In this document: positions 1 to 64,000 of the stretch, one piece after another | Numbering within the stretch: the first letter of the stretch is position 1 | How the letters are laid out: each line of letters opens with the position of its first letter | Source of the DNA: Treponema sp. | GTDB taxonomy: Bacteria; Spirochaetota; Spirochaetia; Treponematales; Breznakiellaceae | Assembly: GCA_031256445.1 (NCBI GenBank) | Contig: JAIRQN010000106.1 | Location: 31,897 to 95,896 of the forward strand | Reading direction: 5' to 3' | DNA length: 64,000 bases | The notes under the pieces: model-generated | Seen by the model: the letters and a program-made list of their open reading frames with translations, nothing else | Told to the model about the DNA's origin: nothing | Databases searched by the model: none | Translations under genes and position numbers: made by a program

Positions 1-987
1 CTTGGCGCTTTCATGTATCTAAACGCTCCGGCTCAAAACGCGGCGATAACAGAACAGGACGGCATCAGCATCATTGATAATAAAATTTATGTTGAAGTGC
101 GCAGGGGCGAAAGCGCCCGTTCTGTAGGAGCGCGTCTTGAAAGCGCCGGACTTATAAAAAGCAGGCAATTCTGGTATTTATTAAACCGTTATAAAAATGA
201 ACAGTTGAAAACCGGAACATACATACTTGACGTTCCGGCAAGCCAGAGCGCGATTTTCCGCGTTCTTGCATCGGGAAGGCAGATTTTATATCGCGTAACG
301 ATTCCGGAAGGCGTAACATTAAAGAAGACCGCGGTAATACTGGAAGAAGCCGGCATCTGTCCTGCCGTTGAATTTCTGGCCGCCGCCGCGGACAGTGAAA
401 TAATAAAAAGTTACCGCATACCAAACGCTTCTGTAGAGGGCTATCTCTTTCCGGATACATACATGTTCCCCATCAATTTCCCCGCGCATAAAGTAATAAA
501 AACGATGGCGGATAATTTTTTCGGGAAAATAAAAACGTTTGACGCTTCATTCGCGCTCATGGATCCGCAGCAGTTAAACGAAAAAGTAATAATCGCGTCT
601 ATCGTTGAACGCGAGTACCGTGTGCCGGAAGAAGCGGCGTTAATGGCGGGGGTTTTTTATAACCGTCTGCGCATAAATATGGCTCTTCAGTCATGCGCAA
701 CTGTTGAGTATATCATTACCGAGATACGCGGAAGGCCGCACCCCAAAGTGCTGTACAATATAGATCTTGAAATACGCAGTCCGTATAACACTTATATGAA
801 TCCGGGACTGCCTCCGGGTCCGATCTCCGCTCCGGGAGCGGTTGCGCTTCGGGCGGCTTTCTTTCCCGAAAACAGCGATTTTCTTTTTTTCCGCGTAGAC
901 GGCACGCAGAGCGGCAGGCATTATTTTTCAAAAACATACGACGAACATATCAGGGCGGGGCAGTTGTATACAAAGAGCCGGATGTGA
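1..987 (+). CDS. mltG: Endolytic transglycosylase MltG (YceG family), 5' end outside window
   Basis: MltG cleaves nascent peptidoglycan glycan strands in the periplasm and is held in the inner membrane by one N-terminal helix. The frame is open from base 1 and reads LGAF before the first ATG at 13, so the cytoplasmic tail and most of the membrane helix lie upstream of the window. Visible family signatures, numbered from the ATG at 13, are EGYLFPDTY (about 142-150), the catalytic Glu199 in ASIVERE, and NPGLPPGPI near the C-terminus. The stop lies 6 bases before dnaG, so the two are probably co-transcribed. The family call is secure from motifs; only the N-terminus is missing. Confidence 0.93.
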   Translation, partial: LGAFMYLNAPAQNAAITEQDGISIIDNKIYVEVRRGESARSVGARLESAGLIKSRQFWYLLNRYKNEQLKTGTYILDVPASQSAIFRVLASGRQILYRVTIPEGVTLKKTAVILEEAGICPAVEFLAAAADSEIIKSYRIPNASVEGYLFPDTYMFPINFPAHKVIKTMADNFFGKIKTFDASFALMDPQQLNEKVIIASIVEREYRVPEEAALMAGVFYNRLRINMALQSCATVEYIITEIRGRPHPKVLYNIDLEIRSPYNTYMNPGLPPGPISAPGAVALRAAFFPENSDFLFFRVDGTQSGRHYFSKTYDEHIRAGQLYTKSRM

Positions 988-993
988 GGCGTT

Positions 994-2856
994 ATGGCTT
1001 TTATTTCAAAAACGACAATCCAGGAAGTAAAAGATCGTCTTGACGCCATTGCCGTAATAGGAGAGTATGTCCGGCTTGAAAAAAAAAGCGGAAGATGGTG
1101 GGGACGCTGCCCCTTTCATGCCGGAGGACAGGAAAAAACGCCTTCTTTCAAAGTGGATCCGGACTTAAAGCTGTACCATTGTTTTGGCTGCGGCGCCAAG
1201 GGCAATGTGATTGGTTTTGTTATGGAGATGGAAAAAACCCCGTATCCTGAAACAATTAAAACCCTTGCCCAAAAAATGGGAATAGAAATTATCTATGAAG
1301 ACGGAGGAACAGCGGAAACAAAAATTGATAATTCCAGGAAAGATGAACTTTTTGAACTGTACCGCAGAACGACTGTAACATTTTCACATTTTCTTTGTGA
1401 GAAACAGGAAGGGCAAAAGGCTTTGGATTATATTATAAACAGGGGCATCAGCAAAGAAATGATTGAGCTTTTCAGGCTTGGCTACGCTCCGTCTGACCGG
1501 CGGTTTTTATTCAATTTTTTAACCCAAAAAGGATATTCAGAAGAATTTCTGGAAAAATCAGGCTTGTTTTCATCAAATTATAAAAATATGCCGATGTTCT
1601 CCAACAGGCTTATGTTTCCCATCTGCGACCGGCAGAACAGGGTTATAGCTTTCGGCGGCAGGGCAATGCCCGGCAGCATTCAGAATGACGGCAAAGAACC
1701 GCCGAAATATATTAACTCTCCTGAGACCGAAATCTATAAAAAGGGGCAGACCCTTTACGCCCTTAACCTGGCGCTGCCTGAAATCAGGAAAACAAAGACC
1801 GTATGCCTTGCCGAAGGAAATGTGGATGTAATTGCCCTGCATCAGGCAGGCATTATAAACGCGGTTGCCCCCCTTGGAACAGCGTTCACAGACGAGCAGG
1901 CAAAATTATTGCGGCGATGGGCGGAAAAGATCATTTTGATTCTGGATACCGACGAAGCGGGAGAAAAAGCCGCCTACAAATCAATTTTAATCTGTAGGAA
2001 AAACGGATTATACTGCGATGTAGCCCAGATACAACAGGCAATAATGGCTCAAACCGGCGCCAAAGATATCGAAATAAAAGATCCTGCTGAAATTTTGCAA
2101 AAATTCGGCGCTCAGATATTGAAAAAGATTGTAAATTATACTATAAATGACATGGAATACCTTATTTCCCGCACAAAATCCCGGGGCAATGCGTCAGGAG
2201 GCGGCAGGAATCGCGCGGCGGACTTTTTATTTCCGTATTTGGAGGCGCTTGATTCTGAGATTGAAAGGGAAGAATGTATTACAGTAATCGCAGACAATTT
2301 TGGAGTTGATCGTAGCGCAGTACAGAAAGATTATAACAAGCGGAATAAAGGAGGTTATTCACGGCAGAACGCTTTTGACAAACCGCAGGAGGTTTTGGCA
2401 AATCAGCCGCTCAGAATGAATAACGAACTGTTCCTGCTGACAGTTGTATCCGTAAACATGAATCTGTATCCGGAATTTCGTTCAAACCTGGAGATTAGGG
2501 AAATTGATGATCCTTTTGCAAAAGAGCTCTTTATCGCAATGGAAGAGTGTTATATTCACGACGAAAGAGATACCGATTCCCTGCTCGCAAGGATTACGAA
2601 TGAGCCGTTGAAAGATTTTATCGCAAGCAGGGGCGTTTCCGAAGAATTCAGGGGAGGCCCCGGCAGAGAACCAGGCCGGCTGATGGAGGATGGCATAAAC
2701 GAAATCAAAAAGAAAAGGATCCGCATAAAATTGGCGGATATAAACGCTAAAATCCGGATGAGCGAGAGGACAGCAGGCGAAGAAGAAAATATCAATGAAT
2801 TGCTTGCTGAAAAAAAATACCTCGATTCGCAGATGCGAAAACTCGAAGGAAGATAA
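994..2856 (+). CDS. dnaG: DNA primase DnaG
   Basis: This enzyme synthesises RNA primers at the replication fork. The 620-residue length is normal for bacterial DnaG. The N-terminal CHC2 zinc finger has C39, H42, C63 and C66. The TOPRIM catalytic core shows E274 in EGNVDV (usually EGYMDV) and D318/D320 in LDTDEAG, the metal-binding acidic residues. The C-terminal 170 residues are the less conserved helicase-binding part. The gene sits between mltG and rpoD, a dnaG-rpoD pairing that recalls the macromolecular-synthesis operon of other bacteria, here without rpsU. The start ATG at 994 has a weak GAGG just upstream. Confidence 0.97.
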   Translation: MAFISKTTIQEVKDRLDAIAVIGEYVRLEKKSGRWWGRCPFHAGGQEKTPSFKVDPDLKLYHCFGCGAKGNVIGFVMEMEKTPYPETIKTLAQKMGIEIIYEDGGTAETKIDNSRKDELFELYRRTTVTFSHFLCEKQEGQKALDYIINRGISKEMIELFRLGYAPSDRRFLFNFLTQKGYSEEFLEKSGLFSSNYKNMPMFSNRLMFPICDRQNRVIAFGGRAMPGSIQNDGKEPPKYINSPETEIYKKGQTLYALNLALPEIRKTKTVCLAEGNVDVIALHQAGIINAVAPLGTAFTDEQAKLLRRWAEKIILILDTDEAGEKAAYKSILICRKNGLYCDVAQIQQAIMAQTGAKDIEIKDPAEILQKFGAQILKKIVNYTINDMEYLISRTKSRGNASGGGRNRAADFLFPYLEALDSEIEREECITVIADNFGVDRSAVQKDYNKRNKGGYSRQNAFDKPQEVLANQPLRMNNELFLLTVVSVNMNLYPEFRSNLEIREIDDPFAKELFIAMEECYIHDERDTDSLLARITNEPLKDFIASRGVSEEFRGGPGREPGRLMEDGINEIKKKRIRIKLADINAKIRMSERTAGEEENINELLAEKKYLDSQMRKLEGR

Positions 2857-2877
2857 AATTAACAAGGATGTCCATTG

Positions 2878-4773
2878 ATGTTTAATTTGAATTCCATTTC
2901 CAAAAGAAAAGTTTCTCCCCTTATAAAACATTTTTACAAAAAACCTGCGCGTAACAAAATACGGCAAAAACATCAGCCGCAGACAGCGGTAAATGCCGCG
3001 GCTGCGGCGGCCGCTGCTCTTGACATGGAGCAGACCGCCTCGGATCCGGCCATTATAAAACTGCTTGAATACGCAAAAGAGAAAAAAACCCTGTCATACG
3101 AAGAACTGTCGGATTTTCTTCCTGAGCACATAACAAACTCGGATAAAATTGAACAGGTTCTCGCCCTGCTTGAAACCAATAATGTTCAGCTGATAGAAGA
3201 GGATTCTTCATCGGAAGAAGACGAAAGCGATTCCCGCAAGCATCAGGAAAGCGCCAAAAAAAGATCCTCTTCCGGCAGCGACAAGGATTCTTCCCTTGTT
3301 GACGACCCAATAAGGCTATACCTGCGCGAGATTGGAAGAGAACATCTTCTGACTGCCGAGCAGGAAATTGAACTTTCCAAACAGATGGAAGACGGGGAGA
3401 ATATTGTAAAGGGCGTAATAAAAAGATCGGGCATGGTAATACCCGAATTTTATTATATCGCCCAAAAGGCGTTCTCAAAAAGGGACATGAAGGAGCTTAA
3501 CCTTTCCAAAAAAGAAATAACTGAGCACATGACAGAGTGCCGACGCCTTAACCAATTTTACAAAGATACGTTACGCGCCATTTTAAGCGACCTGCGCAAC
3601 TATATCGAACTGAAAAAGAACCTTATTTCAAGGGATATGGATTACCTTGAGGATAAGGAATGCACCGTCATACGCAGGCGTATCATGAAGATTGTAAAAA
3701 GCACGCAGATACATCCGGATGAAATTCAGGCGTTTTCCGACAAGTTCATAATGGCGGCAAAAAAAATAAAGCGTTATATAAAAGAACAGGAGCGCCTTGA
3801 AAAGCACCTGAAGGTTACCTCAACAAAGGAACTGAGAACTCTCGGACGCTATCTTACAATCAGGGAAGAAAGAGAAAAACTGGAAACCGAACTTGGCCTT
3901 TCCTCTGATGAAATAAAGGAAAAGATCAGGCTGATACAGGTGACGCAGAAGAAAATCAGAACCCTGGAAGCGGAATTTGAAGAGCCGATCGAGAACATCA
4001 ATCAAATGGCGGGTGAAATCAGTCACGGAAGAATAATGATGAAAAACGCCAAGGACAGGCTGATAAGAGCCAATTTAAGGCTGGTGGTTTCTATCGCGAA
4101 AAAATATACAAACAGGGGGCTTCATTTCTTTGATCTTGTCCAGGAAGGCAATATCGGCCTTATTAAAGCGGTTGAAAAATTTGAATATCAGAAAGGTTTT
4201 AAATTCTCAACATACGCTACATGGTGGATAAGACAGGCGATAACGCGCTCCATTTCCGATCAGGCGCGCACTATCCGCGTACCTGTTCATATGATCGAGC
4301 AGATCAACAAGGTTGTCCGTGAATCAAGGCAGCTTATGCAGTCTCTTGGAAGAGAACCCACAGATGAGGAAATAGCGGAAAAACTGGGCGGCAGCTGGAC
4401 CGCGATGCGCGTTAAATCCGTAAAAAATGTCGCGCGCGAACCTATCAGTCTTGAAACCCCTATCGGCGAAGAGGAAGATTCCCTTTTGGGAGACTTTATC
4501 GAAGACAAGGATGTTGAAAATCCGGCCAATCAGACCGCGTTCACGCTTCTTCAGGAACAGCTTAGCGGGGTTCTTTCAACGCTTCCTTCGCGCGAACAGG
4601 AAGTGCTCAAAATGCGTTTTGGCCTTGATGACGGCTATTCGCTGACCCTTGAGGAAGTGGGCTTGTATTTTAATGTGACTCGTGAAAGGATAAGGCAGAT
4701 AGAAGCCAAAGCGCTTCGCAGGCTGCGGCACCCGAAGAGAAGCCGCAAACTAAAGGATTATCTGGATCATTGA
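2878..4773 (+). CDS. rpoD: Primary sigma factor RpoD (sigma-70)
   Basis: This is the housekeeping sigma subunit of RNA polymerase. I take ATG 2878 rather than TTG 2875 because AAGGA (2864-2868) lies 9 bases before it. In order it has a basic N-terminus, an Ala-rich stretch near residues 40-50, region 1.1 (about 60-105), an acidic Ser/Glu linker, region 1.2 (about 142-175), a non-conserved helical insert (about 190-385), region 2 (from about 390, with the -10 recognition segment before [11 protein letters not shown]), region 3, and region 4 with its helix-turn-helix (about 565-625, [14 protein letters not shown]). All DNA-binding regions look intact. It is the likely reader of the promoters listed in this annotation. 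Confidence 0.97.
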
Positions 4774-4793
4774 TATAAATTTCAGGAGGAATT

Positions 4794-5636
4794 ATGGTAA
4801 CCGAGAATGACTTGAATAAATTGCGTACTTTACAGGAGATTATTTTTGAAAAAATAGGCCTGGAAAAGAATGTTCAGGAAATACCCAAACTATTGGGTAC
4901 GCAGGAAGAACTTCTTACAAGGCTTAAAAAAACATTTATCGAGAAAAATCAGGAATATGAGAGAGTTAAATCCGAGGAAGGCGATTTCAGGAACAGGCTT
5001 ATTGATGCTGAAACCGCCAGGGAAAAAGCCGAGAAAAACATGGATGTGATCAACACGCAGCGCGAATATGAAGCTCTTGACAAGGAAATCCGCGACGCAT
5101 CTGAGAAAGAACAGCAGTACCGCAAGGATCTTCAGCAGAGAGAGCGTGTTCTTGTGGAACTTGACGAGCAGATTAAACAGCATGCGGCGTTAATTGAGCA
5201 GCAGGAAATGGAACTGGAAGAACGCAGGAAAAAAATAGAAGCTGAAGTAACGGAAAAAGAAAACCAAATTGACGCTCTGCGGAAGAAGGAAATCAAGTTA
5301 ACCGAAAATCTTGATTCGGAGATGGTTTTTAAATTTGAAAGAATTATAAAAAATAAAATGGGAATTGGAATCGTAGCCATCAAGGGCAATGTCTGCATGG
5401 GCTGCCACATGATTCTCCCTGTTCAGTTCGCAAATCAGGTTCGCCTTGGCGATGAATTTGTTTTTTGCCCTTATTGCTCGCGCATTTTATTTTATGAAGA
5501 ATCCGCCGAAGGCGAAGAGGACTACTTTAACACCGAAGACACAGGCGCTCTTTCCGATCTTGACGATATGGAAGAGGATGATTTTGAAGATGACGATGAA
5601 GAAGAGGAAATCATCAATATAGATTCCGAGGAATAA
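4794..5636 (+). CDS. C4 zinc-ribbon protein with long coiled coil (DUF164/CT398-like)
   Basis: This protein belongs to a family widespread in bacteria with an N-terminal antiparallel coiled coil and a C-terminal zinc ribbon; its exact role is not established to my knowledge. Residues about 10-185 are almost entirely charged heptad-like helix. Zinc ligands are C201, C204, C225 and C228 (CxxC pairs). The last 45 residues are extremely acidic (Asp/Glu runs), more than is usual for the family. AGGAGG-like sequence precedes the ATG, 20 bases after rpoD, so it is probably the last gene of the mltG-dnaG-rpoD transcript. It converges on rnpB. Confidence 0.8.
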   Translation: MVTENDLNKLRTLQEIIFEKIGLEKNVQEIPKLLGTQEELLTRLKKTFIEKNQEYERVKSEEGDFRNRLIDAETAREKAEKNMDVINTQREYEALDKEIRDASEKEQQYRKDLQQRERVLVELDEQIKQHAALIEQQEMELEERRKKIEAEVTEKENQIDALRKKEIKLTENLDSEMVFKFERIIKNKMGIGIVAIKGNVCMGCHMILPVQFANQVRLGDEFVFCPYCSRILFYEESAEGEEDYFNTEDTGALSDLDDMEEDDFEDDDEEEEIINIDSEE

Positions 5637-5657
5637 CCCGGGAGTTTTTAAAAAAAA

Positions 5658-6165
5658 CGATGAACCGTAAGCCGGGTTCTGTAATCTGACCGTTAAAAAT
5701 ACCGGCCAGACGCCGCCATCTGTCTGAAAGCGCCGTTTCCGGCGCTTTTTAGCAGTCTACCTGCGCTTAACCAACGGGTCGTTGCCGCGCTGACTTGACT
5801 TTGCTCCTGATGAGGCTTGCAATTTTCCAGCTTCGCTGGAATCTTTCCGGTATTGTTGCCAATACCGAGGTGGGCTCTTACCCCGCCTTTTCACCCTTAC
5901 CTGGCCAAAAATGCCAAAGAAGGCGCCAAAAATCTGGCGTACTTATGACATTTTAAGCGGTCAGGCGGTATTTTTTCTGTGGCGCTGTCTGTCCCCGGCG
6001 CCTAACTCCTGTAATTCAGAAAACAATTGTTTTTGATACATTACTCATCTACAACAGTCAGGCGCCAGGGCCCGGGAATTACCCGGCATCATACCCTGCG
6101 GAGCCCGGACTTTCCTCCCTGTTACAGGCAAAAAATGCCAAATAGAGCGGCAGCCTGGTTCATCG
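5658..6165 (-). ncRNA. rnpB: RNase P RNA (type A), long form
   Basis: This is the catalytic RNA that matures tRNA 5' ends. The ends pair as helix P1: CGATGAACC at the RNA 5' end (6165-6157) and GGTTCATCG at the 3' end (5666-5658). On the minus strand the universal blocks occur in order: GAGGAAAGTCCGGGCTCC, ACAGAAA-N3-ATACCGCC, AGGTAAGGGTGAAAAGGCGG, GGTAAGAGCCCACC and the 3' ACAGAACCCGGCTTA. About 508 bases is clearly longer than the roughly 350-400 usual for type A; the extra length is in hairpins including repeated ATTTTTGGC-type segments (5910-5945 and 6127-6145). A T-run (minus sense) directly follows the 3' end. Boundaries are set by P1 pairing. Confidence 0.95.
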
Positions 6166-6172
6166 TTTTATA

Positions 6173-6201
6173 ATTTTATATCAGTTTTCCTGAATTTTCA
6201 A
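6173..6201 (-). promoter_or_regulatory. Promoter of rnpB
   Basis: On the minus strand TTGAAA (6201-6196), a 17-base spacer and TAAAAT (6178-6173) lie so that transcription would begin about 7 bases later, at the first base of helix P1 near 6165. The position fits the RNA 5' end inferred independently from pairing. Confidence 0.7.
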
Positions 6202-6224
6202 GGAAATATAGCATTTATGCCTAA

Positions 6225-6254
6225 TTGACACTTTATTTATTTTTATAGTAAATT
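6225..6254 (+). promoter_or_regulatory. Promoter of the mre operon, predicting a near-leaderless mRNA
   Basis: A consensus TTGACA (6225-6230), an 18-base spacer and TAAATT (6249-6254) precede the ATG at 6266 by only 11 bases, so the predicted start site is about 6261. No Shine-Dalgarno is present between the -10 box and the ATG. An alternative -10 (TATAGT, 6244) has too short a spacer. Confidence 0.6.
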
Positions 6255-6265
6255 AAAACCAGAAA

Positions 6266-7204
6266 ATGCATAGTAATAAACCCTGGTCCAGATACGGACG
6301 ACATATATACCGTTTTAACAGAATCCTGGCCGTTACGGCGGCGCTCATTGTAATTCTGGCTGTCTCTGTCTCATTATTCCTTGCGACCAGTTTTAAAAGC
6401 GGCGTTAAAAATGAAAAAAGGGATTTGCAGCGGGTATGGAATGCCGGGAATTATGAACAGGCATATGTAATCAGTAAAAACGCGCTTGCGGATAAACCGA
6501 TAGATTATTTCCTGCTTACAACAAACGGCTTTTCCGCGTATCAGCTGGGAATTTCGCAGATAAACAACAATAACACTTTATTTTTTATTGACGAATGCAT
6601 CCGTTCGTTACGCAAAACCCTGCTGCTGAAGGAATCGGCCAATGACGGAAGGGTCTATTATGTTTTGGGAAAGGCTTACAGTTACAAAGGCATGGAATAC
6701 GCCGACCTTGTAATTAAATATCTTGAAAAAGCGAACAGCCTTTCTTACGGCGCTTCTGATATTCCCGAATATCTTGGGCTTGCCTATGCCGCGTGCAGCG
6801 ATTACCGGAGCAGCGTAGAGGCGTTTTCCCGCTCTTTTATTCCGGGTAAGCAGCCGTCAGATACTCTTCTGCTGTCAATAGCGCGTTCCTATATGGCAAT
6901 GGAAGAATATTCCATGGCGGCAGGTTATCTGAAACAGTGCATAGACAGTTCTCCGGATTCAAAATCAGTTATTGTGGCGCTTCTTCTTCTTGCGGAAATT
7001 TATAAAACGACAAATGATTTTGTCAACGCGGAAAAAATGTATGTAAGCATTCTGGACGCTTCGGGTGAAAATGCGGAAGTTCATTATCAATTGGGAGAAC
7101 TTTACAACCTGCAGGGCGATACTACAAAGGCAAGAGCCGAATGGAGAATCGCGTACAGGCAAAATCCGGCCCATTCAAAAGCAAGAGCCAGGTTAAATAT
7201 ATAG
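6266..7204 (+). CDS. Membrane-anchored TPR protein at head of mre operon
   Basis: The 312 residues start with a basic cytoplasmic tail, one membrane helix (about 21-45), then an extracytoplasmic part. From about residue 55 it is built of helical tetratricopeptide-like repeats, clearest at 115-160, 195-235 and 245-305 (for example VHYQLGELYNLQGDTTKARAEW ending in the last repeat). TPR domains are protein-interaction scaffolds; location directly before mreB suggests a link to the elongasome, but this is inference from context. The stop is 18 bases before mreB. The start has no Shine-Dalgarno and a promoter almost abutting it. Confidence 0.8.
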   Translation: MHSNKPWSRYGRHIYRFNRILAVTAALIVILAVSVSLFLATSFKSGVKNEKRDLQRVWNAGNYEQAYVISKNALADKPIDYFLLTTNGFSAYQLGISQINNNNTLFFIDECIRSLRKTLLLKESANDGRVYYVLGKAYSYKGMEYADLVIKYLEKANSLSYGASDIPEYLGLAYAACSDYRSSVEAFSRSFIPGKQPSDTLLLSIARSYMAMEEYSMAAGYLKQCIDSSPDSKSVIVALLLLAEIYKTTNDFVNAEKMYVSILDASGENAEVHYQLGELYNLQGDTTKARAEWRIAYRQNPAHSKARARLNI

Positions 7205-7222
7205 GGGATATAAGGAGTTAAT

Positions 7223-8251
7223 ATGTTTGGCAATATGTCATCTGATCTAGGCATTGATTTGGGAACCTGCAATACGCTTATTTTCATAAAAGGAAAAGGC
7301 ATAGTGCTGAATGAGCCGTCCGTTGTAGCCGTTGAACGCGGCACAAAAAGAATTGTCGCTGTGGGAGCGGACGCGAAAAGAATGTTATGGAAAACTCCGG
7401 AAAATATTATGGCGATAAGGCCGTTACGCGAAGGCGTTATCGCTGACATTGAATCAACGGAAAAAATGATCCGCTATTTTATTTACCGCGTTTTTCCGCG
7501 CTACCGTTTTTTAAAGCCGCGTATGGTTATCGGCGTTCCGTCATGCATAACGGAAGTTGAACGCCGCGCGGTGGAAGAAAGCGCATACAAATCAGGAGCC
7601 CGTGAGGTGCACATTATCGAAGAAAGCCTTGCCGCCGCGATAGGCGCTGATATTCCAATCAGGGAGCCTGCGGGACACATGGTATGCGATATCGGCGGCG
7701 GCACAACGGAAATATCGGTTATCTCGCTGGGCGGCATGGTTGTAACAAGCGCGATACGGATTGGCGGGGATGAATTTGACGATGCCATAATAAAACACAT
7801 TCGCAGCGTTCATAATCTTGTAATCGGCGAACAGATGGCGGAAAAGCTTAAAATTGAAATCGGGAACGCGTCTCCGGACAGGATTATCGAGAAAATGGAA
7901 GTCAAAGGAAATGACGCAATAACAGGGCTTCCGCGCCGGCTTGAGATAGATTCAGTTGAAGTAAGGGAAGCGCTTAAAGATCCAATAACGCAGATAATAG
8001 ACGAAATAAAAGCGGTTCTCGGTAAAACGCCGCCGGAACTGGCCGCGGATATCGTAGACCGCGGTATTGTCATGACAGGCGGCGGCTCTCTGTTAAAAGG
8101 GCTTGATAAATTAATCGCCAAGGAAACGGGAGTTCCGGCGATAATAGCGGATCAGCCGGAAATCTGCGTCGCGCTTGGAGCCGGAAAATATTTTGAGTAC
8201 ATGAGAGGATCCGATCTTACAAAAAATATTTACGACAGACTGAACGGCTAA
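7223..8251 (+). CDS. mreB: Rod-shape actin homologue MreB
   Basis: MreB polymerises on the inner membrane and organises lateral cell-wall synthesis. The 342-residue length is typical. The actin-fold ATP sites are visible: phosphate-1 [15 protein letters not shown] (about 11-25), phosphate-2 [17 protein letters not shown] (about 155-170) and the adenosine motif [14 protein letters not shown] (about 283-296). An AAGGAG ribosome site lies before ATG 7223. It is followed after 3 bases by mreC. Confidence 0.97.
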
Positions 8252-8254
8252 ATT

Positions 8255-9151
8255 ATGCGGCGCAGTATCTTTGGTATGCTATCGCGGAAAAGCGGCGGCA
8301 GAAAACCAGGGACGCCGCTGAACGCGACTGTCTATGTATTCATATCTCTTGTAATTGTTTCATTTTTGCTGCTCATGTTTTCCAGTCGTTCTTTGATATT
8401 TAATGTCAAAAACGCGGGTTTATCCCTTTTTTCCGGAGTCCGGGGCGGCATTCACGAAATATCTTCTTTTGCTTCAAGAACCGTTCTTTCTGTCAGGGAA
8501 CTTTCCGATTTGCGCAAAGAACACGCGGAGCTGCTGAAGATTCTTGAACGTTACGAGGAACTGGAACGCAGCAACGCGGAAATTTATCAGGAGAATATCC
8601 GGCTGCGCGAACAGCTTGGCTTTTCGCAGGCTCTGCGCTACCGCAGAATCCCAGCGCAGATATCCGGACGCGATCCCGACAATCTTTACTCCGCAATTGT
8701 AATTAACAAGGGCAGCTTTGCCGGCGTTTCCAACGATATGACGGTAGTCGCCTGGCAGAACGGTACCCAGGCTCTGGTGGGAAAGGTGATACAAACGGGC
8801 GCTTTTGAAAGCCTTATAATGCCTGTGTATGACATTAACGCTCTTGTTTCTTCGCGTTTTTCCGTAACGCGGTTTGAAGGCATAATAGAAGGGCAGGGTA
8901 ACAGAGAAGCGCCGCTTTTAATGCGTTTTGTTCCCAAACGCGCCAGGGAAGAAATAAATATCGGCGATATTATCATTTCAAGCGGATTGGGCGGGGTATA
9001 TCCCGAAGGAATTAACATTGGGCGCGTAGGCGCGGTTAATGTTCTGGAGTATGAGACAACTCTGGAACTGGAAGTAATACCCATGATTGATTTTTCCAGA
9101 CTGGAATATTTATTTTTGGTAGAACCAATGACGGAAACGGAAAATGAGTAA
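8255..9151 (+). CDS. mreC: Rod-shape protein MreC
   Basis: MreC is a periplasmic scaffold of the elongasome. It has a cytoplasmic N-terminus, one membrane helix (about 29-50), a coiled coil (about 75-115, rich in Glu/Leu heptads with repeated RE/EEL) and the two-lobed beta domain thereafter, including SGRDPDN and the family-typical ISSGLGGVYPEGINIG near 247-262. Length (298) is normal. The last 8 bases overlap the start of mreD, so translation is coupled. Confidence 0.95.
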   Translation: MRRSIFGMLSRKSGGRKPGTPLNATVYVFISLVIVSFLLLMFSSRSLIFNVKNAGLSLFSGVRGGIHEISSFASRTVLSVRELSDLRKEHAELLKILERYEELERSNAEIYQENIRLREQLGFSQALRYRRIPAQISGRDPDNLYSAIVINKGSFAGVSNDMTVVAWQNGTQALVGKVIQTGAFESLIMPVYDINALVSSRFSVTRFEGIIEGQGNREAPLLMRFVPKRAREEINIGDIIISSGLGGVYPEGINIGRVGAVNVLEYETTLELEVIPMIDFSRLEYLFLVEPMTETENE

Positions 9152-9641
9152 ACGTATTATCTGGACAGTAATTTTTTGCGTAGCCGCGGGAATTCTGCAA
9201 TCCGCCGTTTTTCCAAAAATCGCTTTGTTTAAGGTGATTCCCGATTTATCATTGTGCATTCTGGTTTTCGCGGCTTATACAAACGGAACCATGACAGGAC
9301 AGGTTTCAGGGTTTTTCTCGGGCCTGTTCCTGGATTTTCTTTCAGCCGCTCCTCTCGGGCTCAATTGCCTTGTCCGCACTCTGATAGGCGCGCTTGCCGG
9401 AGTTTTTAAGGGCGCATTTTTTCTTGATATTATTTTTATGCCGGTTATTTTATGTTCCCTTGCCACCATTATCAAAGCGTTAATTCTTTTTATTATTAAT
9501 TTATTTATGGGCCATACGGTTCCCGCCTATTCGTTCCTTTCTTCGCTCTTCTGGATTGAATTCGGCCTTAATGTCGTAAGCGCGCCGTTTTTATTTTTCC
9601 TTTTAAAGCGTTTCAGGCCTCTTGCCCCCGGACGGAGCTAG
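9144..9641 (+). CDS. mreD: Rod-shape membrane protein MreD
   Basis: This is a 165-residue integral membrane protein with five to six hydrophobic helices filling nearly the whole length, matching MreD. The pattern SGFFSGLFLDFLSAAPLG (about 51-70) is the recognisable family segment. It overlaps the end of mreC by 8 bases and ends 3 bases before mrdA. Sequence conservation in MreD is low, so the call rests on size, topology and position as well as that segment. Confidence 0.92.
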   Translation: MSKRIIWTVIFCVAAGILQSAVFPKIALFKVIPDLSLCILVFAAYTNGTMTGQVSGFFSGLFLDFLSAAPLGLNCLVRTLIGALAGVFKGAFFLDIIFMPVILCSLATIIKALILFIINLFMGHTVPAYSFLSSLFWIEFGLNVVSAPFLFFLLKRFRPLAPGRS

Positions 9642-9644
9642 ATA

Positions 9645-11522
9645 ATGCAGGAGGTTATCGCAAGGCGCATAATAATAATCAGAATACTGGTTATTCTTGT
9701 CTTCGCAGTTTACAGCCTCAAATTGTTCAGCATGCAAATCCTTTCCGGAGACATTTATCTTTCAAGAGCCCAGGACATTTCGCGAAGATCGTTTACAATC
9801 ACGACTCAAAGGGGAGAAATTTACGATCGGGATTTTACCCGGCCTCTTGTAATGAACAGGGACTCTTTCGCGGTTAATATAACTCCCGCCGAAGTGCCGC
9901 GCGGCAGAATGGATGACGTTATCGGCGCGGTTTCAAAAATACTCGGCGTTTCTGACGAGGAAATCAGATTAAGGCTTCCAAGCCAGTATTATCAGCTTTA
10001 CCAGCCTGTTGAAATTGCGTCTAACGTTCCCTTTAACGCGATTGCCGCTCTTGCCGAAAGAAAAAACACGCTTCCTGGGGTTTCATGGCACAGCAAACCG
10101 GTGCGCAACTATGTGAACACAGGCAGCCTGTCGCATGTTTTGGGATATGTTGGGGATATTACCCGCGATGAGCTTACCACCCTTTATAATATGGGCTATC
10201 AGCAGGGAGATGTAATAGGCAAAGCCGGAATTGAAAAACAGTACGATGAACTTTTGCGCGGCAGTGAAGGCAGAGAAATCAGAACTGTAGATGTCAGGGG
10301 CAGACGCATAACGGGCCGCGAAAACACGGTGCTTGTTCCTCCGGAAATGGGAAAAAATCTTGTATTGACTATCGACACAAAACTTCAGACTCTGGTTGAA
10401 AAGGCGCTTGGAAGGAGAATTGGAGCCGCGGTAGTAATGAAGCCGAACGGTGAAATTCTTGCCATGGTTTCCTATCCCTGGTACGATCCCAACATTTTCA
10501 CAAGCGGGCAGAGTTCCGATTATCAGGTTCTCGCGAACGATCCCAACAAGCCGTTTATCAACAGGGTTATTCAGTCATCTTATCCTCCCGCATCAACATT
10601 TAAAATAGTTATGACTACCGCAATTATCACTGAAAACCTGTTCCCCACAGAACAAACCATACTTTGCCAGGGAATGATGCACTTTGGCAACCGTGACTGG
10701 AACTGCCATATCCGCCGGCCTGGGCACGGAAGGCTTAACCTGCGCGGCGCTCTGGCTCATTCATGCGATATATACTACTGGACGGTCGGCAGGGATTTTG
10801 TCGGCGCGGAAAGAATTGTTTCCTACGCGCGTGAGTACGGTTACGGCGAGTTAACCGGCATTGATCTTCCGGGTGAAATCGCCGGCTTTGTTCCTACGCC
10901 GCAATGGAAAGAGCGCCGTTTTCATGAACGATGGGTCGCCGGAGACACGATGAATATGTCAATTGGTCAGGGATATACGCTTGTTACTCCGATACAAATA
11001 TCAAATATGGTCTGTATGGCATTGAACGACGGCAGAATATATAAACCGCACCTTCTTAAAGAAGTCCGCGATCCTGTTTCAAACGCTGTAGAAATGGATA
11101 TACGCCCGCAGCTCCTGCACGAAAGCAAACTTCCCGCGGAAATATTCAGCACTGTACGCAGTGACATGAGAAGCGTTGTAACGGAAGGAGCCGCGCAATA
11201 TCCGCTTAATATGAGATCCGTACAAATTGCGGCAAAAACAGGCACCGCGGAAGTCGGTTTATCCGATCGCTGGCATTCATGGCTTACCGCGTACGCTCCT
11301 TACAATTTCGGCAGAAGTTCGCAGATGGTTCGTCCGTCAGAAGAAAATGACAACACAATTGTCGTTACCGTTATTGTAGAAGCGTCAAATCCCTGGGAAT
11401 GGTGGGCTACTTACGCGACTGCCATTATTTTCCAGGGGCATTTTGCAAACCAGGAATATGAAGATGCGGTAAGAGCCCTGGGATTGCAGTATCTGGCGCC
11501 GCTGCAGGGAAGAAGAGAATGA
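9645..11522 (+). CDS. mrdA: Penicillin-binding protein 2 (elongasome transpeptidase)
   Basis: This class B PBP cross-links peptidoglycan during lateral growth, working with RodA. One N-terminal membrane helix (about 9-29) anchors it. The dimerisation domain includes RGEIYDRDF (about 57-65). The transpeptidase active-site motifs are complete: S317-TFK (catalytic Ser317, Lys320), S373-C-D (third residue Asp, as in other PBP2 proteins) and K531-TG. Length of 625 is typical. The stop codon overlaps the rodA start as ATGA, giving tight coupling with its glycosyltransferase partner. Confidence 0.96.
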   Translation: MQEVIARRIIIIRILVILVFAVYSLKLFSMQILSGDIYLSRAQDISRRSFTITTQRGEIYDRDFTRPLVMNRDSFAVNITPAEVPRGRMDDVIGAVSKILGVSDEEIRLRLPSQYYQLYQPVEIASNVPFNAIAALAERKNTLPGVSWHSKPVRNYVNTGSLSHVLGYVGDITRDELTTLYNMGYQQGDVIGKAGIEKQYDELLRGSEGREIRTVDVRGRRITGRENTVLVPPEMGKNLVLTIDTKLQTLVEKALGRRIGAAVVMKPNGEILAMVSYPWYDPNIFTSGQSSDYQVLANDPNKPFINRVIQSSYPPASTFKIVMTTAIITENLFPTEQTILCQGMMHFGNRDWNCHIRRPGHGRLNLRGALAHSCDIYYWTVGRDFVGAERIVSYAREYGYGELTGIDLPGEIAGFVPTPQWKERRFHERWVAGDTMNMSIGQGYTLVTPIQISNMVCMALNDGRIYKPHLLKEVRDPVSNAVEMDIRPQLLHESKLPAEIFSTVRSDMRSVVTEGAAQYPLNMRSVQIAAKTGTAEVGLSDRWHSWLTAYAPYNFGRSSQMVRPSEENDNTIVVTVIVEASNPWEWWATYATAIIFQGHFANQEYEDAVRALGLQYLAPLQGRRE

Positions 11523-12826
11523 GTTTTCGTGAAATATTAAAACTGGATTATTTATTATTGCTGCCTGTGATAATTCTTCTTGTATTTGGAATATTATTTA
11601 TATATTCGTCAGGAATTACATCAGCCGGCATTCAGGTTTCAGATGAATATGTAAGGCAGATTATCTGGGCTTCTGGCGGCATGGTAATAGCCCTCGCTCT
11701 TGCCCTGATAGATTACAGGCGTTTTTACAATCTTTCCCTTTACATTTATCTTTTTTCGCTTTTACCGCTTTTGTATACCTTAATTTTCGCCAGGGTTGTT
11801 TACGATACGCGCTGGCTGCGCATAGGTTCATTCGGGATACAGGTATCGGAATTTGTCAAGATTTCGGTTATTATTCTTTTGGCCCGTTTTCTCGCTGATA
11901 CTGAACGCAATTCCAAATCATTTTTCCGGTTCTTTATCTGCTGCGTCATCGTCTTTGTTCCGATGGGTATAGTCCTGCTTCAGCCGGATCTTGGCACATC
12001 TTTGGTTTATATAGCTATCCTTATTACGATGACATTCACCGCCGGAATATCAATGCGTTATGTGGCGTTTATGTGTTCATCTCTTGCTCTCTCCGGGGTT
12101 CTGCTTGTGCTGCCCCTTTGGCAAGCGTATATTCTGCGGAAATCCATGCCTGTAATTACAGTTCTTACAAATCCCAAAATAATCATGCTTGTTATTTTAT
12201 TCCTGCTTGTTATCGCCGGTATCGCGCTCTTCGGTTTTTTAAAATATAAAAAAGGTTATTTTTACTGGCTTGTTTACGGAGCGGCTATCAGCGTTTTTTC
12301 TCTTGGCGTTTCATACGCGGCCCGGCTGATTTTAAAAAATTACCAGGTTATGCGTTTAATTGTTTTTCTGGATCCAAATGTCGATCCGCGCGGCGCCGGC
12401 TGGAACATTATCCAGTCAATAACGGCAATAGGGGCCGGAGGGCTTACAGGCAGAGGTTATTTGCAGGGCACTCAGAGCCATTACCGTTTTCTGCCTGAAC
12501 AGAGCACCGATTTTATATTTTCCATTTTTTCCGAAGAAGCGGGTTTCCTGGGAGGATTGATAGTTTTCCTTATGTATCTGATTATCAGCCTGCGTTTGCT
12601 GCATATTATGAAAACCACCATAGACCCGTTCGCAAAATACGTCTGCGCCGGGTTTATGTGTATGTATTGCTTTCACTTTCTTGTAAACGTGGGGATGACG
12701 ATGGGTATAATGCCAATAACAGGAATTCCTTTGCTTTTTATGTCATACGGAGGTTCGGCAATTTTTTCCGCCATGACAGGCATAGGGCTTGCGTTAAGCA
12801 TTTACGTCAGAAGGCATAACCGTTGA
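11519..12826 (+). CDS. rodA: Peptidoglycan glycosyltransferase RodA (SEDS family)
   Basis: RodA polymerises lipid II into glycan strands in the inner membrane with PBP2. The 435-residue sequence has about ten hydrophobic helices. SEDS signatures include LGTSLVYIAI and, after the large loop, QSITAIGAGGLTGRG, FLPEQSTDFIFSIFSEE and the C-terminal PITGIPLLFMSYGGSAIF. It overlaps mrdA by 4 bases at its start and the next gene by 4 bases at its end. Confidence 0.96.
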   Translation: MSFREILKLDYLLLLPVIILLVFGILFIYSSGITSAGIQVSDEYVRQIIWASGGMVIALALALIDYRRFYNLSLYIYLFSLLPLLYTLIFARVVYDTRWLRIGSFGIQVSEFVKISVIILLARFLADTERNSKSFFRFFICCVIVFVPMGIVLLQPDLGTSLVYIAILITMTFTAGISMRYVAFMCSSLALSGVLLVLPLWQAYILRKSMPVITVLTNPKIIMLVILFLLVIAGIALFGFLKYKKGYFYWLVYGAAISVFSLGVSYAARLILKNYQVMRLIVFLDPNVDPRGAGWNIIQSITAIGAGGLTGRGYLQGTQSHYRFLPEQSTDFIFSIFSEEAGFLGGLIVFLMYLIISLRLLHIMKTTIDPFAKYVCAGFMCMYCFHFLVNVGMTMGIMPITGIPLLFMSYGGSAIFSAMTGIGLALSIYVRRHNR

Positions 12827-15312
12827 CAGACAGGGCCGCTGCCGTAGATATAATCGCGCAATTGGGCGGTAAATTACTGAAAGTCGATAAGCCTCAGCGT
12901 TATACCGGCGGCGAATACGGCGCTTATTGCAGAAAAGACGCATATTTACGCACCTTAATAGCGTTTCCAGATTTATATGAAATCGGGATGGGCAATCAGG
13001 CGTTAAAAATTATTTATAACCGCATGAACAACATTCAGGACATAAGCTGCGATCGCGCCTTCGCTGCGGCTCCCGACTTTGAAAAATTGTTACGTGAAAA
13101 CAATATCCCGCTTTACGGCCTTGATACCGGCGCGAGTCTTGGCAGCTTTGATCTTCTGATGTTCACAATTGGCTATGAATTGGGTTTAAACGGCGTTCTT
13201 ACGATGCTCGATGTTTCCGGTATACCCATGCGCTGCGAAGAACGGGATTTCTCCCATCCTGTAATCATCGCGGGAGGCCCCGCTGTTTCAAATCCTCTGC
13301 CGTTCTCTCCTTTTATTGACGCCTTCTGGATAGGAGAAGCCGAGGCCGGTTTTTTTGAACTTGCGTCTTTATTGGCGCGGATGAAAAAAAGAGGGGAGGG
13401 AAGGGCGGCTCTTTTTGATAAAATCGCCTCTCATCCGAATGTATGGGTCAGGGGAAAGAAAAAAGCGTTACGCGCTATCGCATCCGGTTTTTCAGACAGT
13501 AAAACCGAAGATGAAAACGCCGCGGTGTTTCCTGTTCCCTGCATGAAGATAGTCCACAATCACGGCGCGGTGGAAATAATGAGAGGCTGCCCGAACGGCT
13601 GCCGCTTCTGCCACGCGGGATTCTGGTACAGGCCCGCCCGCCAGAAAAGACAGGATTTGATTGTCAGTCAGGTGCGGCAAATGGTAGAAAAAGGCGGATG
13701 GCGGGAAATTAGCCTTTCTTCGCTTTCTTCGGGCGATTATGCCGGCGTCGGGGATCTGGTGGAAAACCTTAATAATCTGTTCAGGGACCGGCACATTTCT
13801 TTTCAGATGCCCTCTTTAAAAGTCACAGGTTTTTCGCTTGATCTGCTGGAAAAAATTTCCGTTACAAGAAAAAGCGGCCTTACTTTCGCTGTTGAGACGC
13901 CGCGTGATATTTGGCAAATGGCAATAAACAAGGAAGTAACCCGCGGCAATGTTACGGCGATTCTGCAGGAGGCAAAAAGACGCGGATGGAAAAGCGCAAA
14001 ATTCTATTTCATGATAGGACTTCCGGTAAAGGAAATAATTGTCAATGAACAATTATCAATGAACAGTGATATAGAAGATATAAGCGATATATCAGAAGTT
14101 TACAGCGAAGAAGAGGAAATTGTTTCGTTCATTACCGATGTCGGAAGAAGAACGCGCATGCATTTCAATATTAATATTGGGATATTTGTTCCCAAGCCCC
14201 ATACTCCGTATCAATGGGCTGCGCAGACAGACGGTTCTCTTGCAGAAGAAAAACTAAATTATATACGTTCCAAATTAAAGCCTATGGGACACAAGGTAAG
14301 CGTGTCTGACATTCTTACTTCCCGGATTGAAGGCATAATGAGCCGGGGAGACGAGAGAGCGGGTTATTTATGCGAACAGGCATGGCGTAACGGAAACAGG
14401 CTTGATGCCTGGAGTGAATATATTGACAAAGAGGTATGGAAGCGGGTTATTGAAGAGAATCGCAATGTTGTTGAACTTATTCTTTCAGGTAAAAACACCC
14501 CCTGGCAGCCAATTGATTCCTGTGTTGAGTCTGAATATTTAAAACAGGAACTTGAAAGATCAAATTCGGCGCAGAGAACATCTTCCTGCAGGGAAAAATG
14601 CAGTTTATGCGGCGTATGCAATAAACATATAAAAACCACCTGTGAAAAAGAAAACAATACAGTATCAGATATACAATTAAATTCTGCCGAAAAAAATATT
14701 TATGTTAACGTATCGCCGCAGCAAGATAACAATGAAGCCATTGACAAGGGCGTTCCGTCTGTTTACAGGATGCTATTTGGTTTCAGTAAAAAAGGACGCG
14801 CTGTTTTTCACGGCCACTTAAGTCTTATAGAAATTTTTTCAATGTCTTTTACAAGAGCCAATCTTCCTGTTATTTATACAGGCGGGTTCAATCCGATTGT
14901 AAAGATGGAATTCGCATCTCCTTTGTCTACAGGCATCAGCGCCTGTATGGAACTGGCAGCTGTTGATTTTTACAGTGATATTAATTCAGGGGATTTTATT
15001 TCCATTCTTAATACATGTTTACCTGAAGGCATAAATCTTGAAAAAGCCGGATGTTTCAAAATTTTAAGCGGAATGAAAAAACATTCGCTTGCGTCACTTT
15101 TTTGGGGTTCCTGTTATAATTCATCTGAAAATGAAAAAGATTATGTTAACTTTAACAATGATAAGGTTTACAGAAAAACAAGGCTTGAAAGTGATTGTTC
15201 ATCCGTATTTGATTTATGCCGCATTGAAGTTCTGGCTAAAAATATAGCCGACAATAGCGTATGGGCGTCATATTTTGATGTTTATAAGTATCTATACGGC
15301 AATAATTTATAA
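12823..15312 (+). CDS. Radical SAM protein fused to DUF2344 (TIGR03960/TIGR03936 type)
   Basis: Substrate is unknown to me for this family, which often follows rodA or precedes rne/rng-type genes. Translation starts at TTG 12823, sharing TTGA with the rodA stop. Domains: a B12-binding-like N-terminal region (about 35-215), the radical SAM core with the cluster ligands C256, C260 and C263 (CPNGCRFC), a Cys cluster C589-x3-C593-x2-C596-x2-C599, and a C-terminal DUF2344 domain (about 645-780). A roughly 25-residue Asn/Ser/Glu-rich segment at about 407-432 follows GLPVKE and is encoded by AT-rich DNA with a direct repeat (14039-14065), looking like an in-frame insertion. The last 60 residues are weakly conserved. 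Confidence 0.88.
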   Translation: MTDRAAAVDIIAQLGGKLLKVDKPQRYTGGEYGAYCRKDAYLRTLIAFPDLYEIGMGNQALKIIYNRMNNIQDISCDRAFAAAPDFEKLLRENNIPLYGLDTGASLGSFDLLMFTIGYELGLNGVLTMLDVSGIPMRCEERDFSHPVIIAGGPAVSNPLPFSPFIDAFWIGEAEAGFFELASLLARMKKRGEGRAALFDKIASHPNVWVRGKKKALRAIASGFSDSKTEDENAAVFPVPCMKIVHNHGAVEIMRGCPNGCRFCHAGFWYRPARQKRQDLIVSQVRQMVEKGGWREISLSSLSSGDYAGVGDLVENLNNLFRDRHISFQMPSLKVTGFSLDLLEKISVTRKSGLTFAVETPRDIWQMAINKEVTRGNVTAILQEAKRRGWKSAKFYFMIGLPVKEIIVNEQLSMNSDIEDISDISEVYSEEEEIVSFITDVGRRTRMHFNINIGIFVPKPHTPYQWAAQTDGSLAEEKLNYIRSKLKPMGHKVSVSDILTSRIEGIMSRGDERAGYLCEQAWRNGNRLDAWSEYIDKEVWKRVIEENRNVVELILSGKNTPWQPIDSCVESEYLKQELERSNSAQRTSSCREKCSLCGVCNKHIKTTCEKENNTVSDIQLNSAEKNIYVNVSPQQDNNEAIDKGVPSVYRMLFGFSKKGRAVFHGHLSLIEIFSMSFTRANLPVIYTGGFNPIVKMEFASPLSTGISACMELAAVDFYSDINSGDFISILNTCLPEGINLEKAGCFKILSGMKKHSLASLFWGSCYNSSENEKDYVNFNNDKVYRKTRLESDCSSVFDLCRIEVLAKNIADNSVWASYFDVYKYLYGNNL

Positions 15313-15407
15313 CGATTAGGATATTATTTAGTAGACAGAATATACATTATAGCCAGTAAAATGAATACTGGAAAGTTAAAGATTTATAATACCTGGAGAT
15401 TTACCTT

Positions 15408-16163
15408 TTACATATTTGGCAGCTTGAATACGCCTATATGCGTTGGTTTGCTGTATATCTGAGTAAAAAGCGCGTTATCATAACCTACCGCGACAATATA
15501 CATGGAAACATAGGCATGCCCCTGAATTCCGGAGCGGCCTGAAACATCCGCGTTAACTGTAGCTACGGCGTTTTCATTGCTGCTCAGTCCGGAGGTATTT
15601 CTGAAAAAAAGATCCGGCTGCCCTGTGGGAAGCCTGGGCTGCGGAGATATTAATTCGCTTGAACGGCAAATGCGTATTTCCTCATTATTATTGAATGAAC
15701 CAAGGCTTACGACAGGATAATTTCCGTCCTGGGTTGGAAACCTTATTGACAATGTACCGCCTCTTGAAGGCAATAAACTGCCTATGTCTTCATCCTCAAA
15801 ACAGAGTTCAAAATAGTTCCTGTTTCTGAAATTTGTGTTCACAGATGTGCTTGCGGATGTATTGGTTGGATCGGTGCTTGGAAAAATCGCGTTATAATCA
15901 TTTATAAGATTTGGGCTTATTGAACTGAATTGGCTGTTATCAGAAGACTCAGTTGGATAATTGCTGATGTAAATTCTGTAGAAAATCGAATAGTTTGACG
16001 CGTAATAAAAACCGGAAATCGAAGGAAGATTAATGGTTGCTTCGGTATTTAATCTGGTAATAATGCTTGCCTGCGGTACCTGAGGGAGATAATAGTATTC
16101 CTCAAGGCCGCAGGACAATAGAAGAAGCCCTGCAGTCAAAAACAGCAGCTTCCTGTAAATCAT
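15408..16163 (-). CDS. Lipoprotein of unknown function
   Basis: The protein has a classic lipoprotein signal: basic start, hydrophobic stretch and a LLSC lipobox with the lipidated Cys at residue 18. The mature part (about 230 residues) is rich in Tyr, Ser and Asn with alternating polar/aromatic residues, suggesting beta structure; I recognise no domain. Its ATG overlaps the stop of the upstream TPR gene (ATGA, 16160-16163), so it is translationally coupled to that gene and to the activator before it. The gene is convergent with the radical SAM gene. A short imperfect hairpin at 15353-15371 lies between the two. Confidence 0.75.
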   Translation of the reverse strand: MIYRKLLFLTAGLLLLSCGLEEYYYLPQVPQASIITRLNTEATINLPSISGFYYASNYSIFYRIYISNYPTESSDNSQFSSISPNLINDYNAIFPSTDPTNTSASTSVNTNFRNRNYFELCFEDEDIGSLLPSRGGTLSIRFPTQDGNYPVVSLGSFNNNEEIRICRSSELISPQPRLPTGQPDLFFRNTSGLSSNENAVATVNADVSGRSGIQGHAYVSMYIVAVGYDNALFTQIYSKPTHIGVFKLPNM

Positions 16164-16834
16164 TTTGATGAATCAAGGACGATTATCCGGCTGTTGGCAA
16201 GATTCGCCCAGACAGTTAAATGCGGCCATTTGCTAAGTACGCCGCGGTACGCGTCAAGCGCGGCCGGAATATCATTAAGTTTTTCGTTAATTCTGCCTGC
16301 CGCGAATTGCGCCCTGACAGCCGCCGGATATTCAAACGGATGAGAGACACAGGCCATGTATAGCTCAAGCGCCTGTTCCAGATTACCCTGCTCTTCCGAA
16401 GCCGCCGCCGCATTAAAGAGCGCTGCCGGAGCCATGTATGTTTTCGGCGCGGCTTTGGCGGCGCTGCGATAAGCCTCTTCCGCCTGCGGCCACTCTTTTC
16501 TTTCCGCATGAATCTGACCGACTATAGACCATGCCCTTCCCGCGGCAAAACCTCTTTTTGATTTGGCAAAATTGCTGATATCTGTAATTAATTCCTGGAC
16601 AACAGCGGCATTTTCCCCGTCATTCAGGGAAGATTTAATCTCGGTAAATTTCCGCGATAATTCCTCTATCTCGCCCATTGATTTTTTATTAAAAAATTCA
16701 TTCAGGGAAACGGTAACAACAAAGCCCGCAATAAGGAAAATTATTACGCCCATACTGATAAAAATAATTCTTCTGTTTCTTTGGACAAAATCGTTAATTT
16801 TGTTCCCCAAACTTACATTGTTGTTCTGCATCAT
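16160..16834 (-). CDS. Membrane-anchored TPR protein (YfgM-like)
   Basis: The 224 residues have an N-terminal cytoplasmic tail, one membrane helix (about 22-43) and an extracytoplasmic helical-repeat domain (about 60-215) with TPR-like units such as GRAWSIVGQIHAERKEWPQAEEAY. This resembles YfgM, a chaperone-network partner of the Sec translocon in other bacteria, but the similarity may just be shared architecture. ATG 16834 overlaps the stop of the activator gene by 4 bases and its own stop overlaps the lipoprotein start, so the three proteins are probably made in step. Confidence 0.75.
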   Translation of the reverse strand: MMQNNNVSLGNKINDFVQRNRRIIFISMGVIIFLIAGFVVTVSLNEFFNKKSMGEIEELSRKFTEIKSSLNDGENAAVVQELITDISNFAKSKRGFAAGRAWSIVGQIHAERKEWPQAEEAYRSAAKAAPKTYMAPAALFNAAAASEEQGNLEQALELYMACVSHPFEYPAAVRAQFAAGRINEKLNDIPAALDAYRGVLSKWPHLTVWANLANSRIIVLDSSK

Positions 16835-18348
16835 AACTCCTTGGGAATATTTATTTTAAGCTCTTTAATCAATCTTGACAGATATGTACGCTGAATGACA
16901 AGCGCTCTTGACGCGTCTGTCTGATTCCATTCATTTTCTTCCAGTACCTTCCGTATAAAATTTGCCTTAAAGACATTAATTGCGGTTTTTAAATTCCGCT
17001 CTGTTATTTCGCCTTCTCCGTCCTGCGCGGGTTTCAGGAAAAGGTCTTCGCGTTCTATCCATTTGTTTTTTCCGATTACGCACGCTCTTTCAATGCAGTT
17101 CTGAAGCTCGCGAACGTTTCCCGGCCACGAATAGGAAAGCATCGTCTGAAGCGCGTCTTCTGAAAACCCGGAGAACTGTTTTTTTGTTTCTCTCATAAAA
17201 TTCTCAAGGAAAAAACGCGACAGCTCGGGAATGTCTTCCGGCCTTTGCCTTAAAGGCGGGATAAAAATCGGAAGCACATTCAGGCGGTAATACAAATCCC
17301 CTCGGAACTGGCCTTTTTTAACCTGTTCCTCCAGGTCTTTATTGGTAGCCGCTATTATGCGCACATTAACATTAACGGTTGTATCGGAACCTACTTTCTC
17401 AAATTTTCTTTCCTGGATGACGCGCAGGATTTTTGCCTGCAATGACAAAGGCAGATCGCCTATTTCATCAAGAAAGATCGTTCCGCTGTCTGCCATTTCA
17501 AAACGTCCCTGTCTGTTGGAAATCGCGTTTGTAAAAGCGCCTTTTACGTGTCCGAACAATTCGCTTTCCAGCAATCCTTCCGGCAATGCCGCGCAATTTA
17601 CCCTGATAAACGCGCAGCGGCTGCGCGGACTTCGCAGATGTATCTGCTCGGCAAACAGTTCCTTTCCTACTCCGCTTTCTCCCAGCAAAAGAACAGACGA
17701 GTCCGTTTTCGCCACTCTGTCGATAATCTCCATTTTCTCCAGAATGACAGGGCTTTTTGTTATAATGGTATGGTATCCCTGATCTGTTGTTTTAAGTTTT
17801 TCCTGCAATATTTTAATTTCACTGTCAGCTTCTTCCATGCTCTTTGTGTTAACGACAGCCAGAGCGGCCTGATTGGCGAAAACTTCCAGCCATTCAATAT
17901 CGTCCTGGGTAAATTCCGCGTCAGCTTTTTTATTAATAACCTGAAGAACTCCGATACATTCATCTTTAATTCTCATTGGAACTGCTATCATTGTTTTGGA
18001 TTTATAGTTTATTTCCTGCGCGATATTGCTTAAATGCCGTTTATCGTTTGCTACGTCGTTTACAATCACAGATTTGTTATGCAGGGCAACCCAGCCTGCT
18101 ATGCCTTCTCCAAGTTTTACGGTGTACTTTTGAACTTCCTTGCCTTTGGAGCCAAGCGCAACTTCAAAGTACAGTTCCTGTCTTTCCTTGTTCATCAGCA
18201 GCAGACTTGACGCCTCAGCGTCGGAAAGCCTGGTTGCCGATTCCATTATCTGGGAAAGAAGGAGATGAACATCCCTGAAATTGGAATTAATCAGGGAGTT
18301 TATCTCGATTAGAGTATGGAATTTATTTGCGTCGATCTTTGACAGCAT
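16831..18348 (-). CDS. GAF-domain sigma-54-dependent transcription activator (NifA-like architecture)
   Basis: This is an enhancer-binding protein for RNA polymerase with sigma-54. Domains: GAF sensor (about 22-168), AAA+ motor (about 195-430) with Walker A GESGVGKE (223-230), the sigma-54 loop as GAFTNA (270-275, usual form GAFTGA, key Thr kept), Walker B IFLDEIGD, and a Fis-type helix-turn-helix at about 460-500. Which signal the GAF domain reads is unknown; no receiver domain is present, so it is not a phosphorelay partner. It follows rpsA by 15 bases in the same direction, an odd place for such a regulator. rpoN is not in this window. Confidence 0.93.
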   Translation of the reverse strand: MLSKIDANKFHTLIEINSLINSNFRDVHLLLSQIMESATRLSDAEASSLLLMNKERQELYFEVALGSKGKEVQKYTVKLGEGIAGWVALHNKSVIVNDVANDKRHLSNIAQEINYKSKTMIAVPMRIKDECIGVLQVINKKADAEFTQDDIEWLEVFANQAALAVVNTKSMEEADSEIKILQEKLKTTDQGYHTIITKSPVILEKMEIIDRVAKTDSSVLLLGESGVGKELFAEQIHLRSPRSRCAFIRVNCAALPEGLLESELFGHVKGAFTNAISNRQGRFEMADSGTIFLDEIGDLPLSLQAKILRVIQERKFEKVGSDTTVNVNVRIIAATNKDLEEQVKKGQFRGDLYYRLNVLPIFIPPLRQRPEDIPELSRFFLENFMRETKKQFSGFSEDALQTMLSYSWPGNVRELQNCIERACVIGKNKWIEREDLFLKPAQDGEGEITERNLKTAINVFKANFIRKVLEENEWNQTDASRALVIQRTYLSRLIKELKINIPKEL

Positions 18349-18363
18349 GGCCGTCCTTAATAC

Positions 18364-20166
18364 TTACTGGGTTTTTTTGGTGTCATCAGAATCCGCAGAT
18401 TCGGAATTTTTTGACTTAAGCACAGAACCCAGCGTATAAGTGGAATCTGAAGACCCTTCATTATCGTACCCCGTCATATAACGGGAGATTTCTTCTCTTT
18501 GCACTTTCTTTTGATAATCACGAATTGAAAAAGCGACTTTTTGCTTATCGCCCTGTATTTCATGAACAATCGCTCTGACCCTGTCTCCTGTCTTGTATTT
18601 TTTCAGGGCTTCATCGGGATCTTCTTCGCGGTTTTCGACAAGATTGGTCTTGTGAATAAGCCCTTCTATACCGCCCGGTATACGCAGGAATATTCCAAAA
18701 TCTGTTACAGAGGCAACCTCTCCTTCCACAGGAGAGCCGATCTTGTAGGTATCGCTGAAGTTCTTCCATGGATCTTCAGAGAGCTGCTTGATGCCCAGCT
18801 TTACATTTCTGTTCACGGTATCAACTGAAAGTACCATTACTTCAACTTCCTGCCCCTGCACAAGACCGCTTCCGGCATTTTTTGCTTTCCTTGTCCAGGA
18901 TATATCGTCAAGATGCAGGAAACCGTCAATACCCTCTTCCAGTTCGATAAAGGCGCCGGCATTCGTAATCTTGACGACTTTTCGCATAACCCTCGCGCCG
19001 ACAGGATATTTTTCCGCGATATTTTCCCACGGGTTATCCTGAACCTGTTTAAGACCGAGCGATACCCTGCCCGCCTGAAGATCGTAACCGAGGATCATAC
19101 ATTCAACAATATCATTGGGCTTTAAAAGATCCTGCGGTTTTTGAATTTTCTTTATCCATGAAAATTCAGAGATATGCGCAAGGCCCTCTATTCCTTCTTC
19201 CAGTTCAATAAACGCGCCGAAGTCCGTAAGTTTTGTTACTTTTCCTTTTACAATATCGTTAACGTGGTATTTTTCTTCAAAGTGTATCCAGGGATCATCT
19301 GTATAATGTTTCAGCGAAAGATTGATCCGTTTTTCCTGACGGTCTATGCGAATTACTTTTAAACGGATTTCCTGGCCCTTTTTTACAAAGTCTTTTGGGC
19401 GCGTAACATGGCCCCAGCTCATATCGTTGATGTGCAGAAGCCCGTCAAAACCTCCAAGATCGATAAACGCGCCGAATGATGTGAAACTCTTTACAACGCC
19501 GTTTATATCAGAGCCGATAGGCGTATTTTCAAAAAAATCGTTTCTCTTGCGCTCAAGTTCTTCTTCCATGCATTTGCGTCTGTTTACCACTATGTTTATC
19601 TTGCCGTCTGAATACAAACGCTCAACATAAACATTAATTTTCATATTAATAATTTTTTCAGGTTTATCCAGTTTTTGAATATCTGACTGACTGACCGGGA
19701 GAAAGGCATGCACTCCTGCGCCAAGATTAACATCAAAGCCGCCTTTAACCTGTTTCTCCACTATTCCTTCCACAGGATGTTTTTCCTGATGCGCCTGTCT
19801 TAAATTTTTCCAGAAGATCTTTGCGTCCGCTTTCTGTTTGGAAACAATTACCTCTCCGTGTTTATTTTCCTTTGCGATGAGAATTACAGGAACTCCATCG
19901 CCGATTTTCGGAATTTCTGTGAATTCAGAGATTGGAATTTTTCCTTCTGACTTGTAACCTACGTCAATAAATACCTGATCAGGGGTAACCTGGATTACTT
20001 TGCCTTCGACCAGCTGACCTTCTTCAAGCTGTTCAAGGGATTTAAGGTATTCTTCCTGTAATTGGGTTTGAATATTCTCTCCGTCTTTTACCGAACTAGT
20101 GTCCAGAGGGGAACCATTAACGGCATTCGCGCCAGAGGTTACCTTTTCCACTTCCATCTCTGCCAT
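18364..20166 (-). CDS. rpsA: 30S ribosomal protein S1
   Basis: S1 binds mRNA on the small ribosomal subunit and helps initiation on structured or weak-SD messages. The 600-residue protein has six S1/OB repeats, recognisable by recurring segments such as GAFIDLGGFDGLLHINDMSW, GAFIELEEGIEGLAHISEFSW and GAFIELEEGIDGFLHLDDISW. The N-terminus (about 1-45) and C-terminus (about 555-600) are polar and Ser/Asp-rich. The cmk-rpsA order is widespread in bacteria. The start is preceded by AAGGA at about 12 bases. Confidence 0.96.
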   Translation of the reverse strand: MAEMEVEKVTSGANAVNGSPLDTSSVKDGENIQTQLQEEYLKSLEQLEEGQLVEGKVIQVTPDQVFIDVGYKSEGKIPISEFTEIPKIGDGVPVILIAKENKHGEVIVSKQKADAKIFWKNLRQAHQEKHPVEGIVEKQVKGGFDVNLGAGVHAFLPVSQSDIQKLDKPEKIINMKINVYVERLYSDGKINIVVNRRKCMEEELERKRNDFFENTPIGSDINGVVKSFTSFGAFIDLGGFDGLLHINDMSWGHVTRPKDFVKKGQEIRLKVIRIDRQEKRINLSLKHYTDDPWIHFEEKYHVNDIVKGKVTKLTDFGAFIELEEGIEGLAHISEFSWIKKIQKPQDLLKPNDIVECMILGYDLQAGRVSLGLKQVQDNPWENIAEKYPVGARVMRKVVKITNAGAFIELEEGIDGFLHLDDISWTRKAKNAGSGLVQGQEVEVMVLSVDTVNRNVKLGIKQLSEDPWKNFSDTYKIGSPVEGEVASVTDFGIFLRIPGGIEGLIHKTNLVENREEDPDEALKKYKTGDRVRAIVHEIQGDKQKVAFSIRDYQKKVQREEISRYMTGYDNEGSSDSTYTLGSVLKSKNSESADSDDTKKTQ

Positions 20167-20180
20167 TTTCTTTTCTGTCC

Positions 20181-20819
20181 TTAATCATTAAACTTAATCT
20201 TATCTATTAATCTCTCATAAACTTGGATTATCGTCAAGTCCGATGTATCCAAATATTCCACAGTGTCCGCTATAATAAGACTTCCTTCAATTTTATTTTT
20301 ATCGATATTGTCACGCTGCATAATAGCTGTTTTTATTTCTTCAAGACTTAACTGCGAAACACCCTGATCAAAGCGCCTTTTTGCCCTTGCTTGCGGCGAA
20401 GCGTCCAGATAGAAACGGTGTTCAGCATCCGGGAAAACAACTGTGGTCATGTCTCTGCCTTCCACAACAATATCCTGATCTTTTGCCAGATTTCGGATTA
20501 AATCATTCACAATGTGCCTTACGGGCACGATAGCGGACAGCGGCGCGCTATGGCGGTCAATTTCATCTGTGTGAAGAAGTTCAGTTACATTGTTCCCGTC
20601 CAGGAAAACATCATCTTTTTTATACGATATGTTAATATTTTTCGCAAAATTGATTATTTTTTCACCATCATTGATATCGATCTTTGCCTGTAAACAGCCC
20701 AATGTTATAGCGCGGTATAATTTCCCGGAATTAATGTAAGTATAGTTCATTTTTTCCGCCAGTAATTTGGCTATTGTGCTTTTCCCCGAACCTGCCGGAC
20801 CGTCAATCGCTATTACCAT
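20181..20819 (-). CDS. cmk: Cytidylate kinase
   Basis: Cmk phosphorylates CMP/dCMP to the diphosphates in the cytosol. I choose ATG 20819 (giving MVIAIDGPAGSGKST) because GGAG lies 7 bases upstream and the P-loop then falls at residues 7-14 as in the family; an in-frame ATG 16 codons earlier only adds a non-conserved tail. Other family marks are the NSGKLYRAIT segment (residues about 31-40) and the VVEGRDMTTVVFPDAE segment about midway. Length (212) is normal. It precedes rpsA by 14 bases. Confidence 0.95.
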   Translation of the reverse strand: MVIAIDGPAGSGKSTIAKLLAEKMNYTYINSGKLYRAITLGCLQAKIDINDGEKIINFAKNINISYKKDDVFLDGNNVTELLHTDEIDRHSAPLSAIVPVRHIVNDLIRNLAKDQDIVVEGRDMTTVVFPDAEHRFYLDASPQARAKRRFDQGVSQLSLEEIKTAIMQRDNIDKNKIEGSLIIADTVEYLDTSDLTIIQVYERLIDKIKFND

Positions 20820-20881
20820 ATATTTTCTCCATAATTTTTTATACCATAAGGGCGCGGAAGGCGTCAAAGAGGTTTTCTATT

Positions 20882-21577
20882 TCATTGGATACAACCTAAA
20901 TCTGTAAGTTCTTTTTTGCTTAGCGGTCTTGAACGGCCTTCGGTGAGGTTTCCCAACAGTACATTTCCGATTCTTACCCTGCGAAGGACTGAAGCATGAA
21001 GATGAAAGTGGGAAAAAACACGGCGAATTTCACGATTCTTGCCTTCAACAAGGACTATCCTTATTGTCTTGCGTCCGGTTTTTTCCGCCGTTTTCGCTTT
21101 ATAAAAGACACCCTCAATTGTAATTCCGCTGTTAAATGCCTCTACAACAGTATCGGGAACAATGCCTGTCGCTTCTACAATGTACTCTTTTTCAAAACCC
21201 GAGCCCGGGTGTCCAAGACGGGCGGCGAAAGAGCCGTCATTTGTAAAAAAGATGAGGCCGCAGGACATGAAATCCAGCCGCCCGACATTATAAAGACGCC
21301 GGCCGGCCTGCGCGAGCAGGTCAAGCGCCAATGGGCGGCCCTGCGGATCGTTTGATGAGCAAATATACCCCGCAGGTTTATTAAGGGCAATGTACAGAAG
21401 CCGGTTTTCCGGTTTAACAGGGCTGCCGTCCAAAAGGACTATATCGCCTTCCTGGACTTTATATCCCTGGGCGGTGATTTTTTCTCCGTTTACTGATACT
21501 CTTCCCTGCGCTATTATTCCTTCCGCCGCCCGCCTTGAGGCAACTCCGGCGGAAGAAAGAAAAACCTGAAGCCTAAT
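20882..21577 (-). CDS. rluB: rRNA pseudouridine synthase (RluB/RsuA family), probable ATT start
   Basis: The enzyme isomerises a uridine in rRNA. An S4 RNA-binding domain (RLQVFLSSAGVASRRAAEG) begins at the second codon and the catalytic core contains GRLDFMSCGL with the nucleophilic Asp (about residue 102). The family normally starts right at the S4 domain. Here no ATG, GTG or TTG sits there; instead ATT at 21577-21575 overlaps the scpB stop (TATTAG) and is preceded by GGAGGGAG at about 9 bases. The in-frame alternatives are ATG 21619 or a TTG inside scpB, both giving odd extensions. I infer an ATT start; the family is certain, RluB versus another RsuA-type member is less so. Confidence 0.85.
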   Translation of the reverse strand: MRLQVFLSSAGVASRRAAEGIIAQGRVSVNGEKITAQGYKVQEGDIVLLDGSPVKPENRLLYIALNKPAGYICSSNDPQGRPLALDLLAQAGRRLYNVGRLDFMSCGLIFFTNDGSFAARLGHPGSGFEKEYIVEATGIVPDTVVEAFNSGITIEGVFYKAKTAEKTGRKTIRIVLVEGKNREIRRVFSHFHLHASVLRRVRIGNVLLGNLTEGRSRPLSKKELTDLGCIQ

Positions 21578-22127
21578 ATTTCTCTCCCTCCAGTTCAAAC
21601 TTTTCAATATCCATTTCACCGAGTTTTGGAAGGTCGGCTATTGAGTTAAGGTTGAACACTTTAAGGAATTCTTTTGTGGTTCCGTACATGACAGGCCGGC
21701 CGGGTATATCCTTCTTTCCTGCTTCGCGGACAAGTTCTTTTTCAAGGAGGAGCCTTATCATATTATCAGCGGATACTCCGCGGATTTTTTCTATTTCCGC
21801 GCGAGTTACAGGCTGCGAATACGCGACAATCGCGAGGGTTTCCATGGCAGCCCGTGAAATTTTTCCTTCGGTCTTTCTGCCGTAGCGGCTTTTCAGGTTT
21901 TCCCAATATTCATGTTTAGCCGAGATCATTATTCCGCCGCCAATGCCGGAAAGTTCAAGGCCGCAGTTTTTTTCCGCGTAACGTTCCCTTAAATTCTCAA
22001 GAGCCGCCATTACTGTTTCTTTGGAAAGCCCGCATATGCGGGAGATGCTGCCTTCGTCAAGAGGTTCGCCTTCCATGTATAAAACCGCTTCCACAAGCGC
22101 GGTTTCCTTGTCTAAATTATCAGTCAC
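21573..22127 (-). CDS. scpB: Segregation and condensation protein B
   Basis: ScpB forms, with ScpA, the non-SMC part of the condensin complex that compacts chromosomes. The 184-residue protein holds two winged-helix domains; KISRAAMETLAIVAYSQPVT (about 88-107) followed by EIEKIRGV is the diagnostic segment. Translation starts at GTG 22127, sharing GTGA with the scpA stop, so the two are coupled. The last codons carry the ribosome site for rluB. Confidence 0.96.
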   Translation of the reverse strand: MTDNLDKETALVEAVLYMEGEPLDEGSISRICGLSKETVMAALENLRERYAEKNCGLELSGIGGGIMISAKHEYWENLKSRYGRKTEGKISRAAMETLAIVAYSQPVTRAEIEKIRGVSADNMIRLLLEKELVREAGKKDIPGRPVMYGTTKEFLKVFNLNSIADLPKLGEMDIEKFELEGEKY

Positions 22128-22885
22128 AATAACTCCTGTTCTGCGGCCTGTGATTCCTGACCTCTGATTAAAATATCACCAAACAGTCTGTTTTGATAGA
22201 GCACTATCATGCGCATTTTCGCGGCTTCCAGCACGGCGAGAAAAGCGCATACAATATCCATCGCGCCGGATCGGACAATAAGATCGGTAAACCGGCACTC
22301 CCCGCGGTTTTCCAGCAATTCAGAAAGCAATGTTGTTTTTTCGTTTACTGTAATTTCTTCATAAAGATCGATAATGCGTTCCGCGGACATGTTTACCGTC
22401 AGGGTGGAAAAGGTTTTTAACAAATCCCATATATCAACCTTTTCCCACATATCGTCGTCGGCAAATGGAAGATTATGCTGAAGCCTGCGCCGCTCTATTA
22501 TCCAGTCGTTTTCTTTTTCTTTCTCTTCCATCAGCTCTGAAAGTTTTTTATATTTTTGATATTCAATAAGACGCTCAACAAGTTCCGCTCTTGGGTCTTC
22601 ATTGTCAAAATCATCGTCCATTTCCACAGGCAGCAGGGTGCGGCTTTTTATATAGAGCAATGCCGCCGCCATTGTGTGAAAAGCGGTAAGATCATCCAGA
22701 TCCATGGTTTCGGCCTGACACAGATACCCGATGTACTGTTCTGTTATCTGCGCTATCGGAATGTCATAAATATTTACTTCGTTTTTCCGGATCATGTAGA
22801 GCAGCAGATCCAGAGGCCCTTCAAATTCGCTCAGTTTAAAACTGCGCCGCGCATCAATACGCGCTGTTTCTGTTTTTACTTCCAT
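22124..22885 (-). CDS. scpA: Segregation and condensation protein A (kleisin)
   Basis: ScpA is the kleisin bridging SMC heads. The N-terminus shows the diagnostic FEGPLDLLLYMIRKNEVNIYDIPIAQITEQY (about 20-50, read here as consecutive short motifs), followed by a helical middle and a C-terminal winged helix (about 180-240). Length (253) is normal. It lies 27 bases after the CsgG-like gene and overlaps scpB by 4 bases. Confidence 0.96.
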   Translation of the reverse strand: MEVKTETARIDARRSFKLSEFEGPLDLLLYMIRKNEVNIYDIPIAQITEQYIGYLCQAETMDLDDLTAFHTMAAALLYIKSRTLLPVEMDDDFDNEDPRAELVERLIEYQKYKKLSELMEEKEKENDWIIERRRLQHNLPFADDDMWEKVDIWDLLKTFSTLTVNMSAERIIDLYEEITVNEKTTLLSELLENRGECRFTDLIVRSGAMDIVCAFLAVLEAAKMRMIVLYQNRLFGDILIRGQESQAAEQELL

Positions 22886-22911
22886 TCTTTAATATATACA
22901 TGATCAGGTAA

Positions 22912-24072
22912 TTAATCATTCCACCACATTGATATGCCAAGACATACCGAATTTGTATAGATGTTGTCCTTATAGAAAGAACCGCGGTATTTTAAACTCA
23001 GCGCATTTTTGCCGAAAATATGAAGCTCCACGCCTGCGTCAAAAGACAGCGTAAACCAGTCATTGAATACTCCGGACAGATAGCCGAATTTTCCAAAATC
23101 CAACAGTATGTCCGAATATACCCTGATGGTTTTATTGGCAGGCCAAACAATACCGATAACAGGAGAAACAACCCAGTTAAACGCGTTTCCTTCGTCTTGC
23201 GAAAATTTAAAGCCATCGTCATCAAAAACACCAAGAGCGCCGATTCTTCCTGATACTCCTGTTGTCAAAAATGGCAGCAGCGGAATATACAGCTCCGCCT
23301 CAATGCCGCCGCCGGCGGTTTCATTGGGAGACATTTGAGCGTATAAACCCGCGCCAACATATGATCTTTCCGCGTATTTGCCTCTTTCGGATTTGATTTT
23401 TTCAACAGTGCCGCTTGCTTTTTTTGATCTTTCCGCCTGCGCCGTTTTTCTTTCCTGTTTTTTCTGGGCCTGTGTTGTTGCCCGGGAAGCCTGAGTCGCT
23501 TCTTTTTCGCGTTTCTGTTCAGCCAGTTCCGCTTCTTTCCTGAGTTTTTGCAGTTCCTGTTTGCCTTCGGCAGTCAGCTCAATTCCCAACCCGTTCAAAA
23601 GATATTCGGTCGCTTCAAACAATAATGCGGAAAGGGCGCCCTCTTTCAAAAAAGTCACCTTGCGTATGCCTTCGCTTGAGTCTGTTATTGATAACTGAAT
23701 TCTGTATCTGTTAGCTGAAATATTCTGAATTGTGCCGAAAAGAAAATACTGCGCGTTTGCAAGAGCGCCGATTTTTATGTAGTCTTCGTCGCTGTATCTT
23801 CCGCTCACGGCGATATCCTGTTCGGAGATTATTTTATCAATATGCTGCTGTTCAATCAGTCTGACGGCGGAAAACTTGTTAAAATTACTTTTTAGCAAAC
23901 CCTGAATGTATACAAGTTGATCCTTTGGTATATCTCCGTGAGGCTGCGGTTCATAAATGGCTATGCTGATATTCTTTCCGCCGTCTCCGGAAAAATAATC
24001 AACCGAAAAACATGGGGAAAGTACAATAAATGTTAAAAAAACGGCTATGCCCAGCCTGATAAATATTTTCAT
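22912..24072 (-). CDS. CsgG-like domain fused to a C-terminal outer-membrane-barrel-like region
   Basis: A signal peptide (cut near CFS-VDYF, about residue 23) leads to a domain resembling CsgG/TolB-N-type proteins: ISIAIYEPQ, a stretch QGLLKSNFNKFSAVRLIEQQHIDKII, then GALANAQYFLFGTIQNISANRYRIQLSITD (about 36-150). A Lys/Glu/Ala/Gln-rich coiled linker (about 178-235) follows. The C-terminal 150 residues have alternating glycine/aromatic strands (YVGAGLYAQMSP, GVSGRIGALGVF, LSLKYRGSFY) ending in a Trp-rich tail, like a small beta barrel. The role is unknown. It has its own promoter with almost no leader and lies between recA and scpA. Confidence 0.7.
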   Translation of the reverse strand: MKIFIRLGIAVFLTFIVLSPCFSVDYFSGDGGKNISIAIYEPQPHGDIPKDQLVYIQGLLKSNFNKFSAVRLIEQQHIDKIISEQDIAVSGRYSDEDYIKIGALANAQYFLFGTIQNISANRYRIQLSITDSSEGIRKVTFLKEGALSALLFEATEYLLNGLGIELTAEGKQELQKLRKEAELAEQKREKEATQASRATTQAQKKQERKTAQAERSKKASGTVEKIKSERGKYAERSYVGAGLYAQMSPNETAGGGIEAELYIPLLPFLTTGVSGRIGALGVFDDDGFKFSQDEGNAFNWVVSPVIGIVWPANKTIRVYSDILLDFGKFGYLSGVFNDWFTLSFDAGVELHIFGKNALSLKYRGSFYKDNIYTNSVCLGISMWWND

Positions 24073-24077
24073 ACTGG

Positions 24078-24107
24078 AATTTATCCATTATTTTATAAAA
24101 AAGTCAA
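24078..24107 (-). promoter_or_regulatory. Promoter of the CsgG-like gene, leaderless spacing
   Basis: Minus-strand TTGACT (24107-24102), an 18-base spacer and TAAATT (24083-24078) end only 5 bases before the ATG at 24072. No Shine-Dalgarno lies in between. The spacer length and -10 hexamer are identical to those of the promoter at 6225-6254. Confidence 0.6.
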
Positions 24108-24140
24108 GCATGAGGGCGCTGTCTTATAAGCCGTATTCTT

Positions 24141-24195
24141 CCACGGAGGCAGCGGAGTCCCTGATAAGTAACCCTTTACTCCGCGCCTTCTGTGG
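24141..24195 (-). terminator. Long hairpin just after recA
   Basis: Arms 24141-24158 and 24178-24195 are near-complementary (CCACGGAGGCAGCGGAGT against the complement of CCACAGAAGGCGCGGAGT, small bulges). It begins 8 bases beyond the recA stop. There is no T-run after it in the recA direction, so it may stabilise a 3' end or stop transcription with Rho rather than act as a canonical intrinsic terminator. Confidence 0.5.
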
Positions 24196-24202
24196 TTTTT
24201 AT

Positions 24203-25420
24203 TTAATCACTGGTTTTTCTGGGCCTGCCGCGGGACGCGTGAGCTGTCTCATATTCAGGCGCGCTTTCGGCAACTGCTTCGGCAGGTATATTTACACTAA
24301 CGGCCGTTTTAGCCGCCGCTTTTTGCTCCGCAGAAGCTGTCTTTGCCTGCGCGGGAGATTTAGGCGGGAACTCCCTGCCGGGGAATATTTGAGCGCGCAA
24401 TTTGGTTTCCAGTTCCCGGACAAAATCGGGATTTTGCTCAAGAAATTCACGGGTATTCTCCCTGCCCTGCCCTATTTTTTCTTCTTTATAGGAATACCAT
24501 GCCCCGCTCTTTTTTATTAATTCGTATTTTACAGCGCAGTCCAATAAACTGCCAATTGCGGATATTCCCTTACCGAACATCAGTTCGATTTCCGTTTTTC
24601 TGAAAGGGGGCGCTACTTTGTTCTTTACAACCTTAACGCGAACTCTGTTGCCAATCGCGTCCGCGTCTTTGCTCACTTCGATTGTTTCGGTTTTGCGCAC
24701 CTCCAGCCGTAAAGATGAATAGAATTTTAACGCGTTGCCGCCTGTTGTTGTTTCGGGATTCCCGAAGAAAACGCCGATTTTCATGCGAATCTGGTTGATA
24801 AATATCAGAATTGTACGCGATTTGCCTATTGTGGCGGTAAGTTTTCGCAGAGCCTGGCTCATAAGACGCGCCTGCGCGCCCATTTGAGCGTCTCCCATCT
24901 CGCCTTCAATCTCCGCCTGCGGAGTAAGAGCCGCGACAGAGTCGACAACGATGACATCCACCGCGCCTGAACGGACAAGACTTTCGGTTATCTCCATTGC
25001 CTGTTCGCCGTTATCCGGCTGAGAGACCCACAACTCGTCGATATTTACCCCAAGGTTCCTGGCGTAAACAGGGTCCAGGGCATGCTCGGCGTCCACAAAG
25101 GCGGCGTTTCCGCCCAATTTCTGGGCTTCCGCTATCGCATGGAGCGCAAGCGTGGTTTTACCGGAAGATTCAGGGCCGTATATCTCGATGATACGCCCTC
25201 TTGGATATCCGCCGATTCCAAGAGCTTCGTCCAATAGAATTGAACCTGATGGTATCACTTCGATACCGGCGGCCGCATTATGAGCCCCCAGCTTGATTAA
25301 TGATCCCGCGCCAAATTGCTTTTCAATCTGAAGACGGGCCGCTTCCAGGGCTTTCGCTTTTTCCTCGCTTGACGCGTTAGGATTGCCTCTGGTCTTTTCT
25401 GAATCACTTGATTTTGCCAT
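24203..25420 (-). CDS. recA: Recombinase RecA
   Basis: RecA drives homologous pairing and the SOS response. The core is complete: Walker [10 protein letters not shown] (about 80-88), [11 protein letters not shown], the L1/L2 loop regions including [10 protein letters not shown], and the [17 protein letters not shown] segment. At 405 residues it is longer than E. coli RecA (353) because of a C-terminal Ala/Lys/Glu-rich tail (about 345-405). The start has a strong GGGGGAGGAG site. A possible weak promoter (TGGCAA-N17-TAATAT) lies upstream; I found no clear SOS box by eye. The gene is transcribed away from prs. Confidence 0.98.
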
Positions 25421-25581
25421 AAATATCTCCTCCCCCTATATTTGGCGCGTATATGCATGGCGCTTTGATTTATTGAAAAAATATTATCACAAACCAAAAA
25501 TAATTGCCAGTGATTACTACATGTTTGTCAAGTAATACAACATGGTTGCATTTTTCTTTTTTTTTATCAATACTGAGTATT

Positions 25582-26673
25582 ATGAATGATTTTGTTGTCT
25601 GCGCCACAAGATCGATGCATGCTTACACCTCTGAGGTAATTTCGTGCCTGTCAAAATACTCAAATTTTTCAGAAATGACGGAACAGATAAACGGCATTGA
25701 TTTGCTTAAGACGAACATTTTTGCCAACGGGGAAATGGAAGTATCTGTCAATTCGTCCATACGGGGAAAGGATGTAGTTGTCTTTTCCTCCAGCGCGCGT
25801 AATGAAGCGGGAATCAACGTGGAAGAAGCGAAGATAGAGCTTTACCATACCATTGACGCTCTTATCCGTTGTCAGGCCGGGAACATCATTGTTTTTGAGC
25901 CTTTTATTTCCTGTTCACGTTCAGATCGCACTACTAACCGCAGTTCTGTCGGCTTATGGGTTCATTTAAAGACTCTCTCCAGCCTTGGCGCAAGCCACAT
26001 TGTCACTTTTCAGCTTCATTCCGATAAATCAAAGACCATGCTTGATCCTACGCTCTGCGCGATTGACGATATCCCTGTTTTGGGTCTTTTAAAACGTTAT
26101 CTATGCGATACATATATTAAAAGCAAAGAGAAACTGGAACAGGAAGTGATTCCCAATTGGGCTTTTTGTTCCGTAGACGCCGGCGGAGAGAAACTTGCCC
26201 GCGTTTTTGCCAATGCTTTCAGCGCTCCCCTTGTTGTGGCGCACAAGCAGCGCGATTATTCTAAACCAAATACAATAGAGTCCATTAACATTCTTTCCGC
26301 GGATCCCCTGGAAGGCAAGAGTCTCTGGATAGTGGATGACATGATAGATACCGCGGGTTCTGTGGATAAACTAATACGCGCCCTTACACCGCTTAAGCCG
26401 AAGAATATCAACATAATCGCCGTTCATGCGCTTTTTTCTCCGCCGGCGGCGGAGAAATTTCAATCTCTCATTAGCGAAGGTCTTTTACAGCATATTATTG
26501 TTTCAGATACCGTATACTGTTCCAATCTTTCGCGGCAAATTCAAAATCTGGAAATTGTCAATTCAGCCGAACACGCTTCCAAGATAATAAAAGCCATCAT
26601 CAACAACGAATCGATGAGCAAGCTTCTGCGGCCGTTTAACGCCGGGATCTATCTGCAGTCAATGAATAATTAG
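25582..26673 (+). CDS. prs: Ribose-phosphate pyrophosphokinase (PRPP synthase), divergent type
   Basis: The enzyme makes PRPP from ribose-5-phosphate and ATP for nucleotide and amino-acid synthesis. I choose ATG 25582; the in-frame ATG-less extension to 25504 encodes a non-conserved hydrophobic stretch. The PRPP-binding loop LWIVDDMIDTAGS is clear, as are FANGEMEV (ribose site) and SRSDR (the RxDR loop). It is longer (363) than the usual 310-320 residues, and the normally invariant DLHA segment reads QLHS, so this is a divergent subgroup. The C-terminal tail QSMNN is coded by AT-rich sequence like other insertions in this window. It lies 23 bases before dtd. Confidence 0.9.
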   Translation: MNDFVVCATRSMHAYTSEVISCLSKYSNFSEMTEQINGIDLLKTNIFANGEMEVSVNSSIRGKDVVVFSSSARNEAGINVEEAKIELYHTIDALIRCQAGNIIVFEPFISCSRSDRTTNRSSVGLWVHLKTLSSLGASHIVTFQLHSDKSKTMLDPTLCAIDDIPVLGLLKRYLCDTYIKSKEKLEQEVIPNWAFCSVDAGGEKLARVFANAFSAPLVVAHKQRDYSKPNTIESINILSADPLEGKSLWIVDDMIDTAGSVDKLIRALTPLKPKNINIIAVHALFSPPAAEKFQSLISEGLLQHIIVSDTVYCSNLSRQIQNLEIVNSAEHASKIIKAIINNESMSKLLRPFNAGIYLQSMNN

Positions 26674-26696
26674 CAGTTAGCCAGTCAGGAGAAGGG

Positions 26697-27158
26697 ATGA
26701 AGGCGGTTATTCAGCGGGTGACGGACGCTTCCGTGAGCGTTGACAATATTGTAAAAGGATCGATCAAGTCCGGACTTTTGGTTTACCTGGGCGTTGCACA
26801 TAACGACAGTGAAAAAGACGCCTGCTGGCTTGCTGAAAAAACCGTAAACCTTAGAATTTTTAACGATACTGAAGGAAAAATGAATCTGTCGCTTAGGGAA
26901 ATAATTGCCGCAGGAGAGCCTGCGGGTATTCTTTCAATTTCGCAGTTTACGCTGCTGGCGGACGCGCGCAAGGGCAGGCGGCCTTCATGGAACGGCGCGG
27001 CATTGCCGCAAACAGCGAAAAAGCTCTACGAATATTTCAATAATAAAATTAAAGAGCAGGAAATAATCTGCGAAAGCGGAGAATTTCAGGCGCACATGAA
27101 AGTAACATATACAAATGACGGCCCTGTTACGATTTTACTTGACAGTAAAGAAATTTAA
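26697..27158 (+). CDS. dtd: D-aminoacyl-tRNA deacylase
   Basis: Dtd removes D-amino acids (and glycine from tRNA-Ala) mischarged on tRNAs. Length of 153 is normal. Key motifs are present: MKAVIQRVTDASVSV at the N-terminus, the SQFTLLAD segment with ARKGRRPSW following, and the C-terminal cross-subunit GPVTILLDS (family usually NxGPVT; here NDGPVT). A GGAGAAGGG ribosome site precedes ATG 26697. It is probably co-transcribed with prs and converges on the next minus-strand gene. Confidence 0.96.
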   Translation: MKAVIQRVTDASVSVDNIVKGSIKSGLLVYLGVAHNDSEKDACWLAEKTVNLRIFNDTEGKMNLSLREIIAAGEPAGILSISQFTLLADARKGRRPSWNGAALPQTAKKLYEYFNNKIKEQEIICESGEFQAHMKVTYTNDGPVTILLDSKEI

Positions 27159-27185
27159 CGCAAATTAACTCTTTTTTACCCGTTT

Positions 27186-28304
27186 TTAATCGTTTTCCAG
27201 CCTTCCGGACTGGTAAATCGCCGCCCCTTCAAGCTGAAAATCCGGCGTGCCGTTCCCCTGCAATTTAATTTTACCCAGCACTTCAAGGGGGCGTTCGCTG
27301 TTAAGGGCAACAGGCCTGTCAAATACTACAGGCACTATTCCTTCCAGGGTTCTGCGCGTGTCATATCCTACAAGAAAATCAAAGCGGGTATATTCTTCAA
27401 GCACTTCGACGTTAGTTGCCATTCCCCGCCAGATCACGTATACGTCTCTGTAAATGACAGGTTCATTCTTGACATCTGACAGTGTAAAATTATCTTCCCT
27501 CCTGAAACTGTCAAAACCGGGAGCCGTCATATTCTCAAGCAGAAGGCGGGCCCTGTTTTTTAACCCGTCTGAAGCGTTTGATTCCAGCAAACGGTTAAGA
27601 TTTACTTTCGCCGCTTCGTCCCGCCATGAGGTAAACATGGAAAGAGCCCTGTCGTAAAGACCTATCGCCTGATCTCGGGTAAGTATGTATCTGTACGATC
27701 CGCCGGTTTCTACAGAAGCGTTTCTTTCCTGGACTGAAAGCGTAAATTCCGCTGTTGAACGCTGAGTTTTTACCGGGAAAGGGTTTGGCAGGACATTAAC
27801 CTTTATCAGGATGCCGCATGCCGCGATAACAACCGCCGCTGCAATAAGGGAAACGCCAAAAATTGTTTTTGGCATGATACGCGCGGATGGAATCGGCGGG
27901 AATAATTTATGGAGGTTTTCCGCCATCCAGTCGGACAGTTCTTCCGTCGTAGAATGTTTGCGTATAACAGTAAGCGCCTTTTTCGCGGTTTTATTTTCAG
28001 GATCCATTTCCTGAACGTCAAGGTAATAATCCACTGCCTGCACGGTATCCATGCGCTTAAGATACAGTATCGCGAAACCGAGCAGTAGCATGGGATCCTG
28101 TGGATGTATTTTTCTTGCAAGATTGAAGCTTTTATGCGCTTCCGCGAAACTGCCCGCGTAAAGGCAGATCACGCCATACAGATAATAATATTTAAAGGAG
28201 CCGTAATACCGGTCTTCTTCCTCCTGCATTATTTTCAGCGCGCTTTCAAAGTTGCGCATCCTTGCAAGACGCGCGGCTTTATTCAATACAGGATCGATTT
28301 TCAT
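27186..28304 (-). CDS. TPR protein with central membrane helix
   Basis: Residues 1-125 form about three TPR units (for example YLYGVICLYAGSFAEAHKSF and AILYLKRMDTVQAVDYYL), followed by a single membrane helix at about 146-168 and an extracytoplasmic half (about 175-372) of unknown fold. The cytoplasmic TPR/periplasmic domain layout suggests a membrane scaffold. It starts 2 bases after the stop of the upstream TPR gene, so the pair form one operon. No enzymatic motif is visible. Confidence 0.72.
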   Translation of the reverse strand: MKIDPVLNKAARLARMRNFESALKIMQEEEDRYYGSFKYYYLYGVICLYAGSFAEAHKSFNLARKIHPQDPMLLLGFAILYLKRMDTVQAVDYYLDVQEMDPENKTAKKALTVIRKHSTTEELSDWMAENLHKLFPPIPSARIMPKTIFGVSLIAAAVVIAACGILIKVNVLPNPFPVKTQRSTAEFTLSVQERNASVETGGSYRYILTRDQAIGLYDRALSMFTSWRDEAAKVNLNRLLESNASDGLKNRARLLLENMTAPGFDSFRREDNFTLSDVKNEPVIYRDVYVIWRGMATNVEVLEEYTRFDFLVGYDTRRTLEGIVPVVFDRPVALNSERPLEVLGKIKLQGNGTPDFQLEGAAIYQSGRLEND

Positions 28305-28306
28305 CT

Positions 28307-29347
28307 TTACCGAGCTCCGGGCAGCCGCCGTAAATCCTCCAATTGTCTTGCCCTTCTTCTCAATTCATCGTTTGGATTTTGAATATTTCCGGCTGGCGCT
28401 TCGTTCTCAGGTTCAATCTGTTCAACAGGATTTTCAACGGTTACAGGATAATTCTCGATTAGGGAAAAATCTTCGGATATTTCTTCCGCCAGGATTTGCT
28501 CATCCGCTGAATAATCAGGAATTTGGGTAGATACCGGAGGTTCCTGTCTGACGCTTTCGGTAACTGCGCTATCCTGAACAAAAGAAGCCGGAGTCTGAGT
28601 AAGTTCGGCTATGCGTCTCTGATAGGAGTTTATCGCATTTTCGTATGTTTTAAGTTTTCGCTGATAATCTTCGCTTGTTCTGAGGGATTCCTCATGACTC
28701 CATCGCAAAAGGGCCAAAAGTTCGGTTTCTATCTTTTTTTGTTTAATTAAGTCAATTCTGTAGGAGGCAGCTTCTATTTTCGGACTGCCAGGGTATCTGG
28801 CGATTACCCATGCGTAAAATTTTTCCGCTTCTTCAAACTGTCCCATTGAATAAAGACATTCGCCCATCCAGAAAAAAGCCGCCGCTCTGCGATTTGCCGC
28901 CTGCCCGTCCTGCGAGGGAACATTTTCACTGTACTGCCTGAACAGCAGCAGAGCCTCCTCAAAGAATCCCTGATTAAAATACGCCCTTGCCCTGTGGTAC
29001 GCCATATCCTTGTTGTAGTATGAATCAGGAGCTTTTCTGGCAAGTTCGTCCATATCCTTTATCGCCGAACCATAATCGGCAATTGCCAGTTCCGATAAAA
29101 TTACCCAATACAGCGCATGAGCCCAATCATCCGGGTTTACAGCAATTTCCTGGGCGCCGCGGAATTCTGCAGCGGCTTCCGCCATGCGGGATGAGCTGTA
29201 TAACCTTACGCCGCTGTTAAATTTCCGCGCAAAATCATTGGGAGCCTGCTGGGCTTCCAAAACACCGGCTGTGAACAGCATCAGGCATAACAGCAGCTTA
29301 AAACCGCCGCATAGAGGAACTTTTTTGGTAATAGGAGGAAAATACAT
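28307..29347 (-). CDS. Secreted TPR protein (YbgF/BamD-like)
   Basis: An N-terminal signal sequence (about 15-32, ending in LEAQQ) precedes a TPR domain (about 38-215) with repeats such as FNSGVRLYSSSRMAEAAAEF and FWMGECLYSMGQFEEAEKFY, then a coiled region (about 215-245) and an acidic Pro/Glu-rich C-terminal third of low complexity. This is typical of periplasmic cell-envelope scaffolds like YbgF, but I cannot assign a partner. The promoter abuts the ATG and no Shine-Dalgarno is present. Confidence 0.75.
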   Translation of the reverse strand: MYFPPITKKVPLCGGFKLLLCLMLFTAGVLEAQQAPNDFARKFNSGVRLYSSSRMAEAAAEFRGAQEIAVNPDDWAHALYWVILSELAIADYGSAIKDMDELARKAPDSYYNKDMAYHRARAYFNQGFFEEALLLFRQYSENVPSQDGQAANRRAAAFFWMGECLYSMGQFEEAEKFYAWVIARYPGSPKIEAASYRIDLIKQKKIETELLALLRWSHEESLRTSEDYQRKLKTYENAINSYQRRIAELTQTPASFVQDSAVTESVRQEPPVSTQIPDYSADEQILAEEISEDFSLIENYPVTVENPVEQIEPENEAPAGNIQNPNDELRRRARQLEDLRRLPGAR

Positions 29348-29353
29348 ACTCTT

Positions 29354-29383
29354 ATTATACTATTTTTCGGTATTATTTGCCAA
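29354..29383 (-). promoter_or_regulatory. Promoter of the secreted TPR gene pair, leaderless spacing
   Basis: Minus-strand TTGGCA (29383-29378), an 18-base spacer and a perfect TATAAT (29359-29354) end 6 bases before the ATG at 29347. The bases between (AAGAGT) are too short for leader plus ribosome site. Confidence 0.7.
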
Positions 29384-29413
29384 CATATATAGTAAATAGA
29401 ATTTAGTCACTTG

Positions 29414-30064
29414 TTATATTTGCAGTTGTTTAACAAGGCCGCTTTTATCGCCGCTTTTAAAAAAGGAAGAGCCAATAACCAGTATATCCGTTCCCGCTTT
29501 TTTGGCTTCGGGCGCCGTTATTTCGTTAATTCCGCCGTCAACAGAGATAAGAAAGTCAAGTTCGGCTTCTTCCCTCATTTTTGCCAGCTTATTTACTTTA
29601 TTTAAACATTCCGGAATCAGTTTTTGACCGCCAAACCCCGGATTTACCGTCATAATCAGAGCTAAATCTATGAATGGCAATACCTCTTCCAAAACAGAAA
29701 CAGGCGTTGAAGGGACAATTGCAATACCAGCTTTTAACCCCGTGCCGCGTATTTCGGACAGAAATTTCTGGGTATGCGTTTCAGCTTCGTAATGGAATGT
29801 AATACTGTCCGCTCCGGCGTCTGCAAATTCCCAAATATACCGGTTTGGATGAACGATCATCAGATGAACGTCCAAAAATGCCTTTGTTATCCTCCTGACA
29901 GCGCGGACTAAAGAAGGACCGAATGTCAAATTCGGAACAAATGAGCCGTCCATTACATCCATGTGAAGCCAGGACGCGCCTGAAGCGTCAATTTCTGATA
30001 CCGCGCTGCCAATATTGGTAAAATCCGCGGATAAAATTGAAGGTGAAACGATTATTTTGCCCAT
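29414..30064 (-). CDS. rpe: Ribulose-phosphate 3-epimerase
   Basis: Rpe interconverts ribulose-5-phosphate and xylulose-5-phosphate in the pentose phosphate pathway. The 216-residue TIM barrel has every family motif: SPSILSADF, MDVMDGSFVPN, HLMIVHP, VNPGFGGQK and SVDGGI, with the metal-binding His/Asp residues in place. It complements gnd further along the window. Start at ATG 30064 directly follows its promoter. Confidence 0.97.
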   Translation of the reverse strand: MGKIIVSPSILSADFTNIGSAVSEIDASGASWLHMDVMDGSFVPNLTFGPSLVRAVRRITKAFLDVHLMIVHPNRYIWEFADAGADSITFHYEAETHTQKFLSEIRGTGLKAGIAIVPSTPVSVLEEVLPFIDLALIMTVNPGFGGQKLIPECLNKVNKLAKMREEAELDFLISVDGGINEITAPEAKKAGTDILVIGSSFFKSGDKSGLVKQLQI

Positions 30065-30072
30065 TAATTAAG

Positions 30073-30101
30073 AATATACCGATTTGATACGCTATTGTCA
30101 A
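30073..30101 (-). promoter_or_regulatory. Promoter of rpe, leaderless, sharing its -35 with the divergent promoter
   Basis: Minus-strand consensus TTGACA (30101-30096), a 17-base spacer and TATATT (30078-30073) predict a start about 2 bases before the ATG at 30064. The -35 hexamer overlaps, base for base on the other strand, the -35 of the plus-strand promoter at 30095-30124. Confidence 0.72.
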
Positions 30102-30124
30102 ACCATAAAAAAATAAGGTATTAT
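30095..30124 (+). promoter_or_regulatory. Promoter of the TPR-greA operon, predicted leaderless GTG start
   Basis: TTGTCA (30095-30100), an 18-base spacer and TATTAT (30119-30124) predict transcription starting about at the GTG codon at 30131. No Shine-Dalgarno is possible in the 6 intervening bases. Confidence 0.68.
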
Positions 30125-30130
30125 TAATAA

Positions 30131-31087
30131 GTGGAACAAAAACAGGCGGCTGCGCTGCTGAAGGATGCATATGATAAACTGAAAGCCTCTGACGCAAAAG
30201 AAGCCTGTGTTCTTTTGGAGCAGGCTCTGGATATTGATTTTGAAAATGAAGAGGTAAAATACGCTTTAAAATGCGTACACTGGTGGCTGGAACATGTCAG
30301 GAAAATTGATGAAATCAGGGAACCATACGAAAAGGGAGGTTTTATCCTTTCCCTGTTAAAGCCGTATCATATTTTTTTGGAACAGTTTGACAATGCCTAT
30401 GATCACTGCCAGTATGTGATTCGCTATTATGTATATTCCAAAGCTCTCTTTTTTTTTAAAGGGCTTCTTGGAAGCCCGGCGAATCAGCACGACCCCGGAC
30501 TGCTGCTTTTGGTAGGCCGCTGTTACAAAGGACTTGGCAATTACGAAGAAGCCCTGAATTACCTGGAGCAGGCTGTGCGTTTTAAAAGAGAAGACGCCGA
30601 GACGCTTGCTGAAGTAGCGGATTTGAACGCTCTGTTAGCTGAAACAAAAGCCGCCAAAGCCCTGTTCAGGGAAGCGTTTTTTCTTGATCCTTCAAAGATC
30701 GATATACGCTCTTTGGAGTCGGCCTTTATTCTGGAACTGCGGGACAAGGTAGCCAGGCTGGGATACAGTGAAGATTTGCTTTGCGAGTGGATACCTGTTT
30801 ACGGATATCTGTGGAGCGTGTTTTCCGTAAAACGCGAATTAAAGCAGACGGAAGTAGGCAGGCTAAAACAGTCAATATTTTCGCTTGAAGCCGAATGCGA
30901 GGCGAATCCCGGAAGAAAGGAACTGTTAAAACCGCGGCTTTTAAACCGCTATTTCTGGCTTATTGATCATTATGAAAATAACCATGAGGATCCTTCGCTG
31001 ATCGAAGAGACCCTGTTAAAAATAAAAGTTACCGATCCGGATATTTATCAGAAATATACCGGACAGACGAGGAGTGAAAAAAAATGA
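30131..31087 (+). CDS. TPR protein upstream of greA
   Basis: This is a cytoplasmic 318-residue protein without signal or membrane segments. It starts at GTG 30131. TPR units are visible at about 3-40 (AAALLKDAYDKLKASDAKEA) and 120-185 (LLLLVGRCYKGLGNYEEALNYLEQAV). Its stop overlaps the greA start as ATGA (31084-31087), so expression is coupled to the long GreA and the two may act together; this is inference from context. Confidence 0.75.
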   Translation: MEQKQAAALLKDAYDKLKASDAKEACVLLEQALDIDFENEEVKYALKCVHWWLEHVRKIDEIREPYEKGGFILSLLKPYHIFLEQFDNAYDHCQYVIRYYVYSKALFFFKGLLGSPANQHDPGLLLLVGRCYKGLGNYEEALNYLEQAVRFKREDAETLAEVADLNALLAETKAAKALFREAFFLDPSKIDIRSLESAFILELRDKVARLGYSEDLLCEWIPVYGYLWSVFSVKRELKQTEVGRLKQSIFSLEAECEANPGRKELLKPRLLNRYFWLIDHYENNHEDPSLIEETLLKIKVTDPDIYQKYTGQTRSEKK

Positions 31088-33807
31088 GTAATACCGAAAC
31101 AGCCGGGACGCCAGCTTTGTCAGAGCAGGCGCAGGCGCTGCTTAAAAGCCTCCAGGAAATGTTGAATGAGGAAAAATGGACCAGAGCTGCCCTGAATAAC
31201 TATTCAACCAGCCAGTTCAAGGAACTGGACGTTATTCTGAAGAACGCGCGCGAAGAGAAGGTTATAGACGATCTGAAAAAGAACTGCGACGAACATTTAA
31301 CGCATACAAGGAACAGCATTATCGCCCTTTATCTTTCGGGTATGGTCGCCCTTTCCCGCCAGATAATAGACGATTCTGCGATAATTAACCTTGTATCGAT
31401 ATTTCTGGATAACCATAAATGGAGCATTGTAAAATATCTTTGCGAAAGGATTCTGGATTACGGAGAATCAAAGTTCGCGCTGCGCACGCTTGCTGACTGC
31501 CATAAAAACGACAACGAAGAAGAGCTTGTTTTTTCCGTCTGGGAAAGGCTTGTCAAGGTTGATTTTGAGGAAGCAGACATCGCCAAAGCCCTTGCTGAGC
31601 ATTACGAGAAACTCGGCAAAAAGGAAATTACCATAGATTACTATAAAAAGGCGCTGCATCGTTACATTAACAAGGCTCATTTCGCCAATGTCCGCGACAT
31701 CTGGGACAAGCTCATCGCGATAAATTTTGAAGACATTGATTTTTTTCTTCATATTCAGAAAAAAATAGCAAAAGGCATAAGCGATGATAAAACCGTAATT
31801 CTTCTTAATGAGCTTTACGCGAAGTACAAGGATATTGATATTGACATCGCGGTGAACATCCTGAAAATTGTTCTTGATTACGACGAAAGGGACGTGCACG
31901 GAAGAAGGGAAATAATCGAATGTTTCAGGAAAAAGTACGCGGATCACAGTCAGTTGGAAGAATATATCCGCATATCAAACCTTTCGCAGAATTACCGCGA
32001 TGTTCACAAGGCAATATCCGATTTTGAAAAACACATTGCCTTTGACAAGGGCAATTTTGTGTATCACCGCACATGGGGAGTTGGACGTATCGCCAGCATT
32101 CACGGCGATGAAATCAGCATTGATTTCGCAAAAAAGCGCGGCCATTCAATGTCATTGAAAATGGCTGTTGACGCGCTGCAGACGCTTTCCAAAAACCACA
32201 TATGGGTACTAAAAGCGACCAAAAAAAAGGAAGAATTGCGCGAAAAGGTTAAAAACGACTATGTCTGGACATTAAAAATAATAATTAAAAGTTTTGCCAA
32301 CAACTGCGACATGAAAAGAATTAAAGCGGAACTTTCTCCTTCCCTTCTTTCAGCCGGAGAATGGTCAACATGGAGCGGCAAGGCGCGGGATATTCTTAAA
32401 ACCAATCCTGAATTCGGGGTAAGCTCTGACAATAACGAGGTATATATCGTCCGCGACAGGCCGATCAGCGTATCGGAAAAGCTGTACAATGAATTTAACG
32501 CGCAAAGACATTTCTTTGACCGCGTATCCGCTATCCGCGATTATGCCAACAATAAAAACACGGATCCTGATTCTGAATATTTTACAGAGATGATTTCGTA
32601 TTTTACGGCGTTTTTGCGCGGCGCAAATACCGAACAGTCTGTCGCCTCCTATCTGCTTATCAATGAATTATCGTCCAATAAAAGTTACGCTTACCTTAAA
32701 TCCGCAATAACGGTAGATTTCGCCGAAATTTTCGCCGGTATCAGCAGTCTTCCGGCATTATTCAAAAATCTGAAAGACTCAAAACTAAGGGAAGAATTCT
32801 TTATAAACATCAAGCTATTCATAACAGAATGGCCCGATATTTACGTTAAACTCTTCCCGTATACGCTGATTTCCTCAATTACAAAGGATATAGAAAACGC
32901 CGGTTACGAGGATAAGCTGACTGTTATGTGCAACGACTGTTTTGATCATTTCCGCGAAAACCGGGAAGCGGTAGTCTGGCTGTATAAAAATTCCAGAGAT
33001 ACAAGCTGGTTTAAAAATACCAATATAAATTACGAAAAACAGCTGATTACCCTTATCCATATCCTGGATATTACATACCGTGATATTGAAAATCACAAGG
33101 ATACGCCGGAAAACAGAAAAATAAACAAACAGGTTTATAATATCCTGTTCAAAAACGGCGATCTTACCGCTTTTATTGACAATGCCGACGAAGATACAAT
33201 AATAAGAATTTTTACCTTTATAAACGACATAAGGGATTTGGATCCGCAGGATAAACTGAATCTGCGCTCGAGAATAATTGATAAACATCCTGAATTTAAA
33301 TTCTTCGGAGACGCGGAAAAGAAAGTCACAAGAGGGCTTATGGTTACTCTTGTCATGTATGAAGAGAAACAAAGGCAGCTTTCGTTAATTATCAGCGAAG
33401 AAATTCCGGCCAACTCCAAGGAAATTGAGTATGCTCTTTCTTTGGGCGATTTAAGGGAAAACGCCGAGTACAAGGCGGCAAAAGAAAAACAGGAACAGCT
33501 TAACTCCCAGATCGCGAAACTTAAGGAAGATATTGAAAGAGCGCAGATTTTTGATCCGCAGTCCGTAAATACCGCCAGGGTTTCCTTTGGCACAAAAGTC
33601 GCCCTGCGCAATAATACATCGGGACAGCGTGAAGAGTTTACAATTCTGGGTCCCTGGGAATCCGATCCAAATAACAATATTATTTCCTATCTTTCTCCTT
33701 TCGGCAGTGCTATAATTAATAAGACGGCCGGGCAGGAATTTGAATTTGTCATTAATAATGAGAAGGTTTCTTACATGGTTGAAGATATTACGCCGGCAAA
33801 GATTTAA
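31084..33807 (+). CDS. greA: Long GreA-type transcription elongation factor with helical N-terminal extension
   Basis: GreA stimulates RNA cleavage by backtracked RNA polymerase. Only the last 130 of 907 residues are canonical GreA: a coiled coil (about 780-825) with the acidic-tip motif GDLRENAEYKAAKEKQ and the FKBP-like C-terminal domain (about 838-905). The first 320 residues are helical-repeat (HEAT/TPR-like); a small beta domain at about 327-375 (YHRTWGVGRIASIHGDEISIDF) resembles the CarD/RID RNA-polymerase-interacting fold; 400-780 is helical and unrecognised. Long GreA proteins are known from treponemes. The extension probably supplies extra polymerase or partner contacts, which is inference. 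Confidence 0.88.
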   Translation: MSNTETAGTPALSEQAQALLKSLQEMLNEEKWTRAALNNYSTSQFKELDVILKNAREEKVIDDLKKNCDEHLTHTRNSIIALYLSGMVALSRQIIDDSAIINLVSIFLDNHKWSIVKYLCERILDYGESKFALRTLADCHKNDNEEELVFSVWERLVKVDFEEADIAKALAEHYEKLGKKEITIDYYKKALHRYINKAHFANVRDIWDKLIAINFEDIDFFLHIQKKIAKGISDDKTVILLNELYAKYKDIDIDIAVNILKIVLDYDERDVHGRREIIECFRKKYADHSQLEEYIRISNLSQNYRDVHKAISDFEKHIAFDKGNFVYHRTWGVGRIASIHGDEISIDFAKKRGHSMSLKMAVDALQTLSKNHIWVLKATKKKEELREKVKNDYVWTLKIIIKSFANNCDMKRIKAELSPSLLSAGEWSTWSGKARDILKTNPEFGVSSDNNEVYIVRDRPISVSEKLYNEFNAQRHFFDRVSAIRDYANNKNTDPDSEYFTEMISYFTAFLRGANTEQSVASYLLINELSSNKSYAYLKSAITVDFAEIFAGISSLPALFKNLKDSKLREEFFINIKLFITEWPDIYVKLFPYTLISSITKDIENAGYEDKLTVMCNDCFDHFRENREAVVWLYKNSRDTSWFKNTNINYEKQLITLIHILDITYRDIENHKDTPENRKINKQVYNILFKNGDLTAFIDNADEDTIIRIFTFINDIRDLDPQDKLNLRSRIIDKHPEFKFFGDAEKKVTRGLMVTLVMYEEKQRQLSLIISEEIPANSKEIEYALSLGDLRENAEYKAAKEKQEQLNSQIAKLKEDIERAQIFDPQSVNTARVSFGTKVALRNNTSGQREEFTILGPWESDPNNNIISYLSPFGSAIINKTAGQEFEFVINNEKVSYMVEDITPAKI

Positions 33808-33824
33808 ATAAAGCAGGGGTTAAT

Positions 33825-35576
33825 ATGAAAAGAAACGTAATAGCTTTATTACTGATAATAAGCGCGGTTTTTTGCATATACGGGCAGAGCACGTCCCCGG
33901 TCGATCTTGTACTGCTGCTGGATACATCATCAGCCATGAGTTCTTCATTTGACAAAGTGAACGATTACATAACCGGCGCTTTTCTTTCTGAGTTTTTAAG
34001 GATAGGAGATACATTTCACTTAATTACATTTTCCGGCGCGTCAAAACTGGATGCCGCCCGCAGGATCAACTCAAGAGGAGATGTAGAGACGATTATCGGA
34101 CGGATGCTGCTCCAATACCCTGTAGAAAACGGCAGCAATCCCGCAGCCGCGATAAATTTCACAGAACAGTATATCTCTGCCCTGCCCGTTCGCCAGAAAA
34201 AAGTTGTCATGATAAGCGTAAGCGATGCGGCTGCCGCGGCCAACGCCGCAAAACCCGGATTTAGTTCAAAAAACGCTACGCTGGATTTTGTTTCTGTTAC
34301 TCCGGGTCAGGCATTGGCAAATCTTCCGTCTTCCGGCCGCCCAAGACCGGCAGGTTCCGCCGCTCAAACTGCCGCGGCGCCTGTTTCCCCGGCGCGGCCT
34401 GTGTCGCCTGTTGCGCCCGCTCCACCGGCTCCTGCCCCGCAGACTGCTGCACCCGCTTCTCAGGCTCCTGCGCCGCAGACTGCCGCTCCTGCGCCCGTCG
34501 TACCAGCTCCTGCGCCGGTAACTACTGCTCCGCTCCAGTCAACCGTACCTTCGGATACATCCCCTGCACAGACCTCAGCGGCTTCTTCCCCGCAGGTTCC
34601 AGCCCAGAGAGCCGAATCAACCGCGCAAGAGCCGCCGCGTCAGCCAGAACCTCAGCCGAATCTAAAGGATGAAGGTCCTGACACGCAAACGCCTTCCACG
34701 GAAATTGCAAACGGCGCATCCGAAAAGAAACCGGCGGACAGCGGAAAAAGTTCCGGTACAGCAAAAGCATCGGTGAAACCTGAAAAAATAAAGAAAGCAG
34801 ATTCATCGCTGGATTTTTCTTTTCTTTTAATAATTGGATTGATAATTCTCGCTCTTTTAATTTTGGGTCTTATAATATTTTTCGTTCTGCGCAGATTGGG
34901 TTCAAGCCCTGGCCGCGTAATGGCTGAAGCGGCAAAAGGCGCCAGAGCCGGTGAAAAAGCTCCTGCAAGCGCGGCGCATCCTGCGGCTTCAAAACCTGTA
35001 ACGAAACCTCCCGAGCAATATGCGGCGAAATCTCCCGCGCAAAGCGCAGTCAAGTCTCCCGCACAAAACACAGCGAAGCCTCCAGCGCAGTTTGCCGATC
35101 ACAGCAAGGATCTTGCAAGCTACGCGGCGGCTCAGTCAAGACAGCGGACATCGCCATATTCGGACCGGCACAAAAAAACTGACATTGCACCCGCGCAGAT
35201 CAATCCCGCCGGCCCTCTCCTGTTAAATCTTTTTGTTGAGGATCAAAATACCGCTATTGGCAAAAGAAATATTCACTCGCTGAAATCAGGCTACAGCCTT
35301 ACGGTAGGCGGCGGAAAATCGGATTTCCTTATCTTCCTTGTTCCGATACCCGCCAATATCGGAGAAATAAAAAGGAACGGCACTGAATGTACCTTTATTC
35401 CGAAAAAGCCGAAATATTTCCCGGATTTGGGTTCCAGTGAGTTAAAGGACTGCGTAAATAAAACAATCCGCATTATTTCCGACAGGAACTACGAAATGCG
35501 TTTCAGATTTGAGATGTATGAAGATCCGCTTATTGCGCTTAACAGGTTACTCCATTCGGTTAAAGTACCGGGCTGA
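33825..35576 (+). CDS. vWA-like membrane protein with Pro/Ala-rich repeats
   Basis: A signal sequence (1-20) is followed by a von Willebrand A-like domain (about 25-160). Its metal site reads D33-T-S35-S-A37, so the third MIDAS residue (usually Ser) is Ala and metal binding may be weakened. Residues about 165-300 are Pro/Ala-rich with PAPQTAAPA-type repeats, then a membrane helix (about 327-353), a second linker of repeated KSPAQ units (about 385-425) and a C-terminal beta domain of about 110 residues that I do not recognise. It ends overlapping by 17 bases the 3' end of the convergent amidohydrolase gene. Its ribosome site is AGGGG. Confidence 0.75.
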   Translation: MKRNVIALLLIISAVFCIYGQSTSPVDLVLLLDTSSAMSSSFDKVNDYITGAFLSEFLRIGDTFHLITFSGASKLDAARRINSRGDVETIIGRMLLQYPVENGSNPAAAINFTEQYISALPVRQKKVVMISVSDAAAAANAAKPGFSSKNATLDFVSVTPGQALANLPSSGRPRPAGSAAQTAAAPVSPARPVSPVAPAPPAPAPQTAAPASQAPAPQTAAPAPVVPAPAPVTTAPLQSTVPSDTSPAQTSAASSPQVPAQRAESTAQEPPRQPEPQPNLKDEGPDTQTPSTEIANGASEKKPADSGKSSGTAKASVKPEKIKKADSSLDFSFLLIIGLIILALLILGLIIFFVLRRLGSSPGRVMAEAAKGARAGEKAPASAAHPAASKPVTKPPEQYAAKSPAQSAVKSPAQNTAKPPAQFADHSKDLASYAAAQSRQRTSPYSDRHKKTDIAPAQINPAGPLLLNLFVEDQNTAIGKRNIHSLKSGYSLTVGGGKSDFLIFLVPIPANIGEIKRNGTECTFIPKKPKYFPDLGSSELKDCVNKTIRIISDRNYEMRFRFEMYEDPLIALNRLLHSVKVPG

Positions 35577-36903
35577 TTAAAACGCCGTATCCTTTTGCGC
35601 CCGTATAAATGCCGTCTTTTAAAACAAATTTTCCCCTTACAATCGTAGCGCATACAGTTCCCTGTATGTCAAAACCGTCATAAGGACTCGTTTTGCTTTT
35701 TGAGCGCATATTATTAACATTTATTTTACTTTTATTTTTCATGTCCACAATTGTAAAATCGGCATCCGCTCCGGGCAGCAGGTTTCCTTTTTGCGGGTAC
35801 ACATTCCAGATTTTTGCCGGTGCTTCGCTTGCAAGACGGACAAATTCGTTAATGCTGATTTCTCCTTTGTTAACCTCGTTTAACATAAGGGTAACAAATG
35901 TTTCAGTACCGCATAACCCCGCCGGCGCTTCCCATAAAGGAAGCTGTTTTTCATTAACAGTATGCGGAGCGTGGTCGCTTGCGAGCATGTCTATTGTACC
36001 TGTTTTTACAGCGTCCCAAAGAGCTTTGCGGTCTTCTGCGCTTCGGATCGGCGGGTATACTTTATGCGCTAAATCCTGGCCTGTATCAAACAACAGGTAA
36101 TGGGGGCAGGTTTCCGCTGTCACATTAACGCCTTTCCTTTTCGCTTCGGCAATTATAGCGGCGCCGTCTTTTGAAGTTACATGGTGAATATGTATCTTTG
36201 TTCCTGTATACCGCGCAAAACAGATTGCCGTTTGAATTGCCAGAACCTCCGAAAAAACCGGTCTTGCTTCTGACAGCAGCCTGCTTTCGCTTAAATTTTC
36301 AACTGTTTTGAATATAGAGGTATAATACGCGTTTAAATCCCCTGTTTCCGCATGAAACCCTACGCGCATACCAAGGCTTTCGCATATTTTTGCCTGCCTG
36401 GCAAGAACTGAAGCTGAAGGAGCCGCGATACCGCCGGTTGACGTTCCAAGAAATACCTTAAATCCAAACGCTCCCGCTCTTGTTAAATCTTCAACTTGCG
36501 AAGAATTGTCATTTGCCAGAAGCGCGAAAAGCGCGAAATCAATGCATGATTTTTCCTTAGCAAGTTTTATTTTTTCCTTAAAGAGTTCCGCGGTTGATGT
36601 AACAGGCAGCGTATTGGGCATATCAGCCGCGAGGGTAATGCCGCCAAAAGCCGCCGCGATGCTTCCTGTTTCAAAATCTTCCTTTTCCGTCAATCCGGGA
36701 TCGCGAAAATGAACATGCGCGTCTATAATGCCGGGCAGGATATGTTTGCCCCTAGCGTCATAAATTTCACCGGCTGTATCCGTATCATTAATGGCTGAAT
36801 TTCCAGCGAGGATTATTTTACCGTCTTTTACAGCGATACCGCCCTGAAGGCTTTCTTTTGGAGTAACAAGAGTTCCGTTCTTGATTAGTAAATCGTAATG
36901 CAT
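35560..36903 (-). CDS. Dihydroorotase/allantoinase-family cyclic amidohydrolase
   Basis: The protein is a binuclear-metal TIM-barrel hydrolase. Metal ligands are visible: H63 and H65 (DAHVHFRDPG), the carbamylated Lys149 (GAFGFKVFLG), H184, H241, and D310 (ASDHAPH). HVHFRDPG and DMPNTLPV resemble dihydroorotase (pyrimidine synthesis), while AETCPHYLLFDTG resembles allantoinase/hydantoinase, so substrate is undecided. Closeness to a uracil/xanthine-type permease and a ComF phosphoribosyltransferase-like gene fits nucleobase metabolism, but no other pyr or all genes are in view. An AT-rich stretch near the 3' end encodes KNKSKINVNNMRSKSKT. Confidence 0.85.
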   Translation of the reverse strand: MHYDLLIKNGTLVTPKESLQGGIAVKDGKIILAGNSAINDTDTAGEIYDARGKHILPGIIDAHVHFRDPGLTEKEDFETGSIAAAFGGITLAADMPNTLPVTSTAELFKEKIKLAKEKSCIDFALFALLANDNSSQVEDLTRAGAFGFKVFLGTSTGGIAAPSASVLARQAKICESLGMRVGFHAETGDLNAYYTSIFKTVENLSESRLLSEARPVFSEVLAIQTAICFARYTGTKIHIHHVTSKDGAAIIAEAKRKGVNVTAETCPHYLLFDTGQDLAHKVYPPIRSAEDRKALWDAVKTGTIDMLASDHAPHTVNEKQLPLWEAPAGLCGTETFVTLMLNEVNKGEISINEFVRLASEAPAKIWNVYPQKGNLLPGADADFTIVDMKNKSKINVNNMRSKSKTSPYDGFDIQGTVCATIVRGKFVLKDGIYTGAKGYGVLISPVL

Positions 36904-36915
36904 TTTATTTTAAAT

Positions 36916-36944
36916 ATTTTAATACGGTTTCCGCTGATTTTCAA
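36916..36944 (-). promoter_or_regulatory. Promoter of the amidohydrolase gene, very short leader
   Basis: Minus-strand TTGAAA (36944-36939), a 17-base spacer and TAAAAT (36921-36916) end 12 bases before the ATG at 36903, giving a leader of about 5 bases. The bases between are A/T only, with no Shine-Dalgarno. Confidence 0.62.
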
Positions 36945-36957
36945 TTAATGCTGCCTG

Positions 36958-37671
36958 TTAATTATAAAAAAGGCACAGGCCAAAAACATTCCGCGTTCCC
37001 GCTTCTTTCAGCACAGACGCGCAGGCTTCCATTGTGGAGCCTGTCGTTATCACATCATCAATAATAACTGCCGTTTCAGGCGCTTTTCCTTTTATAAATA
37101 TGCGTCCTTTCATGTTGATGATACGGTCTGTGCGATCAAGCTGTTTTTGCGCTCTGGATTTTCTGCGTTTCAGACACCTGCTCACTGTAAGACCGCGATC
37201 TGTTTTTACCAGCTTTTTTATAAGATAGTCAACTTGATCCCAGCCTGTCTGTTTTATCTTGCCAGGACGCGGCGGAACCGGAACGATCACCGCGTCTTTT
37301 AATTCGCAATTCGCGTTTATTACAGGCGGTATCTTCTCCGCCAGAAAATCAGCTAACCCAGGGTTTTTGCGGAATTTATAAGCTCCAAGAAGTTTCCGGT
37401 ATTTGCCGGTATAGGGAAAAAGCGTCCAAAGACGATTATAGGAGCGTTCTTTTTCATTACGGCATGGAAGGCATAAATCCAGTTCAGAAACAAGAGGCTT
37501 ACCGCAAAAACCGCAGTACGGTCCTGGTATACAGGCAAAAGACGATTGGCAACTACCGCAAAGTCCGTAACGCATTTCATCTGCGTTTATTAAACTTTTT
37601 CCGCACAGGGCGCAGCTCTGGGGAAAAATAAAATTCTTTGCCCAAAAGCAAATTTTTCCAAAAGTATTCAT
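36958..37671 (-). CDS. comF: ComF family protein (phosphoribosyltransferase-like)
   Basis: ComF proteins are linked to DNA uptake and to replication-fork or recombination processing in various bacteria; catalytic activity is unproven. Four N-terminal CxxC-type zinc knuckles are visible (CALC, CGSC, CGFC, CLPC, residues about 17-70) and a phosphoribosyl-binding loop AVIIDDVITTGSTM near 198-211. Length (237) is typical. No other competence genes are in the window. It lies between the permease terminator and the amidohydrolase promoter, transcribed as a single gene. Confidence 0.92.
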   Translation of the reverse strand: MNTFGKICFWAKNFIFPQSCALCGKSLINADEMRYGLCGSCQSSFACIPGPYCGFCGKPLVSELDLCLPCRNEKERSYNRLWTLFPYTGKYRKLLGAYKFRKNPGLADFLAEKIPPVINANCELKDAVIVPVPPRPGKIKQTGWDQVDYLIKKLVKTDRGLTVSRCLKRRKSRAQKQLDRTDRIINMKGRIFIKGKAPETAVIIDDVITTGSTMEACASVLKEAGTRNVFGLCLFYN

Positions 37672-37717
37672 ACCCTATATTGGGATCGCAGGTAAATATT
37701 GCTTTGGTTTAGTAATA

Positions 37718-37765
37718 GAAAAAAGAAGGGCTGTCAGGGAAGCAGCCGGCTTCCTGAACAGCCCT
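37718..37765 (-). terminator. Intrinsic terminator of the nucleobase permease gene
   Basis: On the minus strand GGGCTGTTCAGGAAGC, a short loop and GCTTCCCTGACAGCCC form a strong stem (one bulge), followed by TTCTTTTTTC. It begins 34 bases after the permease stop and is the clearest Rho-independent terminator in the window. Confidence 0.88.
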
Positions 37766-37798
37766 CACCATGAATCAATTATAAAAAGAAAACCCTGT

Positions 37799-39076
37799 TT
37801 AATCCTCTTTTGCAGTTTTTGGTACGAGCAGGTTAAGGATAATACCCACAACTGTGGCAAGAGCTACGCCCTGAAGAACAAACTGAAGATTCTGCGTAAT
37901 ATTAAAGGCAAGTATACCGCCGCCGATGCCGATTACCAAAATAACAGAGGTAATAGTCAGGTTGCGTTTGTCTTTGTAATCTACGCCGCTTTCAACAATT
38001 GTACGAAGCCCGCTGGAAGCGATAATTCCAAAGAGCAGCATGGAGATACCGCCAAGAACCGGAGCCGGAATTGTCTGGATTATCGCGCCGAATTTTGTAA
38101 AGAACGAAAGTAAAACAGCTATTACAGCGGCTCCTCCTATGACCCAAACAGAGTAAACGCGGGTAATCGCCATTACGCCGACATTTTCGCTGTATGTGGT
38201 ATTTGGAGGCCCGCCCCAGATTGCCGCCCATGTTGTAGCAAGACCGTCTCCTGTCAATGTGCGGTGCAGTCCGGGGTCCTTATAAAAATCCTTTCCGGTA
38301 ATTTTGCTTGTTACAAGCATATCGCCCAGATGCTCGCAGATTGTCGCAAGCGATACAATTATAAATGTCAGTATCGGGACAAAACTGAACCTGGGAACAT
38401 GAAATGACGGCAGTCCAATCCATGCGGCGTCTTTTACAACCTGGAAATCAATTATCGCGTAAGCGGGGATAAAAGCTCCCATGATGAGCGTAAAAAAATA
38501 ACCGGAGATCAGACCAATCAGGATTGGAATGGTACTGAAAAAACCTTTCAGGAAAATATTCGCGATAACAGTTATGCCAAGCGTAACGCCTGCTATTGAA
38601 AGACAGACAAGGCTGTAGTTTCCCTGAGAGTCGTTCATTGCCATGTTCATAGCGACAGGCGCAAGGCAAAGACCGATTACGATTATTACAGAGCCGATGA
38701 CAACCGGAGGAAGAGCTATATCCAGCCATCTTGTACCGGTAATGCGGATTATTGCCGCGATAACGCAGTAGAACAAACCGGCAATCATTGCGCCGCCAAG
38801 TGCGTAAGGAACGCCGTACGCCGCCGAGACGGCGATCAGCGGAGGAATAAACGAAAATGAAGAACCCAGAAAGGCCGGAACCTTCGCGCTGGTACAGAGA
38901 ATGAAGATTAATGTGCCGGTACCCGCTGTAAAAAGCGCGGTAGACGGACTTAATCCCGTTAGAATTGGAACAAGAATTGTCGCTCCGAACATTGCGAATA
39001 CATGCTGAAAAGAGAGCGGAATCCATGCTGAAACTGCCGGTTTGTCCTGCGGCATCAGCATTACTTTTTGAGCCAT
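37799..39076 (-). CDS. Uracil/xanthine-type permease (NCS2 family)
   Basis: This is an inner-membrane nucleobase:cation symporter of 425 residues with 12-14 hydrophobic helices. Family signatures are NTTYSENVGVMAITRVYS, and ISMLLFGIIASSGLRT near residue 345-360 and an acidic residue in the LATICEHLGDM segment (substrate-binding helix in UraA). That segment and the lack of a Q/E-G-P xanthine-specific pattern favour uracil, but this cannot be settled by eye. A strong CGGAGG ribosome site precedes ATG 39076, and a promoter and terminator frame it as a one-gene unit. Confidence 0.9.
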   Translation of the reverse strand: MAQKVMLMPQDKPAVSAWIPLSFQHVFAMFGATILVPILTGLSPSTALFTAGTGTLIFILCTSAKVPAFLGSSFSFIPPLIAVSAAYGVPYALGGAMIAGLFYCVIAAIIRITGTRWLDIALPPVVIGSVIIVIGLCLAPVAMNMAMNDSQGNYSLVCLSIAGVTLGITVIANIFLKGFFSTIPILIGLISGYFFTLIMGAFIPAYAIIDFQVVKDAAWIGLPSFHVPRFSFVPILTFIIVSLATICEHLGDMLVTSKITGKDFYKDPGLHRTLTGDGLATTWAAIWGGPPNTTYSENVGVMAITRVYSVWVIGGAAVIAVLLSFFTKFGAIIQTIPAPVLGGISMLLFGIIASSGLRTIVESGVDYKDKRNLTITSVILVIGIGGGILAFNITQNLQFVLQGVALATVVGIILNLLVPKTAKED

Positions 39077-39097
39077 TTAAATTACCTCCGGGGATTC

Positions 39098-39126
39098 AGT
39101 ATACAATATTCCAAAATTAATGGGAA
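39098..39126 (-). promoter_or_regulatory. Probable promoter of the permease gene
   Basis: Minus-strand TTCCCA (39126-39121), a 17-base spacer and TATACT (39103-39098) lie 21 bases before ATG 39076. In contrast to the leaderless genes, this message has room for its GGAGG site. No riboswitch-like structure was seen in the short leader. Confidence 0.5.
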
Positions 39127-39150
39127 CAGGGCGTATTCGCAAATTATGTA

Positions 39151-39213
39151 TGACTGCGCTCGTCCGGTCATGCCGAGTAAACTCGGTCACGACTCTCACT
39201 TCGCTTGTCAATC
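39151..39213 (-). repeat. Dispersed palindromic repeat, copy 1, at the mutS stop codon
   Basis: Read on the minus strand it begins GATTGACAAGCGAAGTGAGA, contains an inner stem GTCGTGACCGAGT-tt-ACTCGGCATGAC and ends in GCGCAGTCA. The mutS stop codon TGA (39210-39208) is the TGA of its GATTGAC start. It closely matches the copy at 63847-63910 and more loosely the one at 52178-52229. It may act as the 3' end structure of mutS mRNA. Confidence 0.85.
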
Positions 39214-41979
39214 AAAAAGAGAAAGAGTATTGTCCGCGCTTTTATCTTTTGTTTCCCTGTTTTTTAATTTTTTTTCGTTGCTTATCATGGAAAGTTTACT
39301 GTCAATTGATTGTTCATTATCATCCGTCACCTGAAGGAGTTTTTTCAACTGGCTCAGAACATTTAAGGCTTCAAGAGGCGTCATCTGCTGCGGCTCCAGC
39401 TCCTTTAACATGTTTTCAATTACGCTTTGGTTATCAAAATTATTTTCACTTTGGATTTCTTTATTGTTAACCGTATTTAAGTTAAGGTTAACAATATTTC
39501 CACCGCCGAATGTTTCGCTTAAATCCGCGTCACGTTCTTTTAGAAGACTCATAATTTGTCCGGCTCTGTCAAGAACATCCCCGGAAAGCCCTGCAAGACG
39601 CGCGGCATGGATACCGTACGATTCCGCGGCAGGGCCTTCCTTCAGTTTTCTTAAAAAGACAATATTCTCTCCCTGTTCCAGCACTTCCATGGAACGGTTC
39701 GCGAGCCGGGAATGTCCTAAAAGCGACAGTTCGTGAAAATGAGTCGCAAAAAGCGTCCTGCAGCCGATACGGTTTAGCAGTTCTTCGCTGACAGCCCAGG
39801 CTATAGAAAGTCCGTCATTGGTGCCTGTTCCCCTGCCTACTTCATCCATGATAACAAGACTCTTCTCTGTCGCGGTATTTAAAATAAAAGCGGTCTCGTT
39901 CATTTCAACAAGAAAGGTAGATTCTCCGCGCGCCAAATTATCTGAGGCTCCTACGCGGCAATAAATACGATCGCACAGTCCAATACGCGCTTCTCTTGCA
40001 GGAACAAAGCTGCCTGTCTGCGCCATAATCGCCATAAGAGCCGCGCTGCGCAGATAAGTGGATTTTCCGGCCATATTGGGACCTGTTATCATGGCGAAAG
40101 AAATTCCGTTTTCGGCGTTTAATAAAATATCATTTGGGATAAATTCGCCGCGGTTAAGATGCGCTTCCACAACAGGGTGCCGCCCTTCGTATATTTCCAG
40201 ATTGCCGCTTTCATCCAATACAGGGCGCGTCCAGCCTCTTACAGACGCAGCTTTCGCAAGCGACTGAGCGGTATCAAGTTCGCCGATTCGTTTTGCCGCG
40301 GCGCCCAAAGGCAGTAAAGCCTTTTTTACCAGTTCGCGAATTTCCAGAAAAAGTTTTTTTTCCAGCTCCACTACCCTTTCAGAAGCGCCGTTAATTTCAG
40401 ATTCAAGAGCGGCAAGACGCTCGGTTGAAAAACGCTCTCCTCCCACAATCCCCTGCCGTCTGATAAAATGTCCGGGAACTTTTGGAAGGTATGCTTTTGT
40501 CACCTCAAAAAAATAGCCGATAAGGCGGTTATAGCGTAATTTTAAATTTGTAATTCCTGTCGCCTGTTTTTCTTTTTCAAGATACTGTTCCAGTATCTGC
40601 CTGGAATTATCCCTGACAGAACGCAGGGAATCCAGCCCGGCGTTATACCCGTCTTTAATCAAATTGCCTTCGTTCAATAAAACGGAAGGCTCTTCGCATA
40701 TTCCCTTCTCAAGCAAATCCCGTACCCGCTCAAGCCCGCCAAAATCAATTGCGCCGCTCTCTTTTTCATCGCACTCAAATCTGTATTCTTTGCCTTCCGA
40801 TGCCAGTATAATGTTCATTAATAATTGATAACTGATGATTGCGTTTTTAACCGCCAGCATATCCCTTCCGTGCGCCTTATCCATCGCGATCCTTGAACAT
40901 AGACGCTCAAGGTCGGGAGTTCTGCCGAGCAGTTCACGCAGGTTTCCAAGGCGACTCTGATCGCGGTACAGGTTTTCCACCATGTCAAGACGGGCGTTTA
41001 TCCCGGCTAAATCGCGTAACGGGTGAAGAATGCGGCTTTTAAGCATCCTTCTTCCCATTGCGCAGCGGGTTTCATCCATTACTTCGAGAAGGGAAAAACG
41101 GACGCCGCCGTCCCTGAGATTTGCCATCAGTTCCAGATTACGCTGAGTTGATTCATCAATGCCGGCATATTCGCTGCCGCGGTATACTTTAATGGCTCTT
41201 ATGTGCGGAAGAAGGCTCCTGGATGTTGTATCAAGATAGTCGAGTAACGCTCCTGCGGAAACAATCTCAGGGCTGCCGTCATCAAGGCCGAAACAGTTAA
41301 GGTTTGTTACGCCAAATTGTTTTAGAAGCCTTTCTTTTGCCTGCATAAAATCAAAAAGCCAGTCGGCCCAGCGGTTAAGAACAAGTCCGCTTCTGTTATA
41401 AATGCCGCGCGCCGTGTTTTTATCCTCTTCAAGAAGCGATTCCTGAATGAGAAGTTCCCTGATTTGAAGACGCTCAAGCTCCTCGCGGAGCATCTGCCCC
41501 TCTCCGGCGGGGAAGCTGGTAGCGAAAAATTCGCCTGTAGAAAGATCTATATATGAAAAAGAAAGCGCGTTCCGGCGCGAGGAAGAGGGAACGCACGCGA
41601 GGCATCCCAGATAATTCGAGCTTCCCTTGTCCAGAAAATCTTCATCTACAGTTGTGCCGGGAGTGATTATTTCAACAACATCGCGCTCAATTACCTTGAC
41701 GCCTTTTTCCGGACCGGACATTTGTTCGCAGATGGCGATTTTTTTTCCAAGTTTTAAAAGGCGCGCTATATAGGATCTCGCCGCATGATAGGGAACGCCG
41801 CACATGGGAAGCCCGTTGCGGCTTGTTAATGTAAGGTTTAAAAGCGCGGAAACTTCTATCGCGTCCTGCGCGAACATCTCGTAAAAATCACCGAGACGAA
41901 AAAATAGTATATTTCCTTCCTGTTCTTTTTTTATGCGCCTGTATTGATCCAGCATTGGACTGGAGCGGGACACATCCAT
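39208..41979 (-). CDS. mutS: DNA mismatch repair protein MutS
   Basis: MutS recognises mismatches and small loops. The N-terminal mismatch-binding motif reads RLGDFYEMF, and the ATPase has Walker A GPNMAGKST and DEVGRGTGTNDG. At 923 residues it is slightly long: the stretch just after the ATPase helix region (about 835-860, Asn-rich NIVNLNLNTVNNKE) and the C-terminal tail are low complexity and AT-rich, with an 11-bp inverted repeat at 39462-39496. The start has no obvious Shine-Dalgarno; it follows skp by 8 bases. The tamB-bamA-skp-mutS order is, from memory, that of T. pallidum. Confidence 0.96.
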   Translation of the reverse strand: MDVSRSSPMLDQYRRIKKEQEGNILFFRLGDFYEMFAQDAIEVSALLNLTLTSRNGLPMCGVPYHAARSYIARLLKLGKKIAICEQMSGPEKGVKVIERDVVEIITPGTTVDEDFLDKGSSNYLGCLACVPSSSRRNALSFSYIDLSTGEFFATSFPAGEGQMLREELERLQIRELLIQESLLEEDKNTARGIYNRSGLVLNRWADWLFDFMQAKERLLKQFGVTNLNCFGLDDGSPEIVSAGALLDYLDTTSRSLLPHIRAIKVYRGSEYAGIDESTQRNLELMANLRDGGVRFSLLEVMDETRCAMGRRMLKSRILHPLRDLAGINARLDMVENLYRDQSRLGNLRELLGRTPDLERLCSRIAMDKAHGRDMLAVKNAIISYQLLMNIILASEGKEYRFECDEKESGAIDFGGLERVRDLLEKGICEEPSVLLNEGNLIKDGYNAGLDSLRSVRDNSRQILEQYLEKEKQATGITNLKLRYNRLIGYFFEVTKAYLPKVPGHFIRRQGIVGGERFSTERLAALESEINGASERVVELEKKLFLEIRELVKKALLPLGAAAKRIGELDTAQSLAKAASVRGWTRPVLDESGNLEIYEGRHPVVEAHLNRGEFIPNDILLNAENGISFAMITGPNMAGKSTYLRSAALMAIMAQTGSFVPAREARIGLCDRIYCRVGASDNLARGESTFLVEMNETAFILNTATEKSLVIMDEVGRGTGTNDGLSIAWAVSEELLNRIGCRTLFATHFHELSLLGHSRLANRSMEVLEQGENIVFLRKLKEGPAAESYGIHAARLAGLSGDVLDRAGQIMSLLKERDADLSETFGGGNIVNLNLNTVNNKEIQSENNFDNQSVIENMLKELEPQQMTPLEALNVLSQLKKLLQVTDDNEQSIDSKLSMISNEKKLKNRETKDKSADNTLSLFD
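39462..39496. repeat. Inverted repeat inside the mutS coding region
   Basis: TATTGTTAACC (39462-39472) and GGTTAACAATA (39486-39496) are perfect 11-base complementary arms with a 13-base loop. It encodes Asn/Val-rich residues absent from ordinary MutS at this place, suggesting insertion of a palindromic element kept in frame. Confidence 0.7.
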
Positions 41980-41987
41980 TGTTGGTT

Positions 41988-42518
41988 TTAGCGTCTGGCC
42001 TTGTTAAGCAGATTGGAAATCAGCTTATCCGTTACGTCAATAGTAGTACTGTGCCAGATTATTCCGTTGTTTTCTTTCAGGTTAATTACCATGGTATACC
42101 CTTCGCTTTCGGCAATATAACGTATTTCATCGTAAATTTGTTCCAAAAAAGAACCTGACTGCATTAATTTCTTTTTTTGATCTTCCAGTTCCGCAGTTTT
42201 GGTTGTGTAATAATCCTTTAAAAATTCCGATCTTCTGTAAACCTGGTTTTCCAGCCGCAGCGATTCTTCCTGTTCTCCGCGCTGAGCCGCGTCAAGCTGT
42301 CTGGATTTTAATTCCTGTATTTCCTTTGACATGCGGTCTATATCGCTTTGTACCTTGGCGCTTCGTTCTTCGAACTGTCTTACAGCCCTTGAATCGCGGA
42401 AAAACGCGGTATAAACCTTCGGCATATCAACAACCGCAATCCGCGTTAATTGCTGGGATTGGGCATGCAGAAATAAGCCGGAAAAGCTTATCAAAAAAAT
42501 TACTATTATCCTGCGCAT
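41988..42518 (-). CDS. skp: Periplasmic chaperone Skp/OmpH family
   Basis: Skp holds unfolded outer-membrane proteins in the periplasm for the Bam complex. I place the start at ATG 42518 (MRRIIVIFLISF...), just after the bamA stop; the longer frame upstream lies inside bamA. A signal peptide (about 1-20, cut after LHAQ) precedes IAVVDMPKVYTAF and a long charged coiled coil (about 50-125), then YTMVINLKE near the C-terminus, all typical. It sits between bamA and mutS. Confidence 0.9.
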   Translation of the reverse strand: MRRIIVIFLISFSGLFLHAQSQQLTRIAVVDMPKVYTAFFRDSRAVRQFEERSAKVQSDIDRMSKEIQELKSRQLDAAQRGEQEESLRLENQVYRRSEFLKDYYTTKTAELEDQKKKLMQSGSFLEQIYDEIRYIAESEGYTMVINLKENNGIIWHSTTIDVTDKLISNLLNKARR

Positions 42519-42522
42519 ATTG

Positions 42523-45102
42523 TTAATATGATAACACAAATGAGATAACAAGATCGACTCCCCTGGCAGGATTGGAATCATTTCCGAATTGAAGAGCTCC
42601 CGGTTCCCATTTAAATACCTTGTCTACGGTTCTGAAACGCTTGGCAAGCCCTATGCGGAAAGGAAACTGAGGGATTGTAAAACGAAAACCGCCGCCAAAG
42701 CTGAACCTGAAATTATCTATGGTAAAATTGGAATCTCCTTCATCGTCTTTTCCAAAATAATATCCCTGTCTGGTTTCAACGGCAGCCGCGTCAAAAAACA
42801 GGTCAAACGCAAGGATACTTGGCACTACCGGAAAACGCAGCTCGGCCCAGTTTTCCCATAATAAAAGCCCCTTGTTGCGGTATTCGCTGCTCCATCCTCT
42901 TCCTACAAACATACCGTCTACAGACAGTTTGTTTGAATCTTCAATCGGAGGGATATTTCCGTTATGGTTAAAATCCTTGTTGAATAAAACCGCAAGCCCT
43001 GTGTGTAATCCAAATACGCCTTTAAAATTCCATTTTTCGGTTACAGGAACATTAAACAGGGTAAAAAATATTTCCGCTTTTGTATCGCTGCGGATATAAT
43101 GTTCGCGTTCTTCATTGAAAAAGCCGTAGAACCCTCCGCGCTGATACAGATAAAAACCCCTGGAAGGATCGTAGAATATGTCTCTTTTATCAAGCGCGAC
43201 AGACGCCCAGAAGGAATTCTTAAGCGTCCACTGGTTATTTCTTTCCCTTAACGCAGGATCAAAAGGCCGGAAAATCGCGCCATCATAATCATTTTTAACT
43301 ATACCAAAACGTATTCCTCCGTTAACGCTTAAATTTCCCATAAAGGTAGTCCAGCGGTATCCTGTGGAAAAACCCATCGATATGTACCATTGCATATATT
43401 CCATAAGGTAATCTCTTGGCGGCTGAAAATTATTGGCCTGGTACTCATTATATGAATGGAAGCCGTCAGGATACGCATACGGCTCATTGCCATACCACAA
43501 TCCGGGATTGCCTGGATATGTGCCGTTGTTCATAGCGGCAAGACGCCTTAAGTAATTCGCGGAGAAATCAATGCCTCCGGAGAGCGGCAGTCCGAAAATC
43601 CAGCGATGAAGGTAATTAACGGAAGCTGTGCTGGTATCGGCCACAACAGACGAATTAACCTCGGCTCCAAGCTCGTTTCCGCTTCCGAAAAGATTACGAT
43701 CATTTATTTTTACCATTCCGGATATTGGAAATGTATCAGGGTCGGCGCTTCCCGAAAATGTAAGGCCGAACTGCACTTCCGTAGTCTGCGTTTCCTCCAC
43801 AGTAAAGATAAGATCCATAAGATTTTCTTCGCTTCCCTGAAGCGTTTCCGGATAGACTGCGGAAAAGAACTGAAGGTTATAGAGGTTCCGCATCGCGTCC
43901 ATAACCTTTGTTCTTGAGAATACATCTCCGCTTTCAAGGGGAATTTCCCTTAAGATAACATCGGATTTGGTTTTTTCATTTCCGCGTACCAATATATTTT
44001 CTATGTAGGCTCTTGAACGTTCAACGATTGTTATTTTATAGGATATTACCTGATCTTTTCTTTCTTCCGTTCTTACAATTGAATTGAATATATATCCGTT
44101 CTCATAATAAAGATCCGAAACTCTCTGAAGATCGGCTTCCAGCCTGCTTTTATTAACGGTATCGCCGGATTTGGAATTGATCAGCTTATCCAGCTGATCT
44201 GTCTTGAAAATATTATTGCCCTCAAATTCAACTTTTCCGAATGTGTATATGACTCCCTCATTAATAAGAAAAGTTATAATCATATTGACATTTTTTTCGC
44301 TGATTTCATCTTTGCGCTCATATGTTACCACAGCGTCAATATAGCCGCGGTCGTGGTAATATTTGGCTATCGCTTCCCTGTCGGCGATGAGTTTCGCTTC
44401 CTGAAAAGCGCCGTCGTTTATCAATGATTTGGTTTTTAGCGAAAGCTGACCCTTTAAAGCGTTATTTGAAAATTTCAGAGGCTGGCCGCTTATTATGTTC
44501 TGAAACTCTATGCTCTTAATCGATATTTTTTCGCCTTCCGTTATTTGAAAATTTATCGCGATGGTTGACTCTCCGGTTTTGCTTTCAACGGCGTCGATGA
44601 CGGCGTTCGGGTATCCCTTTTCCGTGTATTTGTTTTTGATGGCGGTAATATCTTCCTGCAGCTTCGCCTGATTGAATATATCGCTGACCTTGGTGGTGAT
44701 CACATCCAACAGCTCGTTTCTGCGAAGGCCGGAATGTCCTATAAAACTAATCCTGCTGATGACAGGTCTTTCAGCTACTGTAAATGTTATTACCACCCCT
44801 GTCCCTGCCGGGTTTGGCTTAATACCGGGGTCTACGCGATCAAAATATTCAAGGGCGTATAATTTCCCCTGAAGCTCCCAGAAAACGCTTTCATCAAAAG
44901 CGCGCTCTTTGTAAGGATTTACCAGCGCTTCAAGTTCAGACAGCTTGATATTTTTAAGCCCTGTAAAAATAATATCTTTTATTGGTTTTCCAATGTACCA
45001 TTCATCATCCTGCTGCTCCTGTGAAAAAACCGGAAAAACCGCAATAAAAAAAATCAGCGCAGTCTGCAGCAATGTCCCCGGCGTAAAAACCTTAAATCGC
45101 AT
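42523..45102 (-). CDS. bamA: Outer-membrane protein assembly factor BamA
   Basis: BamA inserts beta-barrel proteins into the outer membrane. ATG 45102 is preferred because AGGAG lies 5-6 bases upstream; the ATG 27 bases earlier overlaps tamB. A signal peptide (about 1-27) is followed by five POTRA domains (about 40-415; IIFTGLKNIK, ISFIGHSGLR, VEFEGNNIFK, ILVRGNEKTK mark their starts) and a C-terminal 16-strand barrel (about 430-859) ending in aromatic Tyr. The barrel carries the conserved FVGRGWSSEYRNKG (VRGF/Y-type) motif. Size is typical. Confidence 0.96.
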   Translation of the reverse strand: MRFKVFTPGTLLQTALIFFIAVFPVFSQEQQDDEWYIGKPIKDIIFTGLKNIKLSELEALVNPYKERAFDESVFWELQGKLYALEYFDRVDPGIKPNPAGTGVVITFTVAERPVISRISFIGHSGLRRNELLDVITTKVSDIFNQAKLQEDITAIKNKYTEKGYPNAVIDAVESKTGESTIAINFQITEGEKISIKSIEFQNIISGQPLKFSNNALKGQLSLKTKSLINDGAFQEAKLIADREAIAKYYHDRGYIDAVVTYERKDEISEKNVNMIITFLINEGVIYTFGKVEFEGNNIFKTDQLDKLINSKSGDTVNKSRLEADLQRVSDLYYENGYIFNSIVRTEERKDQVISYKITIVERSRAYIENILVRGNEKTKSDVILREIPLESGDVFSRTKVMDAMRNLYNLQFFSAVYPETLQGSEENLMDLIFTVEETQTTEVQFGLTFSGSADPDTFPISGMVKINDRNLFGSGNELGAEVNSSVVADTSTASVNYLHRWIFGLPLSGGIDFSANYLRRLAAMNNGTYPGNPGLWYGNEPYAYPDGFHSYNEYQANNFQPPRDYLMEYMQWYISMGFSTGYRWTTFMGNLSVNGGIRFGIVKNDYDGAIFRPFDPALRERNNQWTLKNSFWASVALDKRDIFYDPSRGFYLYQRGGFYGFFNEEREHYIRSDTKAEIFFTLFNVPVTEKWNFKGVFGLHTGLAVLFNKDFNHNGNIPPIEDSNKLSVDGMFVGRGWSSEYRNKGLLLWENWAELRFPVVPSILAFDLFFDAAAVETRQGYYFGKDDEGDSNFTIDNFRFSFGGGFRFTIPQFPFRIGLAKRFRTVDKVFKWEPGALQFGNDSNPARGVDLVISFVLSY

Positions 45103-45110
45103 CAAAACTC

Positions 45111-48100
45111 CTAAAATGCCCTGCTCCATAACAGAGTAATTGAATTATCCTTTACCCCCCAGTTTTCCGGATTACTGTAACCCGAAGCGCCGGGGAAAAA
45201 ATTCCAACGGATATTGAACAAGGGATTCTGCATTTCAATGCTGACCTCCGGTTCCAGTCGTAATCCGCCATATTCAGGAATATTCTCGTAATAACGGGCC
45301 AATAACATTCCCTGAATAAACATGTACTGACCAATGTACTTACCTATAGAAACAGTTGTATTATCAAAATAGTTACCTACACGGCTATTCCTGTCAACAG
45401 GGTCAGAACCCTGCATGTTTACATTTGTAGATACGGCATTCGGCAGGATTTTTGTCCTGACGCTGAACATATCCAGCCCAAGGAAATTCCTGATTTGCCT
45501 TTCTATCTGACGCACAGAGATAAATTGATTGAAAAATTCGCTGTTAACAACCAATTGAGCCAGAATATCGGTGGCGGAAGACAGAATAAAGCGCTGCGCC
45601 GCATCCGCATTTTCGATTCCAGCTATGCCTCCAAGATTTTGGCCCAATAATGAATAAATTTCAAGCTGGGTAAGTATGGGATTCGCCTCAAAACGGGGCA
45701 CAAAGCTGAAAAGCGACTCATTTTCTATAATCATTGATATGGTGACAGGCCCTGAATCGGTTCTGTCCCTGATTTCCGCGCGTGCGTTTATCCGCGGATC
45801 AAACTGCTGATCATTCACCCTGAAAAGAAGATTCCCCTGGCGGATATAAAAACTGCGGTCAAAATAGTAAAGTTCGCCTGAACGGATCGTTATATCGCTG
45901 TTAAGCGAATACTGCCCGGTAAACGTATCGGCGAAAACCATTAAAACGGTACCCATCTCCGGAGTTGCCCTTAAAATCGGGCTGTTTTTGTTGGGCCAGA
46001 AAAATTCAACTCTGGCTCCTGTCGTAACCTTCATGTTGACAGTCAGGGGAATTCTGACATTGCGCGTCTCACTGCGGCTCTGTCTTAACTCTTCATAGTT
46101 AATTCCAAGCTCTGAATTATTGGCCATAAGGTCGCCGGACAGATCAATTGCGCTGTTATCCAGAACCAAGTTCAATTTGCCGGAAGCGTCTCCGTTTGCA
46201 AGAAACCCCTTTATGATTAAATCGTAAGGAACCGGGGATTCCCTTGGAATTAAAATATCAAGGCCGACATTCTTCGGAACCCAATTTTCAAAGCGGAACC
46301 ATCCGCTTGCTGTTCCCCCTCCGGAACCGACTGACACGGCGGCAGGAGCGAATGTCATTTCATACCCGTCAAGGGCAAGATTTACCGGGACAGTCCTTAT
46401 ATCCTCTCTGATGTAAGCGGGAACCTTTACCCTTACGCTTGAAGCTCTCGCCGCGCCAAAAAATTGGGGATTTGTGATTGGGCCGCGGATATCCACCTTT
46501 CCCGTGATGTATCCTCCTGCGATACTGAAACTTTCAATTGGCGGCAGTATCGCCCAGAATGCCGATAGATCCATAAAGAAATCGGGGCAGTGCGCGTCTA
46601 TGATGCCGTTATTGAATTTCCCGGCCATTGTGCTTCTTATCGGCATAGGCGAAGACATGCTGGCGAAAAAATTGCCCTCTGTGTCCATTTCAAGCTGCAG
46701 CATGTCTTTAGGGCCGCCGGAAACTGACAGCGCCTTTTTGTTACGCGCTATGCTGATTGAAAACGCGTCATGCTTCAGGTCCGCGTACTGGTTTTTACCG
46801 GCTTTCACATAACCGTCAATCGATTCAAACGCCTGCTTTATGTCAATCCAGGATTCAACCGGATTGAATTTCGCGTCCAGCTCAATTTCGCTTTTAATAA
46901 TCCTGTCGCGCAATACAATGCCGTTAATGTCCATGTTTGCCTTTATCCTGCTCTCGCCAAGGCTTATCTGCAGCAATGGAAAAACTGTTTTTATCTGCGC
47001 ATAATCAAAATTAAAATCCCTGACATTCAGCGTATCGCCGGTTAACAGAATATCGCCTGACGCTTTTATGGGATTCCCCTGAAATCTGGCGCTTGCGGAT
47101 TTTAACATCAGATGCGCGTTAAATGATTTAAGCGAATCCCATGAAACGGAAATATCGCCGTTAAGCAAAATCTCCTCGCTGCTCCTGATAAAACGGTTGA
47201 AGCGCATATTTGAAACAGACGCGAGAATATCAACATGCCTGTTGATTAGCCGGCCTTCCAGATTATATGACTCGCCCGATGAGTTCCTGTCCGCCATTAT
47301 TATTTTAAACTGAACATCGGAAAAATCATTATTCCATAAAAAATCCGCTTTCCCGGACAGCGCTCCGGCATTGTCAGCGAAATAAAGCTCTTTAATGCCG
47401 GCTCCGCCCTGATCCGCCGTTCCTGTTATCCGCAAAACATCGCCTCCGTTTGAGTTACGGACCTGCAAATTCGCGATATCAAGCGACCATTGATCGGATT
47501 TATTATAGCGGAATGTAATGTAAAAATTAAGGTAATCAATGTTCCCGTTTACCGGCATTGGAAAATCAGTGCCTTCCAGATAAAAAGAAACGGCGCCCTG
47601 CGGGGATATGCTTCCGTAAGCGTGAAAGCCGCTAGGATCGCGCAGAATTATTGTCGCCATGTCCAGGATCTGCCCTTCCAAATTCCAGGATAAATCCTCG
47701 TAATTTATATTGAATGAAAAAACAAGATCCGCCAAATTGGAAAAATTCAAATTTGAGGAAATTAAATAATCTTTTTCTTTTATCCTGACTATGCCTTCAT
47801 TAACGGAAAGCCGGCGATCCGTGCCTGAAAGCGAGAATTTTCCCTGCGCGCCGTCCGTTTTGATTATCATTACGGGAGCGTTATATACAATCTGGTTAAA
47901 GTCGGTCATTAAAAATATTTCTGCCGTTATAAAAGTTTTTTTTATATAACCGCTGACGGTTCCGGGAACAGCGGGCGTTTTAACCAACGGACTCAAAATT
48001 CCGGCAATATCCGAAATGCAAAAAGAATCTGAAGTCAAAAAAGCGTCAAGCTGCCTTGTATTGAAATTCATAGCCGCTTCAATGTTTATTTCCGTATTGT

Positions 48101-49592
48101 TTTCAAATAAGGCCGCAGCTGTTACGCTTACCTCCCTGTTGGAAAAAACCGCCTTTAAACCGGCGTCGAAAATGCTATGCCCAAAGGAGGCTTTTTTTCC
48201 GGAAACGCTTATTTCATGCTCCTGACTTGAGATGATAAACGCGGCGTTTATAAAATCGCTTCCTGTCAGGCTGAAATTGCTGAATGAAATAACGCCGGCC
48301 GGCGAAAAGGGATTAAAATCCATGCTCCCGGATAATTTTACCGTCCCCTGAAAAAGGGAACTCATCGCGCCGCGGGGAGCTCTTATATAGAGTTCATCAA
48401 CAGAAATTGAAGCATCGCTGCCGTTGGCGCGGACTTTGTATAATGGCGAAACGGAGTCGTTCCCGCCGCTGAAATCCGCGTAGTAGCGGAGGTTTTTGGA
48501 ATTTTCATAATGCAGTCCTGCGCTGCCCGTAACAGGCTGTGAAAGCAGGTAATTTAAATCCTTAAGATTGTTGGTAAATCTGACAATCTCTGTCAGGGGA
48601 AAACCGCGGCAGTCTACCTGCGCATGCATGCTTTCCGTTTTTGTATTATATTCTAATGAACTGCTGTAGCGCGCGCTTTCATCTAACGTGCGAAGGCTTA
48701 ATATTCCGCCGGAAAAGACAAGCCCGAAAAGGAAATCGTTTGACTCAAAAAGAGTTGTTATGTTGCCTGTCTGCCTGATCTTTGACGAAGTAACAAAAGG
48801 CTGTAAAATGAAAGGCTGTCTTTTTAATGTTTCCTGCTGAAAACCGGAAAACGATGAAAGGAAAACCTCCGCTTCGCCGCTTTGCGTTAAAATGGAATAC
48901 GCGCCCTTTACCGCGGCGGCAGTTTTTACGCTTAAAATTCTGTTTAAAAGATCGGAATAGACAAATTCCCCGTCGAATTTAGCGGAAAGCAGAATTTCTT
49001 TGCTGTTTCCTTTTATTTCAATGTTCATTTCCTGCGTTAGGCAGGTAATATTTCCCGAGCCTGTCTGCGTAGATACGCTTAATGAGCCGCCCCGTATACG
49101 GAAATCCGCCTGTTCGGGGAAAAATTCGGCTAAATCAATGCTATTATCTTTATCCTGGTCTGAAAACAGAGAGGAAAGACGATTTAAAATCTCTCTGTCC
49201 CTTTCCAAATTCAGTTTTATCTCAGGCTGATCGATTATTACGCTTCTTAATACCGATTTTTTGCCGGATAATAAATCCTTCATGGAGAATGACACCCTGA
49301 TCCTTGAAACAGACAGGTACGCTATCTCGTCTTTCATAAATTTCAGGTTTCTGATATCAAATGAACCGAATATTGTCGGCCGGATTGAGGAATAGGAAAG
49401 CTCCATGCCTGTCGCATTTTCGATTTTAGCGATATAATTATCGCGTATTTGGGTAATTCCCCGGTGAAGAGCGCTTTGAACCGGCCGCATAAGAGCCGCG
49501 GACAGTAAAATCAATCCGAAAAAGATGAGGATTTTAAAATAAAACAAGAAGGATGGTCTTTTTTTCCCTTCTTTTTCGGTAAAAATAGTCAA
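45111..49592 (-). CDS. tamB: TamB-like translocation/assembly module (DUF490)
   Basis: TamB-type proteins are very large, inner-membrane-anchored beta-taco proteins spanning the periplasm, implicated in barrel assembly and phospholipid transport. The 1493 residues have one N-terminal membrane helix (about 18-40), thousands of bases of repetitive beta sequence (AsmA-like), and a C-terminal DUF490 domain (about 1130-1493) with SGELYYFDRSFYIRQGNLLF and NPILTQLEIYSLLGQNLGGI, ending in Phe. The start is TTG 49592 with AGGA 7 bases upstream; ATG 49602 in another frame stops at once. A TATATT -10 box lies upstream. It lies 9 bases before bamA. Confidence 0.9.
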   Translation of the reverse strand: MTIFTEKEGKKRPSFLFYFKILIFFGLILLSAALMRPVQSALHRGITQIRDNYIAKIENATGMELSYSSIRPTIFGSFDIRNLKFMKDEIAYLSVSRIRVSFSMKDLLSGKKSVLRSVIIDQPEIKLNLERDREILNRLSSLFSDQDKDNSIDLAEFFPEQADFRIRGGSLSVSTQTGSGNITCLTQEMNIEIKGNSKEILLSAKFDGEFVYSDLLNRILSVKTAAAVKGAYSILTQSGEAEVFLSSFSGFQQETLKRQPFILQPFVTSSKIRQTGNITTLFESNDFLFGLVFSGGILSLRTLDESARYSSSLEYNTKTESMHAQVDCRGFPLTEIVRFTNNLKDLNYLLSQPVTGSAGLHYENSKNLRYYADFSGGNDSVSPLYKVRANGSDASISVDELYIRAPRGAMSSLFQGTVKLSGSMDFNPFSPAGVISFSNFSLTGSDFINAAFIISSQEHEISVSGKKASFGHSIFDAGLKAVFSNREVSVTAAALFENNTEINIEAAMNFNTRQLDAFLTSDSFCISDIAGILSPLVKTPAVPGTVSGYIKKTFITAEIFLMTDFNQIVYNAPVMIIKTDGAQGKFSLSGTDRRLSVNEGIVRIKEKDYLISSNLNFSNLADLVFSFNINYEDLSWNLEGQILDMATIILRDPSGFHAYGSISPQGAVSFYLEGTDFPMPVNGNIDYLNFYITFRYNKSDQWSLDIANLQVRNSNGGDVLRITGTADQGGAGIKELYFADNAGALSGKADFLWNNDFSDVQFKIIMADRNSSGESYNLEGRLINRHVDILASVSNMRFNRFIRSSEEILLNGDISVSWDSLKSFNAHLMLKSASARFQGNPIKASGDILLTGDTLNVRDFNFDYAQIKTVFPLLQISLGESRIKANMDINGIVLRDRIIKSEIELDAKFNPVESWIDIKQAFESIDGYVKAGKNQYADLKHDAFSISIARNKKALSVSGGPKDMLQLEMDTEGNFFASMSSPMPIRSTMAGKFNNGIIDAHCPDFFMDLSAFWAILPPIESFSIAGGYITGKVDIRGPITNPQFFGAARASSVRVKVPAYIREDIRTVPVNLALDGYEMTFAPAAVSVGSGGGTASGWFRFENWVPKNVGLDILIPRESPVPYDLIIKGFLANGDASGKLNLVLDNSAIDLSGDLMANNSELGINYEELRQSRSETRNVRIPLTVNMKVTTGARVEFFWPNKNSPILRATPEMGTVLMVFADTFTGQYSLNSDITIRSGELYYFDRSFYIRQGNLLFRVNDQQFDPRINARAEIRDRTDSGPVTISMIIENESLFSFVPRFEANPILTQLEIYSLLGQNLGGIAGIENADAAQRFILSSATDILAQLVVNSEFFNQFISVRQIERQIRNFLGLDMFSVRTKILPNAVSTNVNMQGSDPVDRNSRVGNYFDNTTVSIGKYIGQYMFIQGMLLARYYENIPEYGGLRLEPEVSIEMQNPLFNIRWNFFPGASGYSNPENWGVKDNSITLLWSRAF

Positions 49593-49754
49593 AATTTCAT
49601 CCTATTATGATTATTTTCGTATGAGCTTAATACAAATATAACACTTTTTATGGAAGAATGTCACGAGTTATTGAAGAAAATAATAATTTAACACGATCAT
49701 ACATGAACAATCACAGATTTTAATGCGATATTTTATTATAAAACATTTATAAAA

Positions 49755-49783
49755 TTGCGTATTTTTTTGAGTCATGCTATTAT
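49755..49783 (+). promoter_or_regulatory. Promoter of the hemerythrin gene, leaderless spacing
   Basis: TTGCGT (49755-49760), a 17-base spacer and TATTAT (49778-49783) lie 6 bases before the ATG at 49790, so the predicted start site coincides with the ATG. No ribosome site is present. Confidence 0.65.
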
Positions 49784-49789
49784 CTACAG

Positions 49790-50308
49790 ATGGATTATAA
49801 GAACTATACGAGTACACCCAAAGCCAGTGAAATTGTCGCCTGGAGCAGTAAATTTATGACCGGAATTGAACTTATAGACGGCCAGCATAAAGAACTTGTT
49901 AACCTGACGAATGAACTGTATAACGCCTGTTTTGCAAAAGATGACGACCTTCAGGTCGTTTTTAAAAACGCCATGAGCCGCATGGTTGAATATGTCCGTT
50001 TCCACTTTAACGCCGAATTGAAGTTCCTAAACACGATCAATTACCCGGATTACAGCAGCCACAGGAAGATGCATGAAACTCTGATAAAAAATATTCTTGA
50101 AGCCGCAAAAGAAGCCGGAGAAGGCAAAAAGTTTGTGCCGAACAATTTTGTCCGCACCCTTGTTGACTGGGTTTTCAGCCATATCGCCGTTTATGACAAA
50201 CAGTACAGCGCCTATGTATCTGAACAGGTAAAAAAAGGCGCGCTGACAACAAAAAAGATAAAAGAAGCTGAACACAGCGCGGCTCTGGAAAAACTTGACA
50301 AGTATTAA
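49790..50308 (+). CDS. Bacteriohemerythrin
   Basis: This is a small four-helix di-iron protein that binds oxygen (or acts in oxygen/redox sensing); known examples deliver or sense O2 in the cytoplasm. All iron ligands of the family are visible: H in IDGQHKEL, HxxxE in VRFHFNAELKFL, HxxxH in SSHRKMHETL and HxxxxD in FSHIAVYDKQY. The 172-residue length includes a 20-residue N-terminal and a 25-residue Lys-rich C-terminal tail. It may serve oxygen handling in an anaerobe or microaerophile, an inference from family. It precedes the unknown gene by 45 bases. Confidence 0.93.
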   Translation: MDYKNYTSTPKASEIVAWSSKFMTGIELIDGQHKELVNLTNELYNACFAKDDDLQVVFKNAMSRMVEYVRFHFNAELKFLNTINYPDYSSHRKMHETLIKNILEAAKEAGEGKKFVPNNFVRTLVDWVFSHIAVYDKQYSAYVSEQVKKGALTTKKIKEAEHSAALEKLDKY

Positions 50309-50353
50309 AAGGCAAAAATAAGGCGATAAGCAAAAGGAGAGTTGAAAGTTAAA

Positions 50354-51094
50354 ATGCAAGCAATTCCCAATATTTATGAGAGCGCGTTAAAACCTGTCAC
50401 AAAAATGAAGGCACGGGCTGTCTCGCTTGATTATGCTTATTCTGATAATGCCTGCGAAATCGACACAGGAATTCGGGAGACAATTAAAGGAGTACGCCTT
50501 TCAATACTTGCTATGGGTATGGGATTGGCTAAAATCAAGAAAAAAGGGCTTTATACAGACCTTGATTGCAAGAGCATGGCAGCTTATATTCAAAAACTGT
50601 GTGATGAAACCAAAATGGACAGAAGCAGCATTTTTAACTGGCTTTACATCGGAGAAGCGTATATAAAATACCGCAATGATCTTGTAAAAATAGGGTTCAG
50701 CGACGATGACGGACCTACTAAACTCCCCTACCTTGAACGCGCTCTTGAAACAAACCGTAAACAGGAAGTTTTCAAAAACATAAAAGATATGTCTTTAAGG
50801 GAATTCATCAATTTTTCCAAAGGCGAATCAGAAGAAGAAGATGAAGAAAAAAACAGTAAAAAAGTGACTATACGCGATAATGAAGTATATATTGGCGGTA
50901 AACAGGCAATACATTTAAGCGAAAACCTTGATTCACGAACCTATAATTATTTTAAAAAAATTATTCTTATTGCCGGAAAAGCAATGGAAGAAAATGAAGT
51001 AGTCCTGCCTGTCCGGCTTTACGATATGGACGAGTTGAAACGGTTTGAAAGAGCGGCCAATAAAATAAAGAAAGAAATGAGGGAAGAAACATGA
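50354..51094 (+). CDS. Unknown helical protein, downstream of hemerythrin
   Basis: I do not recognise this protein. ATG 50354 is taken as start because AAAGGAGA (50333-50340) lies 13 bases before it; TTG 50342 would abut the ribosome site. It is 246 residues, soluble and mostly helical. The section TKMDRSSIFNWLYIGEAYIKY looks like a helix-turn-helix (about 95-115, reminiscent of DUF3102/ParB-like DNA-binding proteins), followed by an acidic linker (about 160-170) and a C-terminal alpha/beta part. The stop codon lies inside the first arm of a perfect palindrome (51089-51120). Confidence 0.6.
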   Translation: MQAIPNIYESALKPVTKMKARAVSLDYAYSDNACEIDTGIRETIKGVRLSILAMGMGLAKIKKKGLYTDLDCKSMAAYIQKLCDETKMDRSSIFNWLYIGEAYIKYRNDLVKIGFSDDDGPTKLPYLERALETNRKQEVFKNIKDMSLREFINFSKGESEEEDEEKNSKKVTIRDNEVYIGGKQAIHLSENLDSRTYNYFKKIILIAGKAMEENEVVLPVRLYDMDELKRFERAANKIKKEMREET

Positions 51095-51120
51095 TACTAT
51101 ACACTTGTATAGTATCATGT
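51089..51120. repeat. Perfect palindrome, left end of the accessory cassette
   Basis: ACATGATACTATACA, a CT loop and TGTATAGTATCATGT give 15-base perfect arms. The core ATACTATAC..GTATAGT recurs at 52116-52135 on the right side of the cassette. The stop of the unknown gene is within it. There is no T-run, so an intrinsic terminator is unlikely. Confidence 0.85.
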
Positions 51121-51131
51121 TATGTGCACTG

Positions 51132-51168
51132 GACTTGTGAGATAACCAACAGGGTTATCTCACAAGTC
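51132..51168. repeat. Palindrome of the GACTTGTGAGA hairpin family, copy 1
   Basis: GACTTGTGAGATAACC (51132-51147), loop AACAG and GGTTATCTCACAAGTC (51153-51168) form a perfect 16-base stem. The stem start GGACTTGTGAGA is shared with the hairpins at 52066-52116 and 52262-52301. Confidence 0.88.
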
Positions 51169-51193
51169 TATGTAATCCGTTCTGGCTCTATCT

Positions 51194-51936
51194 TCAATCC
51201 ACTACATTACCCTTTGGTATCAATCCCTTTTGGATTATATTGTCAACAAAACCACGAAGTTGTTCATAATCTTCCATCTGTTGTAACAAATTGTACCGTC
51301 CCGCATGATTCGGGTATGGTTTGAATTAACTTTGTGATAATTTCCTTCATCGCGTTTTCGTCCACGGGAATCCCAATTTGGGCACATAATGCACTGTATT
51401 CCGCCTGGTTTGTTGCCGTTTCCGTATCCGTCATATACGTTGGTTAATGTATGTACCCTTTTTAAATGCCTGCATCCGTTGGTTAAATAAATTTGCCTCG
51501 TTTGCGTCCCCAAATTGCCCCAAAATCGCGTTGTTTATTTCATCGTTATAATAGGTATAAGCATGCAGAACGCCATTATCAAAATCAGAACGGCTAGTAA
51601 GTGTACTTTCTATACTCCTTTGGTTGGTATAAATAATATTATCAAATTCTGTTCTGCCATTTTTATATTGGTTTTGCAAGACCTTTGCCTGGCTAACCAA
51701 CCCCGGTCTAAATAATTGTCTAATTGACTTACGACATGGGCTTGGGTGGTACAATTTTTGTTAAAAATCACGTCGTTAACCGTGGCAAAATCACGCAGGT
51801 ACAAATACGGGTCCACGGGTTCGGGCTCGGCAATAGGGATTGGTTCATTGGTTGTGCCGTTTTTACAGGCCGCGAGCCCTGCACACATTGCGGCAACAAT
51901 TGCGGTTGTAAGGAATACAGTCAGTAATTTTTTCAT
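51194..51936 (-). pseudogene. Frameshifted lipoprotein gene
   Basis: A good AAGGAG ribosome site precedes ATG 51936 and a lipoprotein signal with LAAC lipobox (lipidated Cys24). The sequence then reads coherently only by changing frame three times: near 51700-51706 (a GGGG run, -1), near 51425-51445 (-1) and near 51265-51275 (+1), ending at TGA 51196-51194. The stitched product is about 245 residues, with plausible segments LVSQAKVLQNQYKNGRTEFD, QAEYSALCAQIGIPVDENAM and RGFVDNIIQKGLIPKG. The long coherent stretches between shifts argue for a recently inactivated gene (or assembly errors at homopolymers). I recognise no family. It is the only cargo of the palindrome-bounded cassette. Confidence 0.72.
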
Positions 51937-51985
51937 AAAAAACTCCTTTAAAATTGTCTAATCGCTTAGACGTTTTATATACTGG

Positions 51986-52017
51986 AGTTGTTCGATAACT
52001 TCAGTTATTGAACAACT
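51986..52017. repeat. Palindrome inside the cassette
   Basis: AGTTGTTCGATAACT, loop TC and AGTTATTGAACAACT form 15-base arms with one G-T wobble. It lies 50 bases upstream of the lipoprotein pseudogene start, in its promoter region. Next to it are a self-complementary TATAAAAATGCATTTTTGTA (52022-52041) and a small AGGCT/AGCCT hairpin (52042-52053). Confidence 0.8.
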
Positions 52018-52065
52018 TCCCTATAAAAATGCATTTTTGTAAGGCTTTAGCCTGAAAAAATGCAG

Positions 52066-52116
52066 AACTTGTGAGACAACTGATCGAACCGAAGGTTCGC
52101 AGTTGTCGAACAAGTC
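52066..52116. repeat. Multi-stem palindrome of the GACTTGTGAGA family, copy 2
   Basis: Stems nest as ACTTGT/ACAAGT, GACAACT/AGTTGTC and CGAACC/GGTTCG with short bulges. The left side carries ACTTGTGAGACAACT, almost the arm of the hairpin at 52262-52301; the right side carries GTTGTCGAACAAGTCC. Confidence 0.8.
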
Positions 52117-52135
52117 CACTATACAAAGGTATAGT
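52116..52135. repeat. ACTATAC hairpin, right side of the cassette
   Basis: ACTATAC, loop AAAG and GTATAGT repeat the core of the left-end palindrome at 51089-51120. Confidence 0.75.
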
Positions 52136-52153
52136 ATATAAACATGTAATTTT

Positions 52154-52177
52154 CCGGTACAAACAGACCGGTTTTTT
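52154..52177 (+). terminator. Small intrinsic terminator-like hairpin
   Basis: CCGGT (52154-52158), an 8-base loop and ACCGG (52167-52171) are followed by TTTTTT. The stem is only 5 bp. No plus-strand gene ends here now; it may be a remnant. Confidence 0.45.
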
Positions 52178-52229
52178 GATTGACAGGCAAGTGAGAGTCG
52201 CGGCCTGATTGACCTCATGGGCGCTGTCA
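52178..52229 (+). repeat. Dispersed palindromic repeat, copy 2 (diverged)
   Basis: It begins GATTGACAGGCAAGTGAGAG and ends GGGCGCTGTCA; the following GGTTCATACCCC also matches the flank of the copy at 63847. The inner stem is shortened and altered relative to the other two copies. Confidence 0.65.
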
Positions 52230-52261
52230 CCTGTGCGGTTCATACCCCCAATAACACTAAT

Positions 52262-52301
52262 GGACTTGTGAGACAACTCAGGTTAGTTGTCTCACAAGTC
52301 C
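52262..52301. repeat. Palindrome of the GACTTGTGAGA family, copy 3
   Basis: GGACTTGTGAGACAACT (52262-52278), loop CAGGTT and AGTTGTCTCACAAGTCC (52285-52301) give a perfect 17-base stem, the cleanest member of the family in this window. Confidence 0.9.
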
Positions 52302-52527
52302 GGCATCAGCCGCCATTTATGCGAGTTAAAAGCAAGTATTAGCTGATACTATTGCAAGAGCCCGGACAGTCTCCGTACAGTTTCTTAACGCATGGGGATT
52401 GCTGAATAGCGCGGAGAAAACGCTGCTTTTCTGTTTTTGTTAATATTGGAGCCCATAATCAGTTCGGACTTGTTCGTGGTGAATCTCTTCAAAGAAATTC
52501 TACGAACAGGACGTGAAATCGTGTAAA
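52302..52527. other. Gene-free stretch downstream of aspS
   Basis: I see no gene here. An imperfect hairpin joins GGACTTGTTCGTGG (52466-52479) with the complement in CTACGAACAGGAC (52500-52512), a diverged relative of the GACTTGT family. GTGTAAATTACAC (52522-52534) is a small palindrome over the aspS stop. Confidence 0.5.
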
Positions 52528-54333
52528 TTACACTCCTTTCTTTTTTACCGTTATCCCCAATTCGTCAAGCTGCTTCTGGTCAACCTCCGAGGGGCAGTCG
52601 TCCATCGGGCTTACGGCGAAGGAATTTTTCGGGAAGGCGATAACATCCTTTAAAGACGACAGCCCTGCCATTATCATCACAAGGCGGTCAAGGCCCGGCG
52701 CGATGCCTCCGTGGGGAGGCGCTCCGTATTTGAAAGCCTCAGTTAAAAAGCCGAATTTCTTTTCCGCTTCGCCGGGATCAATGCCGGCTATTTTAAAGAC
52801 ACGATTCTGCATTGCGGAATCATGGATACGAATGGAGCCTGACGCCAGTTCATAGCCGTTTAACACAAGATCGTATAAATCGCCCTTTACGGAACCGGGA
52901 TCACTCTCCATTGTTTCATGGTATTTTTCCTGCGGCCATGTAAATAAATGATGAGCCGCTTCCCATTTTTGCCCGTCCTCGTTGAACTCAAACATGGGAA
53001 AATCAATTATCCAGGCGAATTCAAATTTTTTGGGATCGCATAACCCAAGATCGCGTCCCAGTTTTGTTCTTACCGCTCCAAGCGCTGTGTTGGCTATTTT
53101 CCTGTCAGCGTCCGCGATAATAAGAACAAGGTCTCCTTTTTCAGCGCCAAGCCCGTCTATTATCTGCGCGGCATTGCCTGTAAAAAACTTCGCCGCGCCT
53201 CCCTCAAAAGACAACTGCCCGTTATTCGCCGCGCTCTCCGTATTGTTAACCGCTTTCATCCATGCCATGCCTTTGGCTTTGTAAATTTTCGCGTGAGATT
53301 CGAGATCTTCTATCTGTTTGCGCGAATAATCCGCCCTGCCCTTCACTACAAGCGCTTTGACAGTGCCGCCGGCGGATATCGCGTCCTTAAATGCCTGGAA
53401 ACTCCCTGCCTGCGCAAACTGAGAAAAATCCTTAAGCCGCATATCAAAACGGAGGTCGGGCTTGTCGCTCCCGTAGAATTCCATCGCATCTTCCCATGTA
53501 AGACGGCGGAATTCTTGAGGCAATTTTACATTTAATACCTTGTCAAAAACATGTCCCATAAGCCCTTCGGTTATGGATAAAATATCGTCTCTTCCCGCGA
53601 ATGACATCTCAATGTCAATCTGGGTAAACTCAGGCTGCCTGTCTCCCCGCGAATCTTCGTCTCTGTAGCAGCGGGCTATCTGAAAATATTTGTCAAAACC
53701 GCTTACCATCAGTATCTGCTTGTAAAGCTGCGGCGACTGCGGCAGCGCGTAAAATTTACCCGGATACAATCTGGAAGGGACAAGGAAATCGCGCGCTCCT
53801 TCGGGAGTTGATTTTATAAAAGTGGGCGTTTCAATTTCATAAAAGCCGTTAGCTGTCATCCATTCGCGGACGGCGAACGCTGTCCGGCTGCGCATTTTAA
53901 TGCTGTTCTGCATCGCGCCGGATCGAAGGTCAAGGTAGCGGTACTTAAGGCGCAGATCCTCATTTGCCTTGCTTTCTTCGTCGATCTGGAAAGGCAGAAC
54001 TTCGCATTTATTAAGTATAACAATTTTATAAGCGGCAATTTCAATCTCTCCTGTGTCCATAGACAGGTTTATCATATCGTCAGGACGGAGGCAGACTTTT
54101 CCCTCTACGGCGATGCAGTATTCATTGCGCAGTTCATCGCAGACCGCCGCAAGCAGCGCGTCATTTTCAGTATTTACAGTTACCTGGGTAACGCCGTAAC
54201 GGTCCCTCAGATTGATAAAAAAAATTCCGCCGTGGTTGCGTTTTCTGTGAACCCATCCGTTTAAAATCACATTCCGTCCCGCGTCAGCTTTCCGAAGCGT
54301 CCCGCAGTCGGCAGTTCTTTTCATGCTTTCCAT
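52528..54333 (-). CDS. aspS: Aspartyl-tRNA synthetase (bacterial type)
   Basis: AspS charges tRNA-Asp. The N-terminal OB anticodon-binding domain (about 15-105), the class II core with ETPTFIKSTPEGARDFLVP and FYALPQSPQLYKQ, the bacterial GAD insertion (about 290-420), and motif 3 APPHGGIAPGLDR are all present in 601 residues. The GAD insertion marks it as the bacterial rather than the archaeal form. A TATATT -10 box (54346-54341) ends 7 bases before the ATG with no Shine-Dalgarno, so it may also be leaderless; the -35 is weak. Confidence 0.97.
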   Translation of the reverse strand: MESMKRTADCGTLRKADAGRNVILNGWVHRKRNHGGIFFINLRDRYGVTQVTVNTENDALLAAVCDELRNEYCIAVEGKVCLRPDDMINLSMDTGEIEIAAYKIVILNKCEVLPFQIDEESKANEDLRLKYRYLDLRSGAMQNSIKMRSRTAFAVREWMTANGFYEIETPTFIKSTPEGARDFLVPSRLYPGKFYALPQSPQLYKQILMVSGFDKYFQIARCYRDEDSRGDRQPEFTQIDIEMSFAGRDDILSITEGLMGHVFDKVLNVKLPQEFRRLTWEDAMEFYGSDKPDLRFDMRLKDFSQFAQAGSFQAFKDAISAGGTVKALVVKGRADYSRKQIEDLESHAKIYKAKGMAWMKAVNNTESAANNGQLSFEGGAAKFFTGNAAQIIDGLGAEKGDLVLIIADADRKIANTALGAVRTKLGRDLGLCDPKKFEFAWIIDFPMFEFNEDGQKWEAAHHLFTWPQEKYHETMESDPGSVKGDLYDLVLNGYELASGSIRIHDSAMQNRVFKIAGIDPGEAEKKFGFLTEAFKYGAPPHGGIAPGLDRLVMIMAGLSSLKDVIAFPKNSFAVSPMDDCPSEVDQKQLDELGITVKKKGV

Positions 54334-54365
54334 AACATGAAATATATAATTTTTTACCTTTTTAT

Positions 54366-54373
54366 GCTATAAT
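54366..54373 (+). promoter_or_regulatory. Extended -10 promoter of the UPF0158-GNAT gene, leaderless spacing
   Basis: TGCTATAAT (TG from 54365, TATAAT 54368-54373) is a perfect extended -10 and ends 6 bases before the ATG at 54380. No convincing -35 is present, as is usual for extended -10 promoters. Confidence 0.65.
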
Positions 54374-54379
54374 GCCATT

Positions 54380-55147
54380 ATGCGTTTTGAACTGGATAAA
54401 GTCCTGATTGACGATATTATTTTTTTTATGGAAAACCAGGACGGCGAATTTTTAATTGACATCCAGGAAGGACAGGTCATTGACATAAATAACAACGAGA
54501 CGGAAGAAGAACCGGATTACAATGACGGCCGTTTTATTCCCCTGCCCGGGTGGAGTTCTCAGGATGGTTTCCGTTTAATGGAACATTTCACAGCCGGTTT
54601 AAAAAATCCCGTTGCCAGACACGATTTATCTGTCGCTCTTACAAGAAGCAAAGGCGTTTTCCGCGCATTTAAAAATGTTTTGGAATCGTACCCGGAAATT
54701 GAAAAAATGTGGTTCATTTATAAAGATAAAGAAATGAAAAACGAGGTTATCTCCTGGTATAATTCTTTAAGGGAAGAATGGGGTCTTGAACCAATCGGTA
54801 TGGAACCTGATGACACCTCATCTCTTGTTCTGGAAGATTTCTCATTCAGGGAAGGCGATGATGAACTGGGATATCCTTCATTTATTGCCGGGATTAACGG
54901 CGAATCCGCCGGCAGCGTAAGCGCCACTATTAATAACCAAATCATGCATATCGATCATCTGGAAGTAAAATCCGAATACCGCGGCATGGGGCTTGGCAAG
55001 ACTCTGCTTTCCAAACTCATTGAAATAGCCGATGAAAAAAATCTGGACATGACAATAGACGTTCCGGTAGACGCGGAATTTTTTTCCCGTTCATTACTGC
55101 TGGAAAACTTCGTCCCCTGCATGCAGAGATTTATACGAAAAAAATAA
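54380..55147 (+). CDS. UPF0158 domain fused to a GNAT acetyltransferase
   Basis: The N-terminal about 145 residues match UPF0158 (PLPGWSSQDGFRLMEHF, ALTRSKGVFRAFKNVL, WYNSLREEWGLEPI), a small family of unknown function. The C-terminal about 95 residues form a GNAT fold with the acetyl-CoA loop RGMGLGKTLLSKL (Q/RxxGxG type) preceded by the strand IDHLEVKSEY. The two are usually separate proteins. A link between acetylation and whatever UPF0158 recognises is likely but the substrate is unknown. It is a single gene divergent from aspS and convergent with gnd. Confidence 0.82.
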   Translation: MRFELDKVLIDDIIFFMENQDGEFLIDIQEGQVIDINNNETEEEPDYNDGRFIPLPGWSSQDGFRLMEHFTAGLKNPVARHDLSVALTRSKGVFRAFKNVLESYPEIEKMWFIYKDKEMKNEVISWYNSLREEWGLEPIGMEPDDTSSLVLEDFSFREGDDELGYPSFIAGINGESAGSVSATINNQIMHIDHLEVKSEYRGMGLGKTLLSKLIEIADEKNLDMTIDVPVDAEFFSRSLLLENFVPCMQRFIRKK

Positions 55148-55177
55148 ACAAACCCTCAGCACGAATAAAAGAATTTT

Positions 55178-56629
55178 TTATACCGTATATGTGCTTGCGC
55201 TGGTAGATCCTCCGTGGCCGGTCCAGTTTGTATGGAAAAATTCGCCGCGCGGTTTATCAATACGCTCGTAAGTGTGCGCTCCGAAATAGTCCCGCTGCGC
55301 CTGTAACAGGTTCGCAGGCAGCCGTTCGCTGCGGTAGCCGTCAAAATACGCAAGCGCGCTTGCCAAAGCCGGCGCAGGGATGCCGTTCTGCACAGCGGCC
55401 GATACTACTCTCCTCCATGAACCCTGAGCGTCTTCAATGACCTTTGCAAAGAAAGGGTCCAGCAGCAGATTTTCCAGTTTTGGGTTTTTATCAAACGCTT
55501 CCTTTATTTTACCCAGGAAGACAGAGCGTATAATGCATCCTCCCCTCCACATAAGCGCGATGCCGCCGTAGTTTAGATTCCACTTGTATTCTTTCGCAGC
55601 TTCCCTCATTAAAAGATAACCCTGCGCATAGGAAACTATCTTTGAAGCATAGAGCGCTTTTTCAAGGTCTTTAATAAAAGACGCTTTATCCGCCTGAACC
55701 GGTGCGGCGGGAGATGAAAAAACTTTGGCCGCCCTTACGCGCTCATCCTTGGCCGCCGAAAGGCATCTGCCAAAAACAGCCTCTCCAATCAAAGTCAGCG
55801 GCACTCCGAATTCAAGAGCCGCGATGCCTGTCCATTTGCCTGTTCCCTTCTGCCCTGCTGTGTCAAGAATTTTTTCCGCCAGCGGCTTGCCGTCATCGTC
55901 TTTGTAACGCAGAATATCCCGCGTTATCTCAATAAGGTAACTGCCAAGGGAGCCGCTGTTCCATTCATCGAACACATTACCCATCTCTTCATAGCTTAAA
56001 CCAAGCGCGTTCTTCATCAGATCGTACGTTTCGCAGATTAACTGCATATCCCCGTATTCTATGCCGTTATGCACCATTTTTACAAAGTGTCCCGCTCCGT
56101 TCTCGCCTACCCAATCGCAGCATGGAGCGCCTCCGTCCGCCTTCGCGCATATCGCCTGCAGCACCGGTTTTACAAAAGACCACGCCGCGGCAGAACCGCC
56201 GGGCATGATGGACGGCCCCTTGAGCGCGCCTTCTTCTCCTCCTGAAACCCCTGTGCCTATATACAACAGCCCTCTGGATTCAACATACTCTGTACGGCGC
56301 ATTGTATCCTGATAATTTGAATTTCCGCCGTCAATTATAATGTCGCCTTTCTCAAAAACTTCCAGAAGCTGATCAATTGTTTCATCTACCGCCTTTCCGG
56401 CCTTTACCATGATCATCGCTTTGCGGGGAACTGACAAAGAGGAAGCCAAATCTTTCAGATTATGACAGCCTGTAATTTTTTTTCCCGCGCCGCGCCCTGA
56501 GATAAATTCATCCACCCTGGAAGCGGTACGGTTATATACCGCGACAGAAAAGCCCTTGCTTTCCAAATTTAAAACCAGGTTTTCACCCATTACCGCAAGC
56601 CCGATAAGACCTATATCCGCATTACCCAT
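55178..56629 (-). CDS. gnd: 6-phosphogluconate dehydrogenase (decarboxylating)
   Basis: Gnd oxidises 6-phosphogluconate to ribulose-5-phosphate with CO2 release, feeding rpe. ATG 56629 is chosen because AAGGAG lies 6 bases before it; an in-frame ATG 21 bases upstream is less good. The Rossmann GLAVMGENLVLNLE, GGNSNYQDT, GVSGGEEGALKGPSIMPGG and the catalytic Lys in HFVKMVHNGIEYGDMQ are all present, and RGGCIIRSVFL marks the C-terminal domain. Length (483) is that of the homodimeric long form. A perfect TATAAT (56654-56649) precedes it with a proper leader. Confidence 0.97.
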   Translation of the reverse strand: MGNADIGLIGLAVMGENLVLNLESKGFSVAVYNRTASRVDEFISGRGAGKKITGCHNLKDLASSLSVPRKAMIMVKAGKAVDETIDQLLEVFEKGDIIIDGGNSNYQDTMRRTEYVESRGLLYIGTGVSGGEEGALKGPSIMPGGSAAAWSFVKPVLQAICAKADGGAPCCDWVGENGAGHFVKMVHNGIEYGDMQLICETYDLMKNALGLSYEEMGNVFDEWNSGSLGSYLIEITRDILRYKDDDGKPLAEKILDTAGQKGTGKWTGIAALEFGVPLTLIGEAVFGRCLSAAKDERVRAAKVFSSPAAPVQADKASFIKDLEKALYASKIVSYAQGYLLMREAAKEYKWNLNYGGIALMWRGGCIIRSVFLGKIKEAFDKNPKLENLLLDPFFAKVIEDAQGSWRRVVSAAVQNGIPAPALASALAYFDGYRSERLPANLLQAQRDYFGAHTYERIDKPRGEFFHTNWTGHGGSTSASTYTV

Positions 56630-56658
56630 TGAAATCTCCTTATCTTGCATTATATCAT
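56629..56658 (+). promoter_or_regulatory. Promoter of the LarA-like gene, overlapping the gnd promoter
   Basis: TTGAAA (56629-56634) with an 18-base spacer to TATCAT (56653-56658), or 16 bases to TATATC (56651-56656), would start transcription at or within 2 bases of ATG 56665. The -10 overlaps that of gnd (56649-56654, opposite strand), so the two transcripts probably compete for polymerase. Confidence 0.55.
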
Positions 56659-56664
56659 AGGATT

Positions 56665-58014
56665 ATGGAGAAAACATATGTAGCTTTGGGCGGAGCCGGT
56701 AAAGATCTGTCAAATCAGGAAATGGAAGAACTTTTTTGTGACGCGCTATCCAGGGCATTGGCAGATATAAATGACGCGGGAAAAGTAATCATTCTGCCGC
56801 CTGACATAACACGTTTTCATTCAAGGGCAGGTTTTTTCACAGAAACCGCGTCCGGTCTTTTAAAAGATAAATTAGGCGCGGTACTGCCGGCTCTTGGAAC
56901 GCATATGGCAATGAGCGGCAGCGAGCTTGCGCGGATGTTCGGCAGTACGCCAAAAGACAAGTTCCGTATTCACAACTGGCGCAACGATATAACAGAGCTT
57001 GGCCGGCTGGAAGCGGATTGGGTAGAAAAGACCTCACAGGGCGCTGTCCGCTACGACTGGCCCGTACAGGTGAATAAACTGCTTAGAAGGGATGGTCCTG
57101 ACAGCGGAAATTTTTCCCTTGCTGTAAGCATCGGGCAGGTAGTCCCTCATGAAGTCGCGGGTATGGCAAACCACGCGAAGAATATCTTCGTTGGAACAGG
57201 CGGAAAAGAGGCAATAGACAAGAGCCATTTCGCAGGCGCAGCTTACGGCATGGAACGAATCATGGGAAGGGCGGATACTCCGGTCCGCGCGCTATTTGAC
57301 GAAGGGTTACGCCGTTTCGGGAATGAACTGCCGCCAATTCTTTGGGTACTGACAGTAATTGCCGCGCGTACTGAAAGCGAAACAGCCGGTAAAGAACGCG
57401 GCTCTCTTGCCGTAAGAGGGCTTTTTATCGGTTTTGGCCGCGAGTGTTTTGAAAAAGCCTCTCTTTTGGCGCGGGAAGTCAATGTCAATCTTATGGAAGA
57501 ACCGGTTAATAAAGCTGTTGTATTTCTGGAGCCGGAAGAATACCGCACAACATGGCTTGGAAACAAGGCTGTTTACAGAACGCGCATGGTTATAGCCGAC
57601 GGAGGGGAACTTTTAATCCTCGCTCCCGCGCTTGAACGTTTTGGCGAAGATATCAATATAGACGCTTTAATCCGTAAGCATGGCTACCGCCCGGCGAAAG
57701 AAATACTCGCAAAAGCGGCGTCCGATTCTGAACTTGGCGGAAATCTAAGCGCCGCCGCGCATCTAATTCACGGTTCAAGCGAAGGGCGTTTTACAATCCG
57801 CTACTGCCCAGGCGAAAAAATTTCCCGGCAGGAAATTGAGTCTGTGGGTTTTCAATGGGGAAACCTAAAAGAAGCGCAAGAACGTTATAATATTAAAGAA
57901 CTGTCACCGGGCTGGAACACGCACGCGGACGGAGAAAAATTTTTCTTTGTGCCGAATCCGGCGCTTGGCCTTTGGGCGGAAAAGAAAAAATTTCAAACGC
58001 CGGCTAATCCCTGA
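56665..58014 (+). CDS. LarA-family nickel-pincer racemase/epimerase homologue
   Basis: LarA uses a nickel-pincer nucleotide cofactor to racemise lactate; homologues act on other 2-hydroxy acids. I start at ATG 56665. The family traits seen are PPDITRFHS (like DDxTRP), ALGTHMAMS, and the region HEVAGMANHAKNIFVGTGG with a Lys where LarA has its pincer-bound Lys, then KSHFAGAAYG. Length (449) is near LarA's 425. No larB, larC or larE cofactor gene is in the window. Position opposite gnd hints at a sugar-acid substrate, but this is inference. Confidence 0.78.
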   Translation: MEKTYVALGGAGKDLSNQEMEELFCDALSRALADINDAGKVIILPPDITRFHSRAGFFTETASGLLKDKLGAVLPALGTHMAMSGSELARMFGSTPKDKFRIHNWRNDITELGRLEADWVEKTSQGAVRYDWPVQVNKLLRRDGPDSGNFSLAVSIGQVVPHEVAGMANHAKNIFVGTGGKEAIDKSHFAGAAYGMERIMGRADTPVRALFDEGLRRFGNELPPILWVLTVIAARTESETAGKERGSLAVRGLFIGFGRECFEKASLLAREVNVNLMEEPVNKAVVFLEPEEYRTTWLGNKAVYRTRMVIADGGELLILAPALERFGEDINIDALIRKHGYRPAKEILAKAASDSELGGNLSAAAHLIHGSSEGRFTIRYCPGEKISRQEIESVGFQWGNLKEAQERYNIKELSPGWNTHADGEKFFFVPNPALGLWAEKKKFQTPANP

Positions 58015-58018
58015 TTTT

Positions 58019-58381
58019 TTAATTTATTCTGTCCGGTCTTAATACCTGCGCTCCGTTTATGTACACATGATGAACCTCTGCGCCCTCGTCAAGGTAACAG
58101 TGAACAAGCGCGCGTATTGTCCGCTCAAGCGCGCCTTTGGTTTGCGGTTCCTGAACGCCGAAAAGAGCCAAATGCTCAGCTCTGCCGCCTTTCCTGAGAG
58201 CTGTACATGGATTAATCGCATCCAGATCGGATGTAACAGAAAAAACAAGAGAGACAATATCTCCCTGATCAAGCATATTGGCGCTCAGCAGCTCATCGTA
58301 CATTGAAGCAGTCTGCCTGCAGATATCCTGTTCAGTATTCATGCACTGCGCCGCGCCTCTTAAAGCGTACAGTTTTTTCAT
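58019..58381 (-). CDS. aroH: Chorismate mutase, AroH type
   Basis: This 120-residue trimeric enzyme converts chorismate to prephenate for Phe/Tyr synthesis. It matches the Bacillus AroH family: LRGA with Arg8 near the N-terminus, the LFSVTSDLDAINPC-like segment (VFSVTSDLDA), the loop Glu of VQEPQTKGALERTIRALVH (catalytic Glu/Arg positions), and VYINGAQVLRPD at the end. It overlaps the upstream small membrane protein gene by 4 bases and converges on the LarA-like gene. No other shikimate genes are in the window. Confidence 0.9.
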   Translation of the reverse strand: MKKLYALRGAAQCMNTEQDICRQTASMYDELLSANMLDQGDIVSLVFSVTSDLDAINPCTALRKGGRAEHLALFGVQEPQTKGALERTIRALVHCYLDEGAEVHHVYINGAQVLRPDRIN

Positions 58382-58707
58382 CCATTGCCTCCGGTAATTG
58401 AAATGATAATAACATTAAAAAGAAAAATAGCCGCTCCATAAATGGCGGAAAAAATTGAAAGAACAACCTCCAGAACAGGCAGCACAGAAGGGCTTCGGAT
58501 AAGACGAATTATGCTGGTGATCAATAAAAAAACCGAACAGATACAGACTAAAAAAGATGAATACCGGATAAAAGAAAGAAGATAAAACAGTTTTTCATCA
58601 GAAAGTTCATTTTCTTTATAATATGCAATAAAAGCGGCTAATGAGAATATAAAACTGCCAAGAAGCACCCAAAGACAGGGCCGCCTTAAAATTTTTAATT
58701 TGTCCAT
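58378..58707 (-). CDS. Small membrane protein of unknown function
   Basis: The start is taken at ATG 58707 because AAGAG lies 9 bases upstream, whereas it abuts the ATG at 58716. About 109 residues contain three hydrophobic helices (about 10-28, 42-65 and 75-103). I recognise no family. It overlaps the aroH start by 4 bases, so the two are co-translated, but a functional link is not evident. Its promoter region (TATAAT, 58749-58744 on the minus strand) overlaps that of the divergent SPFH-like gene. Confidence 0.65.
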   Translation of the reverse strand: MDKLKILRRPCLWVLLGSFIFSLAAFIAYYKENELSDEKLFYLLSFIRYSSFLVCICSVFLLITSIIRLIRSPSVLPVLEVVLSIFSAIYGAAIFLFNVIIISITGGNG

Positions 58708-58719
58708 AATTCCCATCTC

Positions 58720-58748
58720 TTGTAAGTGATCGGCTTTTATACTATTAT
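58720..58748 (+). promoter_or_regulatory. Promoter of the SPFH-like gene, leaderless spacing
   Basis: TTGTAA (58720-58725), a 17-base spacer and TATTAT (58743-58748) predict a start about 2 bases before ATG 58757. No ribosome site is present. Confidence 0.62.
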
Positions 58749-58756
58749 AACATAGT

Positions 58757-59575
58757 ATGAAAAAAATTTTTTTTACCCTTCTGTCTTTGTTGATCCTTGG
58801 CGGCTGCGGTTTTTTCTTTGGCTGGGCTCAATTAAATGTACCGCAAGGGTCTTTCGGCGTAATCAGCTCAAAAACGCATGGATTTGACGATAAACTGGTT
58901 CAATCCGGGGAGTTTCGCTGGTTATGGTATAAATTAATACCTACAAATGTGCGTATTTCCATCTTCAAGCCGGAGCCGCAAAAATTTTCAATGAATATCA
59001 AAAATTCCCTGCCTTCCGGGAGCGCGTATGCCTCTTTCGCAGGGCTTTCTTCGATGGATTTTTTATGGGAATTCAAAGCGGAATTGGCCTTTCAGCTTAA
59101 CCCTGAAAAATTAATACAGTTGGTCTCCAAAAACAACATCACAGATCAGAAAGAATTGGATAACTACTTAAATGATACCGCAAAAAAAATAGAAGCGGTA
59201 ATACTTCGCGTAATGTCCTCTGATGAAACTGATAATGCGCGTCTTGAAAATCTGCTTGAAGGGAAAAAAGATATTGAGCTTGAAAATGAAATTGCGTCTC
59301 TTTTCCCGGAGATTAGAGATTTTTCGTTCATTATTGAATCGGCGCAATTTCCGGATTTCGCGTTATACAGGCAGGTTCGCCTGTTATATGATGAGTTTTT
59401 AACCAAACAGCGCGAAGTTGTTACGACTACTTTCGGAAAAAGCGCGGAAAACCGCATCGCGGCCCAGCTTCGTTTTGACGAGCTGGATCGTTACGGTGAA
59501 TTGCTTACAAAATACCCAATTCTGCTGGATTACATAGCTCTTGAGCAGAAAATAAATTTAAAAGCCAATGATTAA
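58757..59575 (+). CDS. SPFH/band-7-like lipoprotein or membrane protein
   Basis: The N-terminus is hydrophobic with LGGC (Cys17), so it may be lipidated or anchored by a helix. LNVPQGSFGVISSKTHGFDDKLVQSGEFRWL (residues about 27-57, in short motifs) is the usual opening of band-7/SPFH domains (V-P-x-G-x-x-G-V ... G). The middle is a beta/helical SPFH fold and the C-terminal 60 residues are a charged helix (residues about 205-270), as in stomatin-like proteins. SPFH proteins form membrane-associated rings or platforms. Its mature length and lipobox make it unusual. It is the first of three envelope genes in the same direction. Confidence 0.72.
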   Translation: MKKIFFTLLSLLILGGCGFFFGWAQLNVPQGSFGVISSKTHGFDDKLVQSGEFRWLWYKLIPTNVRISIFKPEPQKFSMNIKNSLPSGSAYASFAGLSSMDFLWEFKAELAFQLNPEKLIQLVSKNNITDQKELDNYLNDTAKKIEAVILRVMSSDETDNARLENLLEGKKDIELENEIASLFPEIRDFSFIIESAQFPDFALYRQVRLLYDEFLTKQREVVTTTFGKSAENRIAAQLRFDELDRYGELLTKYPILLDYIALEQKINLKAND

Positions 59576-59635
59576 CCGGAGTAACCCCTGTGCAGGTCTG
59601 TTTGTTCTTCATAAATAATAGAAGGAGTTTTTTTA

Positions 59636-60265
59636 ATGCATAAAACCAGAACTATACTCATTATACTGCTGTTGTGTCTGCCGTTTCTTCTATATGCCCA
59701 GAATGATGATTCAAACAATAACGATCCTTCGCGCGAGACAGACTGGGATGATTTTCAAACAGAGCTGTATTCATTCGGAGATCAAACATTTATTATATCT
59801 CTGGGAACGGTATTCCCCGTACTCTTTATGAATAAAGGCGTTCCCATAGAACATAATTTTAACCCTCCGGTTGGAGGCGCCGGTTCTCTTATTTATAATT
59901 TTTACCTTAACTCCCGTTTTTTTATCGGCGGCGAGCTAAACGGCATATTTCTGGCTACCATTGCCAGGGAAACAGCCTATATTATCCCTTTGGGGCTAAG
60001 GGCAGGTTTTCAGTTTATATTATGGCGTTTTGAATTCCCCATTACGCTGACTCTTGGAATGACATGGCATCGTTATCTTGATTACAGATATTTCGGTTTT
60101 TACATGAAAGGCGGAGGGGCGGTTTATTACAGATTTAATCCCGAATGGTCTTTCGGAGTTACAGGCAATTGGTGCTGGTTCCCGGAAATAGGGACAGAGA
60201 ACAGAAACGAAGATGTTCACGGAAATATAGTAGAGCTAACGCTTTCCGCGCGTTATCATTTTTAG
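59636..60265 (+). CDS. Small outer-membrane beta-barrel protein
   Basis: A signal peptide (about 1-22, cut after LYAQ) precedes a 185-residue mature protein with alternating hydrophobic strands (FIISLGTVFPVLFM, FFIGGELNGIFLA, ALRAGFQFILWRF-like segment, VEL TLSARYHF end). The terminal aromatic Phe is typical of Bam substrates. No enzyme motif is visible. AGAAGGAG precedes the ATG, so unlike its upstream neighbour it has a normal ribosome site. It may share a transcript with the lipoprotein gene 16 bases further on. Confidence 0.72.
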   Translation: MHKTRTILIILLLCLPFLLYAQNDDSNNNDPSRETDWDDFQTELYSFGDQTFIISLGTVFPVLFMNKGVPIEHNFNPPVGGAGSLIYNFYLNSRFFIGGELNGIFLATIARETAYIIPLGLRAGFQFILWRFEFPITLTLGMTWHRYLDYRYFGFYMKGGGAVYYRFNPEWSFGVTGNWCWFPEIGTENRNEDVHGNIVELTLSARYHF

Positions 60266-60281
60266 TGAGTGGAACAAATAT

Positions 60282-61565
60282 ATGAAAAGAAATATTATTT
60301 TTAACTGTTTTTTTGCAATAATGGTTTTTTTCCTTGCGTCATGCAATGATCCTGTGTTCTATGTCATTTCAACGGATGTAAGGCCTTTGGAACCCATAAT
60401 AAAAGGAGTGCCTACCAATTTCGCGGTTTATGACGGCGCGCTGTACGTCGCTTCAGGCAGAGTTCTTTATAAATACTGGAATAATAACCCGGATGATACG
60501 AATAATCCTGCTATATGGTACGGCGGCGAAAGCGTGTCAGCGGTTCCGCAGCCGGCTGTCCCTGGCGGAGGAAGCATAATTCAAATCGCGTCAACAGGGA
60601 ACTATCTGTACGCGCTTTGCTTTTCAGATTCCGGCGGCGGCAGTTCGGCCAGGTCTATTTTACAGCGGTATAACGGCGCTGAATGGGAAGAACTGAACGT
60701 GGAAACCGGGGTAATAATGCTTAATATATTCGCCGCCAATGATTATATATTTATCAAGACGCAGATCCCGGGAGGAGGATTCCGGGTAATGTATGCGGCT
60801 GGAACCGTATCTGCCGGTACCGCGATAATGCCTCTAATGCTGAATAACGAACCGTTCGAAGGAAATATAACCGGAGCCGTTTTTGACGGATCAAATTACT
60901 ATATCTGTACAAGCCAGGGTATTTTTAAAGCGCCGAACCCTGCCTCGGGCGTAACAATAATTTACAGGGATGATTCACCCGGAATTCAATTTATTGGCAT
61001 GATAAACCTTGAAACAGCCAATAATATCATCGCACTTATCACGCGCGGTACCAGTTCGCAAGGCGCAAGATTATACCTGCTTCAGGATGATAATCTCACA
61101 CTTGCAAAAGTAGACGCTACTACAGATATCTCATTGGGAAACCGCATTGCTACAGGAGCGCTTGCTATTTACAGAACCGCCGGCGATCAAAAGCTCCTTC
61201 TTGCAGGAAGGCAGGACAGGCTGAATTACATAGCCGAATCCGGTTTTTCATACGGTTATCTTGAACTTGAGATAGACAGCAACGGCATTAAAACAGAAAC
61301 CAGCGATGACGGAGTAACAAAAAACAAGAATTTTGTTGAACCGGGCAGGAACAGTCCAAGTACAGTCGGTACGGAAAATGTAGAAAGATACACTTTCAGA
61401 TCTACAATCGGGAAGCATCCTGTAAACTACCTTTTCCAGGCGCCGTCAGATATAGACAGGGAAATGATACTTTTTGCGTCAACCCAGAAAAACGGCGTAT
61501 GGTCATACCGTGACCGCAGCGGGAAAGGACAATGGAACGCCGAAGATAACAAACTCCCGCGATAA
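60282..61565 (+). CDS. Lipoprotein with beta-propeller-like repeats
   Basis: The lipoprotein signal has lipobox LASC (Cys21). The mature about 400 residues show recurring units of YDGALYVASG, GNYLYALCFS, ANDYIFIKTQ, DGSNYYICTSQGIFKAP and NNIIALITRG, roughly 45-60 residues apart, as in a six- or seven-bladed propeller. I recognise no catalytic residues. Such surface or periplasmic propellers bind sugars or proteins in other species. It follows the outer-membrane protein gene and could be its partner, by context only. Confidence 0.7.
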   Translation: MKRNIIFNCFFAIMVFFLASCNDPVFYVISTDVRPLEPIIKGVPTNFAVYDGALYVASGRVLYKYWNNNPDDTNNPAIWYGGESVSAVPQPAVPGGGSIIQIASTGNYLYALCFSDSGGGSSARSILQRYNGAEWEELNVETGVIMLNIFAANDYIFIKTQIPGGGFRVMYAAGTVSAGTAIMPLMLNNEPFEGNITGAVFDGSNYYICTSQGIFKAPNPASGVTIIYRDDSPGIQFIGMINLETANNIIALITRGTSSQGARLYLLQDDNLTLAKVDATTDISLGNRIATGALAIYRTAGDQKLLLAGRQDRLNYIAESGFSYGYLELEIDSNGIKTETSDDGVTKNKNFVEPGRNSPSTVGTENVERYTFRSTIGKHPVNYLFQAPSDIDREMILFASTQKNGVWSYRDRSGKGQWNAEDNKLPR

Positions 61566-61613
61566 CAGGTAGCCGCGTTTACCAATCCTGTTTAATATTG
61601 ATTACATACAGCT

Positions 61614-63848
61614 ATGGATGAACTTTTTACATCAAAAAAAGAGTCAGGATCGAGTCCTCTTGCCGACAGAATGCGTCCGCGTTTTCTGGAAGACATGGTC
61701 GGCCAGGATCATATTGTAGGGCAAGGAAGGCTCCTGCGCCGGGCAATCCAGGCGGACCGTCTTTCGTCAATTATCCTCTACGGGCCGCCTGGAACGGGAA
61801 AAACAAGCCTCGCGGCAGTAATCGCCAACACAACAAGAGCCTCATTTGAAAAACTCAACGCGGTTCTTTCCGGCGTCAAGGATATCCGCGAAGTAATTGA
61901 CCGCGCCGATGAGCGCTTCAGGTTATACAGTAAAAGAACAATCCTTTTTGTAGACGAAGTTCACCGCTGGAACAAGGCCCAGCAGGACGCCCTTCTTCCC
62001 TGGGTGGAAAACGGCACTGTTATCCTTGTCGGCGCGACAACTGAAAATCCTTTTTTTGAAGTAAACCGCGCTCTTGTAAGCCGCAGCCGTATTTTCCAGT
62101 TAAAACCGCTGACAGACGCCGATCTGGTTGAAGCGGCGCGGCGCACGTTCGCCGATAAGGAACGCGGATACGGAAACTGGAATGTTAAATTCGAAGAAGG
62201 CGCGCTGGAACATCTTGTTGAAGTTTCCGGAGGGGATGTCCGGTGCCTGCTTAACGCGATAGAACTGGCTGTGGAAACCAGCGTCACTCCGTGGCCTCCC
62301 TCCGCAGGCTGCGATCTGCTGATTTCAATGGAAGCCGCCGAAGAGAGCATCCAGCGCCGCGCGCTTCTTTATGACCGGGACGGCGATTACCATTTTGATA
62401 CCATCAGCGCGTTTATAAAAAGCGTCCGCGGCAGCGATCCTGACGCGGCTCTGTACTGGCTCGCGAAAATGATACGCGCGGGCGAAGACCCAAAGTTCAT
62501 TTTCAGGCGGATGATAATACTGGCAAGCGAAGATGTCGGTCTTGCCGACCCGATGGCGCTTTCCGTTGTTATCTCCTGCGCACAGGCTTTCGAGCGGATA
62601 GGTTTTCCGGAAGGAAACTTTCCTCTTTCCCACGCCTGCCTTTACCTTGCTACAGCCCCAAAATCCAACACTACGCTGGCTTTTTTTGACGCTCTTAAGG
62701 AAGTTGAACGGGAAGACGCCGAAGTTCCCAATCATTTAAGAGACGCAAGCCGTGACGGCGAAGGTTTTGGACATGGCGAAGGCTATGTTTATCCGCATGC
62801 TTACAGGGATCATTGGGCAGCTCAGCAGTACCTGCCCAGCGCTTTAAAAGGCAGGACATTTTATACGCCTTCAATAATCGGATATGAGGGGAAAATTCGG
62901 GAAGACGCGCTTCAAAAACGGGAATTACAGGCAGCAATTGTATTCGGCACTCCCGAAAAAGAGGAATTTTTAACATGGTCTGCGGCAGCAAAAGGAAGAG
63001 AAGGCTGGTATAAACGCATGGAATCTGGAAGAAGCGCGCTTTTATTGAATGACCGTAATGTCATTTTTGACGCAGCACAGCCGGCGCGCCACGACCGCGT
63101 ACTTGTCCCTTTAGCGAATGACGGGCTGTTGTTATGGGAAAGCATGCGCCGCTGTCCGGAAGGTTTAACCGCCTCTGTTGTCAGCGCTCCGGCCGCAAAA
63201 GACGCTCTTTTACGCTATGCCGCGGTACTGGACGCAAACGTCCTTAATGAAGCGGAAAAACCCCAGATTGCCGTCTCACAGGAAATACTTCCTTCTTCTG
63301 AACAATGCGATGAATGGTTTTCCTGCTCAAAATTCGACCATATACTGCTTCGCTGCTGGCGTCTTGCCGCCGAACCTGCATTTCTGGCATCCGCCGCAAA
63401 GCCGCTGCTTGCCAAAAACGGAAATTTTATCCTGTTCTTCTCTCCTCCATCCCTGGGAGAGCGGTTATCCCGGATTATAAAAAATGAGTGTACAAATGAA
63501 AATATCAGTAATAAGGAAATTTCTGCGCTTGAGCAAGCCGAAGAAGCATTTTTTCAGGATACCGGCTCGTTAAAATTGTGGGATTTAAGCAATATCAGCG
63601 CTGTTTTTGATGAGCAAGGATTTAAGCATGATTACCGGCTGCTCGAACAAAAAGAAGAACGATTAATTTCCGGGAAAGACCTATCCTCCTGGTTCAATAT
63701 TGAGCAATCCCGGTGGGGCGCTTTTATGGCGGATAATTTGAAAAAAGCTGAGTTAAAAATGATAGAAAACGCTTTACGGGGAAGAATAGCCAAAGGCCCT
63801 GTTTTTTGGCGCTGGAAATCCGTATGTTTGAAAGCTTCAATAGGTTGA
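61614..63848 (+). CDS. rarA: RarA/MgsA ATPase fused to an extra C-terminal domain
   Basis: RarA is a clamp-loader-like AAA+ ATPase that acts at stalled replication forks. The core (about 1-425) has Walker A GPPGTGKTS (57-65), Walker B FVDEVHRW (about 109-116), GATTENPFF (sensor 1) and the RarA-specific DYHFDTISAFIKSVRGSDPDAALYWLA region. The last about 310 residues are extra: a region with HDRVLVPLANDGLLLWE and DHILLRCWRLAAEPAFLASA resembles a degenerate Rossmann/methyltransferase fold without a clear SAM motif. A similar fusion is known from databases as a RarA-unknown-domain protein. The stop is immediately joined to a dispersed repeat. Confidence 0.9.
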   Translation: MDELFTSKKESGSSPLADRMRPRFLEDMVGQDHIVGQGRLLRRAIQADRLSSIILYGPPGTGKTSLAAVIANTTRASFEKLNAVLSGVKDIREVIDRADERFRLYSKRTILFVDEVHRWNKAQQDALLPWVENGTVILVGATTENPFFEVNRALVSRSRIFQLKPLTDADLVEAARRTFADKERGYGNWNVKFEEGALEHLVEVSGGDVRCLLNAIELAVETSVTPWPPSAGCDLLISMEAAEESIQRRALLYDRDGDYHFDTISAFIKSVRGSDPDAALYWLAKMIRAGEDPKFIFRRMIILASEDVGLADPMALSVVISCAQAFERIGFPEGNFPLSHACLYLATAPKSNTTLAFFDALKEVEREDAEVPNHLRDASRDGEGFGHGEGYVYPHAYRDHWAAQQYLPSALKGRTFYTPSIIGYEGKIREDALQKRELQAAIVFGTPEKEEFLTWSAAAKGREGWYKRMESGRSALLLNDRNVIFDAAQPARHDRVLVPLANDGLLLWESMRRCPEGLTASVVSAPAAKDALLRYAAVLDANVLNEAEKPQIAVSQEILPSSEQCDEWFSCSKFDHILLRCWRLAAEPAFLASAAKPLLAKNGNFILFFSPPSLGERLSRIIKNECTNENISNKEISALEQAEEAFFQDTGSLKLWDLSNISAVFDEQGFKHDYRLLEQKEERLISGKDLSSWFNIEQSRWGAFMADNLKKAELKMIENALRGRIAKGPVFWRWKSVCLKASIG

Positions 63849-63910
63849 TTGACAAGCGAAGTGAGAGTCGTGCCCGAGTAAACTCGGGCACGACCGAACG
63901 AGCGCAGTCA
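63847..63910 (+). repeat. Dispersed palindromic repeat, copy 3, at the rarA stop codon
   Basis: It starts GATTGACAAGCGAAGTGAGA at the GA of the rarA stop (TGA 63846-63848), has an inner perfect stem GTCGTGCCCGAGT-aa-ACTCGGGCACGAC (63867-63894) and ends GCGCAGTCA. Compared with the mutS copy the inner arms differ in paired positions. Confidence 0.88.
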
Positions 63911-64000
63911 CCGAAGGGGTTCATACCCCGCGGCTTGCCGCGGAAAGCCAGACCACTTGTAAGTGGTCTGGCGGGTGCAGGGCTTGCCCTGCGGTATGAT
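63911..64000. repeat. Mosaic of short palindromes at the window edge
   Basis: Three perfect inverted repeats follow in tandem: CCGCGG-cttg-CCGCGG (63928-63943), CCAGACCACTT-gt-AAGTGGTCTGG (63948-63971) and GCAGGGC-tt-GCCCTGC (63977-63992). GGTTCATACCCC at the start is shared with the flank of the copy at 52178. The block runs off the window; no gene is seen in it. Confidence 0.75.

Follow-up and report, generated by a model that had tools for sequence, protein, structure and literature searches.

Among described systems, the closest to the element reported here are the IS5-family insertion sequences (IS) and the MITEs BrickBuilt, MITE293 and MITEPgRS of Porphyromonas gingivalis, which are likewise non-coding and intergenic, have terminal inverted repeats in common with IS5-family IS, duplicate a short target and apparently depend on a helper in trans (PMC4596501). 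Unlike them, the Treponema element has three hairpins as its building blocks, occurs in forms shortened to 34-53 bp and lacks a helper in its own assembly. BOX and RUP of Streptococcus pneumoniae are also short, dispersed, modular and rich in stem-loops, a likeness of general architecture (PMC3049150). Their host and transposase family are unrelated to those considered here. RUP, too, is presumably moved by the transposase of an IS. The solo extragenic palindromes and composites of REP/BIME with RAYT look similar as well (PMC2817692, PMC3733652); unlike these, the Treponema genome is without a Y1 transposase, and the MITE has target duplications of the DDE type.

A parallel of another kind concerns regulation. 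LexA/SOS boxes are palindromic operators that immediately precede umuD-umuC, dinB-type, uvrB and repair radical-SAM genes, and a dyad with similar placement is found in Treponema. The Leptospira SOS box, a known spirochaete box, differs from the putative Treponema motif CTATACANNTGTATAG.

Organisation of the locus

The window (the whole 64,000-nucleotide stretch of Treponema sp. DNA that was analysed) contains an interval that the original prediction described as a mobile cassette of 1.06 kb (51089-52147), with paired hairpins as ends and a dead lipoprotein gene inside. The mirrored order of two hairpin types at the ends of this interval is real, with an outer and an inner hairpin on the left (51088-51121 and 51131-51169) and an inner and an outer one on the right (52065-52117 and 52118-52135); the GGACTTGTGAGAYAAC hairpin motif occurs eight times in the window, where 0.43 occurrences would be expected by chance. 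The right inner hairpin, though counted as an end of the cassette, forms the final third of an element that has three hairpins and begins at 51984, and the right outer hairpin is short in its present form because this element, a MITE, sits in its arm. The left inner hairpin (51131-51169, plus strand) is a solo hairpin of the C type without target duplication, whose nearest relative lies at G000:C41:23747 (G000 being the genome of the window).

The lipoprotein gene indeed carries three frameshifts, as had been noticed; it is a pseudogene on the minus strand (51197-51936) that starts at 51936 and passes through frames 1, 0, 2 and 0. It was not found elsewhere in its own genome and had one marginal match in 60 genomes, so nothing indicates that the gene travels. 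Its decay would be later than the MITE insertion or independent of it; loss of the gene through that insertion is possible. The gene to the left (50342-51094, plus strand) is intact and encodes a protein of 250 aa with no Pfam or NCBIfam match. Its relatives in the genus align up to residue 247, and it is therefore not truncated.

The MITE and its family

The complete MITE copy in the window spans 134 bp (51984-52117, plus strand) in A-B-C orientation, is bounded by the IS5-type terminal inverted repeats GGAGTTGTTCGATAACT and AGTTGTCGAACAAGTCC, and is flanked by the target-site duplication (TSD) ACT at 51981-51983 on the left and at 52118-52120 on the right. Its three hairpins follow one another on the plus strand: hairpin A (51985-52019), hairpin B (52031-52063), a variable module that is missing from a subfamily of 97-98 bp, and hairpin C (52065-52117), which carries the extra inner stem CGAACCGAAGGTTCG. 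The terminal inverted repeats GAGTTGTTCGATAACT and GACTTGTTCGACAACT are identical at 14 of 16 positions. Members of the family are non-coding and range from 34 to 146 bp, the forms of 34-53 bp being roughly two terminal repeats placed back to back with little else. The solo C hairpins are best explained as shortened relatives of the 134-bp MITE.

When the whole genome (2.79 Mb in 107 contigs; assembly 97.7% complete) was searched at the DNA level with the right end or the window copy, 47 aligned pieces were returned, and about 55 places with these hairpins were counted by hand from the DNA search and pattern matches. The copies are extragenic, occur in both orientations and in unrelated gene contexts, and include solo palindromes and composites. 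The MITE is also present in several genomes of the same genus. When a public genome collection was searched for an exact 24-mer from hairpin A, 34 stretches contained it, with titles that are all Treponema, Spirochaetia or Spirochaetaceae, and the isolate codes of these records presumably denote termite-gut genomes.

Target duplications were assessed in 28 complete copies from the same genome, a set cleaned by hand with hairpins internal to larger elements left out. Identical 3-bp flanks of the form ANT (once AAA) were present in 23 of them, the other five being without a perfect TSD; with shuffled right flanks, the mean number of identical pairs was 9.1 and the maximum 19 in 100,000 trials (p<1e-5). 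Rare target triplets agree on both flanks as well (ACT/ACT twice, AGT/AGT and AAA/AAA). The copies constitute a new MITE family of a kind already known; a literature search found no published description of this hairpin MITE. At one locus of the same genome (L068, G000:C63:28995-32661), MITE copies or remnants lie between tandem lipoprotein paralogues.

An internal empty site

Removal of the MITE together with one ACT turns the flanks into TTTATATACTATAC-AAAG-GTATAGTATATAAA, a palindrome with a perfect 14-bp stem, whose uninterrupted sequence at this site is TTTATATACTATACAAAGGTATAGTATATAAA. In its present, MITE-split form this SOS-box-like operator extends over 51974-52142, with the 18-bp core ACTATACAAAGGTATAGT intact at 52118-52135. 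Since joining the flanks restores a perfect stem, a palindrome already existed upstream of the lipoprotein gene when the 134-bp MITE inserted in it at ACT, an event that duplicated 3 bp of the target. At 28 other MITE insertion sites tested the stems did not exceed 6 bp, so a palindrome is not a general property of the MITE target. A preference of the MITE for palindromic targets was likewise rejected, the mean stem being 4.8 against 3.9 in controls and the window site an outlier.

The mirrored hairpin order follows from insertion of the MITE in the right operator. The element would have landed there with its C end outward, and the chance placement of a solo C hairpin by the left operator would complete the mirror. 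In the relatives examined, the gene to the left of the hairpin does not neighbour aspS, which makes comparison with an orthologous empty site impossible; a scan of genome contigs with the hemerythrin-linked gene returned no relative.

The outer palindromes

The left outer palindrome, AACATGATACTATACACTTGTATAGTATCATGTT (51088-51121), is 34 bp long with perfect arms of 16+16 bp, overlaps the stop codon of the gene at 50342-51094 and is an exact match to an SOS-box-like dyad. Near-exact copies of the outer palindrome number only two in the genome, both in this region. The outer palindromes are not mobile ends; they form no repeat family in the genome and match a probably regulatory dyad with the consensus CTATACANNTGTATAG.

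With up to two mismatches allowed, the 22-bp dyad gave 26 matches in 40 genomes of the genus, compared with 5 in a reversed control. Reading 20 of these sites showed that, in more than half, a umuD, DUF72-dinB, TIGR03916 or TIGR03915 repair gene begins no more than about 40 bp away. Across the genus the dyad stands just upstream of umuD-umuC, DUF72-dinB and a repair radical-SAM gene, and in the genome of the window weaker matches directly precede uvrB and occur close to where a TIGR03916 gene begins (loci L183, L186-L192, L196-L198; L123, L202). Judged from sequence and placement, CTATACANNTGTATAG is probably the LexA/SOS box of the genus.

Before the MITE insertion the right operator lay about 55 bp, as counted by eye, from the lipoprotein start codon. 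The lipoprotein gene would formerly have been controlled by the right palindrome, acting as an SOS operator of the LexA type, and the left palindrome may be a second site of the same type. The latter does not precede any intact gene and is perhaps the leftover of a lost one.

Candidate mobilising transposase

The MITE was most likely moved by an IS5-type element in trans. An IS5-family DDE transposase acting on the same terminal repeats would accomplish this by cut-and-paste. No transposase related to the MITE was found in its own 97.7% complete assembly with PF01797, PF01609 and a transposase from another genome of the genus (G024) as queries, and the helper may have been lost from this genome or be absent from the assembly.

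Genome G024 carries a 200-residue fragment of an IS5-family transposase (NF033581 transpos_IS5_4, PF01609), which ends against GTTGTCGAACAAGTC, followed by T[ATT]; the fragment scores 99 bits against NF033581, whose cut-off of 140 is set for the full-length protein. Several contigs of G024 start or stop in a related element with its outer end against ANT. In a further genome of the genus (G009), an 892-bp element has GACTTGTTCGACAAC at both ends, where 15 of 15 bases agree with the MITE's C end; the 892-bp element is frameshifted and lies between unmatched flanks (AAT/ATT). The target of the MITE family is a 3-bp ANT, which presumably fits the ISL2 group, and this may be the group closest to the element within the IS5 family. 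The IS beside a C hairpin at G024:C65:1-1060 (L107) was rejected as a partner and looks like an unrelated IS adjoining a MITE remnant. The DDE transposase gene by this remnant is a different one, possibly inserted in hairpin B.

Interpretation of the locus

We read the region as a layered neighbourhood rather than a cassette, an overall explanation to which we give a probability of about 0.88. The competing view, that 51089-52147 is one non-autonomous cassette with paired-hairpin ends and the lipoprotein gene as cargo, can point to two homologous outer palindromes flanking the gene, to a C hairpin beside each of them, to a lipoprotein gene that is almost without relatives and to a surrounding gene order that is not conserved. 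It fails at the right end, where the inner hairpin is part of a 134-bp element that has ends and a TSD of its own and sits inside an outer palindrome resembling an SOS operator, and where the internal empty site concerns the MITE only. The interval itself is single-copy in the genome and no TSD was seen around it; we hold such a cassette to be very improbable. The non-autonomous hairpin unit that had been predicted does exist, as the element at 51984-52117 and not as the 1.06-kb interval. Hairpins scattered without pairing had been named as an outcome that would speak against the cassette, and the inner hairpins are indeed distributed genome-wide, solo or as A-B-C, by unrelated genes; the outer palindrome shows no such dispersal.

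Two other readings concern the hairpins as such. Their many extragenic copies, as solo palindromes and composites, would suit REP/BIME-like repeats moved by a Y1 (RAYT/IS200-type) transposase, but no such enzyme was found in the genome with PF01797, and the inverted termini are those of an IS5-family DDE element. The 3-bp TSDs contradict this reading too, as Y1 transposition is not known to leave a target duplication, and we consider it extremely improbable. Retention of the hairpins for a role in RNA, as terminators, mRNA stabilisers or attenuators, with dispersal only secondary, is also unlikely: the window MITE has a strong predicted folding (-61.7 kcal/mol), and the extra inner stems seen in the family preserve the hairpin shape, whereas transposition is evident from the TSDs and terminal repeats, no Rfam family was matched and the copies stand in both orientations by unrelated genes. 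An attC/integron reading was rejected, the hairpin ends differing, by eye, from RYYYAAC/GTTRRRY.

The layered neighbourhood illustrates that a palindromic operator invaded by a MITE can look like a mobile cassette with paired hairpins, and that the empty site can be read within one genome. From the analysis come a defined MITE family, for which there is a candidate helper IS, and a putative SOS box for this spirochaete group. A more far-reaching joint proposal, which we put forward tentatively and at slightly less than even odds, is that an IS5-type transposase moves the 34-53-bp hairpins and that CTATACANNTGTATAG is an undescribed LexA box, the lipoprotein gene having once been under SOS control and its promoter region split by the MITE. 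If true, movement of such short hairpins by an IS5-type transposase would be a DDE-based way of generating solo palindromes that resemble REP.

Sequences between the hairpins and aspS

A third C-type hairpin (52262-52301, plus strand) lies beyond the limits of the proposed cassette. It is followed by CGGCAT, possibly a remnant of module B. The aspartyl-tRNA synthetase gene aspS (52528-54333, minus strand) belongs to no unit. Beside it, at 52450-52512, is a further dispersed-looking repeat, TTCGGACTTGTTCGTGGTGAATCTCTTC, which also occurs at another locus (L030), where it flanks a MITE copy on both sides.
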